From contig PBDA01000030.1 in assembly GCA_002718345.1 (NCBI GenBank), positions 1 through 64,000 on the forward strand: a stretch of 64,000 nucleotides of DNA, in the 5' to 3' direction. This document shows positions 1 through 64,000 of the stretch, in pieces (position 1 is the first letter of the stretch; the number at the start of each line of letters is the position of its first letter). Both the position numbers and the translations under genes were made by a program. The notes beneath the pieces are model-generated. The model saw only the letters and a list, made by a program, of their open reading frames with translations. It did no database searches and had not been told where the DNA came from. This DNA comes from Rhodospirillaceae bacterium. GTDB taxonomy: Bacteria > Pseudomonadota > Gammaproteobacteria > Steroidobacterales > Rariloculaceae.

Positions 1-1
1 A

Positions 2-439
2 ATAACCAAAAAGTTTTTTCTTGTTAGCTTAGGTATAGTGTTTGGAGTAATAACTTCTACGAGTTTTGCTCATCATGGTGATGCAGGGCGTTTTGAGGAA
101 GCCATTACAACATTGACTGGCACTGTAGTTGCGGTACAGCTTATAAATCCTCACTCTCGATTAATTTTTGATGTTGAAGAACATAATGGGCAGCTGGTCA
201 GGTGGCAGGCAGAATTCTCTAATGCAGCTGGTTTAGCAAGAATAGGTTGGACTACTGAGACCCTAAAAACTGGTGATGCAATTATAGTGGCTGGTCGTAC
301 TGTAAGAAGTGGAGCTCCCTATATAAATTTAAGTGAGCATGCAAGAATCTTTAAGTTAGAGACTTGCGAGGATATCTATCGTTCCGGGATGATTTTTGGC
401 GAACCTCCAGATTATCCTGCACCAGATTGCAGTCTTTAA
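2..439 (+). CDS. DUF6152-like secreted protein, 5' end cut by the window edge
   Basis: ORF 38..439; the frame stays open upstream to position 2 (ITKKFFLVSLGIVFGVITSTSFA-HHG), giving a signal-peptide-like start, so GTG at 38 is probably internal. Shares AHH, NPH and GD motifs with three other ORFs in the window. Confidence 0.75.
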   Translation: MTKKFFLVSLGIVFGVITSTSFAHHGDAGRFEEAITTLTGTVVAVQLINPHSRLIFDVEEHNGQLVRWQAEFSNAAGLARIGWTTETLKTGDAIIVAGRTVRSGAPYINLSEHARIFKLETCEDIYRSGMIFGEPPDYPAPDCSL

Positions 440-454
440 AACGTATCAGAAAGC

Positions 455-1483
455 GTGAAATCTCTTTTTAAATTTCTGCGTGTGCTAATAGGAGTTTATC
501 TGTATTTGGTTTCGTCTGTTGCATGGGCTCAAAATAGCGCTGATTTTTATTCAGGGAAAACTGTCAGTATTTTGGTGGGTTCCGGACCAGGTGGATTAAC
601 TGATACATCTGCACGTGTAATTGCTAGATTTCTTGAAAAATATATACCAGGGCAGCCAACTGTAATAGTTCAGAATATGCCTGGTGGCGGAAGTGTCACT
701 ATGGCTAATCATGTTTTTAGATCTGTTGCCCGTGATGGCACTGTTCTTGGTTATCCGGTTCCAGGGATGGTTACTGCTGAAATCCTTGAGCCTCGTCGGG
801 CAAAATATGAAGGTCGCAGATTGAATTGGATAGGCTCTGCTTTTCGGACAACTAACACTATCTCAGTTTATAACAGAGCTGATATACAAACCTGGGAAGA
901 CACAAAAGAGAATCAAGTTTTTTTTGGGGCGTCTGGCAGAGGGTCGCCTCTTTACCAAATCCCATCACTTGCAAAAGCACTACTTAATTTAAACTTTTCT
1001 ATTGTGACAGGTTATGAAAGTGGTAGTGCAGTTGTGCTTGCAATGGAGAGAGGAGAAGTAGATGGCCAGGCAATAGCATTAGATTTTTGGGAGGCTCAGC
1101 GCCCTCAATGGCTTTTAAATGATTCTCTTACACATCTGATGAGAATTGGTCCACCAGACCCTAAAAGGGCACCTGGTGTGCCACATATAGCTGAGTTAGT
1201 TAATTCAGAACGTCAAAAAGCTTTAGTTGAGCTTGTAGAGATTGGCTTTACGTTAGGTTGGCCTCTCTTTGCACCACCTGATGTGCCTATTAACCGGGTA
1301 GAAATATTACGGAGAGCTTTCTCTGATCTAGTGGAAGACCCAGAATTTTCTACTACCATAGAGGCAGCACTTCATGTACAGCTAAATCCTATAATTGGAG
1401 CTGAATTAGCTCAGTACGTTGACCAGGCACTTAGCACTCCTAAGCCACTAGTTGAGGAGCTAATTAGTATTTTAGGGTTATAA
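455..1483 (+). CDS. Tripartite tricarboxylate transporter substrate-binding protein (TctC/Bug family)
   Basis: Signal peptide; FYSGKTVSILVGSGPGGLTDTSARVIARFLEKYIPGQPTVIVQNMPGGG is typical of TctC/Bug. Confidence 0.88.
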   Translation: MKSLFKFLRVLIGVYLYLVSSVAWAQNSADFYSGKTVSILVGSGPGGLTDTSARVIARFLEKYIPGQPTVIVQNMPGGGSVTMANHVFRSVARDGTVLGYPVPGMVTAEILEPRRAKYEGRRLNWIGSAFRTTNTISVYNRADIQTWEDTKENQVFFGASGRGSPLYQIPSLAKALLNLNFSIVTGYESGSAVVLAMERGEVDGQAIALDFWEAQRPQWLLNDSLTHLMRIGPPDPKRAPGVPHIAELVNSERQKALVELVEIGFTLGWPLFAPPDVPINRVEILRRAFSDLVEDPEFSTTIEAALHVQLNPIIGAELAQYVDQALSTPKPLVEELISILGL

Positions 1484-1487
1484 GAAA

Positions 1488-2384
1488 TTAAGCAGTCAAA
1501 CGGCTATCTACAATTGATTCAAAGCGGCTTTCAGGAGATAGCAGATCACGAGCAACCATCCAGTCATAAATACGTTCATATTCTTCTGGTGTGTAAGGTC
1601 GTGGATAAACATAACGAAATCTGCCTAAGTAGAAATCTTCATCACTGATTTGTGCAAATTCTGGCGGAACCTCTTGAGCCATAAATTTAAGATATGGAGT
1701 TATATTTACATTAATTCTATCTACTGCAGTTCTTATGGCCCGGTCTACTCCGGCATAACCTTTTGGATCTAATGATGGAACACCCACTTCTGCACCCTCA
1801 TAGAAAGCTTCACAGATTATTTTATGCCCTCGTTTAACTGCAACGGTTATCCAAGGTTCCATTAGTGCGGCAGCGCCAATTTTCCCATCTTCGAGGAACT
1901 TTAAGCGTTGTTTAGGCCCACCAACGTGGCCTGGTTGAATTTCGCTCTGACTAAGGTAGCCTTCCAATAACGCAAGGGTTACATAGTGTGAACCTGCGTG
2001 CATATTTACACCCACAGTAACACCTTTTAGGTCTGATGGTATGTTGTATGAGGAGTCGTCACAAACAACTAATGCCTGTGTTGCAACAGCTGCGCGTTTA
2101 GAAATAACCTGGGCTCCTTCATTGCTATCTTGCGTCCTTCTTATTTGACCCCATTCGCATGCGCGATACATGGAATATTCACCCTTTTCTATTCCTTCAT
2201 GCCAACCATAAGATTTAACTTTTTTATGATCCAGGATTGGTTCTGACGGGACTTCTTTGTCACGGTTTCGGCCTGATCCTGCAGGGATTAACTCAACATC
2301 AATGCCTTCATCAGCAAAGTACCCTTCCTCTAACGCCACGTGATAAGGAAGCGAAAATACGGCGTTATTAACTTCAATCTTCAT
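1488..2384 (-). CDS. NMT1/SsuA-like periplasmic-binding-fold protein without evident signal peptide
   Basis: YHVALEEGYFADEGIDVELIPAGSG, GVTVGVNMHAGSHYVTLALL; N-terminus starts directly in the fold. Confidence 0.7.
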   Translation of the reverse strand: MKIEVNNAVFSLPYHVALEEGYFADEGIDVELIPAGSGRNRDKEVPSEPILDHKKVKSYGWHEGIEKGEYSMYRACEWGQIRRTQDSNEGAQVISKRAAVATQALVVCDDSSYNIPSDLKGVTVGVNMHAGSHYVTLALLEGYLSQSEIQPGHVGGPKQRLKFLEDGKIGAAALMEPWITVAVKRGHKIICEAFYEGAEVGVPSLDPKGYAGVDRAIRTAVDRINVNITPYLKFMAQEVPPEFAQISDEDFYLGRFRYVYPRPYTPEEYERIYDWMVARDLLSPESRFESIVDSRLTA

Positions 2385-2467
2385 GACTTTGTATATGTCC
2401 TGTTGTTGATAGTGAGTAAATTTTTAAATATATGGTGCTCAGTATGAAAGAGATGCTTCAGGTATTA

Positions 2468-3421
2468 TCAAAGTATATCTTTATAATTTTCATAAAGTGC
2501 CCATTGATTGGCTACATTAGCTTCCGTGTCTTTTGCAGATAATGGAGATAGAGGAAGACCAGTTGATACTGACCATGCAATCAATTGCGGGTCAGCAAGT
2601 GCGTGTGATAAGGCCTCACTTAAAATCGCTCTGGCTTCTTCATCCATTTCTGGTGGACCTCCTAGCATTCGCTGAACATTTAATTCTGATAGTTCAGGTT
2701 TTCCTAAATCAGCAGCATTCTGTGTGTCTGGTATAGAATTTATATTGCTAAAATTTGCAATAACCTTCAGATCACCGGTATCTGTATAACTTCTAACTGA
2801 AGTTGATGGGCCAAGCGCCACGTCTCCATCACCACGAACAACTGCTAGAACATAATTTTGGCTGCCTTCATAACCTGTTATAAATCGTGCATTGAGTCCT
2901 AAGACATTAGTTACAATCTTTGTTGCGGCATGAGCACTTGAATGCACACCTGTAACAGTGAACATAATTGGCCTCCCTAAAGCCCTTAAATCATCTACGT
3001 TGGAAATATTTTTAGATGAAGATACAACCATTAAGTAACGATCTTCAGACATACGACCTAACCAAGTCACGTTTGATAGATCATAACCAACTCTTTCGTC
3101 TAGAAGATGAGGCAGAAGTAACCCAGGAAGATTGAAAGCGCCTATCGTATAACCATCAGGCCTTGCACGATAGATTGCAGTCGCGCCTTTACGTCCACCA
3201 GCTCCAGGCATATTTCTAGGGATAAGGTTGACAGAATTTGGGAGGTATTTTTGCATAGCAGGTAAAACACCTCGAACGTAACTATCAAAACCACCACCGG
3301 CGCTGTAGGGAATGATTACTGTTATGTCTTTCTCGGGATATTGAGCTTCAGCATTAGTGACATTAAACGATAAGCTTAAAAAGAATACCGCACTGAAATA
3401 ATAAATTGATTTGATGGACAC
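2468..3421 (-). CDS. TctC-family substrate-binding protein
   Basis: Signal peptide; YPEKDITVIIPYSAGGGFDSYVRGVLPAMQKYLPNSVNLIPRNMPGAGG. Confidence 0.88.
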   Translation of the reverse strand: MSIKSIYYFSAVFFLSLSFNVTNAEAQYPEKDITVIIPYSAGGGFDSYVRGVLPAMQKYLPNSVNLIPRNMPGAGGRKGATAIYRARPDGYTIGAFNLPGLLLPHLLDERVGYDLSNVTWLGRMSEDRYLMVVSSSKNISNVDDLRALGRPIMFTVTGVHSSAHAATKIVTNVLGLNARFITGYEGSQNYVLAVVRGDGDVALGPSTSVRSYTDTGDLKVIANFSNINSIPDTQNAADLGKPELSELNVQRMLGGPPEMDEEARAILSEALSHALADPQLIAWSVSTGLPLSPLSAKDTEANVANQWALYENYKDIL

Positions 3422-3516
3422 TATCTTTTTTTAATTTAACTCATGAATTATTCAAAAGCTTAGAGATTTTTAGTCAACTGTCAATTGTTAAAATAGGGAT
3501 TTGATTGGAAGGGGGT

Positions 3517-3990
3517 TTATCCAGACCCTACTAGCCACATTATAATCAGCCCGTTAAATAGTGGAATTTCAAAAATAAGTTCAAATAAACCAAAGACTAG
3601 CAACCATGCGCCTATTGCGCCGCTTATGCTAACTAAAAACGATTCTTTACTACCGACAAAAAGGAAGCTAAATACTAAAATAGGCGTGGCATATGTGAAG
3701 CCAAATCCCAGAACTCCCACGATAAAGAGGAACATCCAAAATAACATTTTATTTTCTGCTGATTTGGATTTATTTATTTTAGTTTGCTCTTCCTGATTTG
3801 AGTTAATAGATAATTGGATTTCTCGGTAAAGTTGCAACAAGGCAAGGATTGTGCCTGGAATACCAATTAATAACGGCATAAGTTTTGAACTACCAGGAAA
3901 AGTTATTGAAAACAATGACATGAATAAGAAAATTAATGTCATTAGTAATGCGGTAAATACTTGGCTATTTATTGGCAATTTATGAATCAT
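3517..3990 (-). CDS. TctB-family small membrane subunit
   Basis: 157 aa, about four hydrophobic segments, directly upstream (in transcription: downstream) of TctA. Confidence 0.75.
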   Translation of the reverse strand: MIHKLPINSQVFTALLMTLIFLFMSLFSITFPGSSKLMPLLIGIPGTILALLQLYREIQLSINSNQEEQTKINKSKSAENKMLFWMFLFIVGVLGFGFTYATPILVFSFLFVGSKESFLVSISGAIGAWLLVFGLFELIFEIPLFNGLIIMWLVGSG

Positions 3991-3997
3991 GGTTTCT

Positions 3998-5491
3998 TCA
4001 TTTTATTTCATTGTTCGTGTCTACTTTTCGCCAAAAATAGATACTAAAGCTAATAATTGTAAGGGCAACAAGTGTTATTGCCCCTGGCCGTAGAACGAAT
4101 GATGGTCCCCATAAAGCCATCGCTTTATGAAATGAATCTTCCATAATAGGGCCGAGAATTAGCCCGATAACAAAAGGTGGACGCGGCCAGTGGTGTTTCT
4201 TCATTAAATGACCAATAACACCCAAGAGAATTAAAACGATTAGATTTTCCCATGCTCTGTGGCTTAGGTAAGAGCCTAAACAGGTTAGTATGAAGACAAA
4301 TGGAATGAGTAAATTACCTCTAACATAACTTAGATAGCTAAAGCAGGGGGCTATAGCAAAGAACATCACAACAGCGATAATGTTAGCAATCATCAGGGCC
4401 CAGATGAGCGTCCACACCGTTTCCATCCCTGTCAATGCTAAGCTGGGACCGGGCTGTAAGCCAAGCATAACAAAGGCGCCTAGTAGTATAGCCATGCCCG
4501 AGGAACCTGGAACACCAAAAAATAATGTTGGTAGCAATGAACCGCCTTCTTTGGAATTATTTGCTGTTTCTGGCGCGATCACTCCTTCTACAGCACCTTT
4601 ACCAAGTTGTTCTGGGTTTTTAGAAGATTGAACTGCATGGCCATAACATATCCATGATGCCGCGTCCCCTCCTAGTCCTGGGATCATTCCTATAAAGGCT
4701 CCTATGATAGAAGTGCGTATGGTTAGGCCCCAATGTGAAAATACATCATGGACTCCTTTTAGGACACCTTTAATTCCATAGGTCGCTTTTTCTTGTACTT
4801 GAGCTATTGATCCTCCGGTAGTGCCAAGCGCAATCATTTCAGGTAGTGCGAAGATTCCAAGTACAGCAGTAATAATATCGATCCCATCCCATAGAAACAG
4901 AAAGTCGAATGTATATCGTTGAGCGCCAGTTTGTGGATCTAAATTGATGAAGGCTAGCATTAGGCCAAATAAGCCAACGGTTAATCCTTTTACAAGAGAA
5001 TCACCAGAAAGTAATGCAATAAACATGATGCCAAACAAAGCTAAAAAGAAAAATTCTGCAGGTCCAAAGGCAAGTACAACAGGTCGTAATAAGGGCATAA
5101 CTGCAATTAGGAACAGTCCTCCGATTACACCACCTACTCCAGAAGCGCCAAGTGCTGCGCCAATGGCACGCCCAGCTTCTCCTTTACGCGTCATAGGTAA
5201 TCCATCCACAATTGTTGCCGCATCTGGTCCGGTTCCTGGAACACCAAAAAGAATGCTTGGAATTGCACCTCCTGTGTGAACTACTGAATGCATAGATATG
5301 AGAAATATTGCACCTGCTATTGGGTCCATGCCAAACACAAATGGAATAGCCAAAACAACACCTAATTTTCCACCTAATCCTGGAATAGCCCCAAAAAACA
5401 TTCCGACTGGCACTGCAATTAGAATCAATAACATATGGTTTGGCGTGCCAATTACTTGTATAAGAGCTTCAAAAATACCCAGGATATCCAT
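3998..5491 (-). CDS. TctA-family large permease subunit
   Basis: GAIPGLGGKLGVVLAIPFVFGMDPIAGAIFLISMHSVVHTGGAIPSILFGVPGTGPDAATIVDG; APETANNSKEGGSLLPTLFFGVPGSSGMAILLGAF. Confidence 0.95.
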   Translation of the reverse strand: MDILGIFEALIQVIGTPNHMLLILIAVPVGMFFGAIPGLGGKLGVVLAIPFVFGMDPIAGAIFLISMHSVVHTGGAIPSILFGVPGTGPDAATIVDGLPMTRKGEAGRAIGAALGASGVGGVIGGLFLIAVMPLLRPVVLAFGPAEFFFLALFGIMFIALLSGDSLVKGLTVGLFGLMLAFINLDPQTGAQRYTFDFLFLWDGIDIITAVLGIFALPEMIALGTTGGSIAQVQEKATYGIKGVLKGVHDVFSHWGLTIRTSIIGAFIGMIPGLGGDAASWICYGHAVQSSKNPEQLGKGAVEGVIAPETANNSKEGGSLLPTLFFGVPGSSGMAILLGAFVMLGLQPGPSLALTGMETVWTLIWALMIANIIAVVMFFAIAPCFSYLSYVRGNLLIPFVFILTCLGSYLSHRAWENLIVLILLGVIGHLMKKHHWPRPPFVIGLILGPIMEDSFHKAMALWGPSFVLRPGAITLVALTIISFSIYFWRKVDTNNEIK

Positions 5492-5519
5492 AGTTCTTTA
5501 CAAAGATACGTTTGTTTAC

Positions 5520-6575
5520 CTAGGGATCCCCTAGCCCTATTGCGTTTTTAATTATTTCTAATGTTTCAGGAGGTTGATTAAGTGCAGATATGACAAGATC
5601 TGCAACATTTTCACCATAAGCAGGTTCTATTGGTCGTCCCATTCGTCGTGCTTCTGCAATGAGTCTTGGGTCTTTTAATGCATTCTCATAAGCAGTGCGC
5701 AGGGAATTAAGTTGTTTGATTGGTATGTTTGGAGGAGCAGCGGTAATTCTGCCAAGTTCTGCCATGTCAGTTATTAACTGAATTATTTGTTTAGCGCGAT
5801 TATCAACTGCAAAATCTATCGCATTAGGGACTCCGCTAATTGTTCCGCCAACAGAAAGAATAAAGTTGCCATAACCAGCATCGACAAAACTTTGTGCTGA
5901 ACTTGTTGAGCCTACTTGTCCACAAATTTCACCGCGCATCATTGCCATTTCACTTTCGGTTCCTCCATAACCTGGAATAATTTTGATGTTCAGTCCAAGC
6001 GCTTCTGAAAGTAGACGAGTATCGGCATAGGAAGCAGAACCTATTCCCGCCCCTGAGAAAGGGACAGGATCTTGGGCGTTAAGCAAATCATGAATAGTTT
6101 TGATAGAGCAGTTTGTAGATATAATTACTGCTCTAGGTTCTCCCGCAGCTTTTCCAATCCAAGTAAGTTCACGAAGGTCAAATTGCAGAGCAGGATTATT
6201 AGTTAATTGACCATATATTAATCCAGCGTTGAATGTTCCTATTGTTAAACCATCTGGATCAGATCTAGCAAGCGTATTAGCGCCAATATAATGGCCAGCG
6301 CCAGGTATATTTCTGATAATTACATGTTCTGCATTAAGTTTTTCCTCAAGATACCCGCCAATTAGCCGAGCGTAGGCGTCATAACCACCACCAGCATCTG
6401 TTGCAACGATATAGCTTACTGACTTATCAGCGTAATAATTTATATCTATTGTAGAGGCAGAAAGTAGCACGTATGTAACCATACTTGCTGTTATCAGAGC
6501 GCTTAGTTTTTGTAGGAAGCTTTTCACGGACAAGTTTTGCCCGTTACTCAGTAGGAGGTATCCACAAATCTTCAA
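5520..6575 (-). CDS. TctC-family substrate-binding protein
   Basis: SYIVATDAGGGYDAYARLIGGYLEEKLNAEHVIIRNIPGAGH; overlaps the upstream cupin ORF, true start probably inside. Confidence 0.85.
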   Translation of the reverse strand: MKICGYLLLSNGQNLSVKSFLQKLSALITASMVTYVLLSASTIDINYYADKSVSYIVATDAGGGYDAYARLIGGYLEEKLNAEHVIIRNIPGAGHYIGANTLARSDPDGLTIGTFNAGLIYGQLTNNPALQFDLRELTWIGKAAGEPRAVIISTNCSIKTIHDLLNAQDPVPFSGAGIGSASYADTRLLSEALGLNIKIIPGYGGTESEMAMMRGEICGQVGSTSSAQSFVDAGYGNFILSVGGTISGVPNAIDFAVDNRAKQIIQLITDMAELGRITAAPPNIPIKQLNSLRTAYENALKDPRLIAEARRMGRPIEPAYGENVADLVISALNQPPETLEIIKNAIGLGDP

Positions 6576-7134
6576 ATCCCTTTGCTGGCTCTAGTTGATC
6601 AAACCAGTGAAAGCCCATTGGCTTAAGGAGTCGACTGTTTATTACTACTACGCGGGCCTCAGTATCCAGACTAGAGTTTACTCGTTTATGTGCGCAGTAC
6701 GGTGGAATATAAATATAGTCACCTGGGCCCCATTCATATTTTTTGGGAGTTGTATCCCATTCCCAAATAAATTCGTCTTCACATTGAAATCGAACATCGT
6801 AGTGTAGGTCGTGGCCAGTGCCTTCTATAACAAATGCAATTTCTTCAGATAAATGCCGGCTTGTGCCAGTAGCTCCGTTTGATGGGATGAATTGCATATA
6901 AATATCAATACAACATTCAGCAGTATTCATACCTTCATTTATAATGTGTTTAATCAGACCATCTGATGTACGTTCCATAGGCATTTCGTTAGCTTTGACA
7001 ACGCCTTTACGCTGTGCGTATTCCTTTTTAAATGTTTTTGATGCTTCTAGTGCTTGAGCATAAAAATCTGCTGTAACTTTACTGCGAGAGCGCTGTCGTT
7101 CAATATCACATACAAAAGAAGGTTGTTCACTCAT
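6544..7134 (-). CDS. Single-cupin protein
   Basis: EEIAFVIEGTGHDLHYD...YEWGPGDYIYIPPYCAHKRVN. Confidence 0.8.
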   Translation of the reverse strand: MSEQPSFVCDIERQRSRSKVTADFYAQALEASKTFKKEYAQRKGVVKANEMPMERTSDGLIKHIINEGMNTAECCIDIYMQFIPSNGATGTSRHLSEEIAFVIEGTGHDLHYDVRFQCEDEFIWEWDTTPKKYEWGPGDYIYIPPYCAHKRVNSSLDTEARVVVINSRLLKPMGFHWFDQLEPAKGFEDLWIPPTE

Positions 7135-7159
7135 TGTTTTTCTCTATAAATGTATTTTC

Positions 7160-7714
7160 TCATAGTGAGTCTGGTGGCGAATAGTTTTCTTGGCCGGGTA
7201 CAGGTTCTTTCGGAGGGTACTCAACAACTTTTTGAAACATTAGATGCATAAATAGAAATAAAGGTTTGGCTTTCATTATTAACACAATTGTTTCATCTTC
7301 ATGATCATCAGAAAAATGTTGATGTACGCAGCAATTCTCTACTAATAGTGCATCGCCAGCTTCCCAATCAATACGTCGGCCATCATGGATGTCATGTCCT
7401 TTTCCTTTTAGCACAAAAAAGACTGCGCTATTCATATGGCCATGCTTTTGACCATGCCCACCAGGCGCAAAAACGTCTATATGAGATTCTATGGATTGTG
7501 CAATGCGAACAGACTGCGGATTTATAACTTTCTTTCCAAAATTTTGTGGTCCTCCTTTCCATTCTAAGTCGCCTGATGAATAGATTCTTGGTTGTGAGAA
7601 TAATTCATGAACAAGCTCTCCATAGGTTCCTTCAAGGCCGCGAACAAAAGTTCGTTTTTTTGTCCACCTTTCCCAGACTACTTCCTCTTTATTATCTGTG
7701 CTTGGGGTTGCCAT
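7160..7714 (-). CDS. Single-cupin protein
   Basis: GGHGQKHGHMNSAVFFVLKGKGHDIHDGRRIDWEAGDALLVENCCVHQHFS. Confidence 0.8.
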   Translation of the reverse strand: MATPSTDNKEEVVWERWTKKRTFVRGLEGTYGELVHELFSQPRIYSSGDLEWKGGPQNFGKKVINPQSVRIAQSIESHIDVFAPGGHGQKHGHMNSAVFFVLKGKGHDIHDGRRIDWEAGDALLVENCCVHQHFSDDHEDETIVLIMKAKPLFLFMHLMFQKVVEYPPKEPVPGQENYSPPDSL

Positions 7715-7837
7715 TCAAATCCTTTATGAAATTTTAAACTGCCGACAATCTTACTGCGAAACAGATCGAAATATACACTATACACATTAGTAGCTTAGAT
7801 TAGATTGATAGGTAAATTTATGGTTTTATTTAATTTG

Positions 7838-8545
7838 TCATATGGTCGGCCAGTTTTCTACTAGCCTCATAACACCTACAGTTATCGCAAGAGCGCCTAT
7901 TGAAGCAGTGACTGCTAACTGCAGCCAGCGCGCTCCATTTTCAATGGTTCTAAGCGGATAGGATGCCAAAAAGGATAGAGTGGTCATACCAACTATCGAG
8001 CCAGCACCAAAAGCAATTATGAACCCTAGAGCATTTGCTAGAGTTTGTGCTGTTGCAGCTAGTACAAGCATACCGGCCGAACCAGCAGCTCCATGTATCA
8101 TGCCTACTAATAATGCTCTACTTAATCCCATATTGATATGTCTGTGCTCATGTACACTTTTTGCATGTGGTTCCTTGTAGTTCTCATGGGAATGTGCGTG
8201 CATATGAGTGACACCATCTTGGTGTTTATGCATATGAAAATGGGATTTCTTTTCTCGTAATGAAGCAACGACATGTAGCCCTAATAGGATGAGCATTATG
8301 CCTACTAAAAATTCTAGTAGGGATTCTGTGGTTGGGGAAAGGGTTTCGCCAAAAATAAGAAGAATGCCGCATATAATTAGTAAAGTTATCGTATGACCAA
8401 GACCCCACATGGTGCCTCTAAGGATTAAGGCTTTGCGGGATGATCGATTTGTGCTCATAGCAGCCACTGCTGATAAATGATCAGCCTCAAGGGCATGTTG
8501 AAAACCAACAACGCAACCGAGCATCAGTAACGTATAGTATTCCAT
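7838..8545 (-). CDS. NicO/UreH-like nickel/cobalt transporter with His-rich loop
   Basis: GFQHALEADHLSAVAAM metal-transporter motif; loop HFHMHKHQDGVTHMHAHSHENYKEPHAKSVHEHRH. Confidence 0.8.
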   Translation of the reverse strand: MEYYTLLMLGCVVGFQHALEADHLSAVAAMSTNRSSRKALILRGTMWGLGHTITLLIICGILLIFGETLSPTTESLLEFLVGIMLILLGLHVVASLREKKSHFHMHKHQDGVTHMHAHSHENYKEPHAKSVHEHRHINMGLSRALLVGMIHGAAGSAGMLVLAATAQTLANALGFIIAFGAGSIVGMTTLSFLASYPLRTIENGARWLQLAVTASIGALAITVGVMRLVENWPTI

Positions 8546-8711
8546 AATGATTACTTCATCGAATTGTTGGTTTTCCTAACAAGAATGGGGTTTAGTTTGT
8601 ATTATTTATTGATTCTGGTTTAAGAGATGTAGCGCCAATGGCAGAATTGTAGCATCCTTGAAAGTCATAACATCATGTTTAATTTTATATCTTAGAGGAA
8701 ATATTCAGTAT

Positions 8712-9827
8712 ATGGAAAAGCACGCAATTGTTGCAGATGATTTTGCTAAGAAATTTGCAAAAGAGAAAGAGACGCCATACACAAGGTGGGTCAAGCAAGA
8801 GGGACTTGATTTAATTGATGGGATCTATGTTCCAGATTTGAATGCTGTGAAATTAAAACCATGGGCTCGAAGAAATGGGCATGCAGTTTTTATTAATCAT
8901 GATGCTTCTCGTACATCAAATGATTGTTACGTTTGTGAGATTGATGCAGGTGGTAAGCTAAATCCACAGCGTCAATTGTATGAAGAAATGATCATGATTT
9001 TGGATGGACGTGGTTCTACTATGGTGTGGAATGACGCTGGTCAAAAATCTACTTTTGAATGGGAGTCCGGAGCTTTGTTTGCGATTCCTGTTAATGCGTG
9101 GCACCAACACTTCAATGGTTCGGGTAAAAATAAAGTTCGTTTTGTGGCAGTAACAAATTTGCCACCGATTATGAATGTTTTTGAAGAGCCTGAATTTATT
9201 TTTAATACACCAGTTGATTTTGCTAGTCGATTTTCAGGGGAACCCGATTATTTTTCCCCCAAAGACGAGCTTAGTGGTTTTTTGCTTGAAACAAACTTTG
9301 TAGCAGATGCAGTCAATCTGCCGTTAGTAGAGGCTAAAGAGCGCGGCGCGGGTAGTGGTCATATCCGATTTAATATGGCGAAAAGTTCGTTAAATAGTCA
9401 TATATCACAAATGCCTGTTTCTACTTATAAAAAAGCACATGCACATGGCCCTGGAGCACATGTAATTATTCTGTCTGGGGAAGGGTATACCCTTATGTGG
9501 CCAGAGGGAGAAACGCCAAAAAGATATGATTGGACGCCAGGCGCATTAATTACACCCCCCAATATGTGGTATCACCAGCATTTTAATACAGGAAATACAC
9601 CGGCCAGATACTTGGCATTTAAATATGAGGGTGTTGCAATTAGAAATTCTCAGGGTGTACCTAAAGCATGGATTAGCCGTCGAATTGGCGGGCATCAGAT
9701 CGACTATGCCGATGAAAGCCCTGAGGTAAGGACCATGTTCGCTGATGCATTGGAAGATCATGGGTTAAAAGCAAAAATGACTGAAGCCTATGAGCTTGAA
9801 GTTGATACATTGCCACCCCTTCCTTAA
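8712..9827 (+). CDS. Double-cupin (bicupin) protein
   Basis: Two cupin repeats: EEMIMILDGRGSTMVWND...HQHFN and GAHVIILSGEGYTLMWPEGE...HQHFN. ORF opens at 8658; ATG at 8712 is more plausible. Confidence 0.82.
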   Translation: MEKHAIVADDFAKKFAKEKETPYTRWVKQEGLDLIDGIYVPDLNAVKLKPWARRNGHAVFINHDASRTSNDCYVCEIDAGGKLNPQRQLYEEMIMILDGRGSTMVWNDAGQKSTFEWESGALFAIPVNAWHQHFNGSGKNKVRFVAVTNLPPIMNVFEEPEFIFNTPVDFASRFSGEPDYFSPKDELSGFLLETNFVADAVNLPLVEAKERGAGSGHIRFNMAKSSLNSHISQMPVSTYKKAHAHGPGAHVIILSGEGYTLMWPEGETPKRYDWTPGALITPPNMWYHQHFNTGNTPARYLAFKYEGVAIRNSQGVPKAWISRRIGGHQIDYADESPEVRTMFADALEDHGLKAKMTEAYELEVDTLPPLP

Positions 9828-9900
9828 AGAAGTTTTTGTTTTGTTTGGTAAGAAGAGAATTGGTTTTATTACGCTCCTTGAGATATGAAACGGTACAAAT

Positions 9901-11010
9901 ATGAGTGAACAGGTAGTTGCAGCAGTACGTACGGACATACAAAAAACAGAGTTTCGTGAGTATCCCATGCCTGAAATATCTGAGGATAGTGCGCTTTTAA
10001 AAATGGAAGTCGCTGGTATTTGCGGGACTGATGTAAAGTTCTATGCAAAGCCACCAATTTCTGATCCTGTGATTATGGGGCATGAAAATATTGGCTATAT
10101 TGCAAAAGCTGGTAAAGAGTTTCAGAAGCGCAAAGGCGTAAAAGTGGGTGATCTTGTCTTTGTTGAACATTATGTGCCTTGTTTTTCTTGTGAATGGTGT
10201 CATAACGGAGAATATAGACTCTGCAATGGAACTGATTGGCGTAAAAATCCGGATGCAGTACGATTTGGTTATTCATCTGCTGAAAGAGCTCCTCATCTTT
10301 GGGGTGGGTTTGCGCAGTACATGTATCTGCCATGGAATTCTGTAGTTCATAAAGTCCCAGGTGGGGTAACACCAGAGTTGGCTGGAGTCGTGACACCTAT
10401 GGCTAATGGTATTCAATGGGCTTTGTTTGATTGTAATGTTGGTTATGATTCGAGAGTGCTTATTCAAGGCCCTGGTCAGCAGGGCCTTTCTCAAGCAGTG
10501 GCCTGTAAGCAGGCGGGTGCATCACTCATAATCATAACTGGCACATCAAAGGATAAAGCAAGATTAGAAGTTGCTTTGAAGCTCGGTGCAGACTATGCGA
10601 TTAATGTGGATGAAGAAGACCCTAGAGAGGCAATCCAAAAGATCACGGGTGGTGAGGGAGTAGATGTCTCTTTAGATTGCACAGCAGGTGCAGGGACTGT
10701 TCCAATTCTTCTTGGTTTAGATGCTTTGAAACGAAAAGGTGGGACACTGCTAGCACAGGGTGAGGTAGCTAAATTTCCTGAATTTCCTTTGTCTAAGGTG
10801 ACTAATAAGTATGTCACTATTAAGAGTGCTCGTGGGCATAATTACCTTTCATGTGAGTTGGCGCTTAAACAGCTCTCATCAAATCGATTTCCTTTAGAGT
10901 TGATTACTACGCACCGACTTGGTCTGGAGGATACTGATCTAGCCATTAAATCAGTTGGTGGAACGGAGTCAGAGGGCGTTATCCATGTATCTTTATTGCC
11001 GTGGCAATGA
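9901..11010 (+). CDS. Zinc-dependent MDR alcohol dehydrogenase
   Basis: GICGTDVKFY, GHENIGYI, CFSCEWCHNGEYRLC structural-zinc region, GPGQQGLSQAVACKQAGA nucleotide-binding region. Confidence 0.9.
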   Translation: MSEQVVAAVRTDIQKTEFREYPMPEISEDSALLKMEVAGICGTDVKFYAKPPISDPVIMGHENIGYIAKAGKEFQKRKGVKVGDLVFVEHYVPCFSCEWCHNGEYRLCNGTDWRKNPDAVRFGYSSAERAPHLWGGFAQYMYLPWNSVVHKVPGGVTPELAGVVTPMANGIQWALFDCNVGYDSRVLIQGPGQQGLSQAVACKQAGASLIIITGTSKDKARLEVALKLGADYAINVDEEDPREAIQKITGGEGVDVSLDCTAGAGTVPILLGLDALKRKGGTLLAQGEVAKFPEFPLSKVTNKYVTIKSARGHNYLSCELALKQLSSNRFPLELITTHRLGLEDTDLAIKSVGGTESEGVIHVSLLPWQ

Positions 11011-11067
11011 TTTTTGTAAATTCTATTCTTAGCGCATAGTGAAAGAAAGATTATTACTAGTTCTGTA

Positions 11068-12351
11068 TTAAATGGACACGTGAGGTTTGCCTGTTTTTAC
11101 TCGCAGATGTCCCTGCGCAGTTTCGTTATAGCTCTGACCCTTTGGAAGTAGAAAGGATGCAGATCGAACTTTATGAGTTTCAGGGTCAACGCCGGGAGGT
11201 TGTATTCCCTTTGTCTCTAATTCTTCTACGGCTTTTAATAATTTTCTTCTAGCTAACATAATTCCACGATCAGTAGGAGCTAACTTTTCGTTACTTCTGT
11301 CGCAAATTGATCCCATGCTTTCTTGCAGTGAAGAGTCTTGAATGGCAATGCCTTTGACGCCGCTATAGGTAGTGCCTAATCGTTGCGCTTCTCTATCCAT
11401 CAAATAGTTATTAGATTTATTAGCCTTTGGAATAAAGGTTCCTGGCACATACTCACAGTGAATGCCTTCGCCATTTTCCATTGCTTTTCGTTCATTAGTT
11501 GTAAGTTTTCTTGAAGCTTTGTAATCGTAGCTCCACGTCCAGCAGTTATGGTCATCTATCGGAACCCAAAAATGACCATGTATCGGATGATCTGCTCTAG
11601 GTGGGATCATAGTGAATGCGGGCATTACCCATTGTGTGATTCGCCAGTAGTATTGATCTTTCTCTGCATTTCTACGAGCACCAATTAACAAACCGCCAGT
11701 GCTCTCAGAAACATCGAACACCGGGCGCAAATCACCAAAATTATATTTGTTTCCTTTAGAGCCCTTGAATAAAGGGTCCGTGTTCAAAGCGCCACTATGC
11801 AAGAAAGACACATGACTAGAATCTATACCACCTTCCATTGCCTGAAGCCAGTTACATTCCTGAATCCGCTTAGATATAAAGCGTTTATCAGGAGTTACAT
11901 TACAAAATTCATATTCTGGTAATGGCGGTTTATCTTTAGGGTCTCCAAGATAGGCCCAAAGTATTCCTCCCTTTTCCGCTAGTGAATAGGCTTTAAGCTT
12001 GATTTGCTTGCAGAAATTAGGATCTTTTTCAGAAGGGACATCTATACAATTACCGAAGACATCATATTTCCATCCATGATAAGGACAACGTAGGCCGTTT
12101 TCTTCATTTCTACCAAACCATAATGATACGCACCTATGAGCACAGAACTCATCGATTAATCCCAGTCTGTTTTCAGAATCTCTAAATGCAATTAGACGTT
12201 CTGAGCAAATTTGTACGCGCACAGGAGGACAATCGGGGGAAGGCAATTCCTCAGTTAAAAGTACTGGTTGCCAGTAACAACGGAATAAATTCCCCATAGG
12301 GGTTTCAGGTCCAGTTTGTGTTAGAAGTTCATTCCTTTCTTTTGAGAGCAT
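11068..12351 (-). CDS. Rieske non-haem iron ring-hydroxylating oxygenase, phthalate-dioxygenase-like
   Basis: Rieske motif CAHRCVSLWFGRNEENGLRCPYHGWKYD; GGIDSSHVSFLH resembles the iron-site helix. Confidence 0.9.
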   Translation of the reverse strand: MLSKERNELLTQTGPETPMGNLFRCYWQPVLLTEELPSPDCPPVRVQICSERLIAFRDSENRLGLIDEFCAHRCVSLWFGRNEENGLRCPYHGWKYDVFGNCIDVPSEKDPNFCKQIKLKAYSLAEKGGILWAYLGDPKDKPPLPEYEFCNVTPDKRFISKRIQECNWLQAMEGGIDSSHVSFLHSGALNTDPLFKGSKGNKYNFGDLRPVFDVSESTGGLLIGARRNAEKDQYYWRITQWVMPAFTMIPPRADHPIHGHFWVPIDDHNCWTWSYDYKASRKLTTNERKAMENGEGIHCEYVPGTFIPKANKSNNYLMDREAQRLGTTYSGVKGIAIQDSSLQESMGSICDRSNEKLAPTDRGIMLARRKLLKAVEELETKGIQPPGVDPETHKVRSASFLLPKGQSYNETAQGHLRVKTGKPHVSI

Positions 12352-12403
12352 CGGTTACACTCACCTATGAGTTAAATGTTCAACTAAGAGGCTAACGGAT
12401 TCA

Positions 12404-13216
12404 GTGTCTAATCAAGTAACGATACCACAGCTAAATAAAATGAAGCATGAGGGCCGAAAGATTGTTGGTGTCGTTGCATGGGATGCACACATTGCTCAAA
12501 TAGCGGATCGTGCTGGGGTAGATATTTTATCTGTTGGGGATTCGATTGGCGTTAATCTTTGGGGGCATTCAAACCCATTTTCTGTGACATTGGACCAAAT
12601 GATTACAGTTGCATCTGCAGTACGATCAGGGACACAACGCGCTTTAGTAAGTTGCGATCTGCCGTTTGATCCATCTGAAATAGGCGTCAGTGCGACGGTT
12701 GAAGCAGGACTGAGGATGATTCAGGAGGTTGGGGTTGATTTGGTAAAGCTTGATGGGGCATCTGGATGCCCTGAGGCTGTATCAGCACTTACTGAGGCAG
12801 GGGTTTCTGTATGGGCCCAGTTCGGCGTGACACCATATACAGCCGAGCAATATGGCATAAAGTATAGCGATCTCTCCAACGCAGAAGTTCCTTCTGAAAT
12901 GACAAATAAATTAGTATCAGAAGCGAAAATTCTAGAAGCTGCTGGAGCAGACATGTTGGATTTTACAAACTCTGGTCCATATGTTGGACCAGCTGTAACT
13001 TCTGCTGTGACTATTCCAGTGATAGGTGGATTTGGTGGTGGGCCATGGCTAGATGGTCGTGTTCGCATGGCCCATGCTGCTATAGGTTATGGTGTAGCGA
13101 ACCTTGATCAGAACATTACAACCTATGCGAATGTAGCTAATATAACACTAGAGGCTATCAGTGCCTTTAGTAAAGATGTAAGAGAAGGCCGTCAGATAAA
13201 AGGCGGTATACGTTAA
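12404..13216 (+). CDS. PanB-like (ketopantoate hydroxymethyltransferase / PEP mutase superfamily) protein
   Basis: IADRAGVDILSVGDSIGVNLWGHSNPFSVTLDQMI, ALVSCDLPFDPSE, VDLVKLDGASG. Confidence 0.75.
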   Translation: MSNQVTIPQLNKMKHEGRKIVGVVAWDAHIAQIADRAGVDILSVGDSIGVNLWGHSNPFSVTLDQMITVASAVRSGTQRALVSCDLPFDPSEIGVSATVEAGLRMIQEVGVDLVKLDGASGCPEAVSALTEAGVSVWAQFGVTPYTAEQYGIKYSDLSNAEVPSEMTNKLVSEAKILEAAGADMLDFTNSGPYVGPAVTSAVTIPVIGGFGGGPWLDGRVRMAHAAIGYGVANLDQNITTYANVANITLEAISAFSKDVREGRQIKGGIR

Positions 13217-13236
13217 AGTTCAGTAGTATAGATAAA

Positions 13237-14097
13237 GTGCCAATTACCAGAATTGATGGAATAAGTACTAGGTACGAGATAATTGGTTCCGGACAACCAG
13301 TTCTCTTCTTTTCACCTGGTGGTTTTGATGCGACCTTGGATAAATGGTCTACGCTTGGTGTCTACGAGCGTATAAGAATGCTTGAGTATTTGCCGCAACA
13401 CTATCAATGCATACTTTTTGATAGACGCGAGACCGGTTTGTCTGGCGGAAGAGTTGAAAAACTTTCTTGGGATCATTATGTGAATCAAGGGAAAGGTCTT
13501 TTGGATTATCTGGGTTTTGAACGCACGCATTTGATAGGAGGTTGCATGGGTTGTTGTCCAGTGATGGCTTTTGCAGTCAAACATCCTGAGACGGTGTTGA
13601 GCATGACCCTCTTTTGGCCTGTTGGTGGTCCTCATTATCGCATAAGAGCAAGAGAACGTTTTGAGACCCACCTTGCATTTGTTGTAAAGGAGGGCTTAGA
13701 GGGTGTTGTGAATCTTGTTAATGAGACTAATGTTGGTTTTGGTAAAGACCCTCGTATTGGCCCATGGGCTTCAGTAATTCGCCAAAGTAAAAAATTTGCT
13801 GCAAGTTACAGTGATATAAGTTTAGAAGAATATAAGCTGATAATAGAAGGCATTCAGCATAGTCTTATTGATCGAGATACTGCGCCAGGGGCAGAACCAG
13901 AGGATCTTCTTAATTTAGATATTTCAACACTTATTATTCCAGGGAAAGATCTCGCTCATGCGACATCAGCAGCAAGATATCTCCACGAATGTCTCCCATT
14001 ATCTCAATACTGGGATATTGCTCCAGACTTATTGAGTGAAAAAAATGTGCCAACAAGAATTTTGAATTTTTTAAATGATGTGTCTGATAAAACCTAG
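13237..14097 (+). CDS. Alpha/beta-fold hydrolase with candidate Cys nucleophile
   Basis: GSGQPVLFFSPGGFD oxyanion region; nucleophile elbow HLIGGCMGCCPVMAFAVKHPE. Confidence 0.85.
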   Translation: MPITRIDGISTRYEIIGSGQPVLFFSPGGFDATLDKWSTLGVYERIRMLEYLPQHYQCILFDRRETGLSGGRVEKLSWDHYVNQGKGLLDYLGFERTHLIGGCMGCCPVMAFAVKHPETVLSMTLFWPVGGPHYRIRARERFETHLAFVVKEGLEGVVNLVNETNVGFGKDPRIGPWASVIRQSKKFAASYSDISLEEYKLIIEGIQHSLIDRDTAPGAEPEDLLNLDISTLIIPGKDLAHATSAARYLHECLPLSQYWDIAPDLLSEKNVPTRILNFLNDVSDKT

Positions 14098-14129
14098 CAA
14101 TTTCATTAGTGGTTGAATTTCAGAATTAA

Positions 14130-15074
14130 TTATCCAGTAAGGTCAATTGTCTCAGAAACGAACAGAGAATTGATATCAACATGGTGCCTTAAAATTTTCT
14201 GAGTTTTTGCATGCTGTATAAGATTTTCAAGAATTGAATTGTTGAGAGTAACACCATACGGTAGTGGGTCTTGGTGAAGCTCCAATATTTGAGCATTTAA
14301 ATTATCTGTAGATGAAGGGCAAAATATTTGTTTTTTACTCAATTTATCTAAGTACAATTTTTTAGCCTCACTAAAAGCATTGAATATAGCAGTAGCTACG
14401 CCAGGGTGTTTTTTCAATACAGAATTACGAATTACGATTAGGTGGTTGATAGGGTAGTGTCCACGATCAGAAAAAGCAGCAAGCCCTCTTTCTAAAGCAT
14501 CAGGTATTAAGCTTTGAACCCGAGGATCGGTGGGCTGTATATTAATTGCTGCTGATATATCCCCAGTAATTAGTAATTCCTCTAGCGTTTGCGGACTATT
14601 GGAAGGGACAACATTTGTAGGTGGGTTGTACTCAGCAACATGTTCATCTCCAGAGAGCACCCAAGTAATCTTGTCAAGATCTACATCGTATTCTTCTTGT
14701 AAAATACTGCGAGCCCAGACGCCTGCTGTTACAGTATATCCGCGATTTACTCCAATTCGACAACCCTCTAATTGCTTAGGTTCCTTAATAGGATTATCTG
14801 TATTGTGGAAAATTGCCCCATGGTGGAAAGCACGTTTTAAAAATATCGGTATAGCGGTAAATTCAACACCATGCTCGCGCGCACATAGATAGGTTGTAAG
14901 AGCCATTTCGCAAATGTCGAATTCTAGTCTTCTAACCATTCGTCTAAATGCATCTACAAGAACTGGAATCTCAATAAAGTCTAATGCTAAGTCAGGTAAT
15001 TTAATTGTGCCGTTTTTTAGCGCTGCGTTGTTACCTTGGGTGCGTGTAACAATACTTAGAGGTTGTGAATTCAT
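14130..15074 (-). CDS. 4,5-dihydroxyphthalate decarboxylase-like (periplasmic-binding fold) protein
   Basis: FDICEMALTTYLCAREHGVEFTAIPIFLKRAFHHGAIFHN, LEGCRIGVNRGYTVTAGVWARSILQEEY; no signal peptide. Confidence 0.75.
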   Translation of the reverse strand: MNSQPLSIVTRTQGNNAALKNGTIKLPDLALDFIEIPVLVDAFRRMVRRLEFDICEMALTTYLCAREHGVEFTAIPIFLKRAFHHGAIFHNTDNPIKEPKQLEGCRIGVNRGYTVTAGVWARSILQEEYDVDLDKITWVLSGDEHVAEYNPPTNVVPSNSPQTLEELLITGDISAAINIQPTDPRVQSLIPDALERGLAAFSDRGHYPINHLIVIRNSVLKKHPGVATAIFNAFSEAKKLYLDKLSKKQIFCPSSTDNLNAQILELHQDPLPYGVTLNNSILENLIQHAKTQKILRHHVDINSLFVSETIDLTG

Positions 15075-15091
15075 AATGTTTCTTAATGTTT

Positions 15092-16684
15092 TTAACTTGG
15101 TTGTTTGTGGTGAATATACTCTTTTCGTTGAGGTCCCTCTGAGATATCTCTAAAGACAAGAGACTTGATTGTAACTGGCACTGTTAATGATGGATGCCTG
15201 AGTTTGCCAATGTCTATGTAGTCAAAATTTCGTAATTCAAGGCCATCTAAAATTAGAATATCATTTATTAGGCCTAATTCCTCTCGCAATATTGCGCCTA
15301 GGTTCAATGCAATATCTGCATTTAGAATTACATAAATAGGTTTGCCTTGACTGATTCTTTGTCTAAGGGCTGTTTGAATGGCTTCGGCTAGTTTTTTAAC
15401 TCTGGAAAAATCAGGATTTCCAGTCCAGTAGATAGCTAGAACAATTTCTCTGTGATTATCTATATCAAAAATATTTAGTTTATGTTGAATGGCATCAACG
15501 AGTTCAGTAGAACTAAAGTTTTCTGTGAAGTTAAAGTCTGGTTGAATAACCTGAATGTTTCTTCGAGGTAATAATCTCTCAGGATTACTGATGTAGCTGG
15601 TATTTCCGCTCAGTTGGGCAGTGAATTCGGATCCACCTAGTGCAGTTGATCTAATGCCTTCGCTCTCCTCTATTAGTGTCCATGGTAGTTCTCCGGAATC
15701 GATACGTTCTCGTAGAGCCTTTCCTAGGTGAAAACCAAGATCCTGATAGTCTTTTTTTTCGTGGCCATAAAAAAACTCTGATACTCCGCCAGAAAAAATC
15801 ACGCCATCTATTTTCTCCATGTTAGTTATTGGATCAGTTAGGTAAAGGTTCAATAATTCTTTAGGTTTAGGTGAATTTGTAAGTACTGTATTTAGATCGC
15901 TTGCCATTGATTGAGCTACTGTCTTTATCTCATTACTACTAATTATTTTTCCTAACTCCCAGTTAACACCGGCTCGAACCGCATGGGTTTTTCCTGCTGG
16001 ATCTAAGCGTATTAGTTCTTGCTTTTTGTTAAATACGGCAAGTCTCCCTCCAACATGGAAAGCTGCAGTGGATAGTATTTTCCCCTTATCAATAACGCTC
16101 AGTTTTGTGGTTCCTCCACCTACATCAATATTTAACAGCTTATTATTAAAATCATGTGAAATTTTAGCAGCGCCAGATCCATAGGCTGCTAACATTGCTT
16201 CCATGTGATGGCCAGCAGCGGCACAAACTAGTGCCCCACATTTTTCAGATAAAATACGTGCAATACGTTCTGAATTTTTTCGTCTAAGAGCCTCTCCTGT
16301 AAGAATAATTACACCGGTGTCTATTTGATCAGGTTTTAATTGAGCGTCTGCATAAGCTTTATCAATTATCTCTCCAAGGGCCCTATCGTTAATGAGCGTA
16401 TCGTTGATGTAGGGCGTAAGACTAATTGGTGACTGAAAAAGTGTCTGGCGGGATACAACAAGATAACGTGTTGATAGTTTAACTGCCTGGCGTTTAAGTC
16501 TTACTTCAGAAAATAAAACTTGTGTCCCAGCTGATCCTATATCTATACAAACACTGAAGAGAGTTACATTTTCTCGATGCCAAAGAGGGTGCTCGTCAAC
16601 TTGACTTTGTAAATCAGAATCATCCTGATATCCATCAGGCGTATGGTCAGGATCTGGATTGTAGTAATTTGAATGTTTGCTCAT
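15092..16684 (-). CDS. EutA-like (ethanolamine ammonia-lyase reactivase family) ASKHA ATPase
   Basis: FSVCIDIGSAGTQVLFSEVRL, DTGVIILTGEALRRKNSERIA, LLNIDVGGGTTKLSVID, C-terminal GLELRNFDYIDIG...VPVTIKSLVF. Confidence 0.75.
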   Translation of the reverse strand: MSKHSNYYNPDPDHTPDGYQDDSDLQSQVDEHPLWHRENVTLFSVCIDIGSAGTQVLFSEVRLKRQAVKLSTRYLVVSRQTLFQSPISLTPYINDTLINDRALGEIIDKAYADAQLKPDQIDTGVIILTGEALRRKNSERIARILSEKCGALVCAAAGHHMEAMLAAYGSGAAKISHDFNNKLLNIDVGGGTTKLSVIDKGKILSTAAFHVGGRLAVFNKKQELIRLDPAGKTHAVRAGVNWELGKIISSNEIKTVAQSMASDLNTVLTNSPKPKELLNLYLTDPITNMEKIDGVIFSGGVSEFFYGHEKKDYQDLGFHLGKALRERIDSGELPWTLIEESEGIRSTALGGSEFTAQLSGNTSYISNPERLLPRRNIQVIQPDFNFTENFSSTELVDAIQHKLNIFDIDNHREIVLAIYWTGNPDFSRVKKLAEAIQTALRQRISQGKPIYVILNADIALNLGAILREELGLINDILILDGLELRNFDYIDIGKLRHPSLTVPVTIKSLVFRDISEGPQRKEYIHHKQPS

Positions 16685-16748
16685 CTGATGACAAATATCG
16701 GCATTTAAGAAGTAGGTATTTATTTTGTGTTATGACGCAAGTTTGTGG

Positions 16749-17117
16749 TTAGTATTTTTTCTTAATATTGCTTGCGGTTGACTCTCCTTCAGCATAGCCA
16801 GTCAGCAATGCTTCTATTAGATTCCGCAACGGGTCATCCTGTATAGGTTGATGTGCTGCTATAAATCCGGCTATTCGAGCATATACTAGTGGTTCCATTG
16901 AAATCCTTTCATAGCCTGTTATTGCGTTGTTGGTCTCATCGCAAGTTGTAGTTGCGCTGAGCGTTTGTCGAAACAAATTATCCAGGTAGTTATATAAGTT
17001 ATCTGTTGTGTTGCTATTATCTGTTTTTGTAGACGAGAGAAATTTTTGCGTTCGTTCTACAAATCGTTGGTAGTAGTCTTCTGCTAATGTTTCATCGCTT
17101 TCTATATCACCACACAT
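16749..17117 (-). CDS. Hypothetical 122 aa protein
   Basis: Intact ORF directly upstream of and co-oriented with the EutA-like gene; no family recognised. Confidence 0.5.
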   Translation of the reverse strand: MCGDIESDETLAEDYYQRFVERTQKFLSSTKTDNSNTTDNLYNYLDNLFRQTLSATTTCDETNNAITGYERISMEPLVYARIAGFIAAHQPIQDDPLRNLIEALLTGYAEGESTASNIKKKY

Positions 17118-17268
17118 TGTCGTATTCCTGTTAATTCATTGTTTATAAAAATTTGCTAGAACCTTCTTGGGTAGTTTACCTTTGACCAATATCATATTGC
17201 TGTATATTCAGCGGATATTTACAGAAGGGCGATGATAATATCTCTCCAAAAAGGGAGGAAATTAGGAG

Positions 17269-18315
17269 ATGTGGCCAGCAAAAAGACACCTGCTTGCGTT
17301 TTGTTCTTGCTTATTGATGTCTCAACTAGTTGTTGTGCCCATAAAGGCTGATGCCGTATCAGATTTTTATAAAGGGAGGCAGGTAAGGCTTTTGATCGGC
17401 TATAGTGCAGGTGGAGGGTATGATACCTACGCTCGCCTTCTTGCCAGACATTTGGGTAAGCACATACCAGGAAATCCAACAATTGTTCCGCAAAATATGC
17501 CGGGTGCGGGTAGCCTTACTTTGGCTAATTTTATATATAACGTTGCACCTAAAGATGGAAGTGTTATTGGAACATTTGCTCGTGGTATGGCTATGGAGCC
17601 ACTTTTATCAGGTATGGGCACGAGATTTAATGCTAACGAGTTTTCATGGATTGGTAGCTTGAACAACGAGGTCAGCGTTTGCGCTTCCTGGTATGAGTCA
17701 AATGTTAAGACTATGGAGGACTTGAATAATTATGAATTGATTGTAGGTGGAACAGGCTCAGGTGCTGACACTGATACCTTTCCTATAGTTATGGGTAACC
17801 TTATCACTCCCAATATAAAACTTATATCAGGTTACCCCGGTGGTAATGATGTGCTTCTAGCAATGGAGCGGGGTGAAGTAGATGGTCGCTGCGGTTGGTC
17901 TTGGTCTACAGTTGTTTCCAGGAGTAGTGACTGGTTAGCGGAGGGTCGAATAAATATTCTTGTGCAGTTAGCATTAGAAAAGCATCCTGATCTTCCCCAT
18001 ATCCCCTTAATTACAGAGTTTGCTGAGAACGATGATGAACTAATGGCGTTGGAATTGATTTTTGCACGTCAAGTTATGGGGCGACCGTATTTGGCACCAC
18101 CAGGTATTCCTATAGATCGGCTTACTGCCTTGAGAAATGCTTTTGAGGCAACAACTAATGATCCAGAATTTATCGCAGATGCAACACGTATTCAGCTTGA
18201 ACTCAATCCAGTTTCTGGTGAAGAGATAGATATTCTTATTTCGCGTATTTATGATGCTTCTGAAAATGCAGTTAGTCTTGCCTCTAAAGCAATTGTTAAG
18301 TCTGATGGGATGTGA
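17269..18315 (+). CDS. TctC-family substrate-binding protein
   Basis: Signal peptide; FYKGRQVRLLIGYSAGGGYDTYARLLARHLGKHIPGNPTIVPQNMPGAGSL. Confidence 0.92.
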   Translation: MWPAKRHLLAFCSCLLMSQLVVVPIKADAVSDFYKGRQVRLLIGYSAGGGYDTYARLLARHLGKHIPGNPTIVPQNMPGAGSLTLANFIYNVAPKDGSVIGTFARGMAMEPLLSGMGTRFNANEFSWIGSLNNEVSVCASWYESNVKTMEDLNNYELIVGGTGSGADTDTFPIVMGNLITPNIKLISGYPGGNDVLLAMERGEVDGRCGWSWSTVVSRSSDWLAEGRINILVQLALEKHPDLPHIPLITEFAENDDELMALELIFARQVMGRPYLAPPGIPIDRLTALRNAFEATTNDPEFIADATRIQLELNPVSGEEIDILISRIYDASENAVSLASKAIVKSDGM

Positions 18316-18397
18316 ATTAGTGAAAATTGATGACACTCGAAAGTTAAGGAAAAATGAATTCTTTGGTGTGTCAGCGTGAAAACGGGAGATTAATAAT

Positions 18398-20425
18398 TTG
18401 GAGGCAGGCGCACTCGAATTAGCAGTAAATGCATTGAGTGTAATGCTTGAGCCATCAAGGCTTATTCTTTTGGGTGCCGGTGTTTTAGTAGGTTTGACAA
18501 TAGGGGTCATTCCAGGGCTCGGTGGTATTGTAGGTATTGCGTTATTAATCCCATTCACTTTTGAGATGGATGCTTATTCAGCGTTTGCCTTTCTAATAGG
18601 TATTGGTGCTGTTACGACCACTTCAGACACTGTGCCAGCTGTACTTTTTGGCGTGCCTGGCACTACAGGCTCTGCAGCTACAATACTTGATGGACATCCT
18701 TTAGCCAAAACAGGACATGCTGGCCGAGCTTTTGGTGCGGCATACAGCGCATCACTTCTTGGTGGGTTAGCAGGAGCATTTCTTTTGGCAGTGAGTATCC
18801 CCGCTTTGAGACCAGTGATTTTATATCTTGGCTCGCCGGAGCTTTTGGCAATATGTGTTTTTGGATTGTCTATGGTTGCTGTTTTGAGTGGAAAGGCAGC
18901 ACTTAGAGGAATGGTAGCAGCTGGTATAGGTTTAATGATTGCCATGGTTGGTTCTGATCCGCAGACGGGAACCATGCGATGGACGTTTGACACATTTTAT
19001 TTGTGGGATGGGTTGCCACTGGTGCCAGTAACACTTGGTTTATTTGCTTTGCCTGAATTAGCAGATCTTGCAATTGGAAAAAAAAGTATTGGCCGTGTTC
19101 ATTCCGTCAATACCCGTTCTGGGCAGTTTCAGGGGATTAGGAATACTCTTCAGTATTGGTGGTTAGTTTTAAGGTGTAGTTGGATTGGGGCTGCATTAGG
19201 TGCTGTCCCTGGTATGGGATCTGCTGTTATAGATTGGTTAGCATATGGTCATGCTCTCAAGACAGAAAAAAATACCGAAAAATTTGGAAATGGTGATATT
19301 CGAGGAGTTATTGCATCAGAGAGTTCAAATAATGCAAAAGAAGGTGGTGCATTAGTTCCAACGCTTGCTTTTGGTGTTCCTGGCAGTGCCTCAATGGCTA
19401 TTTTATTAGGCGCATTTACAATGCATGGATTAGTTCCTGGTCCGGGAATGCTGACTGACAATTTGGATGTTACGTATTCAATTGTTTGGAGCCTTGCGCT
19501 TGCGAATGTTTTTGGCGCTGGTTTGTGTCTTTTATTGAGTAACCAGTTGGCTAAGGTTGCATCAATTCGTATTAGCGTATTACTTCCACTTGTCCTAGGG
19601 ATAATTTTTTTTGGAGCATTACAGGGTTCTCGACAGTGGGGAGACCTTAATGTTTTATTTGCCTTCGGTCTTCTTGGTTGGATTATGAAGCATTTAGGTT
19701 GGCCTAGGCCACCATTGATACTTGGTTTTGTTCTTGGAGATATTGTAGAGCGATATTTATTTATATCAGTTAATCGTTATGAGTGGACATGGCTGAGTAG
19801 ACCATTAGTAATTTTATTTTTCACATTAGCTATTGTAGGTCTTATTGGGCCTCTATTACGAAATCTTAAGGCTTCGTTTAAGTCAGATCAGACTAAGAGC
19901 TTCTTGCCCAAGTTTTCTATGTCTGCTTTTTTTACATTGATTGTTATTTTATTTCTCACGATTTATGTGCTTCTTGCTTCACAATGGAATTTTGAAGCGA
20001 GAATAGTTCCTTTGTTAGTAGGTTGCACAGCTTTGATGTGTGCCATTTTAAGTTTAATTAATCAGGTGTTTTTTCAACAGAGCGGAAACAAAACATCAAA
20101 TATTAATGAAAACACATCTCAATCGAATATTGATGATGTTTCAGTTGGATTCACGAAACATATGATGGTCGAGGGGTGTATATTTTTTGGGAATTGTGGG
20201 TTATTTATTTTATTAGCAAGAGTTACAGGAATGCTGTTAGCTGTTTTCTTGTTTGTTCTGCTATATATGTGTTTTTGGGGAAAAGAAGGCTTGAGTCGTG
20301 CTGCACTGTTTAGTTTAGGGGTAACTGGATTTAGTTGGCTGCTGTTTGACAGGGTATTATCTATTCCTTGGCCTCAGAATTTTCTCGGCAGTATTGTTCC
20401 AGTGCTCGGGCCATTTTTAAAATAG
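18398..20425 (+). CDS. TctA-TctB fused tripartite tricarboxylate transporter permease
   Basis: 675 aa; TctA region (VIPGLGGIVGIALLIPFTFEMDAYSAFAFLIGIGAVTTTSDTVPAVLFGVPGT) followed by a ~170 aa TctB-like hydrophobic extension. Confidence 0.88.
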   Translation: MEAGALELAVNALSVMLEPSRLILLGAGVLVGLTIGVIPGLGGIVGIALLIPFTFEMDAYSAFAFLIGIGAVTTTSDTVPAVLFGVPGTTGSAATILDGHPLAKTGHAGRAFGAAYSASLLGGLAGAFLLAVSIPALRPVILYLGSPELLAICVFGLSMVAVLSGKAALRGMVAAGIGLMIAMVGSDPQTGTMRWTFDTFYLWDGLPLVPVTLGLFALPELADLAIGKKSIGRVHSVNTRSGQFQGIRNTLQYWWLVLRCSWIGAALGAVPGMGSAVIDWLAYGHALKTEKNTEKFGNGDIRGVIASESSNNAKEGGALVPTLAFGVPGSASMAILLGAFTMHGLVPGPGMLTDNLDVTYSIVWSLALANVFGAGLCLLLSNQLAKVASIRISVLLPLVLGIIFFGALQGSRQWGDLNVLFAFGLLGWIMKHLGWPRPPLILGFVLGDIVERYLFISVNRYEWTWLSRPLVILFFTLAIVGLIGPLLRNLKASFKSDQTKSFLPKFSMSAFFTLIVILFLTIYVLLASQWNFEARIVPLLVGCTALMCAILSLINQVFFQQSGNKTSNINENTSQSNIDDVSVGFTKHMMVEGCIFFGNCGLFILLARVTGMLLAVFLFVLLYMCFWGKEGLSRAALFSLGVTGFSWLLFDRVLSIPWPQNFLGSIVPVLGPFLK

Positions 20426-20506
20426 ATGATCAAATGAATGTGCAGACATGAGTTGATAATAATTTTTAGTGTCGATTGTTTTTGTTTTTCTTATCGGTGA
20501 AATTAT

Positions 20507-21595
20507 ATGAAAGAAATTGATGAACCTAAGTTTCTTTTTGATCCATATCTTGATTGGGCAGAGGGGGAGGGTATACCTATTGTTGAAGATTTTGGTGTTG
20601 ATTTGAACAAAGTTGAAACGCGTTCATGGGATCGATTTGGTGCGGATGGTGCTTTGGTTCATTTGAAAGGTCGCGGGGATTTTCTGTGCATATTTCTTAT
20701 TGATATTGTGCCTGGTGGTAAATCAGTTCCACAGCAACATGTTTTTGAGGAGGTGATTTATGTGCTTGAAGGACAGGGTAGTACAACAGTAAAAACACAC
20801 GATGGTAGAACTCATAGTTTTGAATGGAGCAAAGGAAGTCTTTTTGCATTACCGCTAAATGCTACGTATCAGCACTTCAATGGTAGTGGAAAAAGAAAAG
20901 CAAGACTTTCATCTACTAATAATCTTCCTATGGTGATCAATTTGTTTCACAACGATGATTTTGTTTTTGACAATCCATTTGTTTTTGCTGAACGTCAGGG
21001 CAAGGAAAGTTTTTTTTCTGGCGAAGGTGATTTTATTCCTAAAAAACCTGGTAGGCACATGTGGGAAACTAACTTTGTGCCAGATGTTAGGGAATTTGAA
21101 CTTGTCAAATGGGAAAAACGCGGAGCGGGTGGTTCAAACATGATGTTTGTTCTAGCAGATGGGACAATGCACGCGCACTCATCAGAAATGCCGGTAGGCA
21201 CTTATAAAAAAGCTCATCGTCATGGTGCTGATTTTCATGTTTCCTGTATTACAGGGACTGGGTATTCGCTACTCTGGTATGAACAAGATGAAGAGTTTGT
21301 AAGGGTTGATTGGGATCATGGTGTTGTATTTGCACCACCCGATGGAATGTACCATCAGCATTTTAATACAAGTCCATTACCAGCTAGGTATTTAGCTATA
21401 GCTCTCGGTGGTTTGCGGTATCCCATGTTGGCTGAGAAACGAGCTGTTTTTGCAGGCATGGATGTAAACGTTCGAGATGGAGGAGCACAAATTGAATATG
21501 AGGACCAGGATCCACGTATTCATGAAATATATCTTGAGGCTCTTAAGAAAAATGGGGTTTCCTCCGGGATGGATGGTTTTTTCAGTAAAGCCTAA
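20507..21595 (+). CDS. Double-cupin protein
   Basis: Two repeats: EEVIYVLEGQGSTTVKTHDGRTHSFEWSKGSLFALPLNATYQHFNGSG and DFHVSCITGTGYSLLWYEQDEEFVRVDWDHGVVFAPPDGMYHQHFN. Confidence 0.85.
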   Translation: MKEIDEPKFLFDPYLDWAEGEGIPIVEDFGVDLNKVETRSWDRFGADGALVHLKGRGDFLCIFLIDIVPGGKSVPQQHVFEEVIYVLEGQGSTTVKTHDGRTHSFEWSKGSLFALPLNATYQHFNGSGKRKARLSSTNNLPMVINLFHNDDFVFDNPFVFAERQGKESFFSGEGDFIPKKPGRHMWETNFVPDVREFELVKWEKRGAGGSNMMFVLADGTMHAHSSEMPVGTYKKAHRHGADFHVSCITGTGYSLLWYEQDEEFVRVDWDHGVVFAPPDGMYHQHFNTSPLPARYLAIALGGLRYPMLAEKRAVFAGMDVNVRDGGAQIEYEDQDPRIHEIYLEALKKNGVSSGMDGFFSKA

Positions 21596-21623
21596 TGAGA
21601 TTACAGTTTTATAACTAGTTACT

Positions 21624-22718
21624 ATGAGACAAAAAAAAGAAGAAGCAAAATTTCTTTCAGATCCTTATTTAGAATGGGTCAATAAAGAAGGTATACCTAT
21701 TACTATAGGGCTTGGAATAAATTTGTTGGATATCGATACTAGGCCATGGGAAAGAGTAGGAGTAAATGCTGGTCTCGCTCATCTTGATGGCCGTGGTGAT
21801 TTTGTGTCAATTTTCGTCTTGGATATTCCGCCGGGAGGGAAAACTGAGTCACAGCAGCATCTTTTTGAAGAAGTAGTGTACGTTCTTGAGGGTCACGGTA
21901 GTACTACAGTAAAAACCATTGATGGTAAAACCCACAGTTTTGAATGGGGGCCGAAGAGTCTTTTCGCTTTGCCGCTGAATGCTGAGTATCGACATTTCAA
22001 TGGAAGTGGTCGTGCAAAAGTACGTCTTTCATCAACCAACAACCTCCCATTAGTGATGAATCTTTATCACAACGAAGACTTTATCTTTAAAAATAAGTTT
22101 GAGTTGCCAGAACGTGCTGGAAAAGCAGGCTATTTTTCAGGTGAAGGGGAATTTATTCCTAAGAGGCCTGGTAGACATATGTGGGAGACTAATTTTGTGC
22201 CCAATGTCAGTGAGTTTGAGCTTAAAACTTGGGATAAGCGTGGTGCAGGTAGTTCAAATATGAAATTTATTCTTGCTGATGGGACTATGCATGCCCATTC
22301 ATCAGAGATGCCTGTAGGTACATACAAGAAAGCCCATAGGCATGGTCCTGATTTCCATGTTTTTAATGTGACTGGTAAAGGATATTCACTTCTATGGTAC
22401 GAGGGTGACAATGATTTTCAACGTGTGGATTGGACTCACGGGGTAGTATTTGCACCACCAGATGGGATGTATCATCAGCACTACAACACCAGCAAGAATC
22501 CTGCTCGTTATCTTGCGATTGCCTTGGGAAGTTTAAGGTATCCATTTACATCTGCAAAAAGAAACTTATTTGAAGGAGTGGATGTAAGCATTCGCGATGG
22601 GGGAGCGCAAATAGAGTATGAGGATCAGGATTCACGAATTCACCAGATTTATCTGAGTGAACTCGCTGATGCTGGTGTGGCTTCTCAAATGAGCGATTAT
22701 ATTGATGAAAGTGTCTGA
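21624..22718 (+). CDS. Double-cupin protein, tandem paralogue of 20507..21595
   Basis: Near-colinear with the preceding ORF (EEVVYVLEGHGSTTVKTIDGKTHSFEWGPKSLFALPLNAEYRHFNGSG). Confidence 0.85.
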   Translation: MRQKKEEAKFLSDPYLEWVNKEGIPITIGLGINLLDIDTRPWERVGVNAGLAHLDGRGDFVSIFVLDIPPGGKTESQQHLFEEVVYVLEGHGSTTVKTIDGKTHSFEWGPKSLFALPLNAEYRHFNGSGRAKVRLSSTNNLPLVMNLYHNEDFIFKNKFELPERAGKAGYFSGEGEFIPKRPGRHMWETNFVPNVSEFELKTWDKRGAGSSNMKFILADGTMHAHSSEMPVGTYKKAHRHGPDFHVFNVTGKGYSLLWYEGDNDFQRVDWTHGVVFAPPDGMYHQHYNTSKNPARYLAIALGSLRYPFTSAKRNLFEGVDVSIRDGGAQIEYEDQDSRIHQIYLSELADAGVASQMSDYIDESV

Positions 22719-24291
22719 ATTGTTGGGGTTAAGTGGAACATCGCCCGAAGTCTTTCAGCCTAGTTATATTCTGCATGATTTGGGCTTTGATCATCTGCAC
22801 CCAACTGAAGAAGAGCAAAAGAAATTAAGCGATACGATTTGGTCTGCAGATAATATTATTTTAACTACTGTTGGTGTTGACATAGGTTCTTCGACTTCCC
22901 ATTTAATGTTTTCGCGTGTGCATTTACAACGTTTGTCAGAAGCTCTTTCAAGCAGGTTTGTCATTGTTAATCGGGAAATGTTGTGGAGATCGCCTATTAT
23001 TTTAACGCCGTATGTTTCAGGGGTAACGATAGACGCAAATCGTTTAGCATCATTTATTTTTGGCTCGTACAAAAAAGCTAACTTAAAAGCTGAAGATATC
23101 GATAGCGGAGCAGTTATTCTCACTGGCGAAGCACTTAAAAGGAAAAATGCTAGAGCAATAGCTGAGTTGTTTGCTGATCAGTCAGGTAAGTTTGTTTGTG
23201 CATCTGCAGGACATCATCTTGAAGCAGTCATGGCTGCTCACGGTTCTGGTGTAGTTAAGTATTCTAGGCAGTCACATAAATCAATTCTTAACGTAGATAT
23301 AGGTGGAGGTACTACGAAACTAGCGCTTGCTCATGAAGGACAAGTTATTGGGCAATCTGCAGTAGCAGTTGGGGGTAGATTGGTAGCTTTTGGGACCAAG
23401 GACGAGCTGATTCGAGTAGAAGAGCCGGCATTGGAGATAGCAGATAGTGTAGGTGTAAAACTTGAGCTTGGTAAAACCTTAAGTCCTGCAGATAAGCAAA
23501 AAATAATTCAAGCAATGGTTGATGTTCTCGTCTCAGCCTGTAATTTTGAGTCATGGCAAGGATTAGGAAAAAAGCTCGCCCTCACGCCTTTTTTGGAGAA
23601 GAAAAAAACTGTAGATGCGATAAGTTTTTCAGGTGGAGTAGCTGAATACATTTTTAAACGAGAACAGTCTGATCATGGTGATATTGGTGTTGAATTAGCA
23701 AATGGGATTGTCACAGCTTTAAAAAACAAAGAGATTTCTTATTCAGTGTATGATCCGGGCAATGGTATTCGAGCCACTGTAATAGGAGCATCTCAATTTT
23801 CAGTTCAGGTCAGTGGTAATACAATTTTTATTTCTTCTGATAACTTGCTACCTTTAAGGAATATACCAGTAGTTAAGTTAAGTTCTAGTCTAAACAAAAC
23901 AATTAATGCTGAAGAAGTTTCAAAAGATATTATTGAGTCCCTTAAATCATTTGATATTACCGAGGGAACAGACCCTGTTGCTTTAGCTTTTCGATGGCAG
24001 GGAGATCCTTTGCATGAGCGCCTTTATCAACTAGCTTGTGGCATTTGTAGTGGTTTTCCTAAGACTATTAAGTGTAATACACCTTTAATATTGGTAATGG
24101 ATGGTGATGTTGGGAGAACTGTTGGTGAAATTCTGAAAAATGAACTTGATGTCATTTGTGACATTATTTCGATTGATGGAATTGAGCTTAAGTCATTTGA
24201 TTATGTGGATATTGGCGAGATCATTAGGCCAACTAATGTTGTGCCATTGGTAATAAAGTCTTTGCTATTTTCAGCTGGGGACACAGATTAA
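22705..24291 (+). CDS. EutA-like reactivase-family ATPase
   Basis: TVGVDIGSSTSHLMFSRVHLQRL, DSGAVILTGEALKRKNARAIAEL, ILNVDIGGGTTKLALA, IDGIELKSFDYVDIGEIIRPTNVVPLVIKSLLF. ATG at 22705 overlaps the preceding stop by 14 nt. Confidence 0.75.
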   Translation: MKVSELLGLSGTSPEVFQPSYILHDLGFDHLHPTEEEQKKLSDTIWSADNIILTTVGVDIGSSTSHLMFSRVHLQRLSEALSSRFVIVNREMLWRSPIILTPYVSGVTIDANRLASFIFGSYKKANLKAEDIDSGAVILTGEALKRKNARAIAELFADQSGKFVCASAGHHLEAVMAAHGSGVVKYSRQSHKSILNVDIGGGTTKLALAHEGQVIGQSAVAVGGRLVAFGTKDELIRVEEPALEIADSVGVKLELGKTLSPADKQKIIQAMVDVLVSACNFESWQGLGKKLALTPFLEKKKTVDAISFSGGVAEYIFKREQSDHGDIGVELANGIVTALKNKEISYSVYDPGNGIRATVIGASQFSVQVSGNTIFISSDNLLPLRNIPVVKLSSSLNKTINAEEVSKDIIESLKSFDITEGTDPVALAFRWQGDPLHERLYQLACGICSGFPKTIKCNTPLILVMDGDVGRTVGEILKNELDVICDIISIDGIELKSFDYVDIGEIIRPTNVVPLVIKSLLFSAGDTD

Positions 24292-24293
24292 TT

Positions 24294-25511
24294 TTGTTTT
24301 TTAAAACTGATATCAAATCAGATGCAAAGATTTTGAGTCTGGTATCGGCAGGACATTTTGTTAGCCATTTTATGACGCTAACGCTTCCTCCACTTTTTCC
24401 TTTTCTTCAAGCTGATTTTTCAATGAGTTATACCGAGCTTGGCTTCATAATGACTCTGTTTGCATTATCAACTGGTATTTTTCAGATACCAATTGGATTC
24501 CTTGTGGATCGCATTGGTGCTTTTTGTGTTTTGCTCATTGGGCTTTCAGTTCTGTGTTTGTCTATTGGAGCTATTGGGTTCTCAAATTCTCAATGGACCT
24601 TGGGGGCTTTAGTTATTCTTGCTGGTATAGCTAATAGTGTTTTTCATCCTGCAGATTATGCGGTGCTTACTTCCGTAATCAAGCCAGTGCGATTAGGAAA
24701 GGCCTTTGGTGTACATACCTTTGCAGGTCATTTAGGGAATGCTATAGCGCCGATAACAATTATTTATCTTGCTCTAGCTTGGAGTTGGCGTATTGCACTT
24801 GTTTTTGTTTCGGCTGTGGGTCTGGTCATCATGGTGTGCATGTTTTTTGGTATACGTAATAATGATATTGACTCTAATCTAACAAAAGAAAACTTAAATG
24901 AATCTGGAGGGCTCCAGGAAAGAGAGGAGAAGAATTCAATTCGTATATTTTTTTCTATACCTCTTTTAAAGCTTTTTGTTTTTTTTGTATTAACTGCCGC
25001 TGCTTCCAATGGGATGCAAACTTTTTCTGTTAGTGCGCTAGTTGCGCTTTTTGATACCCCAATAGTAATTGCAAGTGCTTCGCTAACAGCTTTTTTATTT
25101 GCCACATCAGTAGGTATTCTTCTCGGTGGGGTTCTTGCTGATTATACAGGCAGGCATGATCTTATTGCTGCTGTAGCCTTTGGTTTGACCGCTATTATTA
25201 TTGGGTTCATTGGTGCAGTACCATTTTCTTCGCTAATTCTGATTTTGTTACTTACAATTGCAGGTTTACTTCAGGGTGTAATTCGACCAGCCAGAGATAT
25301 GTTAGTACACGCTGCCGCTCCTGCTGGAGAAACAGGAAAGGTTTTTGGTTTTGTCACAACGGGGATAAACGTTGGGGCAGCTCTCATGCCACTAATATTA
25401 GGTTGGTTGGTAGATCGTGGAGCTGTAAGGTGGGTTTTTTGGCTTATCGCTCTATCAATGGTTTTGGCATTGTTGACTGTTCTTACAACTAAAAATTCTG
25501 TGGACAATTAG
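24294..25511 (+). CDS. MFS transporter
   Basis: About 12 hydrophobic segments; GFLVDRIGAFCVLLIGLSVL and GVLADYTGRHDLIAA MFS loops; TTG start. Confidence 0.85.
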   Translation: MFFKTDIKSDAKILSLVSAGHFVSHFMTLTLPPLFPFLQADFSMSYTELGFIMTLFALSTGIFQIPIGFLVDRIGAFCVLLIGLSVLCLSIGAIGFSNSQWTLGALVILAGIANSVFHPADYAVLTSVIKPVRLGKAFGVHTFAGHLGNAIAPITIIYLALAWSWRIALVFVSAVGLVIMVCMFFGIRNNDIDSNLTKENLNESGGLQEREEKNSIRIFFSIPLLKLFVFFVLTAAASNGMQTFSVSALVALFDTPIVIASASLTAFLFATSVGILLGGVLADYTGRHDLIAAVAFGLTAIIIGFIGAVPFSSLILILLLTIAGLLQGVIRPARDMLVHAAAPAGETGKVFGFVTTGINVGAALMPLILGWLVDRGAVRWVFWLIALSMVLALLTVLTTKNSVDN

Positions 25512-25550
25512 AGTTTTAGTAGGTAGGGGTATTAGTTTGATTGCATTCTT

Positions 25551-26288
25551 ATGGATAACGCACACACTAGATTAAGTCTGGCTGCATGTATTCGACTTCT
25601 TCATGCCGAAGGAATACTTACATATAACGGACACATTAGTGTGCGAGCCTCTGAAGACAATCATTTTTTTATACATTCTTTACTTGATCCTCGCTCTGAT
25701 GTTTTGCCAGAAAATATTGTTCTTCTAGATTTAGATGGTAGAGTAGTTGAGGCTACAGAAGGTCGAAAGCCCCCGAGTGAATTTCATATTCATTCAGAAA
25801 TTTATCGTCATCGTCCTGATATACATGCTATTGCTCATACGCATTCTGATGCAGCTATAGCATTTACGCTAGTCAGTGATAATCCATTAAGTGTGATGCG
25901 AGCTGACGCTATTCATTGGTCTGACGGAGTGCCTGTACATCCTGACCCTACTAGAATTAATACTTCGAAAAAGGGGAAGGAATTGTGTGAAACCCTTGGA
26001 GCTAAGAGCGCGGTTTTATTGCGATCTCATGGTGCAGTTATTGTTGGGTCTGGGCTCCTGAACATTTTTATGTTGGCTATTCATTTTGAAGAGAATGCAC
26101 AAGCGCAATTCCTTGCATCAAAACTTGGTGAGCTTAAGCCTTTGAGCTCAATTGAAATAGAGGCCTTGAAGAACAGTTCTTCGCCTGAGTTTTACGTCCA
26201 TTATGCAAATAAAATATGGAGTTATTATGTAAGTCGAGGCCAGAAAAAAGGTGTCATACCTAAGACGTGGTCAAATAAACTGCTATGA
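25551..26288 (+). CDS. Class II aldolase/adducin family protein
   Basis: GHISVRASEDNHFFIHS, PPSEFHIHSEIYRHRPDIHAIAHTHSDAAIAFT. Confidence 0.88.
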   Translation: MDNAHTRLSLAACIRLLHAEGILTYNGHISVRASEDNHFFIHSLLDPRSDVLPENIVLLDLDGRVVEATEGRKPPSEFHIHSEIYRHRPDIHAIAHTHSDAAIAFTLVSDNPLSVMRADAIHWSDGVPVHPDPTRINTSKKGKELCETLGAKSAVLLRSHGAVIVGSGLLNIFMLAIHFEENAQAQFLASKLGELKPLSSIEIEALKNSSSPEFYVHYANKIWSYYVSRGQKKGVIPKTWSNKLL

Positions 26289-26327
26289 TTAATGCCTGCG
26301 ATGAGATACATCTGAGATAGTGAAAAC

Positions 26328-27875
26328 ATGAAAAAAGATATTACAAATATTCGTTCAACGTTGGATTGGTTAAAAGAGCAGGGCGATGTTATTGAAACCG
26401 ATAAGGAAGTGGATCCTGATCTTGAACTTACAGGGTTGCAGAAGCATCTTGATGGTGGCCCAGTTATATTATTCAACAACGTAAAAGATAAGCCACATGC
26501 AAGGGCAATAACGAATCTTTTTTCAGATATAGAAGTTATAGATAAAATTTTTGGTTATGAAGATCCAGTTCAACGGACTCGAAAAATTGCAGATTGCATT
26601 GAGCAGCCACTACCGCCAACAGAAGTATCTCAAGATGAGGCCCCTTGTCAGGAAACAGTTATTACGGATGATCTTGATGTTAATAAATGGATAACCGCTA
26701 TCCGACATACAAAGCTTGAATCAGAAATGACAGTTGGATCGGCAATTTCGTGTGTTGTGGGAGATTATTTTGATGGAGGTAGCCATATTGGTTATAACCG
26801 AATGAATTTTCGCTGGGGAAATGTTGGGACGTTTCAAATATCGCCTGGTTCACACATGTGGCAAGTAATGACCAAGCATTATAAAGATGATCAGCCAATC
26901 CCCTTGACCATGTGTTTTGGAGTTCCGCCCGCGTGTACGTTAGTAGCGGGTGGTGGTTTTGATTATGCCATGTTGCCAAAAGGTTGTGATGAAATTGGTA
27001 TTGCAGGGGCTGCTCAAGGTACCCCGGTAAATATAGTTAAGGCTAGAACTGTTGAAAATGCTTGGGCAATTGCAGAATCAGAGTATGTGCTTGAGGGGTA
27101 TTTGCATCCGCGTGATAAGCGCTATGAAACCAAAGAGGCAGAAGATGCCGATGTTCAGGGTAAGTATTTTTTTCACCCGGAATGGGCTGGGTATATGGGC
27201 AAGGCATATAAAGCACCTACATTTCATGTTACCGCGATTACAATGCGTAACCCTGAGACTCGGCCAATTATTTTTCCATTGGGTGTGCATACATCAGATT
27301 GTATAAATATTGTTACTACTGTTCGGGAGTCGGCAATTTTAGGATTGTGCGAGCGTCTGCAGCCCGGCATTGTTCAAGATGTTCATATTCCCTACTGTAT
27401 GACAGACTGGGGTGGTTGCATAATTCAAGTTAAAAAGCGTAATAAAATTGAGGAAGGGTGGCAGCGAAACTTCTTGTCTGCAATTTTGTCGTGTTCCCAG
27501 GGAATGAGATTGGCAATTGCTGTTAGTGAAGATGTAGATATTTATTCCATGGATGACATTATGTGGTGTTTAACCACTAGGGTAAATCCGCGTACTGATA
27601 TTCTGAACCCAATACCTGGTGGTAGAGGGCAGACTTTTATGCCTTCAGAAAGAATGACCGCGGGGGATAAACAGTGGACTGCCTCAAATACAGAGTTTGA
27701 GGGAGGTATGGGAATTGATGCAACTGTTCCATATGGATATGAACAGGACTTTCATCGTCCGGTATATCCTATTGATCATGTGAAACCAGAGGATTTTTTC
27801 ACCGACGAGCAGATTAAAAATGCTAAATCACGGATGGCTGGTTGGGTATTATCTCTGGCGCGTACAGGAAGATAA
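26328..27875 (+). CDS. UbiD-family decarboxylase
   Basis: GGPVILFNNVKDKPHARAITNLF, YNRMNFRWGNVGTFQISPGSHMWQVM, MRLAIAVSEDVDIYSMDDIMWCLTTRVNPRTDI. Confidence 0.9.
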   Translation: MKKDITNIRSTLDWLKEQGDVIETDKEVDPDLELTGLQKHLDGGPVILFNNVKDKPHARAITNLFSDIEVIDKIFGYEDPVQRTRKIADCIEQPLPPTEVSQDEAPCQETVITDDLDVNKWITAIRHTKLESEMTVGSAISCVVGDYFDGGSHIGYNRMNFRWGNVGTFQISPGSHMWQVMTKHYKDDQPIPLTMCFGVPPACTLVAGGGFDYAMLPKGCDEIGIAGAAQGTPVNIVKARTVENAWAIAESEYVLEGYLHPRDKRYETKEAEDADVQGKYFFHPEWAGYMGKAYKAPTFHVTAITMRNPETRPIIFPLGVHTSDCINIVTTVRESAILGLCERLQPGIVQDVHIPYCMTDWGGCIIQVKKRNKIEEGWQRNFLSAILSCSQGMRLAIAVSEDVDIYSMDDIMWCLTTRVNPRTDILNPIPGGRGQTFMPSERMTAGDKQWTASNTEFEGGMGIDATVPYGYEQDFHRPVYPIDHVKPEDFFTDEQIKNAKSRMAGWVLSLARTGR

Positions 27876-27908
27876 CGAGTCCTAAGAGTGTGATGGAGAG
27901 GTGACCCG

Positions 27909-30305
27909 ATGCTTTCGGGAATTCGGGTGCTTGATTTTACGGATCAGTCTGGCTGGATTGCTGGCAGGATATTAGCTGACCTCGGAGCAGAGGTAACCAA
28001 AGTTGAGTCCCCAAACTCTGATCTGGATGATTCATTCTGGCGTGCACACAATCTCAATAAAGCCCTAATGTTATTTAATCTTGAGCAAGTTAATGCTCAA
28101 GAAACTCTATATTCTCTTGTTAGTTCAGCAGATATCTTGATTGAGAGTACATTACCTGGGTCCAGAGAATTTAAGTTTTTTGAACATAAACTATTGCATG
28201 AAAAGAATCGCAGCTTGATTCATGTTGCGATTACACCATTTGGGCAAAATGGACCTCGTTCCGATTGGCTAGCAAGCGACCTCGAGCTGATGGCAGCTGG
28301 TGGGGCCATGTCTCTTACAGGGGAGGCTGATGGAGAGCCTGTTCGAATTTCCAGACCTCAGTCTTATGGTTGGGCTGGAGTTGCAGGTGCTGCTGGTGCT
28401 TTGACTGCACTCTGCGCCCGAGATCGTACAGGCCGTGGTCAGTTAGTTGATGTATCTGTTCAAGCGACGATCGTATCTGCATTAGCGAATGCTCCCACTT
28501 TTTGGGATCTCCAGCGTACTTTACCAATGAGAGATGGAGCCTTTATAACAGGACGTTCTATTTCAGGTGCGCGCTATCGGGTATTTTGGGAATGTAAGGA
28601 CGGTTATATTAATTTTATATTATATGGGGGTTCAGCAGGCAGGCGCACAAACAAAGCGCTAATAGAGTGGATGAAAGAGGAAGGCAGTGATCCTGGTGTT
28701 CTTCAAAGTATAGATTGGTTGAGTTTTAGTCCAACAGAATTAACTCAGAAGCAAGTAGATGAGATAGAGCGCCCAATCCAACTTTTTATGGCCAGGCTCA
28801 CAAAACGTGATTTTCTGGATGGTGCTTGCAAAAGGGAGATGCTTGGGTATCCAGTATCAACCGTTGCTGATATTAATGATGATCCGCAGCTTTCTGAAAG
28901 ATCTTTTTGGAGTTATCAAATAGAGAGAGATGGCTCTTTGGCAAAGTATTGCGGTGGTTTTGCAATAGTGGACGGAGAGAGACTTAAAGTTAGTAAAAAT
29001 ATTGATAGTGCTCAGATCACTACAGAGGAATTTATAAAAAGACCCTTTGATGATGCAAAATACCGTGATCATGAATTGGAGGTTAATGAACCATCTCAGT
29101 CTGCGTTAAGTGGTACCAAAGTTGTCGTATTTGGTGGCTATGCAGCTGGTCCTTGGATTGGCAAGATACTTGCTAACTTTGGAGCTGATGTGGTCCATGT
29201 TGAATCACTAACTCGACCAGATGGGTTTCGTCTTGAATATCCACCATTTAAAGATGGAAGAAGAGGGGTAAATCGCGGTGGTACATTCACGTTTTTTAAT
29301 GATTCTAAATTAGGTATTACTCTGGACTTAAAAAAGCCTGGTGGAGTTGAGCTTGCAAAGCGCTTAATTGATTGGTCAGATGTACTTATTGAAAATATGC
29401 GTCCAGGCGTTATTAAACGACTTGGACTTGATTATGCGGAACTTTTAAAAACTAACCCAAGCTTGATTCAGCTTTCTACTTGTAACATGGGGCAGACTGG
29501 TAGGCGTTCGCAAACACCTGGCTTCGGCTCTCAGTTGTCTGCTATGGCTGGGTTCTCCGAGCTATCAGGACAATCAAATGGCCCCCCTATGCTACTTTAC
29601 GGGCCATACATTGATTTTATTGCCGCTTTTTACGGGACATCAGCGGTGCTTGCAGCTCTTACAAACCAAAAGAACAATCATAAAGGTTGTTTAATTGATC
29701 TTTCTCAGTATGAGTGTGGAGTATCGTTTTTGGCAGGAGAGCTATTAGACTTCAATAGAAATGGGATCATAGCAGGAAGAATTGGTAATGCTGATGATCA
29801 GGCAGTACCTCATGGTGTTTATCGGTGTTCTGATATGGAGTGGCTAGCGATTTCTTGTTGGTCCAATAGTGAATTTTTCAGGCTGGCAAAGATACTTGGG
29901 AAAGAACAGTGGTGTGAAGACGATCGATTTTCAACATGTATTGCTCGTAGAAATAATATTGTTCTAATTGAGGCTGCAATTACTAATTGGTGTTCAGATA
30001 GAACTGCTGAGTTAGCTTCAGTTGAACTGCAAGCATCGTATGTCCATGCTTATGCAGTAAATACAGTTGCAGATTTATTTACTGATCCTCAATTAGCCTT
30101 TAGAAATACTTGGCGTGTGTTAGAACATCCTGTTATTGGTGAGCAGTCATTCTACTTTCCAGGCTTTGATTTAAGTGAGACTCCAGGTGAGATTATTAAT
30201 CCAGGTCCACTGTTAGGCGCTGATAACAAACATGTTTATCAGAATTTTCTGGGTTTGACAGAAACAGAAATGGCTCGTTATAGAGCCAATGGCGTTATTA
30301 CATAA
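27909..30305 (+). CDS. Tandem two-domain CaiB/BaiF CoA-transferase family protein
   Basis: Two CaiB starts: LSGIRVLDFTDQSGWIAGRILADLGAEVTKVESP and LSGTKVVVFGGYAAGPWIGKILANFGADVVHVESLTRPDGFR in one 798 aa frame. Confidence 0.88.
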   Translation: MLSGIRVLDFTDQSGWIAGRILADLGAEVTKVESPNSDLDDSFWRAHNLNKALMLFNLEQVNAQETLYSLVSSADILIESTLPGSREFKFFEHKLLHEKNRSLIHVAITPFGQNGPRSDWLASDLELMAAGGAMSLTGEADGEPVRISRPQSYGWAGVAGAAGALTALCARDRTGRGQLVDVSVQATIVSALANAPTFWDLQRTLPMRDGAFITGRSISGARYRVFWECKDGYINFILYGGSAGRRTNKALIEWMKEEGSDPGVLQSIDWLSFSPTELTQKQVDEIERPIQLFMARLTKRDFLDGACKREMLGYPVSTVADINDDPQLSERSFWSYQIERDGSLAKYCGGFAIVDGERLKVSKNIDSAQITTEEFIKRPFDDAKYRDHELEVNEPSQSALSGTKVVVFGGYAAGPWIGKILANFGADVVHVESLTRPDGFRLEYPPFKDGRRGVNRGGTFTFFNDSKLGITLDLKKPGGVELAKRLIDWSDVLIENMRPGVIKRLGLDYAELLKTNPSLIQLSTCNMGQTGRRSQTPGFGSQLSAMAGFSELSGQSNGPPMLLYGPYIDFIAAFYGTSAVLAALTNQKNNHKGCLIDLSQYECGVSFLAGELLDFNRNGIIAGRIGNADDQAVPHGVYRCSDMEWLAISCWSNSEFFRLAKILGKEQWCEDDRFSTCIARRNNIVLIEAAITNWCSDRTAELASVELQASYVHAYAVNTVADLFTDPQLAFRNTWRVLEHPVIGEQSFYFPGFDLSETPGEIINPGPLLGADNKHVYQNFLGLTETEMARYRANGVIT

Positions 30306-31356
30306 GGTTGTTCAATTGATCCGCGGCATACAAAGAAATATATATTTGTACTGTTTATTGATGTGCTCTGTGGTTAGAGGTTTGTTGGTAGTAGGTTTTT
30401 TAATTTTAATAGTTCCAACCAGATTGTATGCACAGGGAGAGTATAACCTCGCATTAAGTGGAGCCAGTCCAGGTGGACTATGGTCATTGCTTGGCGCTGG
30501 AGTAAATGCAGCAGTTGCAATTAATCATCCGGGTTCTGTTATTACTTACCAGACTTCTGGTGGAGGTATTGCCAATATCAAGTTAGTTAGTGAAGGTATA
30601 GCTGAACTCGGCATAGTTCATGATGTTGAGCTTAAGGTGGCCGCAGAAGGAGGTTTGCCATTCGGCCAGCCTGTTAATAACCTTAGGGCTATTGCTTATC
30701 TGTATGACTGGGCACCAATGCAGCTAGTAATTACTTCATCATTTGCTGAGGAATACGAAATTGAGACACTAGGTGATCTTATTACTAACCAAGCGCCTGT
30801 TCGTTTTGGGGTTAATACTCGTGGCAATATGGTTCAAGAACTTAATAGAATGCTCCTTGATGCGTACGGTGTCACTTATGAACAAGTACGGGGCTGGGGT
30901 GGTCAGATAGTTTTTGCAGCATCTAATGATATGGCTAATCTTATGGCAAACCGTCGACTTGATATGACTGGTAATGGTTTGTTCACACCTAATAGCACAA
31001 TTTTGAGGACCGGTAATGCAGTTGATGTAACTATGCTATCAATCGACACAGATGTAGTTAATGCTGTGTCAGAAGCCTCAGGAGCAAGGCCTTTTACTGT
31101 GCCAATAGGTACCTATGATTGGCTGGATTCTGATGTTTCAACAATTGCGCTCGGAGCGGTTCTTGTTGTTAATAAAAACATGAGCTCTGAAGTGACTTAT
31201 GATTTAGCTAAAGCTCTCGTAGAGCATATTGCAAGGCTTCGTAGTGTACATGGTTCGATGAATGCACTAACTCCTGAGTTTATGGCATCACAGGATGTAA
31301 TCCCCTACCATGCTGGGGCATTAAATTATTTCCGTGAAGTAGGTTTGGTTAACTGA
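30289..31356 (+). CDS. TAXI-family TRAP transporter solute-binding protein
   Basis: YNLALSGASPGGLWSLLGAGVNAAVAINHPGSVITYQTSGGGIANIKLV; followed by a fused TRAP permease. True start may be internal (M at ~30361). Confidence 0.85.
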   Translation: MALLHKVVQLIRGIQRNIYLYCLLMCSVVRGLLVVGFLILIVPTRLYAQGEYNLALSGASPGGLWSLLGAGVNAAVAINHPGSVITYQTSGGGIANIKLVSEGIAELGIVHDVELKVAAEGGLPFGQPVNNLRAIAYLYDWAPMQLVITSSFAEEYEIETLGDLITNQAPVRFGVNTRGNMVQELNRMLLDAYGVTYEQVRGWGGQIVFAASNDMANLMANRRLDMTGNGLFTPNSTILRTGNAVDVTMLSIDTDVVNAVSEASGARPFTVPIGTYDWLDSDVSTIALGAVLVVNKNMSSEVTYDLAKALVEHIARLRSVHGSMNALTPEFMASQDVIPYHAGALNYFREVGLVN

Positions 31357-31379
31357 TCAGCTCATTTAGTGAGACAAGC

Positions 31380-33218
31380 ATGGTTCGCTTTCTTTTTACC
31401 GTAGGTGCCCGGCGAAAGCTTGAAGGCTCTTTACAACAAGTAGTTAGGTTTTATTCCGCCCTAATAGCTGTGTGGACCATTTGGGCGGCAACCTTTGCCA
31501 TAATTGATCCTCTTTCCCACGGTGCCATTTTTGTTTGTTTTATTTTTGGTTTAATGTTTCTTGTAGTTTCATCAAGTCCTGACAGTGGGGGTAAAACTGT
31601 AAATTACAGTGATTGGATGCTTTCTATTTTGAGTATCTTATGTGGTGTTTACTTCATTGTTATTAGTGAACGTGTTTCCAGTCGTATTTCTTTGTTTGAT
31701 CCGCTAACAGAATTCGATTTGTTAGTTGGCACTATACTGTGGTTGCTTGCTATAGAGGCAACTCGACGTGCAGTGGGCCTAGGGTTAACTCTCATAGTTA
31801 TTTTCTTTGTGATCTATAACCTGTTTGGTCATTTATTAGCCGGGGTTTTATCGCACGGTTACATTAGTTACTCACATTTTCTTGATCAGTCCATTTTTAC
31901 TACTAATGGTCTGTTCGGTATGCCAATTCGGGTCGCAGCTACCTACGCGTTTCTCTTTGTAGGGTTTGGTGTATTTTTGCAACGTGCAGGAGGAGGTACA
32001 TTTTTCTATGATTTGGCATCTTCTGTCACTGGTAAAACTCCTGGTGGTCCAGCTAAAGTTTCAATATTTTCGTCAGCGCTTTATGGGACCATGTCTGGGA
32101 GCCCAACCTCCGACGTAGTAACTACCGGTTCGATTACTATCCCAATGATGAGGCGATTAGGCTATTCGCCAGTGATGGCTGGAGCTATCGAGGTAGCAGC
32201 TTCAACAGGCGGGAGCATTCTTCCTCCAGTAATGGGATCAGCTGTTTTTATTCTTGTTGAGTTTACTGGGATTACTTATCAGCAAATAGTTATTGCAGCA
32301 ATTATTCCGGCACTTCTTTTTTACTTTGCACTTTATGTTCAAGTGCATTTGGGCGCAGTTCGATTAAAACTAAAAAATGATTCTGCTTCAGATATTCCCA
32401 GATTGGGTGAAACAATAAGAAAACATGGTATTTTATTATTGCCTCTTGCCGTGATAATAGCAGCTCTTAGTTTGGGTTTTACTCCTACATTTTCCGCTCT
32501 TTTTGGTGCATTCTCTGCCATAGTGGTTTCCATGCGTAACACAGAAAATAAAATAGGTCTGCTGGCTTTTTACGATTCTTTATCAGACATTAGTTTAAGA
32601 ATTGTGCCTGTTGCAGCTGCATGCGCTGCCGCTGGATTGGTAGTCGGCGGAATGAGCTTAACAGGATTAGCAGGTAAGTTTTCTTACATAGTTTTCGCTT
32701 TAGCAGGTCAAAGTAATTTTTTGACGTTGATCGTTGCAGGTCTTCTTTGTATTTTATTGGGAATGGGAATGCCTACTCCAAGCGCATATATTTTGGCTGC
32801 AGTTCTTATTGCAGATGTGTTAATAGGGGTGAATATTGATGTTTTGACGGTTCATATGTTCTTGTTATTTTTTGCGGTATTATCTGCTATAACGCCACCA
32901 GTTGCCGTAGCTGCTTATGCGGCATCCTCAATTGCTGAGGCTAATCCTTTGTCAATTGCAGTTACAGGATTACGCCTGTCTCTAGTCTTGTTCATAATTC
33001 CTTTTGCTTTTGTCTATAACCCCTCACTATTAGCTCAGGGATCCATGTCTAGCGTAATTGTCGCTTTTATACTTGCTGTGCTGGGGGTATTTTTACTATG
33101 TGTTGCTAGTGAGGGTTATTTTCGGCGGCCTTTAAAAACTTGGGAACGTCTTGTTGCTGTAGGATTAGGTGGATGCTTGTTGTTTCCAACAATATTTTTA
33201 GAAAATTTAAAGCTTTAG
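31380..33218 (+). CDS. TRAP transporter fused permease subunit
   Basis: SALYGTMSGSPTSDVVTTGSITIPMMRRLGYSPVMAGAIEVAASTGGSILPPVMGSAVFI. Confidence 0.92.
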   Translation: MVRFLFTVGARRKLEGSLQQVVRFYSALIAVWTIWAATFAIIDPLSHGAIFVCFIFGLMFLVVSSSPDSGGKTVNYSDWMLSILSILCGVYFIVISERVSSRISLFDPLTEFDLLVGTILWLLAIEATRRAVGLGLTLIVIFFVIYNLFGHLLAGVLSHGYISYSHFLDQSIFTTNGLFGMPIRVAATYAFLFVGFGVFLQRAGGGTFFYDLASSVTGKTPGGPAKVSIFSSALYGTMSGSPTSDVVTTGSITIPMMRRLGYSPVMAGAIEVAASTGGSILPPVMGSAVFILVEFTGITYQQIVIAAIIPALLFYFALYVQVHLGAVRLKLKNDSASDIPRLGETIRKHGILLLPLAVIIAALSLGFTPTFSALFGAFSAIVVSMRNTENKIGLLAFYDSLSDISLRIVPVAAACAAAGLVVGGMSLTGLAGKFSYIVFALAGQSNFLTLIVAGLLCILLGMGMPTPSAYILAAVLIADVLIGVNIDVLTVHMFLLFFAVLSAITPPVAVAAYAASSIAEANPLSIAVTGLRLSLVLFIIPFAFVYNPSLLAQGSMSSVIVAFILAVLGVFLLCVASEGYFRRPLKTWERLVAVGLGGCLLFPTIFLENLKL

Positions 33219-33307
33219 CTTCATAGTTTCACAAAGTTGTTTAACGGAAGATATGTTTCTACACTAAATTGTTTGTAATGGTTGAAGTATTTAGGCGGCA
33301 AGTAAAT

Positions 33308-33463
33308 ATGACTGATAATGAAAAAGAGAACCCTAAAAAAAAATTACGAAGACGCGCTTTTTTTCTAGTGTGCTTGGTAATAGTCCTTTATGTAGGCTTC
33401 ATTGGTTTAATGAGTGTAGTTGGTCCTGGTTTCGGGCCAAGTGATCCTGCTTCTTTCGATTAG
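33308..33463 (+). CDS. Small single-pass membrane protein at head of cox cluster
   Basis: MTDNEKENPKKKLRRRAFFLVCLVIVLYVGFIGLMSVVGPGFGPSDPASFD; ORF opens at 33269, ATG at 33308 more plausible. Confidence 0.5.
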   Translation: MTDNEKENPKKKLRRRAFFLVCLVIVLYVGFIGLMSVVGPGFGPSDPASFD

Positions 33464-33488
33464 TATGAATGAATAAATTAAGGGGATT

Positions 33489-34229
33489 TTGCTTGAAGTG
33501 AAGGTCTCTCTAAAACGCATTGTTATTTTTGTGGTTATTCCGATTTTGCTAATATTTTTGGTGCGCTTGGGGATGTGGCAGCTTCATCGTGCAGAGCAGG
33601 GTGCTAGTATTTATGAGCAATTTGATCGGGAGACGCAGCTGCCAGCTCTTGACAGTTCTAGCCTTAATGGTCATTTAGATGATGTTCGTTTTCGTTGGAT
33701 AGAGCTTCAAGGGAAATATCTTTCTTCTAGGCAGTTTCTTTTGGATAGCATGACTTATGAGGGACAGGCTGGATATCATGTTTTAACGCCCTTTGCTGTC
33801 AATGATGGGGTTAGTTGGGTTTTAGTGAATAGGGGTTGGGTTCTGGCAGATCCAGATCGTCGGGTACTTCCTGAGGTATCGGTCAGTGAAATTCCACGTG
33901 TGATTAGAGGGATGGCTGAATCTTTGCCGCAACCTGGGTTATCGCTTAGTACCCCTATGAACCTCATGCCTTGGCCACAAGTGGTGCTATTTCCCTCTTT
34001 TGAAGAGCTTGAAATTCGGTTTGAGCAGTCACTGATACCTTATCAGTTGCTTTTGGATTCAAATTTACCTGATGGCTTCAGTCGGGAGTGGAAACCTCGC
34101 GCATTACCACCCGAACGTCATATTGGTTATGCCATACAATGGTTTTCTTTTGCGGGCGTACTTGCCTTTATGGTCATAGCTTTATGGGCACGTTCAAGAA
34201 CACGTCTTAATGATGAGATTGGACGATAG
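33489..34229 (+). CDS. SURF1-family cytochrome oxidase assembly protein
   Basis: N- and C-terminal TMs; GMWQLHRAEQ, GYHVLTPFAVNDGVSWVLVNRGWV, HIGYAIQWFSFA. Confidence 0.88.
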   Translation: MLEVKVSLKRIVIFVVIPILLIFLVRLGMWQLHRAEQGASIYEQFDRETQLPALDSSSLNGHLDDVRFRWIELQGKYLSSRQFLLDSMTYEGQAGYHVLTPFAVNDGVSWVLVNRGWVLADPDRRVLPEVSVSEIPRVIRGMAESLPQPGLSLSTPMNLMPWPQVVLFPSFEELEIRFEQSLIPYQLLLDSNLPDGFSREWKPRALPPERHIGYAIQWFSFAGVLAFMVIALWARSRTRLNDEIGR

Positions 34230-34293
34230 GGTCAAGATATGGTACATCAGCGCCCCGAAGGGACTCTGGATAGGTATTTTTTGGAGTATATCG

Positions 34294-34704
34294 ATGGTTA
34301 AAGGCTTATTAGCTTTAAGTGCAGTTTTTGTAGCAACGGTTATTGGCTCTGTGCTTGCGTTCGAATTAAAGACAGCAAGTATTCACGAAACAGGGAATGA
34401 AGCTTGGGCACATCAAAAAATGGAGTTTGTTTCTTGGAATAATGAACGTTGGACGGCTTGGGTCAAAGATGATTCATTTGAGCATACTCCAGAAAGTAGC
34501 GGTTATTGGCATCGCCACTCAAACCCTAGCTTGGCATTTATTGATTGGAACGGGGAGCCTTGGCAGGCAAAAATTGCGGAAGATTCATTTGTTATTGCAA
34601 ATAGAGGAGATTGGAGCATGCCAACCGAAACCGTGGAAGCCTTACATTACCTAGACTGGTCGGGGCAAAGGCAGATTCGAACTTTAGCTCAATTATCTCG
34701 TTAA
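34294..34704 (+). CDS. Secreted/membrane-anchored Trp-rich repeat protein of unknown function
   Basis: Hydrophobic N-terminus (MVKGLLALSAVFVATVIGSVLA) then repeated FVSWNNERWTAWVKDDSF / FIDWNGEPWQAKIAEDSF / YLDWSGQRQIRTL. ORF opens at 34210 overlapping SURF1. Confidence 0.55.
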   Translation: MVKGLLALSAVFVATVIGSVLAFELKTASIHETGNEAWAHQKMEFVSWNNERWTAWVKDDSFEHTPESSGYWHRHSNPSLAFIDWNGEPWQAKIAEDSFVIANRGDWSMPTETVEALHYLDWSGQRQIRTLAQLSR

Positions 34705-34859
34705 GACATTGGCTTTGAATTCGACGAGATGTTCACCTATCATACCGCGCGGATGAACGGTTTAAGGAACACAAGGATGGAGTTCCCAGGTATGGTGTGG
34801 TCGCACACTCAATCGCGGATTCGTGAATCATTGAAACAATTTATTCTGGACTACTGGTT

Positions 34860-35993
34860 ATGAAATACGCCTTTAGTTGCTCCGGACGCGGGCGCTTGGC
34901 ATTTTTACTTTTCTTTCTAGCATCTGGCGCATTTGCCCAGGGCTGGGACATGAGACCTGGTGTCACTGAGATCAGCCAAGATCTCCGTGCCTTGCATCAT
35001 ATGAGTCTTTGGATCTGCATTATTGTAGGTGCCATTGTTTTTGGGGCGATGTTTTACACGATCATTGCGCATCGTCGTTCGAAAAATCCTGTGCCAGCCA
35101 CTTGGCATCATAGTACTAAGGTTGAGATCATTTGGACGATCATTCCGACGTTGATTGTCATAGGAATGGTTATTCCTGCCACCAAGACCCTAATTGAAAT
35201 TGAAGATAATAGTGACGCTGATCTAACGATTTTGGTTACAGGTTCTCAGTGGAAATGGCATTATCAGTATCTTGAAGCCGGCTTTGGTTTTTTTAGCAAT
35301 CTTTCTACGCCTACTGAACAGATAAATAATATAGAACCCAAGGGAGAGCATTACCTGTTAGAGGTAGACAACCCTTTGGTAATACCAGCAAATCTCAAGG
35401 TTAGGTTTCTGACTAGTTCTGATGATGTTATTCATTCTTGGTGGGTGCCAGATTTCGCGGTTAAGCAAGATGCATTGCCGGGTTTTATTAACGAAGCTTG
35501 GGCAAGAGTTCCTGTGCCAGGCACCTACCGTGGTCAATGCACTGAGCTTTGTGGTATGAATCACGCCTATATGCCGGTTGTTGTGGATGTCATTCCTGAG
35601 GATGAGTTTCAAGAATGGATTGATGATCAGCGTATTGCGCTTGAGGCCCAGGGAGAGGCGGCAATAGCTGCACGTAGCCGTGATTGGTCAATGGAAGAAT
35701 TAATGCCAATTGGTGAGGACGTGTATCTGAGTAACTGTGCAACATGTCATCAGCCAGATGGCTCAGGACAGGGCATTACCTATCCAGCTATGACGGGAAG
35801 CGCTATTGTGAATGGTCCAATTGAGGCTCATATAAGTACCGTCCTCAATGGTGTTGCAGGCACTGAAATGCAAGCTTGGGGACCGCAACTTAGTGACTTG
35901 GAGATTGCGGCTGTAATTACTTATGAACGAAATTCTTTAGGCAATGAGACGGGTGAAGTAATTCAGCCTCTCACCATATTTAACTCGCGTTAG
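34860..35993 (+). CDS. coxB: Cytochrome c oxidase subunit II with C-terminal haem c domain (caa3-type)
   Basis: CuA motif CTELCGMNHAYMPV; C-terminal CATCHQPDGSGQG. Confidence 0.95.
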   Translation: MKYAFSCSGRGRLAFLLFFLASGAFAQGWDMRPGVTEISQDLRALHHMSLWICIIVGAIVFGAMFYTIIAHRRSKNPVPATWHHSTKVEIIWTIIPTLIVIGMVIPATKTLIEIEDNSDADLTILVTGSQWKWHYQYLEAGFGFFSNLSTPTEQINNIEPKGEHYLLEVDNPLVIPANLKVRFLTSSDDVIHSWWVPDFAVKQDALPGFINEAWARVPVPGTYRGQCTELCGMNHAYMPVVVDVIPEDEFQEWIDDQRIALEAQGEAAIAARSRDWSMEELMPIGEDVYLSNCATCHQPDGSGQGITYPAMTGSAIVNGPIEAHISTVLNGVAGTEMQAWGPQLSDLEIAAVITYERNSLGNETGEVIQPLTIFNSR

Positions 35994-36004
35994 GTTTACT
36001 ACTT

Positions 36005-37585
36005 ATGATTGCCCACGCAGATAACATACCTTCAGGCAGACACCCTCTAGTCAAATTTATTTTGCGCTGGTTGTTGACTACTAATCATAAAGAGATTGGT
36101 ACGTTGTACCTTTCATTTAGCTTCTTGCTGTTTTTCATTGGTGGTGCTTTTGCTTTGACATTTCGTGCTGAGCTAGCGCAGCCTGGTCTCCAATTCATGG
36201 GGGCTGATTTCTACAACCAAATGGTTACGCTTCATGGGTTAGTGATGGTATTTGGTGCGGTAATGCCAGCATTTGTTGGGCTCGCAAACTACATGATTCC
36301 CTTGCAAATAGGGGCTTCTGATATGGCATTGCCTAGACTGAATAATTTTAGTTTTTGGATTATGCCTTTTGCCTTTGGCTTGTTGCTCTCATCTCTATTT
36401 ATGCCTGGGGGTGCTCCTGACTTTGGATGGACTCTCTATGCTCCTTTATCAACTACGTATGGGCCACCAAGTACTGATTTTCTGATCTTGGGTGGTCAAT
36501 TGATGGGAATCTCTTCAATACTTGGTGCCATCAACATTATTGTTACTATTTTTAATCTGCGCGCACCCGGTATGACCTTGATGAAGATGCCGATGTTTGT
36601 GTGGACTTGGTTGATTACAGCTTTCCTATTGATCATGGCTATGCCGGTGCTTGCCGGGGTAGTGACAATGATGCTAACGGATAGGCATTTTGGCACGAGC
36701 TTTTTTGAGGCATCTGGTGGGGGTGACCCTCTGATCTTTCAGCACGTGTTTTGGTTCTTCGGTCATCCCGAGGTCTACATCATGATTCTGCCAGGATTTG
36801 GCATTGCATCTCAGATTATTCCCACTTTTGCACGCAAACCTCTCTTTGGTTATGCCTCAATGGTTTATGCAACAGCAGCTATTGCTGGATTGTCTTTTGT
36901 CGTCTGGGGTCATCATATGTTTGCTACAGGGATGCCATTGGCGACAGAGTTGTGGTTTATGTATGCCACGATGCTTATAGCTGTTCCAACTGGCGTAAAG
37001 GTTTTTAACTGGGTTGCCACTATGTGGGATGGCTCAATGACCTTTGAAACGCCCATGCTTTTTGCATTAGGTTTTGTTGTGATGTTTACAATAGGCGGTT
37101 TTTCGGGACTTATGCTCGCGGTGGCCCCTGTTGACTTCCAATATCACGATACCTTTTTCGTTGTTGCTCATATTCACTACGTCCTTTATCCGGGAGCTAT
37201 ATTTGCAACAATGGCGGCAGTCTACTATTGGATTCCAAAGTGGACGGGAAACATGTATGACGAGCGTTTAGGAAAAATTCATTTTTGGACTGCTGTTGTC
37301 GCACTTAATCTTACTTTCTTTCCGATGCATTTTGTGGGCCTAGGGGGTATGCCGCGTAGAATTGCTGATTATGCACTACCGTTCACAGGGCTCAATACAT
37401 TCGCTACTGCAGGGGCTTTTTTGCTTGGTGTTACACAGGTTTTGTTTTTATACATCATTATTAAGACAGTACGTGGTGGGCCAAAAGCTACTGATCAGGT
37501 TTGGGAGGGAGCAGAAGGGCTTGAATGGACTTTGCCTTCTCCGCTGCCACTTCATACATTTGAGACTCCACCAAAAGTGGATTAA
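36005..37585 (+). CDS. coxA: Cytochrome c oxidase subunit I
   Basis: WFFGHPEVYIMILPGFGIASQI, WGHHMFATGM, HDTFFVVAHIHYVL. Confidence 0.97.
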   Translation: MIAHADNIPSGRHPLVKFILRWLLTTNHKEIGTLYLSFSFLLFFIGGAFALTFRAELAQPGLQFMGADFYNQMVTLHGLVMVFGAVMPAFVGLANYMIPLQIGASDMALPRLNNFSFWIMPFAFGLLLSSLFMPGGAPDFGWTLYAPLSTTYGPPSTDFLILGGQLMGISSILGAINIIVTIFNLRAPGMTLMKMPMFVWTWLITAFLLIMAMPVLAGVVTMMLTDRHFGTSFFEASGGGDPLIFQHVFWFFGHPEVYIMILPGFGIASQIIPTFARKPLFGYASMVYATAAIAGLSFVVWGHHMFATGMPLATELWFMYATMLIAVPTGVKVFNWVATMWDGSMTFETPMLFALGFVVMFTIGGFSGLMLAVAPVDFQYHDTFFVVAHIHYVLYPGAIFATMAAVYYWIPKWTGNMYDERLGKIHFWTAVVALNLTFFPMHFVGLGGMPRRIADYALPFTGLNTFATAGAFLLGVTQVLFLYIIIKTVRGGPKATDQVWEGAEGLEWTLPSPLPLHTFETPPKVD

Positions 37586-37622
37586 TTTTGGCAAATAGTA
37601 AACGCTTCTAGATATTTTAAAG

Positions 37623-38213
37623 ATGAAAAGCAAACGTAACCCTAAAAAACAAATTGCTGTATTAGGCCTGACAGTTGCAGGAATGTTTGGCTTTGCTTAT
37701 GCGCTAGTGCCTCTTTATGAAATTTTTTGCGAAATTACAGGGTTTGGTGGAGGAACTTTTGAGCAGGCCGTAATAGCGTCAGATGTTAAAAGTGGTTATA
37801 TAGTTTCTGATGGCGGGAATAGAGAAGTAACTGTTCAGTTTCTAGCAGATATTGGTCGGGGGTTGCCTTGGGAGTTTCGTCCCACTGAAAAGCAGATGCG
37901 TGTAAAGGTTGGAGAAGTTCATGAAACTCGCTATTACGCACGTAATTTTGCCAATCACTCAGTGACTGGTCAGGCTGTTCCTAGTGTGACACCTGCATTC
38001 GGCGCTACTTCTTTGCAGAAAGTTGAGTGCTTCTGTTTTACGGAGCAGACCTTAGATGCAGGCGAAGAAGTTGTAATGCCCGTGTTGTTCTACGTTGATG
38101 AGGATTTGCGTGCAGATGTTGGAACATTAACGCTTTCTTATAGTTTTTTTCCGGTAGAGAGTGCAGAGGTTGGTGTAATGAATCATGCAACAGCTAATAT
38201 GGAGCACCTATGA
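37623..38213 (+). CDS. ctaG: Cytochrome c oxidase assembly protein CtaG/Cox11
   Basis: ALVPLYEIFCEITGFGG, VECFCFTEQTLDAGEEVVMPVLFYVD. Confidence 0.93.
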   Translation: MKSKRNPKKQIAVLGLTVAGMFGFAYALVPLYEIFCEITGFGGGTFEQAVIASDVKSGYIVSDGGNREVTVQFLADIGRGLPWEFRPTEKQMRVKVGEVHETRYYARNFANHSVTGQAVPSVTPAFGATSLQKVECFCFTEQTLDAGEEVVMPVLFYVDEDLRADVGTLTLSYSFFPVESAEVGVMNHATANMEHL

Positions 38214-39121
38214 GTCAAGAATCATTGCATGCTGGTGATGGGCCGCCCGATTACTACGTGCCTCATAGCAGTGCTTGGCCAATTATAGGGTCAACAGCAC
38301 TTTTTGTTACTGCTTTTGGTGCTGGGCATTTTATACAGCAAAGTACTGATAAAGTGCCAACTGCAACAGGTAGCTATGGGTTATGGATTTTCTTAATTGG
38401 TCTCGCTGCTGTTGCGTACATGATGTACGGCTGGTTTGCTCAGGTGGTCAAAGAGTCAATTCAAGGTCTAGTAAGTGCTAAACTTGATCGGTCATTTCGA
38501 CAAAGTATGTTTTGGTTTATTGTCTCTGAGATTATGTTTTTTGCGGCCTTTTTTGGGGCGCTATTTCATGCTCGTGTAATCACTGTTCCATGGTTAGCAG
38601 GAGCTAGCGATAATCTTCAGACACACCTTCTGCTATGGCCAGACTTTGCAGATACATGGCCGCTTTTTTTGACTCCTGGTGGTGGGCTTACTCAGGCCAT
38701 GGCTGCTTGGGGTTTGCCTTTTATTAATACTGTAATTCTTGTAACAAGCAGCATTACCGTCACATTGGCTCATTGGGCGTTAAAAAAGAATAACAGAGGA
38801 GCTTTAAAGGCTTGGCTTGGTTTTACAGTTTTATTGGGAGCTGTGTTCTTAGTGCTGCAGGTAGTTGAATATTATGAGGCCTATCATGCTCTTAACCTGA
38901 CCATGGCCTCAGGAATTTACGGATCAACGTTTTTTATGTTAACTGGCTTTCACGGCCTGCATGTAACTTTAGGTACGATTATGTTAGCAGTGATGCTAAT
39001 TCGATCAATGCGCGGTCACTTTACTCCAGACGATCATTTCGCTTTTGAGGCGGCGTCATGGTACTGGCATTTCGTTGATGTTGTGTGGCTGTTTCTCTTT
39101 ACTTTTGTTTATTGGTTTTGA
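38210..39121 (+). CDS. coxC: Cytochrome c oxidase subunit III
   Basis: WFIVSEIMFFAAFFGALFHAR, FFMLTGFHGLHVTLGTIML, WYWHFVDVVWLFLFTFVYWF. Confidence 0.95.
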   Translation: MSQESLHAGDGPPDYYVPHSSAWPIIGSTALFVTAFGAGHFIQQSTDKVPTATGSYGLWIFLIGLAAVAYMMYGWFAQVVKESIQGLVSAKLDRSFRQSMFWFIVSEIMFFAAFFGALFHARVITVPWLAGASDNLQTHLLLWPDFADTWPLFLTPGGGLTQAMAAWGLPFINTVILVTSSITVTLAHWALKKNNRGALKAWLGFTVLLGAVFLVLQVVEYYEAYHALNLTMASGIYGSTFFMLTGFHGLHVTLGTIMLAVMLIRSMRGHFTPDDHFAFEAASWYWHFVDVVWLFLFTFVYWF

Positions 39122-39122
39122 G

Positions 39123-39314
39123 TTAAGGCGTTATGAATCTTGTAATAAAACCAAAGGCTAGTAGTGCAAGCAGTAGAACAGCAAGTCCTACGCGAAGACT
39201 CAGTGATTTAACGGTACGGCTACTTTTCCCATGGTCTCTAACTAGAAAAAATAGTCCGTATCCCAAACAGATTGTGATAGCTAGCATTACTGCAATAATT
39301 AAGAAATTAAGCAT
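39123..39314 (-). CDS. DUF2909-like twin-TM protein
   Basis: 63 aa with two TMs, opposite strand downstream of coxC, a common gammaproteobacterial location. Confidence 0.6.
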   Translation of the reverse strand: MLNFLIIAVMLAITICLGYGLFFLVRDHGKSSRTVKSLSLRVGLAVLLLALLAFGFITRFITP

Positions 39315-39365
39315 TATGATTATGGCCTTGATTGAGGGTGTTAATCGAATCAGGGGTCAGCATTA

Positions 39366-39785
39366 ATGTCAAGGACTGCTGAGATAAGACTTACGGTAGA
39401 TTTAGATGAGGACAATATTCCAACAGAAATTTATTGGGAAGCATCTGAGGCACAAGCCTCTGGTCCAACTCAGTGTCAGGCGATGCAGCTCTCGCTCTGG
39501 GATACTGAGCGTAAAACTATCGCTGCGATTGATTTGTGGGCTAAAGACACAACTGTAGATGACATGAACCTATATTTTTATCAAGCGATTCATCAAATGG
39601 CTGATACTTATTACAAAGCAACTCACAACCAGGATGTGTCTAAGCTTATACATGAATTTGGAGAAGGATTTGGCGGTACAGTGGGATTAGTTAGCAATCA
39701 AAGCAAGTCAGGATCCGATAATGGGAAGCATGTTATCGATCTTGTCTCTCTTGCCGAAGATAAGCGGAGTCGGAGTGTTAAATAG
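39366..39785 (+). CDS. GldC-like protein
   Basis: AEIRLTVDLDEDNIPTEIYWEASEAQ...QAMQLSLWDTERKTIAAIDLWAKDTTVDDMNLYFYQAIHQMADTYYKAT matches the remembered GldC pattern. Confidence 0.75.
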   Translation: MSRTAEIRLTVDLDEDNIPTEIYWEASEAQASGPTQCQAMQLSLWDTERKTIAAIDLWAKDTTVDDMNLYFYQAIHQMADTYYKATHNQDVSKLIHEFGEGFGGTVGLVSNQSKSGSDNGKHVIDLVSLAEDKRSRSVK

Positions 39786-40349
39786 ATGAGTATTTCAATT
39801 GTCCCATCCTTAAAAGTGCTCAAGCCTGCGGCTATTGTTGTAGGCGTTGCATTTTTGGGGCTAATACTAGGTTATTGGGCTAATGCAGCATTGACTACAG
39901 GCAATGCACCAAGTTTTGCTCCCGGCTATGCGCCTCAGCAACCTATAGATTTTAGCCATAAGATACATGCTGGCGATAATCAAATAGATTGTTTGTACTG
40001 TCATACTCAGGCAAGTAAATCCACATCAGCTGGTGTTCCGTCTGTTGCAAAGTGCGCAGGTTGTCACCAGCAAGTTGCTACCGATCGACCTCAGATAAGA
40101 AGAGTGATGGAATATTGGGAGAATCAAGAGCCAATTCCTTGGATAAAGGTGCATGATTTGCCCGACTTTGTCTATTTTCCGCATAAGCGACATGTAGCGG
40201 CTGGTGTAGCTTGTCAGACTTGTCATGGGCCTGTTGAGACTATGGATGTGATTTCGCGCCAAGCGCCATCTCAAATGGGGCTTTGTTTAAATTGTCATAA
40301 AGAACATCAGGTTGAGTTTGGTACAGACTGCTTGACCTGTCATCAATGA
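39786..40349 (+). CDS. actA: Alternative complex III pentahaem cytochrome subunit
   Basis: Five CxxCH motifs: CLYCH, CAGCH, CQTCH, CLNCH, CLTCH; N-terminal TM. Confidence 0.9.
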   Translation: MSISIVPSLKVLKPAAIVVGVAFLGLILGYWANAALTTGNAPSFAPGYAPQQPIDFSHKIHAGDNQIDCLYCHTQASKSTSAGVPSVAKCAGCHQQVATDRPQIRRVMEYWENQEPIPWIKVHDLPDFVYFPHKRHVAAGVACQTCHGPVETMDVISRQAPSQMGLCLNCHKEHQVEFGTDCLTCHQ

Positions 40350-40367
40350 GAAAATAAGGGCAACTAA

Positions 40368-42653
40368 ATGTCAGGTATTGACCGTCGAGACTTCCTGAAA
40401 TTAGCTGGTGCTGGTGGAGCAGGTGCTGGTGCGGGATTTATGATACGGGAATCAATCAAGCACCCCGTAGAGCATTTAGTCCCATATCCTTCTCCTCCAG
40501 AGGAGTTTAGTCCTGGAATAGCTACTTGGTACAACACAGTATGTACCATGTGTTCAGCAGGTTGTGGTATTACTGTAAGGACTAGGGAAGGTAGGGCAAA
40601 AAAAATTGAGGGTAATCCGGCGCATCCAGTTAGTGAAGGGCGACTCTGTGCTCACGGTCAGGCAGGGTTACAGGTGCTTTATAACCCTGACAGATTAACA
40701 GGGCCTATGGCACGGACCGCCGGAAGTGAAGATTTAGCACCTATTACATGGGCAGCGGGAATTTCACAGTTAGCAACCCGCATTAGAGAAATTCAATCTT
40801 CTGGTCAAGGAAACAGTGTTTGTTTTTTGAGTGAAGGAGTAGGTGGGCATCTTGGAGTTCTGCAGAAGAACTTCATGGAGCAGCTTGGTTCTACTCGTTA
40901 CCACCAGTACGATTTTGCTTACCCCCATACGTTGTACTCGGCAATTCAAAACCTATTTGGTGAGTCACAACTCCCTTATTATGATTTAGCGAATGCTGAT
41001 TATGTATTGTCATTTGGTGCTGATTATTTGAGCACTTGGATTTCTCCAGTTCAGCATAGTTTAGGGTTTGGCAGGAGTCGGCATGGTGCAAGTGGGACTA
41101 GAGGACAATTTGTACAAATTGAGCCGAGGATGTCAGTAAGTGGAGCTTCTGCTGATCAGTGGATTGCAGCAAATCCAGGTACAGAAGGAATTTTGGCTTT
41201 AGGTATTGCTAATTACATAGTTAATGAGATCGGTTATGAGGGAGCCGATAGACAAGAATGGGTTGGCTCATTGGCTCCTTATGCGCTAAATACAGTTTCC
41301 GAAAATACGGGTGTTTCTGCTTCAGTGATTAGTCATTTAGCAGAGTCATTAGCGACTGCTCAAAGTGGTTTAGCAATTGGTGGCGGTTCGGCTGGTAATA
41401 ATACAAATGGGGTAGATACCCTAGTTGCGGTAAATGCGCTTAATTATCTTGTTGGAAATCTTGGTAATGAAGGTGGATTGGTATTTAACCCTAGCCCTGT
41501 GATTGGCGAAGAAGTTAGTGGCGCTCAGGCAACCTATTCAGACATGCTGGAACTTGCAGAAGCTGCAAGAGATGGACAAATACAAGTGCTCATCATAAAT
41601 CAGACTAATCCAGTATTTAATCTTCCAGAGGTAGCTCAATTTAGAGAGGCAATTGAGCAGATACCCCTTGTGGTAAGCCTTTCTAGCTTTATAGATGAAA
41701 CAAGTGCTCTAGCAACACTTATATTGCCTAGCCATACCTACCTTGAGAGTTGGGGTGATACCTTTCCTAAACCAGGAGTTGGTTTTTCAGTAGGAGCAAT
41801 TTCGCAACCTGTTGTTTCTCCGCTTTTCAACACACGAGCGACTGGAGACATAATTCTTGGTCTTGCGAAAGAAATTGGTTTGTCAGAAGCATTCCCATGG
41901 TCAGATATGGAGGAATATCTTAAGCAAGGATGGCAAGAAATATATGCTAGGGGGAATGCTGGCAATGATAGTGGAGATTTTGAAGCATTTTGGACAGATG
42001 TGGTTAGAGCTGGAATATGGGGTGAAAATGTTCGTGGTTCAGATTCCACTGGCCTTGCAGAAGGAGTGATTGGAACAATTGGGGTCGCATTACCTAGTTT
42101 TTCTGGCTCTAGTGATGATTATCCTTATGTTTTACATCCTTTTGTATCTGATACATTGGAAGATGGTAGTGCTGCAAATCTACCATGGATGCAAGAGCTT
42201 CCTGACCCTTTGACAAGCATTGTTTATGGCTCTTGGGTAGAGCTTAATCCAAGTACTGCAAACAACCTAAATCTGGAGGAGGGAGATGTTGTTGAAATTC
42301 AGTCTCCACATGGAATTGTTACTGCACCTGTTTTTATTTACCCGGCTATCATGCCAGGCGTTATAGGAATGCCAATTGGTCAGGGGCATACGGATTATGG
42401 GCGTTATGCTAGTGGGCGCGGGACAAATCCTATTCAAATTCTTTCACCTCAATTAGAACAGGAAACAGGTGATTTGGCTTGGGCAGCTACAAGAGTTTCA
42501 ATTACAGCTACTGGTAGACGAGTGAATATTGTTAAGACTGGTGGTCTTGCTCGAGAGCTTGGGAGAGAGATAGTGCAGAAAGTTGATGCTGAAGAACATA
42601 CAACTCCAATAGCTGGTTTAAGCAGTATCCCAGTCAAAGTGGTGCAATCATGA
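40368..42653 (+). CDS. actB: Alternative complex III ActB1-type molybdopterin-oxidoreductase-like subunit
   Basis: Tat-like RRDFLKLAGAGGAGAGAG; CTMCSAGCGITVRTREGRAKKIEGNPAHPVSEGRLCAHGQ; operon position. Confidence 0.88.
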   Translation: MSGIDRRDFLKLAGAGGAGAGAGFMIRESIKHPVEHLVPYPSPPEEFSPGIATWYNTVCTMCSAGCGITVRTREGRAKKIEGNPAHPVSEGRLCAHGQAGLQVLYNPDRLTGPMARTAGSEDLAPITWAAGISQLATRIREIQSSGQGNSVCFLSEGVGGHLGVLQKNFMEQLGSTRYHQYDFAYPHTLYSAIQNLFGESQLPYYDLANADYVLSFGADYLSTWISPVQHSLGFGRSRHGASGTRGQFVQIEPRMSVSGASADQWIAANPGTEGILALGIANYIVNEIGYEGADRQEWVGSLAPYALNTVSENTGVSASVISHLAESLATAQSGLAIGGGSAGNNTNGVDTLVAVNALNYLVGNLGNEGGLVFNPSPVIGEEVSGAQATYSDMLELAEAARDGQIQVLIINQTNPVFNLPEVAQFREAIEQIPLVVSLSSFIDETSALATLILPSHTYLESWGDTFPKPGVGFSVGAISQPVVSPLFNTRATGDIILGLAKEIGLSEAFPWSDMEEYLKQGWQEIYARGNAGNDSGDFEAFWTDVVRAGIWGENVRGSDSTGLAEGVIGTIGVALPSFSGSSDDYPYVLHPFVSDTLEDGSAANLPWMQELPDPLTSIVYGSWVELNPSTANNLNLEEGDVVEIQSPHGIVTAPVFIYPAIMPGVIGMPIGQGHTDYGRYASGRGTNPIQILSPQLEQETGDLAWAATRVSITATGRRVNIVKTGGLARELGREIVQKVDAEEHTTPIAGLSSIPVKVVQS

Positions 42654-43420
42654 GTTTTATGGATACATTGCGAACACGCTGGCAGGAATACCGTAAGCCT
42701 GGGTATTACGATGAATTTGATTATGCCTGGACAATGACAATTGATCTTGATCGTTGCACAGGTTGTGGCGCATGTGTGACGGCTTGTCAGGCAGAAAATA
42801 ATATCCCCTTAGTTGGTGAAACAGAACTTGCCCGTGGTAGAGAGATGCAATGGATCCGAATTGAGCGTTACTGGGAAGGGGAGTATCCAAACGTTAAGCT
42901 AAATTTTATACCTATGCTTTGTCAGCATTGTGATGCCGCTCCTTGCGAAACTGTTTGTCCTGTTAGTGCAACTTACCATAATCAGGATGGGCTTAATGCT
43001 CAAGTTTATAATCGATGCATTGGGACGCGATCTTGTGCTGTCTACTGTCCATATGAAGTCCGGTATTTTAATTACTACGACCATGAATGGCCGTCTCCTT
43101 TAGACCAGCAGCTAAATCCGGATGTTTCTGTGCGTGAGAAAGGCGTAATGGAAAAATGTACGTTCTGTATTCAACGTATTCGCCAAGCAAAAGATACAGC
43201 TAAGGATGATGGAAGGCGACGTGTTCTTGATGGAGAGGTTCAACCGGCTTGTGTGCAGACCTGCGCTACTGAAGCGATGGTATTTGGGGATAGGAATGAT
43301 CCGCAAAGCCAAGTATCTCAATCAATGAATGATCCTCGTGCCTACCACGTTTTAGAGGAAGTAAACACAGCACCATCTGTGGTTTACCTGAAAAAGGTTG
43401 AAGCAAATGTCTCAACGTGA
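42650..43420 (+). CDS. Alternative complex III ActB2-type Fe-S subunit, separate ORF
   Basis: CTGCGACVTACQAENNIP, CQHCDAAPCETVCPV, CIGTRSCAVYCPYEVR, CTFCIQRIRQAK. Confidence 0.9.
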   Translation: MSFMDTLRTRWQEYRKPGYYDEFDYAWTMTIDLDRCTGCGACVTACQAENNIPLVGETELARGREMQWIRIERYWEGEYPNVKLNFIPMLCQHCDAAPCETVCPVSATYHNQDGLNAQVYNRCIGTRSCAVYCPYEVRYFNYYDHEWPSPLDQQLNPDVSVREKGVMEKCTFCIQRIRQAKDTAKDDGRRRVLDGEVQPACVQTCATEAMVFGDRNDPQSQVSQSMNDPRAYHVLEEVNTAPSVVYLKKVEANVST

Positions 43421-44756
43421 GATTGCTTATTCAGAAGTTAATGATGATATTGTTCGGTCTCTAGTAGTTACTGGGCGGAATTACTACATCACTCTTGCCG
43501 TCTCTATTCTTGTAACATTTGCTTGTTTTTTTGGTCCTTGGTTTTATCAGATCCAGTACGGAATAGGTGCTGCGGGGATGAATCACCCGACTGTCTGGGG
43601 AACGTATCTAGCAAGTTTTATTTTTTGGATAGGGCTTAGTCACTCAGGCACTCTCCTGTCTGCGGTCTTACATCTCACTAATAGTGAGTGGCGCAAGGCC
43701 ATGTATCGTAGTGCAGAGGCCATGACACTATTTTCGGTTATGGTTGCTGCAACAATGGTGATGGTGCATGTTGGTAGGCCCTGGTTTGTGCATTGGGCGG
43801 TTCCTTACCCTAATCAAATGGAGATGTGGCCTAATTTTCGCTCTCCTCTCATGTTTGATGTGATGGCAATTACGACTTATATGACCGGAAGTATAATTTT
43901 TATATACATGGGAACTATTCCAGATTTTGCTGCAGTAAGGGATCGTACGACAGGATGGCGGCACCATATGTATGTGCTACTCTCATTAGGGTGGCGTGGA
44001 ACTGATACTGAATGGCACAGATTACATTGGGCTTATACATTTTTAGCAGTGCTAATTGTACCTTTAGCAGTTTCAGTGCATAGCATTGTATCTTGGGATT
44101 TTGCGCTTTCTATAGTTCCTGCATTGCATCAAACAATCTTTGCACCGTATTTTGTAGTTGGGGCAATTTACTCAGGTACAGCAGGTATAGTCACAGTTAT
44201 GTTCGTTCTTCGGAAGTATATGAAGTTCGAACATCTAATCACTAAATTGCATTTTGATAATCTTGGTAAATTGCTGCTCGTTATGTCATTGCTTTGGACC
44301 TATATCAATGCAGTGGAACTTTTTACTGGCTGGTACAGTGAGAGTTCAGAGGAGTACGAGGCGCTTGGTTTTAGATTATTTGGATTTTACGGGCCACTTT
44401 ATTGGGAAATGATACTCTTTTGTGCGGTGGCCCCACTTCTGCTTATCTCAAAACGCTTTAGAACTTCTTTCGTGCCTATGCTTATTTTGTCAATTGCCAT
44501 AAACATTGGAATGTATACAGAACGATTTCTTATTGTTGCTACCTCCCTACCTCGGCAATATCTGCCGGATGCATGGGGAATGTACTATCCGAGTTTAGTA
44601 GAAATCTTGATTATGATTGGTTCATTTGGAATGTTTACGACCCTCTTTTTAATATTCGTAAAAATATTTCCAAGCGTTTCATTATACGAAGTTAAAGAGA
44701 CCTTGCCTGAACCACAACCAAAGCTAAGAACTCAATCTGAGAGTGGAGCATCATAA
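43398..44756 (+). CDS. actC: Alternative complex III NrfD/PsrC-like membrane subunit
   Basis: Multi-TM NrfD-like; WALPYPNQ-equivalent HWAVPYPNQMEMWPNFRSPLMFDV. Confidence 0.9.
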   Translation: MKQMSQREIAYSEVNDDIVRSLVVTGRNYYITLAVSILVTFACFFGPWFYQIQYGIGAAGMNHPTVWGTYLASFIFWIGLSHSGTLLSAVLHLTNSEWRKAMYRSAEAMTLFSVMVAATMVMVHVGRPWFVHWAVPYPNQMEMWPNFRSPLMFDVMAITTYMTGSIIFIYMGTIPDFAAVRDRTTGWRHHMYVLLSLGWRGTDTEWHRLHWAYTFLAVLIVPLAVSVHSIVSWDFALSIVPALHQTIFAPYFVVGAIYSGTAGIVTVMFVLRKYMKFEHLITKLHFDNLGKLLLVMSLLWTYINAVELFTGWYSESSEEYEALGFRLFGFYGPLYWEMILFCAVAPLLLISKRFRTSFVPMLILSIAINIGMYTERFLIVATSLPRQYLPDAWGMYYPSLVEILIMIGSFGMFTTLFLIFVKIFPSVSLYEVKETLPEPQPKLRTQSESGAS

Positions 44757-45268
44757 TGGCAATAAATGCATTAGGACTTTTTGATGCACCATCTTCTGCA
44801 TTAGAAGCTGCTGGTGAATTAAAAGGTGCAGGATTCGAAGCTCCCGAGATAATTTCTCCAATTCCTATTCATGGCGTAGAAAAGGTATTAGGAAAAAAGA
44901 AGAATATTATTAAGCGATTTACTTTTTTTGGCGCATTATTTGGGGGGATAGGCGGTTTTGCGCTGGCGGCTGGTACTGCTGTGTTGTATGTACATGTAAC
45001 AGGGGGAAGGCCAGTTATAGCGATACCACCGTTTTTAATTATTACCTATGAGTTAACAATTCTTTGTGGAATTTTGGCGACTGTAGCAGGATTCTTTTTA
45101 AGCTCACGTTTGCCTGCGATGCGGGACAGAGTTTACGCGCCAGAGGCAGCTGTAGATAAATTTGCTGTTACTGTTGAGTGTGAGGATTCAGAACAATTTA
45201 GACGTGCCCATGAAATATTACAGAACGCGGGTGCTGAAGAAATAAGAGAATTGGGGGGTAGTGAGTGA
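44756..45268 (+). CDS. actD: Alternative complex III subunit ActD (DUF3341)
   Basis: LGLFDAPSSALEAAGELKGAGF...SPIPIHGVEKVLG; two TMs; operon position. Confidence 0.88.
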   Translation: MAINALGLFDAPSSALEAAGELKGAGFEAPEIISPIPIHGVEKVLGKKKNIIKRFTFFGALFGGIGGFALAAGTAVLYVHVTGGRPVIAIPPFLIITYELTILCGILATVAGFFLSSRLPAMRDRVYAPEAAVDKFAVTVECEDSEQFRRAHEILQNAGAEEIRELGGSE

Positions 45269-45792
45269 AGTTTTTTATTATGAAAAAAGAACTTACTTTA
45301 TTTCTTGTTTTATGGGTCCCAATTATTAGTTGGGGATTTCCTTGGAATCAAGATATGGTAGATCAGCCTACTGAAAAACCTTTAGAATCAGAAGCTCCTC
45401 CAGGACCAGGTTCAATCCCTATACTTGGTGGTGAAACCCTACCTGCTCCAACGACCGTAGTTGGCATGACAGAGGCTAAAGATGATGCTGCTTCATTAGA
45501 GAATCCAGTGCCTATGACCCAACAGTCAATAGATCGGGGTAAAACACTATATGAAATCAACTGCTCAGTTTGTCATGGTGCTGGCGGGGAGGGTGATGGG
45601 ACAGTAGGGCTTCTTTTTAGCGTGGCTCCAGTAAATTTAAATGATGCCTACACACAAGACCAGGCTGATGGGTCGATATTCTTCACTATTACACGTGGTA
45701 GGGGTGTCATGCCATATTATCGAGATGCTCTGGATCACGAAGAGCGTTGGCATGTTATTAACTATCTTAGAGCGGAGTTTGGATCAGAATGA
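45265..45792 (+). CDS. actE: Alternative complex III monohaem cytochrome c
   Basis: GKTLYEINCSVCHGAGGEGDG; GVMPYYRDALDHEERWHVINYLR. Confidence 0.9.
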   Translation: MKFFIMKKELTLFLVLWVPIISWGFPWNQDMVDQPTEKPLESEAPPGPGSIPILGGETLPAPTTVVGMTEAKDDAASLENPVPMTQQSIDRGKTLYEINCSVCHGAGGEGDGTVGLLFSVAPVNLNDAYTQDQADGSIFFTITRGRGVMPYYRDALDHEERWHVINYLRAEFGSE

Positions 45793-46979
45793 ATGAATCC
45801 CATGCAATCTCCCCAACAGGCGGAAAGCAACCTTTAGTACTACTAGCATCCCTTCTTGCTATATTTATTGGAGGTCTTGGTAATCTGTTTTTCAGAGGTG
45901 ATCAGCTAGATGTGGGTTTGTTTACTGTTTCATTTCTATTTTTGATGGGGATTAGCCAAGCAGGCATTGTGTTTTGTGCAATAACTCGACTTACTCGAGC
46001 ACACTGGTCAAAGCCATATTACCGATTAGCGGAAATTAGTACATTGGCATTTGCCCCATTTGCAATTATCGGTTTTCTGTTTATATATTTTTATGGTCAA
46101 GATGACTTATTTTACTGGTTGCACCATTCAGTAGAGCATTCTCCTGAAGAGCATGTTAGCCCATGGTTGAATATTAACTTTCTTTTGATTAGGCATTTGT
46201 TGGCCTTAGGTGCTTTCTATGGTTTGAGTGCCTACTACGTTATTAAAGGTATTAAAGTTGACCTTTCTAATACGATAGGTGATACAGCAGCTCATCTTAA
46301 AAAAGAAGATGAGTTGTATTTGTTGTCTCCAGTAATTTTAGGACTTTACATACTATGTAATACATTCTTTGCTTGGGATTATGCCATGATGTTGATACCG
46401 CATTGGCATAGCACAGTATTCCCAATTATTTTTTGGTTTGGCAATATGTTTGCTGGAACAGCCGCTTTAATAGCTTTCCCAATTTTGCTAAGAAAAAGTG
46501 CCAATTCGCCATTTGGTCCTGATCAGACTCGATGCCTTGGTATGGTATTAACTGGATTTACGCTCGTCTGGTTTTATATGTTTTGGGCTCAATTTTTTGT
46601 GATGTGGTTTGGAAACCTTCCTCGGGAGACTGATGGGTTATTTCGGCAGATGTATGGACATTATGGGCCATATTTTTGGGCAATGATGGGTGGTTGCTTT
46701 TTTATACCTTTTGTTTCTTTTATATTCGCTTTCGTCAAGCGCTCTCTGGTAACAATGGGGATTCTTGCTCTTTGTATTAATCTGGGAATTTGGCTACAAA
46801 AGTATCTAATGGTCGTGCCAGTTTTTTCACCGGACAATACACCATTCAATAGTTGGATTGATATTGCTGCAGCCACAGGACTTTTAGCTGGGTTTATAGC
46901 GGCAATAATAATTCTATCTAAAAGAGTGCCTATCTATTCAAGCTGGGAGCTGGCTTTAAAGCCTCAACGACGAGATTAA
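45789..46979 (+). CDS. actF: Alternative complex III membrane subunit ActF
   Basis: NrfD-like multi-TM protein; last gene of the operon; FFAWDYAMMLIPHWHSTVFPIIFWFGNMF. Confidence 0.88.
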   Translation: MNESHAISPTGGKQPLVLLASLLAIFIGGLGNLFFRGDQLDVGLFTVSFLFLMGISQAGIVFCAITRLTRAHWSKPYYRLAEISTLAFAPFAIIGFLFIYFYGQDDLFYWLHHSVEHSPEEHVSPWLNINFLLIRHLLALGAFYGLSAYYVIKGIKVDLSNTIGDTAAHLKKEDELYLLSPVILGLYILCNTFFAWDYAMMLIPHWHSTVFPIIFWFGNMFAGTAALIAFPILLRKSANSPFGPDQTRCLGMVLTGFTLVWFYMFWAQFFVMWFGNLPRETDGLFRQMYGHYGPYFWAMMGGCFFIPFVSFIFAFVKRSLVTMGILALCINLGIWLQKYLMVVPVFSPDNTPFNSWIDIAAATGLLAGFIAAIIILSKRVPIYSSWELALKPQRRD

Positions 46980-47065
46980 AAACTTTAGAAAGATTTTAGT
47001 CGCAGAAAAAATACACTTTAGGCATAGAACCTATTAATATCAAAGCGCTTATGTGTTTTAAGATG

Positions 47066-47084
47066 CATAGTTTAACTATGTTTT
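47066..47084 (+). terminator. Weak hairpin after actF
   Basis: CATAGTTTAACTATG followed by TTTT. Confidence 0.3.
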
Positions 47085-47133
47085 AAGCTATCTCAGACTA
47101 TTCAAATTCCTGTTAGCTAAGGTTATTAAATTA

Positions 47134-47361
47134 ATGAAGAAATGGTTAAAAAAATTATTGCGAAACGATAGCGTATTTCTTTCATTGGTGTATACAGTCG
47201 GGCATATTTTTATTGCTGCATTGTGCGCTGTATTGATCACTGGAGCATCACTACAGTTAGCAACTATTGATGCTTTAGTAGAGCCGGTAATTAATGGTTT
47301 CTGGTTCTATTTCCTGCATGTGCTTTGGAAGAAAAAATTTAGAAAATATGAACACGCATAA
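47134..47361 (+). CDS. DUF2061-like membrane protein
   Basis: SLVYTVGHIFIAALCAVLITGASLQLATIDALVEPVINGFWFYFLHVLW. Confidence 0.6.
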   Translation: MKKWLKKLLRNDSVFLSLVYTVGHIFIAALCAVLITGASLQLATIDALVEPVINGFWFYFLHVLWKKKFRKYEHA

Positions 47362-47461
47362 AAATCTATTTGTTTTTATAAAAAATATATTAGAGAAAGA
47401 ATGAAGTAATCTAAACTCGCTTTTTATGATTGATGAGCTCTCATAAATGACAGAAATAGCA

Positions 47462-48508
47462 TTATTGAGGTAATGAAGCGATGTAGGCTGAGATATAGAG
47501 CATATCGTCAGCTGTAAGGTTAGTTACTACTGGTTCCATTAGAGGGCTTTCTCGCGTGCCCTGTTTGATATCCCAAAGCTGTCTCATGATATAACTAGCT
47601 GTTCGTCCTGCGATTCCAGGAATAAGGCCAAGTCCCATATGATCCTGACCATGGCAAATACCACACTGAATGGTTTTTCCACTTCCTGTTCTGACTAGAT
47701 CTTGACCTTTTTCAAGGCTACCTATTGGAACATATGCAATAAACCCACCTCTTGGATCACGCATCATTTCAGTTTTTTCGGGATCATCAGGGATTTCAAT
47801 TATGCGTTGTCCGAGAGGTATTTCTGGAGCGTTATCTATGGGTAGCATTAGACCGTTTGTGGTTGCTCTCACTTGAGGTGCAGTTTCTGACTCGATTACT
47901 TGGACCATGGGCTGATAACTCATTGATGAGTAGTACTCTGCAACTTCGATTTTTTCCTCGTTACTAAGACGACTGGCAATCCTAGCCATTACATTTGTAT
48001 TGGCTTTACGACTATCCGCACTTTTTCTTTTTCCATCTATGAAAGATTCAAGCTGTTGTAATATATAGTCTTTTGGTAAACCTGAGACATGACCATTTTC
48101 CATTTTTCCTTGGCCATTCGGATAATGACAAAGGGCGCATGCTTGTACACCTTCGGACTCTTTTCCATAAGCAACCACGTCTGGCATTACTGGATGGTCG
48201 TTTGGATACCAGTCAGCTGGACCATAACCAAAATAAGCCTCATTACGAGTAAATGTTAAATTTGTATCTGGAAGTGTTCTCTTAATTCCGTCATCTGGAA
48301 CTGGCGTACCAACATATCCGCATTCGATAGGTCTAGCATCTGGAGGGCAGGGTGGTGCTGTTCTATCTCCTTCGGTTAGTGGGCCTAATAGTCCATAAGC
48401 CCAGTTAGGCCAATCATCTGTGTGTTCAATAGATTGAGCAATTAGAGGCACACTTGTATAAAAATAAGCAAAAATTGTTAAAGTTATGAAATGTATTGAT
48501 CTCTTCAT
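47462..48508 (-). CDS. Secreted diheme cytochrome c
   Basis: Signal peptide; two haem motifs CALCHYPNGQG and CGICHGQDHMGLG. Confidence 0.88.
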   Translation of the reverse strand: MKRSIHFITLTIFAYFYTSVPLIAQSIEHTDDWPNWAYGLLGPLTEGDRTAPPCPPDARPIECGYVGTPVPDDGIKRTLPDTNLTFTRNEAYFGYGPADWYPNDHPVMPDVVAYGKESEGVQACALCHYPNGQGKMENGHVSGLPKDYILQQLESFIDGKRKSADSRKANTNVMARIASRLSNEEKIEVAEYYSSMSYQPMVQVIESETAPQVRATTNGLMLPIDNAPEIPLGQRIIEIPDDPEKTEMMRDPRGGFIAYVPIGSLEKGQDLVRTGSGKTIQCGICHGQDHMGLGLIPGIAGRTASYIMRQLWDIKQGTRESPLMEPVVTNLTADDMLYISAYIASLPQ

Positions 48509-48550
48509 GCAGAAAAATCCTTAAATTTAATTATCTCGCCCTAAACATTT

Positions 48551-49216
48551 TTACTTAGGTACCTGATCACATTCATATTCATAAAAATGTGCATCAGGAG
48601 ATAGACCCCAGATATGTGTTGTGTGCCAAGGCTCGTTATAGTGTATTGGGTCTGTAATTGTCATTTCTATCTGAAGCGTTTTATCATCCAGGCGCGTAAA
48701 TTTTTCAATAATTTCAGTTGATTCGCTAAGCGGTAAGCCTTCCCAAAAGTAGCTGACGCCGCGCAAACCATATGTTTTAACCACTAGGGTTTCATCTTCC
48801 CATTGCCCATTAGAATGACCCATCCATGTTGAACCAACCTCAGTTGGTACATTACGACCATCCATAAAAATTCTTCGGACTTGGTGGTATGCCTCGAATA
48901 GTATCCATATGCGTTCTTCTGATTGAATTATCTCTATGCTAGTTGGAGCCCACGCTATCATTGCACGTGGCATATAAACGATACATCTTAGATATGGGTC
49001 ATTAGCAATATCAAATTCATCTTGAGCAGTCCTTCCTGCGAGCGTAAATGGCGGATTAACGGGAAGAATCTGGCTAATATCGCGTTGTGGTCTCCATATT
49101 CCTTCTATATTACCTTCAGCTTGAGTGTATTTAACGCTCAATATAGATATTGAAAAAAGTAAAATTACTAAAAATTTCTTTTGAAACAGATAATAGTTCA
49201 CGATTATTCTTGCCAA
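48551..49216 (-). CDS. Secreted protein of unknown function ('partner domain' of DUF6152-like genes)
   Basis: Shares (R)RI..DGR, WEDETLVV, EKF/ITDP pattern with 49836..50882 C-terminus and 50897..51778. Confidence 0.65.
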   Translation of the reverse strand: MARIIVNYYLFQKKFLVILLFSISILSVKYTQAEGNIEGIWRPQRDISQILPVNPPFTLAGRTAQDEFDIANDPYLRCIVYMPRAMIAWAPTSIEIIQSEERIWILFEAYHQVRRIFMDGRNVPTEVGSTWMGHSNGQWEDETLVVKTYGLRGVSYFWEGLPLSESTEIIEKFTRLDDKTLQIEMTITDPIHYNEPWHTTHIWGLSPDAHFYEYECDQVPK

Positions 49217-49218
49217 AA

Positions 49219-49638
49219 CTATAAGAATGGTACTTCTAGAACAGGACTTCCTCTTTGCATTTCATAGCCATTAGGGAAGAGTATCCAGTTTAGTCGCATT
49301 TCTGGTTCACCATGTCTAGATGGATGACCCCTAACCTTTATAAAATCACCAGGTTTTAATGAGTCATGGGAGAGCCCACCTTCTCTGTAAAATGTTGTCA
49401 CTGCAGCGCTTTCTATTAACCATCTTTCTATTTCCCCGTTCTGATTAGTAACATCTATATAAATAAGCACATGAGGATTTCTAAATTCATACTGAGTAAC
49501 GGTTCCCTCAATTGAGGATTCTTGGTTTGGGTCAAAGTGGTTAGTAAAACCATGATGTGCAACAACAGAATTAAAAGAAAAGCCAAACATAAGGGTTATG
49601 TATACAGGCCTAGGTATATTTAGAAATCTAATATTCAT
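49219..49638 (-). CDS. DUF6152-like secreted protein
   Basis: VVAHHGFTNHFDPNQESSIEGTVTQYEFRNPHVLIYIDV...LKPGDFIKVRGHPSR. Confidence 0.75.
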   Translation of the reverse strand: MNIRFLNIPRPVYITLMFGFSFNSVVAHHGFTNHFDPNQESSIEGTVTQYEFRNPHVLIYIDVTNQNGEIERWLIESAAVTTFYREGGLSHDSLKPGDFIKVRGHPSRHGEPEMRLNWILFPNGYEMQRGSPVLEVPFL

Positions 49639-49835
49639 TAATGAACCTTATGAAACAATAAAACTCGCTAATATATGTCACAGTAATATCGAAAATAGTC
49701 ACAATGGAAACTAAGGTCAAGTCTGTTTTTGTCTGCAAAAAGTTTAATTAATTAGTATTTTAATAATTAAGCAAGAGAAAGTTAGATGATTTGTTAAACT
49801 TATTCAAAGAGAACCTATATTGGGTGGAGAATTAT

Positions 49836-50882
49836 ATGCTTATCAGGATTGCCGGATTAATTCTCGTATTGAGTATCTCAACTTCTGCAAGCGCTCATCA
49901 TGCAGTCGGTGCAAGGTATAACATGGATGATTTAATTGAGGTTGAAGGTGAGGTTACCGAGGTATTAATAAGAAACCCGCATTCTCAAATTGGAATTCGC
50001 CGAATTGCCGACAATGGAGCTATAGAGAACTGGAGAATGGCTACTACAGCTGTTAGCAATATGCGCAGATGGCAAATTGACCCTTCTTTTGTCCAGGTTG
50101 GAGATATTGTTCGGGTGGCGGGATACCTTTCACGTTTTGATGATAATGATCTTTATTTTACAAATCTTTTGACAGCTAACGGTTACGAAGTGTTTTTAGA
50201 CAGAAATGCAACATCTATTTGGACAGATCAAACAATAGAGATGTCCGCTAGTCGTCGGCGTAGTATTGGGTCGATTACAGCACCCGAACTTGGAATTTTT
50301 CGTATTTGGAGTACGCCCGATAACATTCCAATGCTAATGCCCCGTAACATTGGAAAAACAACTGAGGGACGGGCTAATCTAACTTCTGATGCACTCCAGG
50401 CACAGGACTCATATGTGCGGGACAGAGATAATCCTCTGCAAAATTGCACGCCTAAAGGCATGCCATTGATTATGGAGGCTCCTTATCCCTTTGAGATGTA
50501 CAGAGATGGCTCTAATATCATTTGGCATAACGAGGAGTATGACACTCGTCGAACTATACATATAGATACATCTGATCCGGGTGAAGTAGAGCCTTCTATA
50601 CTTGGTTATTCAGTTGGTGTTTGGGAGGACGAGTACAATCTGATTGTTACCACTACTCATATTAGTTGGGGGCATCTCGATGGCCAGGGGATTCCTTTAA
50701 GCTTGTCTGCTGAAGTAGTCGAGAAATTTAGCGTAAGTGCTCAAGGAGACAGGCTAGATTATGAAATAACTATTGTTGATCCTGTGAATCTGGTCGAGCC
50801 AGTAAGTTTCTCTAAACATTGGGTTTGGTATCCAGATGCTGAAGTTGGAGAATACAATTGTACTATTGAGGCAGAGAATTAG
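49836..50882 (+). CDS. DUF6152-like domain fused to partner domain, secreted
   Basis: ASAHHAVGARYNMDDLIEVEGEVTEVLIRNPHSQIGI (N-terminal) then RRTIHIDT...GVWEDEYNLIVTTTHISW...EKFSVSAQGDRLDYEITIVDPV (C-terminal). ORF opens at 49791; ATG at 49836 precedes the signal peptide. Confidence 0.75.
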   Translation: MLIRIAGLILVLSISTSASAHHAVGARYNMDDLIEVEGEVTEVLIRNPHSQIGIRRIADNGAIENWRMATTAVSNMRRWQIDPSFVQVGDIVRVAGYLSRFDDNDLYFTNLLTANGYEVFLDRNATSIWTDQTIEMSASRRRSIGSITAPELGIFRIWSTPDNIPMLMPRNIGKTTEGRANLTSDALQAQDSYVRDRDNPLQNCTPKGMPLIMEAPYPFEMYRDGSNIIWHNEEYDTRRTIHIDTSDPGEVEPSILGYSVGVWEDEYNLIVTTTHISWGHLDGQGIPLSLSAEVVEKFSVSAQGDRLDYEITIVDPVNLVEPVSFSKHWVWYPDAEVGEYNCTIEAEN

Positions 50883-50896
50883 AATAATTACATAAG

Positions 50897-51778
50897 ATGC
50901 TGAAATATAAAAATATGTTGTTTTTTAATTATATGCTTTGTCTTCATATAGTTCATTTGTCTGTTATTCGGTCAATTATTTATAAATGTAAACAGGGTTT
51001 GTTCTTATGGTTTTTTTCTAAGTTATGTATGGCGCAATCATTAGTATCTTATGAACAATTACCTGACTGGAGTGGTGTTTGGCAAATGAATGGATCGACT
51101 GTGTTTGATGCCTCTAGTGTACAGCCTGAAGGCGGTCGGGCTGGGTCAGCTGGTGTAAGAGAATTTCCACCGTATAACGAAGAATGGGAGGCCATTTATG
51201 AAGATAATATGGAACAAGTGAGTTTAGGACGTTTTCCTGACCCATTATCGATTTGTGGTACTCCAGCGGGTTATCCGCGCATGTTAAATGTACCAGGCGC
51301 AATAGAATTTGTTGTGCGACCTGAGCAAGTATGGATTCTTACCGAAGATGGACCAAGTATTGCAAGAATTTATACAGATGGACGTAGTCACCCTCCAGAA
51401 GATGAAATCTGGCCGACATATAGCGGTGAATCAGTGGGATATTGGGAAGGTGATACTTTAGTTTTTGAAACTATAGGCATAAAGGGTAAGGGTGACGCAA
51501 TAATTGATCGTACTGGCTTAGTCTTAAGTGTTGATGCACGTATAAAGACGGAGATTCGCAGGGTCGATATTAGTACCATGGAAGCTCAAATTGAGATAAC
51601 AGACAGCACTGCAATGACTGAGTCTTGGGTTGTCACAAAGCGTTACGGTAAGCTAGAAGATGGTGCTCGAATGTTTGATGTAGCATGTGTTGAAAATAAT
51701 CGTAATCCCATTGATGAAACTGGAAGAACATTAACCTTGGATTCGCAAGGTAATATTTTAGATTCAGGAGTTAATTGA
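50897..51778 (+). CDS. Secreted/anchored partner-domain protein
   Basis: DWSGVWQMNG..., CGTPAGYPRML, ARIYTDGRSHP, GYWEGDTLVFET, EIRRVDISTMEAQIEITDS. Confidence 0.65.
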   Translation: MLKYKNMLFFNYMLCLHIVHLSVIRSIIYKCKQGLFLWFFSKLCMAQSLVSYEQLPDWSGVWQMNGSTVFDASSVQPEGGRAGSAGVREFPPYNEEWEAIYEDNMEQVSLGRFPDPLSICGTPAGYPRMLNVPGAIEFVVRPEQVWILTEDGPSIARIYTDGRSHPPEDEIWPTYSGESVGYWEGDTLVFETIGIKGKGDAIIDRTGLVLSVDARIKTEIRRVDISTMEAQIEITDSTAMTESWVVTKRYGKLEDGARMFDVACVENNRNPIDETGRTLTLDSQGNILDSGVN

Positions 51779-52173
51779 ATCCGATGATAACTTTGCAATA
51801 TAGAAAAATTTCTCAATATTTGGCTATCCTTTTGCTGCAGTTTTTTTATCCTACAGCGATCGCACATCACTCAGGAAACATGTTTGATCGTGAACAGATT
51901 GTAGAGTTGGTTGGTATAGTCAGAGAGTTCCAGTGGACAAGCCCCCATATATGGATACAAGTTTTAGTTATCTCTGAAACAGGTATAACAGAAGAATGGA
52001 GTATTGAAGGAGGAGTGCCAAATAGGCTATTTCGATCTGGGTGGAGACCAAATACATTTAAGCCCGGTCATCAAGTAATACTCCAAGCTTACCCTATGCG
52101 TGATGGCGCAAGAGCTGGATTGTTTATTGGTGCAAAACTTAATGATGGGTCAATTCTGGGTGAATTTAATTAA
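51775..52173 (+). CDS. DUF6152-like secreted protein
   Basis: AIAHHSGNMFDREQIVELVGIVREFQWTSPHIWIQV...FKPGHQVILQAYPMRDG; 4-nt overlap with preceding ORF. Confidence 0.72.
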   Translation: MNPMITLQYRKISQYLAILLLQFFYPTAIAHHSGNMFDREQIVELVGIVREFQWTSPHIWIQVLVISETGITEEWSIEGGVPNRLFRSGWRPNTFKPGHQVILQAYPMRDGARAGLFIGAKLNDGSILGEFN

Positions 52174-52213
52174 TAAAAACTAGTGATTTTTTAGCTGGAT
52201 GTATTTATGGTGA

Positions 52214-52867
52214 TTGATGATGGCTATTAGCAAGTTTGATTTTTCTGAGTTTAAAGAAGTTATAAAAACTGAAGATCAATTAAGAGCAATAATGGGAGAA
52301 GCTACTACTACCGTATTGAATAAATCTATCGATAAGTTAGATAATATATGTACAGCATTTATCGCTAAGTCTAGCTTTGTCATCATTGCATCAGCTAATT
52401 CCCAAGGTGAGCTTGATGTCTCTCCAAAAGGTGACCCTAAGGGCTTTGTTCGGGTTCTTGACGAAAAGCACATTGCAATACCTGAAAGACCGGGAAATAG
52501 AAGAGCAGATACTTTTCGTAATTTGCTTGATAATCCTCAAGTCGGACTAATCTTTTTAGTTCCAGGTAAAGGGGAAACATTGCGAGTAAATGGTAGAGCA
52601 AAAATTGTGCGTGACAAGTCTTTGAGAGAAAGTATGGCTATAAATAACCAAGTACCAGATTTTGCAACACTTATTGAAATTGATGAGGTATTTATGCATT
52701 GCCCTAAGTGCGTAGTGAGATCAAAAATTTGGGAGCCAGAGCATTGGCCGGGCCACGCAGGAATAGCAGATATTGGTGAAGCGGTCATAGCTCATGCAGG
52801 TTTGTCTATTGCGCCAGATCAATATGAGCAATTAGCAATAGCAGAAGATAGAAATAAGCTTTACTAA
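52214..52867 (+). CDS. Pyridoxamine 5'-phosphate oxidase (PPOX)-fold flavin protein
   Basis: FVIIASANSQGELDVSPKGDPKGFVRVLDEKHIAIPERPGNRRADTFRNLLDNPQVGLIFLVPG. Confidence 0.88.
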   Translation: MMMAISKFDFSEFKEVIKTEDQLRAIMGEATTTVLNKSIDKLDNICTAFIAKSSFVIIASANSQGELDVSPKGDPKGFVRVLDEKHIAIPERPGNRRADTFRNLLDNPQVGLIFLVPGKGETLRVNGRAKIVRDKSLRESMAINNQVPDFATLIEIDEVFMHCPKCVVRSKIWEPEHWPGHAGIADIGEAVIAHAGLSIAPDQYEQLAIAEDRNKLY

Positions 52868-52890
52868 GATGTATATCAGGGGTGTGATGG

Positions 52891-53988
52891 TTGAAACGAC
52901 GTGAATTTTTAGGTGGTTTAGGTGGTGGAACTGCTTTGGCAGCATGCACACCTACGCCTCAGCCTAATGTGTATTTGGCTGATACAGGTTCTCAGGAGCA
53001 ATTTTCTTGGCGTATGGTTACTACCTGGCCAAAAAATTTTCCAGGTCTTGGGACTGGTGTTAATACTGTTGTTAAATATATAAATGAGTTGAGCGGTGGA
53101 AGACTTAATATCACGGTCTACGGCTCGGGTGAATTAGTACCTGCATTTGAGGTATTTGATGCAGTATCTTTGGGAGCTGCAGAAATAGGGCATAGCCCCT
53201 CGTATTATTGGCTTGGAAAGAGCCAAGCAGCACAATTTTTCACAACTCTTCCATTTGGTATGACAGCACATGAGCATAATGCATGGCTTTACTATGGGGG
53301 TGGTATGGATTTGTGGAGAGAGTTTTATGAGCCATTTAATTTAGTACCCTTCCCTGTTGGGAATACAGGGGTGCAGATGGGGGGGTGGTTTAATAAGTCT
53401 ATCAATACAATCGACGATCTTCAGGGTCTAAAAATTAGAATGCCTGGGCTCGCTGGAGAAGTTTTGCGTCGGGCTGGCGCAATACCTGTAAATATGCCTA
53501 ATTCAGAGATATTTACAGCGCTTCAAACTGGTGCAATCGATGCCGCTGAATGGGTAAGTCCCTATAACGATCAAGCTATGGGATTACAGCAAGCAGCGCA
53601 ATATTATTACTATCCTGGTTGGCAAGAGCCTGGACCAGCAATCGAGTGCATAGTTAATAAAGAGGCATGGGACTCTTTGCCCGCTGACCTGCAAGCAATT
53701 ATTCGTGTTGCTTGCCAAGCAGCTGTAGTTGATATGACATCTGAGTTCATGGCCCGTAATGCTTATGCATTGCAAGAACTCATTGATGATGGCGGTGTTG
53801 AATTACGTGAATATCCGCAGTCATTACTGATCGAGCTTAAGAGGTTAACCTTTGAGGTGGTTGAAGAACTGGCCGAGAATGACCCTCAAGTTGCCAAGGT
53901 TTGGGATTCATATCGAGAATTTATGGAATTATCTCGTGGCTGGCAAGCAATCTCAGAGCAGTCATATTTAGAGACCCAAGAACTCTGA
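52891..53988 (+). CDS. TRAP transporter DctP/TakP-like substrate-binding protein, Tat-type signal
   Basis: MKRREFLGGLGGGTALAAC; WRMVTTWPKNFPGLGTG, GLKIRMPGLAGEVLRRAGAIPVNMPNSEIFTALQTGAIDAAEWVSPYND. Confidence 0.88.
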   Translation: MKRREFLGGLGGGTALAACTPTPQPNVYLADTGSQEQFSWRMVTTWPKNFPGLGTGVNTVVKYINELSGGRLNITVYGSGELVPAFEVFDAVSLGAAEIGHSPSYYWLGKSQAAQFFTTLPFGMTAHEHNAWLYYGGGMDLWREFYEPFNLVPFPVGNTGVQMGGWFNKSINTIDDLQGLKIRMPGLAGEVLRRAGAIPVNMPNSEIFTALQTGAIDAAEWVSPYNDQAMGLQQAAQYYYYPGWQEPGPAIECIVNKEAWDSLPADLQAIIRVACQAAVVDMTSEFMARNAYALQELIDDGGVELREYPQSLLIELKRLTFEVVEELAENDPQVAKVWDSYREFMELSRGWQAISEQSYLETQEL

Positions 53989-53998
53989 TTTATTAAGA

Positions 53999-54640
53999 AT
54001 GAATAGCATTCATGATATGGGGGGGCTTACCTGTTTTGGTCAAGTTAAATATGATGAAGATGAGCCAGTTTTCCATCATGAGTGGGAACAAAAGGTTCTA
54101 GCAATAACTGTCGCCACTTCTTCACTTTTCGGTCCCTTGGATAAAAGAAGACATGTTTTAGAGAAGATAGGGTCAATTGATTACCTGAAGTCTAGTTATT
54201 ATGAGCGATGGTTAATTAGATTAGAGCTTTCACTAAATGAATTAACAGCTATTAATCAGTATCAAAGTACAGAGTCTGAATATGAGTCTATTGACTTTAA
54301 GGAGCTTGAGCATGCTATTTATAATGGGCGACCCTCCGATCGAACTGAAGGTAGGCAGACACCAATATTTTCTGTAGGTGACAGAATACGCACAAAAAAC
54401 ATCAACCCATCCGGTCATACTAGATTAGCACGGTATGTGCGTGGTAGATGTGGTTTTATAGATAGAGTGCATGGAACTCATTCTTTTCCGGATACTGCTG
54501 CTCATGGTGAAGGGGAAAATCCCCAACCTTTATATTCAGTACGTTTTACAGCAAAAGAACTTTGGGGCGCAGAAAAATATCCCACAGATAATTTGTATAT
54601 AGACTTATGGGAAGATTATTTGGAGCCACTAGATGTCTGA
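53999..54640 (+). CDS. nthB: Nitrile hydratase beta subunit
   Basis: [91 protein letters not shown]. Confidence 0.93.
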
Positions 54641-55286
54641 TCATTTTCATAAACATGACCAGGATACTGTGTTAATTAAAGAAAGGTCTGAACAGGAAAT
54701 TGCAGGGCTAACAAAAAGGGTAGAGAAATTAGAAAAATTTTTAATTCAAAAGGGAATAGTTTCAAAAGACTTGTTAGAAAGTGTTGCTAACATATATGAG
54801 AATGATTTAGGCCCCTTAAATGGTGCTAAGGTTATAGCGCGTGCTTGGTGTGATCCATCTTATAAAAAACGCTTATTAGATGATGCTACTAAAGCAATAA
54901 AAGAAATGGGTTTTGGGGGGCTACAAGGTGAGCATATGGTAGTGCTCGAAAATACACCTATTATTCACAATGTTGTTGTATGCTCATTGTGTTCTTGTTA
55001 CCCATGGCCTGTACTTGGGCTGCCTCCTGGTTGGTATAAGGATCCTGCATATAGATCTAGAATTGTCATTCACCCAAGAGATGTACTTAAGGAATTTGGA
55101 TTAAATCTTTGTGATTCAGTTGAGGTTCGTGTTTGGGATAGCAGTGCTGAGGTCCGTTATCTAGTGTTACCAGAAAGACCTTTAAAAACAGAAAAGTTCT
55201 GTGAAGAAGATCTGGTAAAGCTTGTTACTAGGGAAGCTATGATCGGAGTTGCAAAAGCAAAGGATCCTTTTTTTAGTGAAACATAA
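54633..55286 (+). CDS. nthA: Nitrile hydratase alpha subunit
   Basis: Metal-site motif [42 protein letters not shown]. Confidence 0.94.
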
Positions 55287-55308
55287 AGTTCAAGAAAGTA
55301 TTGCTTAT

Positions 55309-55566
55309 ATGTCTGGTTCAAAGGCTTTGCCCCGCTCTAGCGGAGAATTGGTTTTTAATGATGATTGGGAACGACGAGTTTTTGCGCTTGGTGTAGCTCT
55401 TTGTGATATTGGCCAGTATGAGTGGAATGATTTTAAGGCTTGCCTAATAGATAAAATAAATAGTCAAGAAGAAGAGGATGTTCTTAATGCTGATTACTAT
55501 ATACACTGGTTGGAGGCACTTGAAGCCTTGTTAGATAAACACAATTTTGTTAATTCGTCTGATTAG
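55309..55566 (+). CDS. Nitrile hydratase accessory protein (beta-subunit N-terminus-like)
   Basis: PRSSGELVFNDDWERRVFALGVALCDIGQYEWNDFKACLIDKI...YYIHWLEALEALL; third gene after beta-alpha. ATG at 55309. Confidence 0.75.
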   Translation: MSGSKALPRSSGELVFNDDWERRVFALGVALCDIGQYEWNDFKACLIDKINSQEEEDVLNADYYIHWLEALEALLDKHNFVNSSD

Positions 55567-55569
55567 CTG

Positions 55570-56208
55570 GTGGAGATTAGTAATAATTTAGGGCCTTTAA
55601 CATCAAAGAGCTTTCCTTTATATATAAATTTATTAACTAAAAAACATATTGAACTAAATCAACTGGTCCAAGAATGGGGAATTCCTCGGTTTTGGGCACG
55701 ATCTCCTGGTTTTGAGACGCTTTTTAGAATTATATTATCTCAACAAATATCTAATTCTGCTGCTTACGTTATTCATCGTAGAGTGAAAACTGATTTAGTG
55801 CGAATCTCAGCACGCACCATTGATAAAGCGGGAGAAATAAAACTACGCAAACTGGGCCTAACTAAACAAAAGGCTTATTATAGTTGTCAATTAGCTCAAT
55901 CAGTTTTAGAGAGAAGATTGTCTATTAGAGGACTGAATAGTTTATCTGATTCCGAGGTTATTTCTGTCTTATGCGCACAACCTGGTATTGGCCCATGGAC
56001 TTCAGCAGTTTATCTTATGGCTGCTTTGAAAAGGATCGATGTTTGGCCTATTGGAGATCTTGCTCTTCGCAAAGGTATTGAAAGACTATTTCCCCAATCA
56101 AATTCTTCTTTTCTACATAATACTGGCGAATTATGGTCGCCTTATAGAGCAGTAGCAGCTAGGTTGATTTGGCATCTTTATGGGTGCTTAGGAAATAAAC
56201 ATAAATAG
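55570..56208 (+). CDS. DNA-3-methyladenine glycosylase II-like HhH-GPD protein
   Basis: FETLFRIILSQQISNSAAYVIHRRV, LRKLGLTKQKAYYSCQLA, LCAQPGIGPWTSAVYLMAAL. Confidence 0.88.
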   Translation: MEISNNLGPLTSKSFPLYINLLTKKHIELNQLVQEWGIPRFWARSPGFETLFRIILSQQISNSAAYVIHRRVKTDLVRISARTIDKAGEIKLRKLGLTKQKAYYSCQLAQSVLERRLSIRGLNSLSDSEVISVLCAQPGIGPWTSAVYLMAALKRIDVWPIGDLALRKGIERLFPQSNSSFLHNTGELWSPYRAVAARLIWHLYGCLGNKHK

Positions 56209-56430
56209 TTTCTACTACTGCTTTGTGATATGGCAAGTTTAGGCTGTTAAAATTTTCTTATAAATGTGCTTGTGTGCTGATTTTTGATCTATTTTGGCAG
56301 TGCCTATTCCTTGTGATGGTTTTTAGGTACAATGAGGTCGGTTAGTTGAGAGAGCGCTTTTCACCTTTGCTTTAAGCTCATTAAAAACATGGTCTTAAGC
56401 TTATCTTTCAAGAAAAGGCTTTAGGTTTTG

Positions 56431-56452
56431 AAGGCCCCTTATGGGGCTTTTT
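56431..56452 (+). terminator. Intrinsic terminator
   Basis: AAGGCCCC-TTAT-GGGGCTTTTT. Confidence 0.7.
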
Positions 56453-56507
56453 ATTTATGTCTGTTTTTATTGAGTCTAGAAAGAATGGAGGACGAAGAGT
56501 GAGAATA

Positions 56508-56529
56508 ATGGGCCGTAGGCCCATTTTTT
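56508..56529 (+). promoter_or_regulatory. rimP-leader-like terminator hairpin
   Basis: ATGGGCC-GTA-GGCCCAT then TTTTT, 19 nt upstream of the rimP GTG start. Confidence 0.7.
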
Positions 56530-56547
56530 GTACATTCGAGTCGCATA

Positions 56548-57006
56548 GTGACTGCTTTGGATGAGAAAGGCCGTTTATTTTGCTTATTAGAGCCAACAGT
56601 AGAAGCACTTGGTTATGAATTGATAGATCTTGATTTACACACTGGTGGTCGTGGTTTATTAAGGGTTTTTATTGATGGGAGTGATGGTATTGGGCTTGAT
56701 GATTGTGAATTAGTTAGCAGGCAGCTTAGTGATTTTTTGGATGTTGAAGATCCAATTCCTGGTCATTATGTCTTAGAAATATCTTCACCAGGAACAGACA
56801 GGCGACTTAGGACTATAGGACATTTTGAGCAGTTTCGTGGTCAAGAAGTTAGAGTAAGGTTAAAAAATGCATTAAATGGAATGCGTAAATTCAGAGGTTT
56901 TATAGACGGAGTACAAAAGGAGTCAGTACTCATTAGAGTTGATGGGCAGATATTAAATCTTAATCCGTCTGAAATTGATTTGGCAAAATTGATTCCTGAT
57001 GACTGA
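56548..57006 (+). CDS. rimP: Ribosome maturation factor RimP
   Basis: GYELIDLDLHTGGRGLLRVFIDGSDGIGLDDCELVSRQLSDFLDVEDPIPGHYVLEISSPGTDRRL; GTG start. Confidence 0.96.
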   Translation: MTALDEKGRLFCLLEPTVEALGYELIDLDLHTGGRGLLRVFIDGSDGIGLDDCELVSRQLSDFLDVEDPIPGHYVLEISSPGTDRRLRTIGHFEQFRGQEVRVRLKNALNGMRKFRGFIDGVQKESVLIRVDGQILNLNPSEIDLAKLIPDD

Positions 57007-57031
57007 TTAAAAAGTGTGGGTTAAATAGTTT

Positions 57032-58534
57032 ATGAATAAAGAGATTCTTATGGTTGCCGATGCTGTTTCTAATGAGAAAGGCGTTGAAAAAGAAGTTATT
57101 TTCGAGGCAATTGAGGCCGCACTTGCGTCGGCGACACGAAAAAAGCATGGAGAGGATATTGACGTTAGGGTCCAAATAGACCGAGATAGCGGAGAGTACG
57201 AAACATTTCGTCGTTGGATGGTTTTTGCAGATGACTCTACTGAATTAGAAGATCCTGACAAAGAGCTAAGATTACAAGATGCAGTTGATGTGAATTCTGA
57301 CGCAGAGCCAGGTGATTATGTTGAAGAGCCCATGATTTCAGTGGAGTTTGGCCGTATTGCAGCTCAAACCGCTAAGCAGGTGATAGTTCAAAAAGTACGT
57401 GAAGCAGAACGCAAACAAGTCGTTGAGGAATATCAAGATCGTGAAGGAGAGTTAGTGTCAGGGATTGTTAAGCGTTTAGATCGTCATGGTGTATATATTG
57501 ATTTGGGAAATAATGCAGAAGGATTTTTGTCAAGAGAAGAACTTATTCCGCGAGAGCCCTTAAAGCCTCAGGATAGGGTCAAGGGAATGTTAAAGGAAGT
57601 GCGTGCCGAGCAAAGAGGGCCTCAGCTATTTTTAACTCGCACATCGCCTGAGTTTTTAGTCGAGCTTTTCACAGTTGAAGTTCCAGAAGTTGGTCAAGGG
57701 CTTATTGAGATTATTGGCGCAGCACGAGATCCTGGTTTGCGCGCAAAGATAGCTGTAAAGAGTAATGATAATCGAATCGATCCAGTAGGTGCATGTGTGG
57801 GTATGCGTGGGTCACGAGTTCAAGCAGTATCTAATGAACTTGCAGGGGAAAGAGTTGACATCATTTTGCACGATGAGAATGCAGCTCAATACGTAATAAA
57901 TGCGATGTCTCCTGCAGACGTTATTAGCATAGTGGTAGATGAAGATAGCCATAGTATGGATGTCGCTGTTGATGAAGAGAAGTTGTCTCAAGCCATTGGT
58001 CGTGGAGGTCAGAATATTCGTCTTGCATGCGAATTAACTGGCTGGGAGCTTAATGTCATGACCGAAAATGATGCGGTTGAGAAAAGTGAAAAAGAAGCCC
58101 ATGAGCTCGTTGAGAATTTTATGCGAGATTTGGATGTTGATGATGATGTTGCATCAATCTTAGTTCAAGAAGGCTTTTCTTCATTAGAAGAGGTTGCGTA
58201 TGTTCCGGCAAATGAATTGCTGGGAATAGAGGAATTTGATGAGGATATTGTAGAAGAATTGCGAGCTAGGGCTAGAGATGTGCTAATTACACAAGCAATT
58301 GCCACTGAAGAAGTTTTGGGTGATTCTAATCCAGCTGAAGATCTTCTTAGTTTGGAAGGAATGAGTAAAGATCTTGCGTATCAGCTTGCTAGTCGTGGGG
58401 TCGTTACGCGTGAGGATTTAGCTGAACAAGCAGTTAGTGATATAGAAGATATTGAGATATTAGAGCCTGAGAAAGCAGCAGATTTAATTATGGCAGCAAG
58501 AGCTCATTGGTTTGAGGAAGAGGAGCAGGCATGA
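57032..58534 (+). CDS. nusA: Transcription termination/antitermination factor NusA
   Basis: [63 protein letters not shown]. Confidence 0.97.
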
Positions 58535-58544
58535 GGGGTTTTAC

Positions 58545-61061
58545 ATGTCTGATGTAACGGTTACAGAATTCGCTGCGACTTTGAGTGTGTCTGTAGAGAA
58601 ATTACTTGCTCAGCTTAATGAAGCAGGTATAGATGTTGGTGGTGAAAGCGGCACTATAAGCGAAGAAGCTAAACTTGAACTGCTAACTCATTTGAGGCGC
58701 TCACATGGAAAAAATGATCCCGGTGAATCAGCTCCGAAGAAAATTACTTTAAAACGTAAAACCCAAAGTGAGTTAAGGCTTGCTAGTTCTCAGGGGCGTG
58801 CACGTACGGTAAACGTTGAAGTTAGAAGAAAGCGAACATATGTAAAAAGAAATGTTCTTGAGGAAGAAGCAAAACAGCAACAAAATAAAATAGATGCAGA
58901 GAGACAGGCTGAAGAAGATAAGGTTCTAGCTGAAGCATTGCGAATTGAGGAGGAGAAAAAGCTTGCGGAAGAGGCTGATGCTAAGGCAGAAGTAGAGAGA
59001 AAGAAAGAAGAAGAACGTAAAGCCAAAGCTGAAGAAGATAGACTTAAACTTGAACGGCAAGCACGCAAACAAGAAGAAGAGTTGCGTAGAGCTAAAGAAG
59101 AAGAACAAAAGGAACGTGACGGTCAGGCTAGGCTCGACAAAGAGTTAGCAGCTCGAAATGCGAAAGATGAGTCTTCTGATCATACGCTCCATGTTGCTAA
59201 GGGTTCTACTGGCAGAAGGCGTAAAAAGAAAGCTCGAAGGCGCCCTGTTCAAGTAAATGTTGAAGCGCAGCATGGCTTTGAAAAGCCAACAGAGCCAGTT
59301 GTGAGGGATGTTGAAATATCTGACACAATCACTGTTGGAGAACTTTCTCAACGCATGGCTGTTAAATCTAGTGAGGTTATTCGGTCATTGATGAATATGG
59401 GAATGATGGTGACCATAAACCAGGTTATTGATCAGGATACTGCAATTTTAGTGATTGAAGAGCTTGGTCATACAGCAAAGATTTCAAATGAAGGTGAACT
59501 CGAAGAGCAGCTATTAGATTCAATAATTGATGATCACGATGAGAAAGATCTCTCCCCACGATGGCCTATTATAACTGTTATGGGTCATGTTGATCATGGA
59601 AAGACTTCTTTGTTGGATTATATTAGAAAATCTCGAGTTGCGGCTGGTGAGGCGGGTGGAATAACGCAGCACATTGGGGCGTATTCGGTTCAAACAGAAA
59701 AGGGCCAGGTCAGTTTTCTTGATACACCTGGTCATGCAGCATTTACAGCAATGAGAGCGCGTGGGGCAGAAATAACAGATATAGTGGTTTTAGTAGTTGC
59801 CGCAGATGATGGTGTTATGCCACAAACTGAAGAGGCTATTCAGCACGCAAAAGCTGCGGCTGGTCCTTTAGTCGTTGCTGTAAATAAAATAGACAGAGAG
59901 GATGCAGATCCAGATCGTGTAAGGAATGAATTATCACAGCATGAGGTCATACCAGAGGAATGGGGAGGTGAGAACCTGTTTGTTAACATCTCTGCTAAGA
60001 CTGGGGAGGGTATTGATCAACTTCTTGATGCTCTTATTCTTCAAGCTGAATTGTTAGAGTTAAAGGCAATTGCAACAGGGCCTGCAAAGGGTGTAGTCAT
60101 TGAGTCAAGTCTTGAAAGAGGGAAAGGTGCTGTCGCTACAGTTTTAATAAATCAGGGATGCCTTAGCCATGGTGATACAGTACTAGCAGGTCAAGAATAT
60201 GGTCGAGTACGTGCAATGTATAATGAATCTGGAGATGCTATTGAGAGTGCAGGCCCTTCTCAACCCGCTGTGATTGTGGGTCTTTCGGGCGTCCCAATCG
60301 CTGGTGATAATTTATTGGTTGTAGAAGACGAGCGTCGGGCTAGGGAGATCGCTGAACTACGTCAATCCAAAGATCGTGATGTGAAGCTTGCTCAGCAGCA
60401 GACTACTAAGCTTGATGATGTCTTCTCTCAAATGAATGATGGCGAGATTGCTAGCTTGCAATTAATTATAAAGGCAGATGTGCATGGCAGCGCTGAAGCA
60501 ATTAAGGAGTCAATTGAGAAGCTTGGCAATGAGGAGGTAAACATTGTAGTTATTTCCCACGGTGTAGGTGCAGTAACTGAATCAGATGTTCAGCTAGCTG
60601 CGGCTTCTAATGCAATTATTATTGGTTTCAACGTGCGTGCAGATGCATCTGCACGGGAGGCTGTGAAGGAGACAGGAGTAGATCTTCGTTATTACAGCAT
60701 TATTTATGAAGCTATTGATGATGTTAAGAGCGCTTTAAGCGGACTGCTGGCACCAGAAGTGAGGGAGCAAATTGTGGGGCTTGCTGAAGTCAGGGAAGTT
60801 TTTCGCTCTCCAAAATTTGGGCAAGTGGCAGGTTGCATGGTAGTGGATGGGTTTGTTCGCCGTAGTAATCCCATAAGAGTGTTAAGAGATAGCGTCGTTA
60901 TATATGAAGGTGAGCTAGAGTCTCTTCGTCGTTTTAAAGATGATGTAAATGAAGTTCGTGCTGGAACTGAATGTGGTATTGGTGTGAAAAATTATAACGA
61001 TGTTAAGAGTGGCGATCAGATAGAGTGCTATGAGAGGAAAGAAATTCCTCGCACAATATAA
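58545..61061 (+). CDS. infB: Translation initiation factor IF-2
   Basis: [27 protein letters not shown]-rich linker. ORF opens at 58512; ATG at 58545 preferred. Confidence 0.97.
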
Positions 61062-61064
61062 TTT

Positions 61065-61475
61065 ATGCCTCGCGAATACCCACGTAAATTGCGTGTTGCT
61101 AATGAGTTACGACGTGTGCTGAATGATATTCTGCGTGACGATATAAAAGATCCGAGGCTTCAGCAAGTGAGCGTTAGCCAGGTTGAGCTGAGTGGGGATA
61201 TTGGAGTTGCAAAGGTATTTTTTAGTACGTTAGTCCCAGATTCCGATCTAGACCCAATAATAGTGGCTTTGGAAAAAGCTCGCGGTTATTTAAGATCTAG
61301 AGCTGGTGAGCTTCTTTTTTTGCGACATATCCCCGAGTTACGTTTTTATGAAGATAAAGCAACAAAACATGGCTTTAAGTTAACTCAACTTCTAGATAAA
61401 ACTAAAAAAACATCAAATCAGCTTATTGATGATGATTCACATTCTGTATCTTCAATAGATAATGATATTCTATGA
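61065..61475 (+). CDS. rbfA: Ribosome-binding factor A
   Basis: RVANELRRVLNDILRDDIKDPRLQQVSVSQVELSGDIGVAKVFFS. Confidence 0.95.
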   Translation: MPREYPRKLRVANELRRVLNDILRDDIKDPRLQQVSVSQVELSGDIGVAKVFFSTLVPDSDLDPIIVALEKARGYLRSRAGELLFLRHIPELRFYEDKATKHGFKLTQLLDKTKKTSNQLIDDDSHSVSSIDNDIL

Positions 61476-62398
61476 AATCAAAGTCGAATCTAAAAAAACG
61501 ACGCGATATCAATGGAATTCTTTTGCTCGATAAACCACTGGGATTGACATCAAATTCTGCTTTGCAGAAAGTAAAATGGCTATTTCATGCTGCTAAAGCA
61601 GGACATACTGGTAGCCTTGATCCATTGGCAACAGGAATGTTGCCAATTTGTTTTGGTTCGGGAACAAAAGTATCTTCATTCCTATTAGATGCGGATAAAC
61701 GTTATTTGGTGACCGGAGAGATTGGTATTGCAACAGAATCTGGAGATGCAGAGGGAAAAGTAATCCAGGTTAACGATAATGTGACCCTTCATACAGCGAA
61801 TGTAAAAGATGTTTTAGATTCTTTTATTGGACATATTGAACAAATTCCGCCTATGTATTCTGCTTTGAGGCATAAAGGAAGAAGGCTATATGAGTTAGCC
61901 CGAGAGGGTACTGAAGTAGATCGAGTCTCCAGGGAAGTAACTATATATGATATTCAACTAAAGGATTTAACCCAAACCAAATTCACAATTGAGGTTCATT
62001 GTTCTAAAGGCACTTACATAAGAACTCTTATAGAGGATATATCTAAAGCTTTGGGTACAGTTGGGTTTGTGACTAAATTGAGACGATTAGTGGTGGCGCC
62101 ATTCTCTGAGGATCAAATGATCAAAATGGAATGCATTGAAGAGTGTTCCAAGCTTGGAACTGAGTCATTAGATTCTTTATTGTGCCCTGTTGATAGCGCT
62201 CTTACTTCTTGGTCATCAGTGCAAATAGATAAAAACTGCTGTAAGCAATTTTGCCAAGGTCAGAGTATTAAAGTTGGCTTAAGTTATAAAAAATCATGGG
62301 TGAGAGTTTATTCTTCTAAGAACGAATTTATAGGGATGGGAGAGATTCGTTCAAAAGGGCAGTTGATTCCACGCCGTATTTTTAGTTGTACGGGTTGA
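61472..62398 (+). CDS. truB: tRNA pseudouridine(55) synthase TruB
   Basis: GILLLDKPLGLTSNSALQKVK, KAGHTGSLDPLATGMLPICFG, YSALRHKGRRLYELAREG. Confidence 0.96.
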   Translation: MKSKSNLKKRRDINGILLLDKPLGLTSNSALQKVKWLFHAAKAGHTGSLDPLATGMLPICFGSGTKVSSFLLDADKRYLVTGEIGIATESGDAEGKVIQVNDNVTLHTANVKDVLDSFIGHIEQIPPMYSALRHKGRRLYELAREGTEVDRVSREVTIYDIQLKDLTQTKFTIEVHCSKGTYIRTLIEDISKALGTVGFVTKLRRLVVAPFSEDQMIKMECIEECSKLGTESLDSLLCPVDSALTSWSSVQIDKNCCKQFCQGQSIKVGLSYKKSWVRVYSSKNEFIGMGEIRSKGQLIPRRIFSCTG

Positions 62399-62512
62399 TA
62401 GATATAAAAAATTCCATGGAATTGAAAGGATTGCACTAGTACAATAGCCGGCTTTCGACAACAAGTGATTAGTAAATAGGTGCTGCTGTAGGGGTAGCGT
62501 GGAGTAAAAAGA

Positions 62513-62782
62513 ATGTCTTTAAGTGTTGATGATAAGACTCAGATAATTGCTGAATACGGTCAAAACTCTAGTGATACTGGATCTACTGAGGTTCAAGTTG
62601 CATTATTGTCGGCAAGAATAAATCAGTTAACCGAACACTTTACAGGACATAAAAAGGATCACCATTCTCGGCGGGGGGTACTTAGAATGGTTAATAAACG
62701 GCGGAAACTTTTAGATTATCTAAAAGAAACTGATGGAAACCGTTATCAAGAACTTATCAAACGCCTTGGATTGAGGCGATGA
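62513..62782 (+). CDS. rpsO: 30S ribosomal protein S15
   Basis: [57 protein letters not shown]. Confidence 0.98.
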
Positions 62783-62798
62783 GTCCCAATATGATCTT

Positions 62799-62831
62799 AA
62801 TCAGAGCCGTTTTACGGCTCTGATTGTTTTT
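62799..62831 (+). terminator. rpsO-pnp intergenic intrinsic terminator
   Basis: Perfect 12-bp stem AATCAGAGCCGT-TTT-ACGGCTCTGATT followed by GTTTTT. Confidence 0.85.
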
Positions 62832-62879
62832 ACGCATTTAAACAATACAAACGATAAAGAGATAGATAGGAAAGCAATA

Positions 62880-64000
62880 GTGAAACTTAGTAGAACATTT
62901 TTGTACGGTGACCATGAGGTGACCATTGAGACTGGCGTACTGGCAAGACAAGCTGATGGTTCTGTACTTGTAACCATGGCTGATACTGTCGTGCTAGTAA
63001 CTGCGGTAGGAGAGAAAGGTCAAGCTGGAGGCCGTGATTTTTTTCCTCTTACAGTAAATTACCAAGAGAAAACGTATGCAGCGGGTAAAATACCCGGTGG
63101 ATTTTTCAAAAGAGAAGGTCGGCCAAGCGAAAAAGAAACTCTTACTTCGAGACTTATAGATAGACCAATTCGTCCTTTATTCCCAAAAGGGTTTTGTAAT
63201 GAAGTTCAAGTTATTGCTACGGTCTTATCCTTAAATCCAAATATCAATCCGGATATACCATCACTTATAGGAGCTTCTGCTTCACTTGCAATTTCAGGAT
63301 TGCCATTTCTTGGTCCAATAGGTGCGGCTAGAGTTGGCTATAAAGATGGTCAGTATATGCTTAACCCTGATCAGGCCGCTCTAGAAGAGTCACAGCTTGA
63401 TTTGGTTGTTGCAGGCACAAAAAATGCCGTATTAATGGTTGAGTCAGAGGCTCAAGTATTATCAGAAGAGGTTATGCTTGGTGCGGTCATGTTTGGTCAT
63501 GAACAAATGCAAGTAACTATTGAAGCAATAGAGGGTTTAGCGGAAGAAGTAGGTAAGTCCACAGTAGAGTGGACTCCTCCTGAGCAAGATAATGAGTTAA
63601 TCGACTCTGTTGCCACAGCTGTCGGCTCTAGTATTACCGATGCATATAGCATTCCTGAAAAACAGAGCCGTTATGAGAAGCTTAGCAATGCAAAAAGAGA
63701 GCTTGTAGCAAGTTTAGCAGGTAATGATGATTCTAAGTGGAATGAAGCACAATTAGACACAGAATTTTCTAGGCTAGAAAAAGAGATAGTCCGTGGACGA
63801 ATTTTAGCTGGAGAGAAAAGGATAGATGGCCGGGATAATCAGACTGTAAGGCCCATAGATGTTCAGGTTGGTGTGCTACCTAGAACTCATGGATCTGCTG
63901 TTTTTACTAGAGGAGAGACTCAAGCGCTTGTAGTAACAACTTTGGGGACTGGGCGTGATGCACAAATTATTGATGCATTAGAAGGAGAGCGCAAAGATCC
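62880..64000 (+). CDS. pnp: Polyribonucleotide nucleotidyltransferase, 3' end cut by window (absent from the ORF track)
   Basis: Translation from GTG 62880: [105 protein letters not shown]. Confidence 0.95.

Follow-up and report, generated by a model that had tools for sequence, protein, structure and literature searches.

Could a family of small secreted proteins carry a metal site that comes into being only when the signal peptide is removed? This question is raised by a 64,000-nucleotide stretch of DNA (hereafter, the window) on contig C22, in the 2.29 Mb draft assembly of a member of Candidatus Rariloculaceae. An earlier note on this DNA had read four of its gene products as DUF6152-like proteins whose mature N-termini begin with two histidines, and had suggested that they could form a histidine brace with copper.

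DUF6152 proteins in the window

All four open reading frames are present where the note had placed them, and the products of all four match Pfam family PF19649 (DUF6152) above its cut-off of 27 bits. In proteins 1 to 4, respectively, the signal peptides end in SFA, VVA, ASA and AIA directly before a His-His pair (HH), and a conserved (N/S)PH motif follows as INPH, RNPH, RNPH and SPH, its His being mature residue 28 or 29. The features of the locus are the following:

2..439, + strand: DUF6152 protein 1 (PF19649, 63.5 bits, E 1.9e-17); signal peptide ending TSTSFA before HH (71-76); INPH His, residue 28, at 152-154
47462..48508, - strand: diheme c-type cytochrome (PF00034, PF13442), third gene of the minus-strand cluster
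48551..49216, - strand: partner protein (own signal peptide), its gene immediately following that of protein 2
49219..49638, - strand: DUF6152 protein 2 (73.7 bits, E 1.3e-20); signal peptide ending FNSVVA before HH (codons 49552-49557); NPH at 49471-49479
49836..50882, + strand: DUF6152 protein 3, a fusion with a partner domain (51.1 bits, E 1.5e-13; local profiles for both domains); HH at 49896-49901; NPH at 49974-49982; partner domain at about 50343-50864; start ATG 49836, first listed start TTG 49791
50897..51778, + strand: free-standing partner protein (partner profile, E 6.7e-41)
51775..52173, + strand: DUF6152 protein 4 (102.8 bits, E 1.2e-29), used for the AlphaFold2 model; HH at 51865-51870; SPH at 51940-51948; Glu48 at 52006-52008

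The gene of protein 1 has its 5' end at the contig edge, so that its upstream side is cut off. The remaining genes are arranged as DUF6152, partner and diheme cytochrome on the minus strand and as fusion, partner and DUF6152 on the plus strand, where the 3' end of the free-standing partner gene overlaps the start of the protein 4 gene by 4 bp. Near this cluster, a gene for a TRAP-type DctP binding protein (52891-53988) stands directly before those of the nitrile hydratase beta and alpha subunits (53999-55286), the alpha subunit having a CSLCSC motif.

The gene context described in the earlier note was confirmed. The diheme c-type cytochrome does adjoin the cluster, and between 33489 and 46979 the window holds a cytochrome c oxidase cluster (SURF1, COX2 with a cytochrome c domain, COX1, CtaG and COX3, at 33.5-39.1 kb) followed by apparent alternative complex III genes. 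The oxidase cluster is about 10 kb away; the link of DUF6152 to it and to the cytochrome is weak. Counts within the source genome gave no clear enrichment of c-type cytochromes or PQQ dehydrogenases near DUF6152; both recur near the family in relatives, an observation dropped as evidence in view of these counts. The nearness to the copper oxidase cluster was also dropped.

Conservation and predicted exposure of the His-His N-terminus

Counts in the source genome were made on the stretches around matches. This genome encodes 57 DUF6152 domains, and in 57/57 HH stands right after a signal peptide-like leader, with an xPH motif some 25-30 residues after HH in every copy. The residue preceding HH (-1) is Ala in 36, Gly in 8, Ser in 7, Thr in 5 and Cys in 1 of them. 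Since the contigs of relatives had been collected with a consensus protein as query, which biases the sample toward the widespread subfamily, the invariance of HH was assessed with a profile of mature residues ~10 to 99, from which the first nine residues were left out, run on 286 loci. With this N-terminus-free profile, HH was found at the expected place in 369 of 372 distinct relatives, in agreement with the family-wide conservation on which the earlier reading depended. The three exceptions are a truncated sequence, a sequence whose reading frame is altered, and L110, which has HH but lacks PH. The second motif is NPH in 349 of the 369 members and xPH in the remainder, and both A|HHGW (the bar marking the expected cut) and xPH are retained in divergent single-copy members taken from an even draw of Pseudomonadota genomes. 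In the 369-row alignment, H1, H2, P27 and H28 are conserved at 100%, G68 at 99%, G59 at 97%, N26 at 95%, G17 and W45 at 94% and E48 at 91%.

The sequence context also agrees with cleavage immediately before HH. The residues at -1 and -3 suit signal peptidase I in 98% of the 369 members, with Ala at -1 in 88%, and the strict pattern [AV]xA occurs at HH in 66% of them as against no more than 19% at any other offset tested. A hydrophobic core is found in 97.5% of members. A cut at another place, such as +5 (S-F-A|A), would instead make HH a part of the leader. A loose small-residue site does exist at +5 (86% by a lax rule, with Ala at -1 in 195/369), but the strict pattern falls there to 10%, the site is poor in the four proteins of the window, and the stretch of highest hydrophobicity stops 4-9 residues (median 6) before HH. 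Such a cut would moreover throw away two invariant residues, when leaders are not conserved and HH is invariant, and we regard it as very improbable. Cleavage before HH is also what the fusions would lead one to expect: among 62 DUF6152-partner fusions, DUF6152 comes first in 62/62 and no tandem DUF6152 was found, as a requirement for a free N-terminus would imply. The CopC protein of the same genome, whose signal peptide ends in AQA before a His at which the CopC profile begins, offers an in-genome comparison for an N-terminal His that would be made by the peptidase. The genes of CopC and CopD lie at L306 4684-5925 (contig C26), and the same short contig has two DUF6152 genes.

Predicted fold and candidate metal site

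Mature protein 4 and 144 relatives were used as AlphaFold2 input, and the resulting model (pLDDT 93.1, pTM 0.84) is an OB-fold, with strands 13-23, 30-36 and 42-48, a helix at 52-57 and strands 70-78 and 84-92 in the order of that fold. Foldseek against the PDB returned the OB-folds of SSB, PriB and Lys-tRNA synthetase at E ~2e-3 (best 1.8e-3), a likeness at fold level only. Sequence searches yielded no solved structure of a DUF6152 relative, and PriB appeared in the profile search at a non-significant E of 0.12.

Coevolution was computed on 369 sequences (Neff 304). A first run gave high scores between invariant columns, which were considered an artefact, and near-invariant columns were then removed. 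The analysis recovers the ladder between strands b2 and b3 (pairs 30-46, 32-46, 34-42 and 34-44), and its register puts residue 28 opposite residue ~48, that is, H28 against E48. The pairs F7-E48 (rank 13), M6-W30 (rank 15) and F7-G85 (rank 17), recovered in 21, 20 and 26 of 30 bootstraps, respectively, suggest that the N-terminal segment runs close to His28 and Glu48. Such a placement supports a shared site but does not prove a coordination distance.

Taken together, the cleavage context, the invariance of HH and the placement of mature residues 4-7 beside the strands of the PH His and Glu48 leave the histidine-brace reading of the earlier note unrefuted and partly support it; its link to the oxidase and the cytochrome is weak. 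DUF6152 is a real candidate metalloprotein family, so far uncharacterised, in which a brace is plausible rather than proven. The best reading is that a metal is probably held by His1 and His28, perhaps with His2 or Glu48. Copper would be the metal with a probability slightly better than even, since it is usual in such sites, yet nickel was preferred in sister classes such as DUF4198 and DUF6702.

Expansion of the family and its companions

Genomes of the same family contain from 4 to at least 69 scored DUF6152 copies, and up to 192 first-look candidates per genome, while the other families of the order have mostly zero. Ca. Rariloculus versatilis (L098, genome G060) agrees in its coordinates with G020, a genome of the same family, which identifies that family as Ca. 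Rariloculaceae. A Bryobacterales genome has 57 copies and another acidobacterial genome at least 69. DUF6152 occurs in 42/399 genomes drawn from the phylum, nearly always as a single copy. Two DUF6152-bearing contigs (L055 and L127) come from MAGs titled 'Bordetella parapertussis' and 'Klebsiella pneumoniae', which look like mislabelled environmental bins.

Within the source genome the best paralogue has a median identity of 47%. Some copies have congeneric orthologues that are ~69-93% identical, as against 35-64% for the next paralogue, and the three members at 49-52 kb of the window are kept as a set in genome G003 with 76-88% identity. That copies so old and distinct have been kept suggests that their substrates or partners differ. 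Numbers of up to about 190 candidates in a genome argue against a simple copper carrier, and a high copy number with long-kept orthologues suits substrate diversity better than one such carrier.

The partner domain is present in 52 copies in the source genome. A same-strand DUF6152 gene lies within 1.5 kb of 50/52 partners and, reciprocally, 46/57 DUF6152 genes have a same-strand partner within that distance (4-5% expected in both cases); the binomial test of this pairing counts clustered genes as independent and is indicative only. Neither the partner family nor the 57-fold expansion figures in the earlier note; new here are the pairing with this family, the second companion described below and the DUF6644 context of single-copy relatives. 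The partner protein had no convincing match in Pfam. Its AlphaFold2 model (pLDDT 90.3) has CRABP, CRBP and FABP as top Foldseek matches in the PDB (best E 5.3e-4, TM ~0.4-0.64, a fold-level likeness only), and almost all of the best 50 structural matches listed are of this kind. Two Cys, an Arg, a Glu, an Asp and a Gly are invariant or nearly so. Judging from the predicted fold, the barrel might hold a hydrophobic ligand, an idea to which we give somewhat less than even weight.

A second companion family of ~230 aa, with 10 copies in the source genome and no Pfam match, accompanies 7 of the 11 DUF6152 genes that have no partner. Its genes are mostly neighbours of HHSHxNY-type DUF6152 genes; they were located at L009 1815-2504 and, in the source genome, on contigs C37, C40, C59, C27, C38, C20, C12 and C48, where the C48 copy (16846-17481) has two in-frame stops. 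NHL-repeat propellers also recur near DUF6152 (12 loci, 6 of them in the source genome, e.g., L225 8177-9364), and a gene for a 763-residue CBM9-like/DUF5916 protein (L307 1157-3445, contig C8 of the source genome) adjoins a large cluster of DUF6152, DUF6644 and partner genes.

Single-copy loci and alternative readings

In single-copy-type loci, a DUF6644 membrane protein is encoded within 3 kb in 20/23 cases, and directly downstream of DUF6152 in Paracoccus denitrificans, Caballeronia, Comamonas and Sinorhizobium. The Sinorhizobium neighbour is annotated as DUF2214, and a Pfam scan of the same protein gives DUF6644. DUF6644 has an invariant His and a weak likeness to CopD (hhalign probability 31% over 64 columns), so that its putative homology with CopD is weakly supported. 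A DUF6644 gene is also found between two DUF6152 genes in the source genome.

CopC is thought to hand its metal to CopD, and DUF6152 could act comparably in metal capture and delivery, using its N-terminal His to bind an ion (Cu, Ni or another) that it would pass to DUF6644 or to enzymes. The DUF6644 pairing in single-copy species, the invariant His of DUF6644 and its weak CopD-like profile all favour trafficking, and bacterial brace derivatives are mostly tied to copper transport (PMC10952591). However, 57 to ~190 divergent copies per genome are far beyond the needs of metal import, only a few copies of the source genome stand beside DUF6644, and most are paired instead with an apparent ligand-binding barrel; the genome also has a separate CopC-CopD pair. 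We consider metal delivery rather unlikely.

With no metal bound, HH and PH could be structural, form a surface for binding the companion, or be needed at the N-terminus for sorting or processing. The pairing with companions is indeed very strong, and in the model the PH motif is part of the turn between b1 and b2, where it may have a structural role. Three invariant His with few other invariant residues, at an N-terminus generated by a peptidase, are nevertheless hard to explain by packing alone, and these His are kept in single-copy members that sit with DUF6644 and not with the partner, which makes a family devoid of metal improbable. Alternatively, the His cluster could bind haem or another cofactor, in the way of the haem chaperone CcmE, which has an OB-fold. 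An OB-fold, a periplasmic location, invariant His and the diheme cytochrome adjoining the cluster of the window would all agree with this, but CcmE, unlike DUF6152, relies on one His close to its C-terminus, and c-type cytochromes are not clearly enriched near the family in the source genome, so that haem binding seems hardly credible. A metal site built on the free N-terminus thus remains the preferred reading.

Proposed mechanism

From the sequences, their invariance, the cleavage-site context, the predicted folds, the pairing and the expansion computed here, we propose that DUF6152 carries a metal site on an OB-fold and acts with a companion as a periplasmic oxidation module. The site of the secreted protein would form only once signal peptidase exposes His1. 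The metal, most likely copper, would be bound by His1 together with the N-terminal amine, by the histidine of the PH motif (His28 of protein 4) and probably also by His2 or Glu48, much as in a histidine brace. In expanded lineages, each DUF6152 would act with its companion, usually the FABP/retinoid-binding-like barrel, which would hold a small hydrophobic molecule, the substrate differing between pairs; electrons could come from c-type cytochromes. In single-copy lineages, DUF6152 would work with DUF6644, perhaps for metal delivery. We advance the proposal as a whole tentatively, its chances falling just short of even.

Catalysis rather than trafficking is in itself possible and rather doubtful. 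The many diverse copies and the ligand-type barrels favour substrate-specific chemistry, and this chemistry and trafficking could both be true in different branches of the family. In its boldest form, which is unlikely, the proposal would make DUF6152 and its barrel a new class of periplasmic copper oxygenases, with a brace-type site on an OB-fold and a specificity given by interchangeable FABP-like barrels, the class having multiplied in Rariloculaceae and Bryobacterales to dozens or hundreds of variants that would oxidise many small hydrophobic compounds.

Comparison with known systems

The exposure of an N-terminal His by signal peptidase is the basis of both the histidine brace and the signal-strapping discovery (PMC10952591, PMC12537917). 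In copper histidine-brace proteins (LPMOs, CopC, the pMMO site, X325/Bim1), an N-terminal His is combined with a second His, as is predicted for DUF6152, and the signal peptide must be cut before copper is bound (PMC10952591). Membership in two of these groups was rejected: no LPMO match was found in Pfam or NCBIfam and the predicted OB-fold differs from the immunoglobulin-like sandwich, and the window proteins had no match to CopC (PF04234), a true CopC being encoded elsewhere in the genome.

A literature search by name found no paper naming DUF6152 or DUF6644, and the accessible part of the signal-strapping paper gave no sign of DUF6152 when examined for DUF names and the motif AHH (PMC12537917). 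Signal strapping found the N-terminal-His metalloproteins DUF4198, DUF6702, Ang-1 and Ang-2, nickel being preferred in DUF4198 and DUF6702 and the anglerases being proposed for metal capture or delivery (PMC12537917). DUF6152, judged by sequence only, resembles this class in being secreted and in having an N-terminal His after the signal peptide and further candidate metal-binding residues. It differs in fold, being a predicted OB-fold with HH, whereas beta-sandwiches are found in DUF6702 and the anglerases and a further fold in DUF4198; it differs also in its fusions, which were found with the partner barrel, whereas anglerases are appended to permeases (PMC12537917).

Among OB-folds, the closest comparison is with the periplasmic Cu(I)/Ag(I) chaperones CusF and SilF, small barrels that DUF6152 resembles at fold level only (PMC10656224). 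The SilF ligands are His, Trp, Met and Met within the chain (PMC10656224), whereas DUF6152 would use its N-terminus and has no conserved Met among 369 members. SilF and CusF have been called the only OB-fold proteins with metal ion binding as sole function (PMC10656224), hence an OB-fold with an N-terminal-His site would be a new variant.

The gene context offers two further parallels. CopC-CopD associates a periplasmic N-terminal-His protein with a small membrane protein having a conserved His, as does DUF6152-DUF6644 in single-copy species, the families being different. The partner is predicted to share the antiparallel beta barrel of the FABP, CRABP and CRBP calycins and is unlike them in being secreted, in its two conserved Cys, in the lack of detected sequence similarity and in having no Pfam family.

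DUF6152 occurs in both Acidobacteriota and Pseudomonadota, with a strong expansion in some genomes and with two unnamed companion families, so that a function found for one pair could be the first for a very large number of genes. The class of N-terminal-His metalloproteins is young and still growing, and DUF6152 would add to it an OB-fold member not described in the literature checked.
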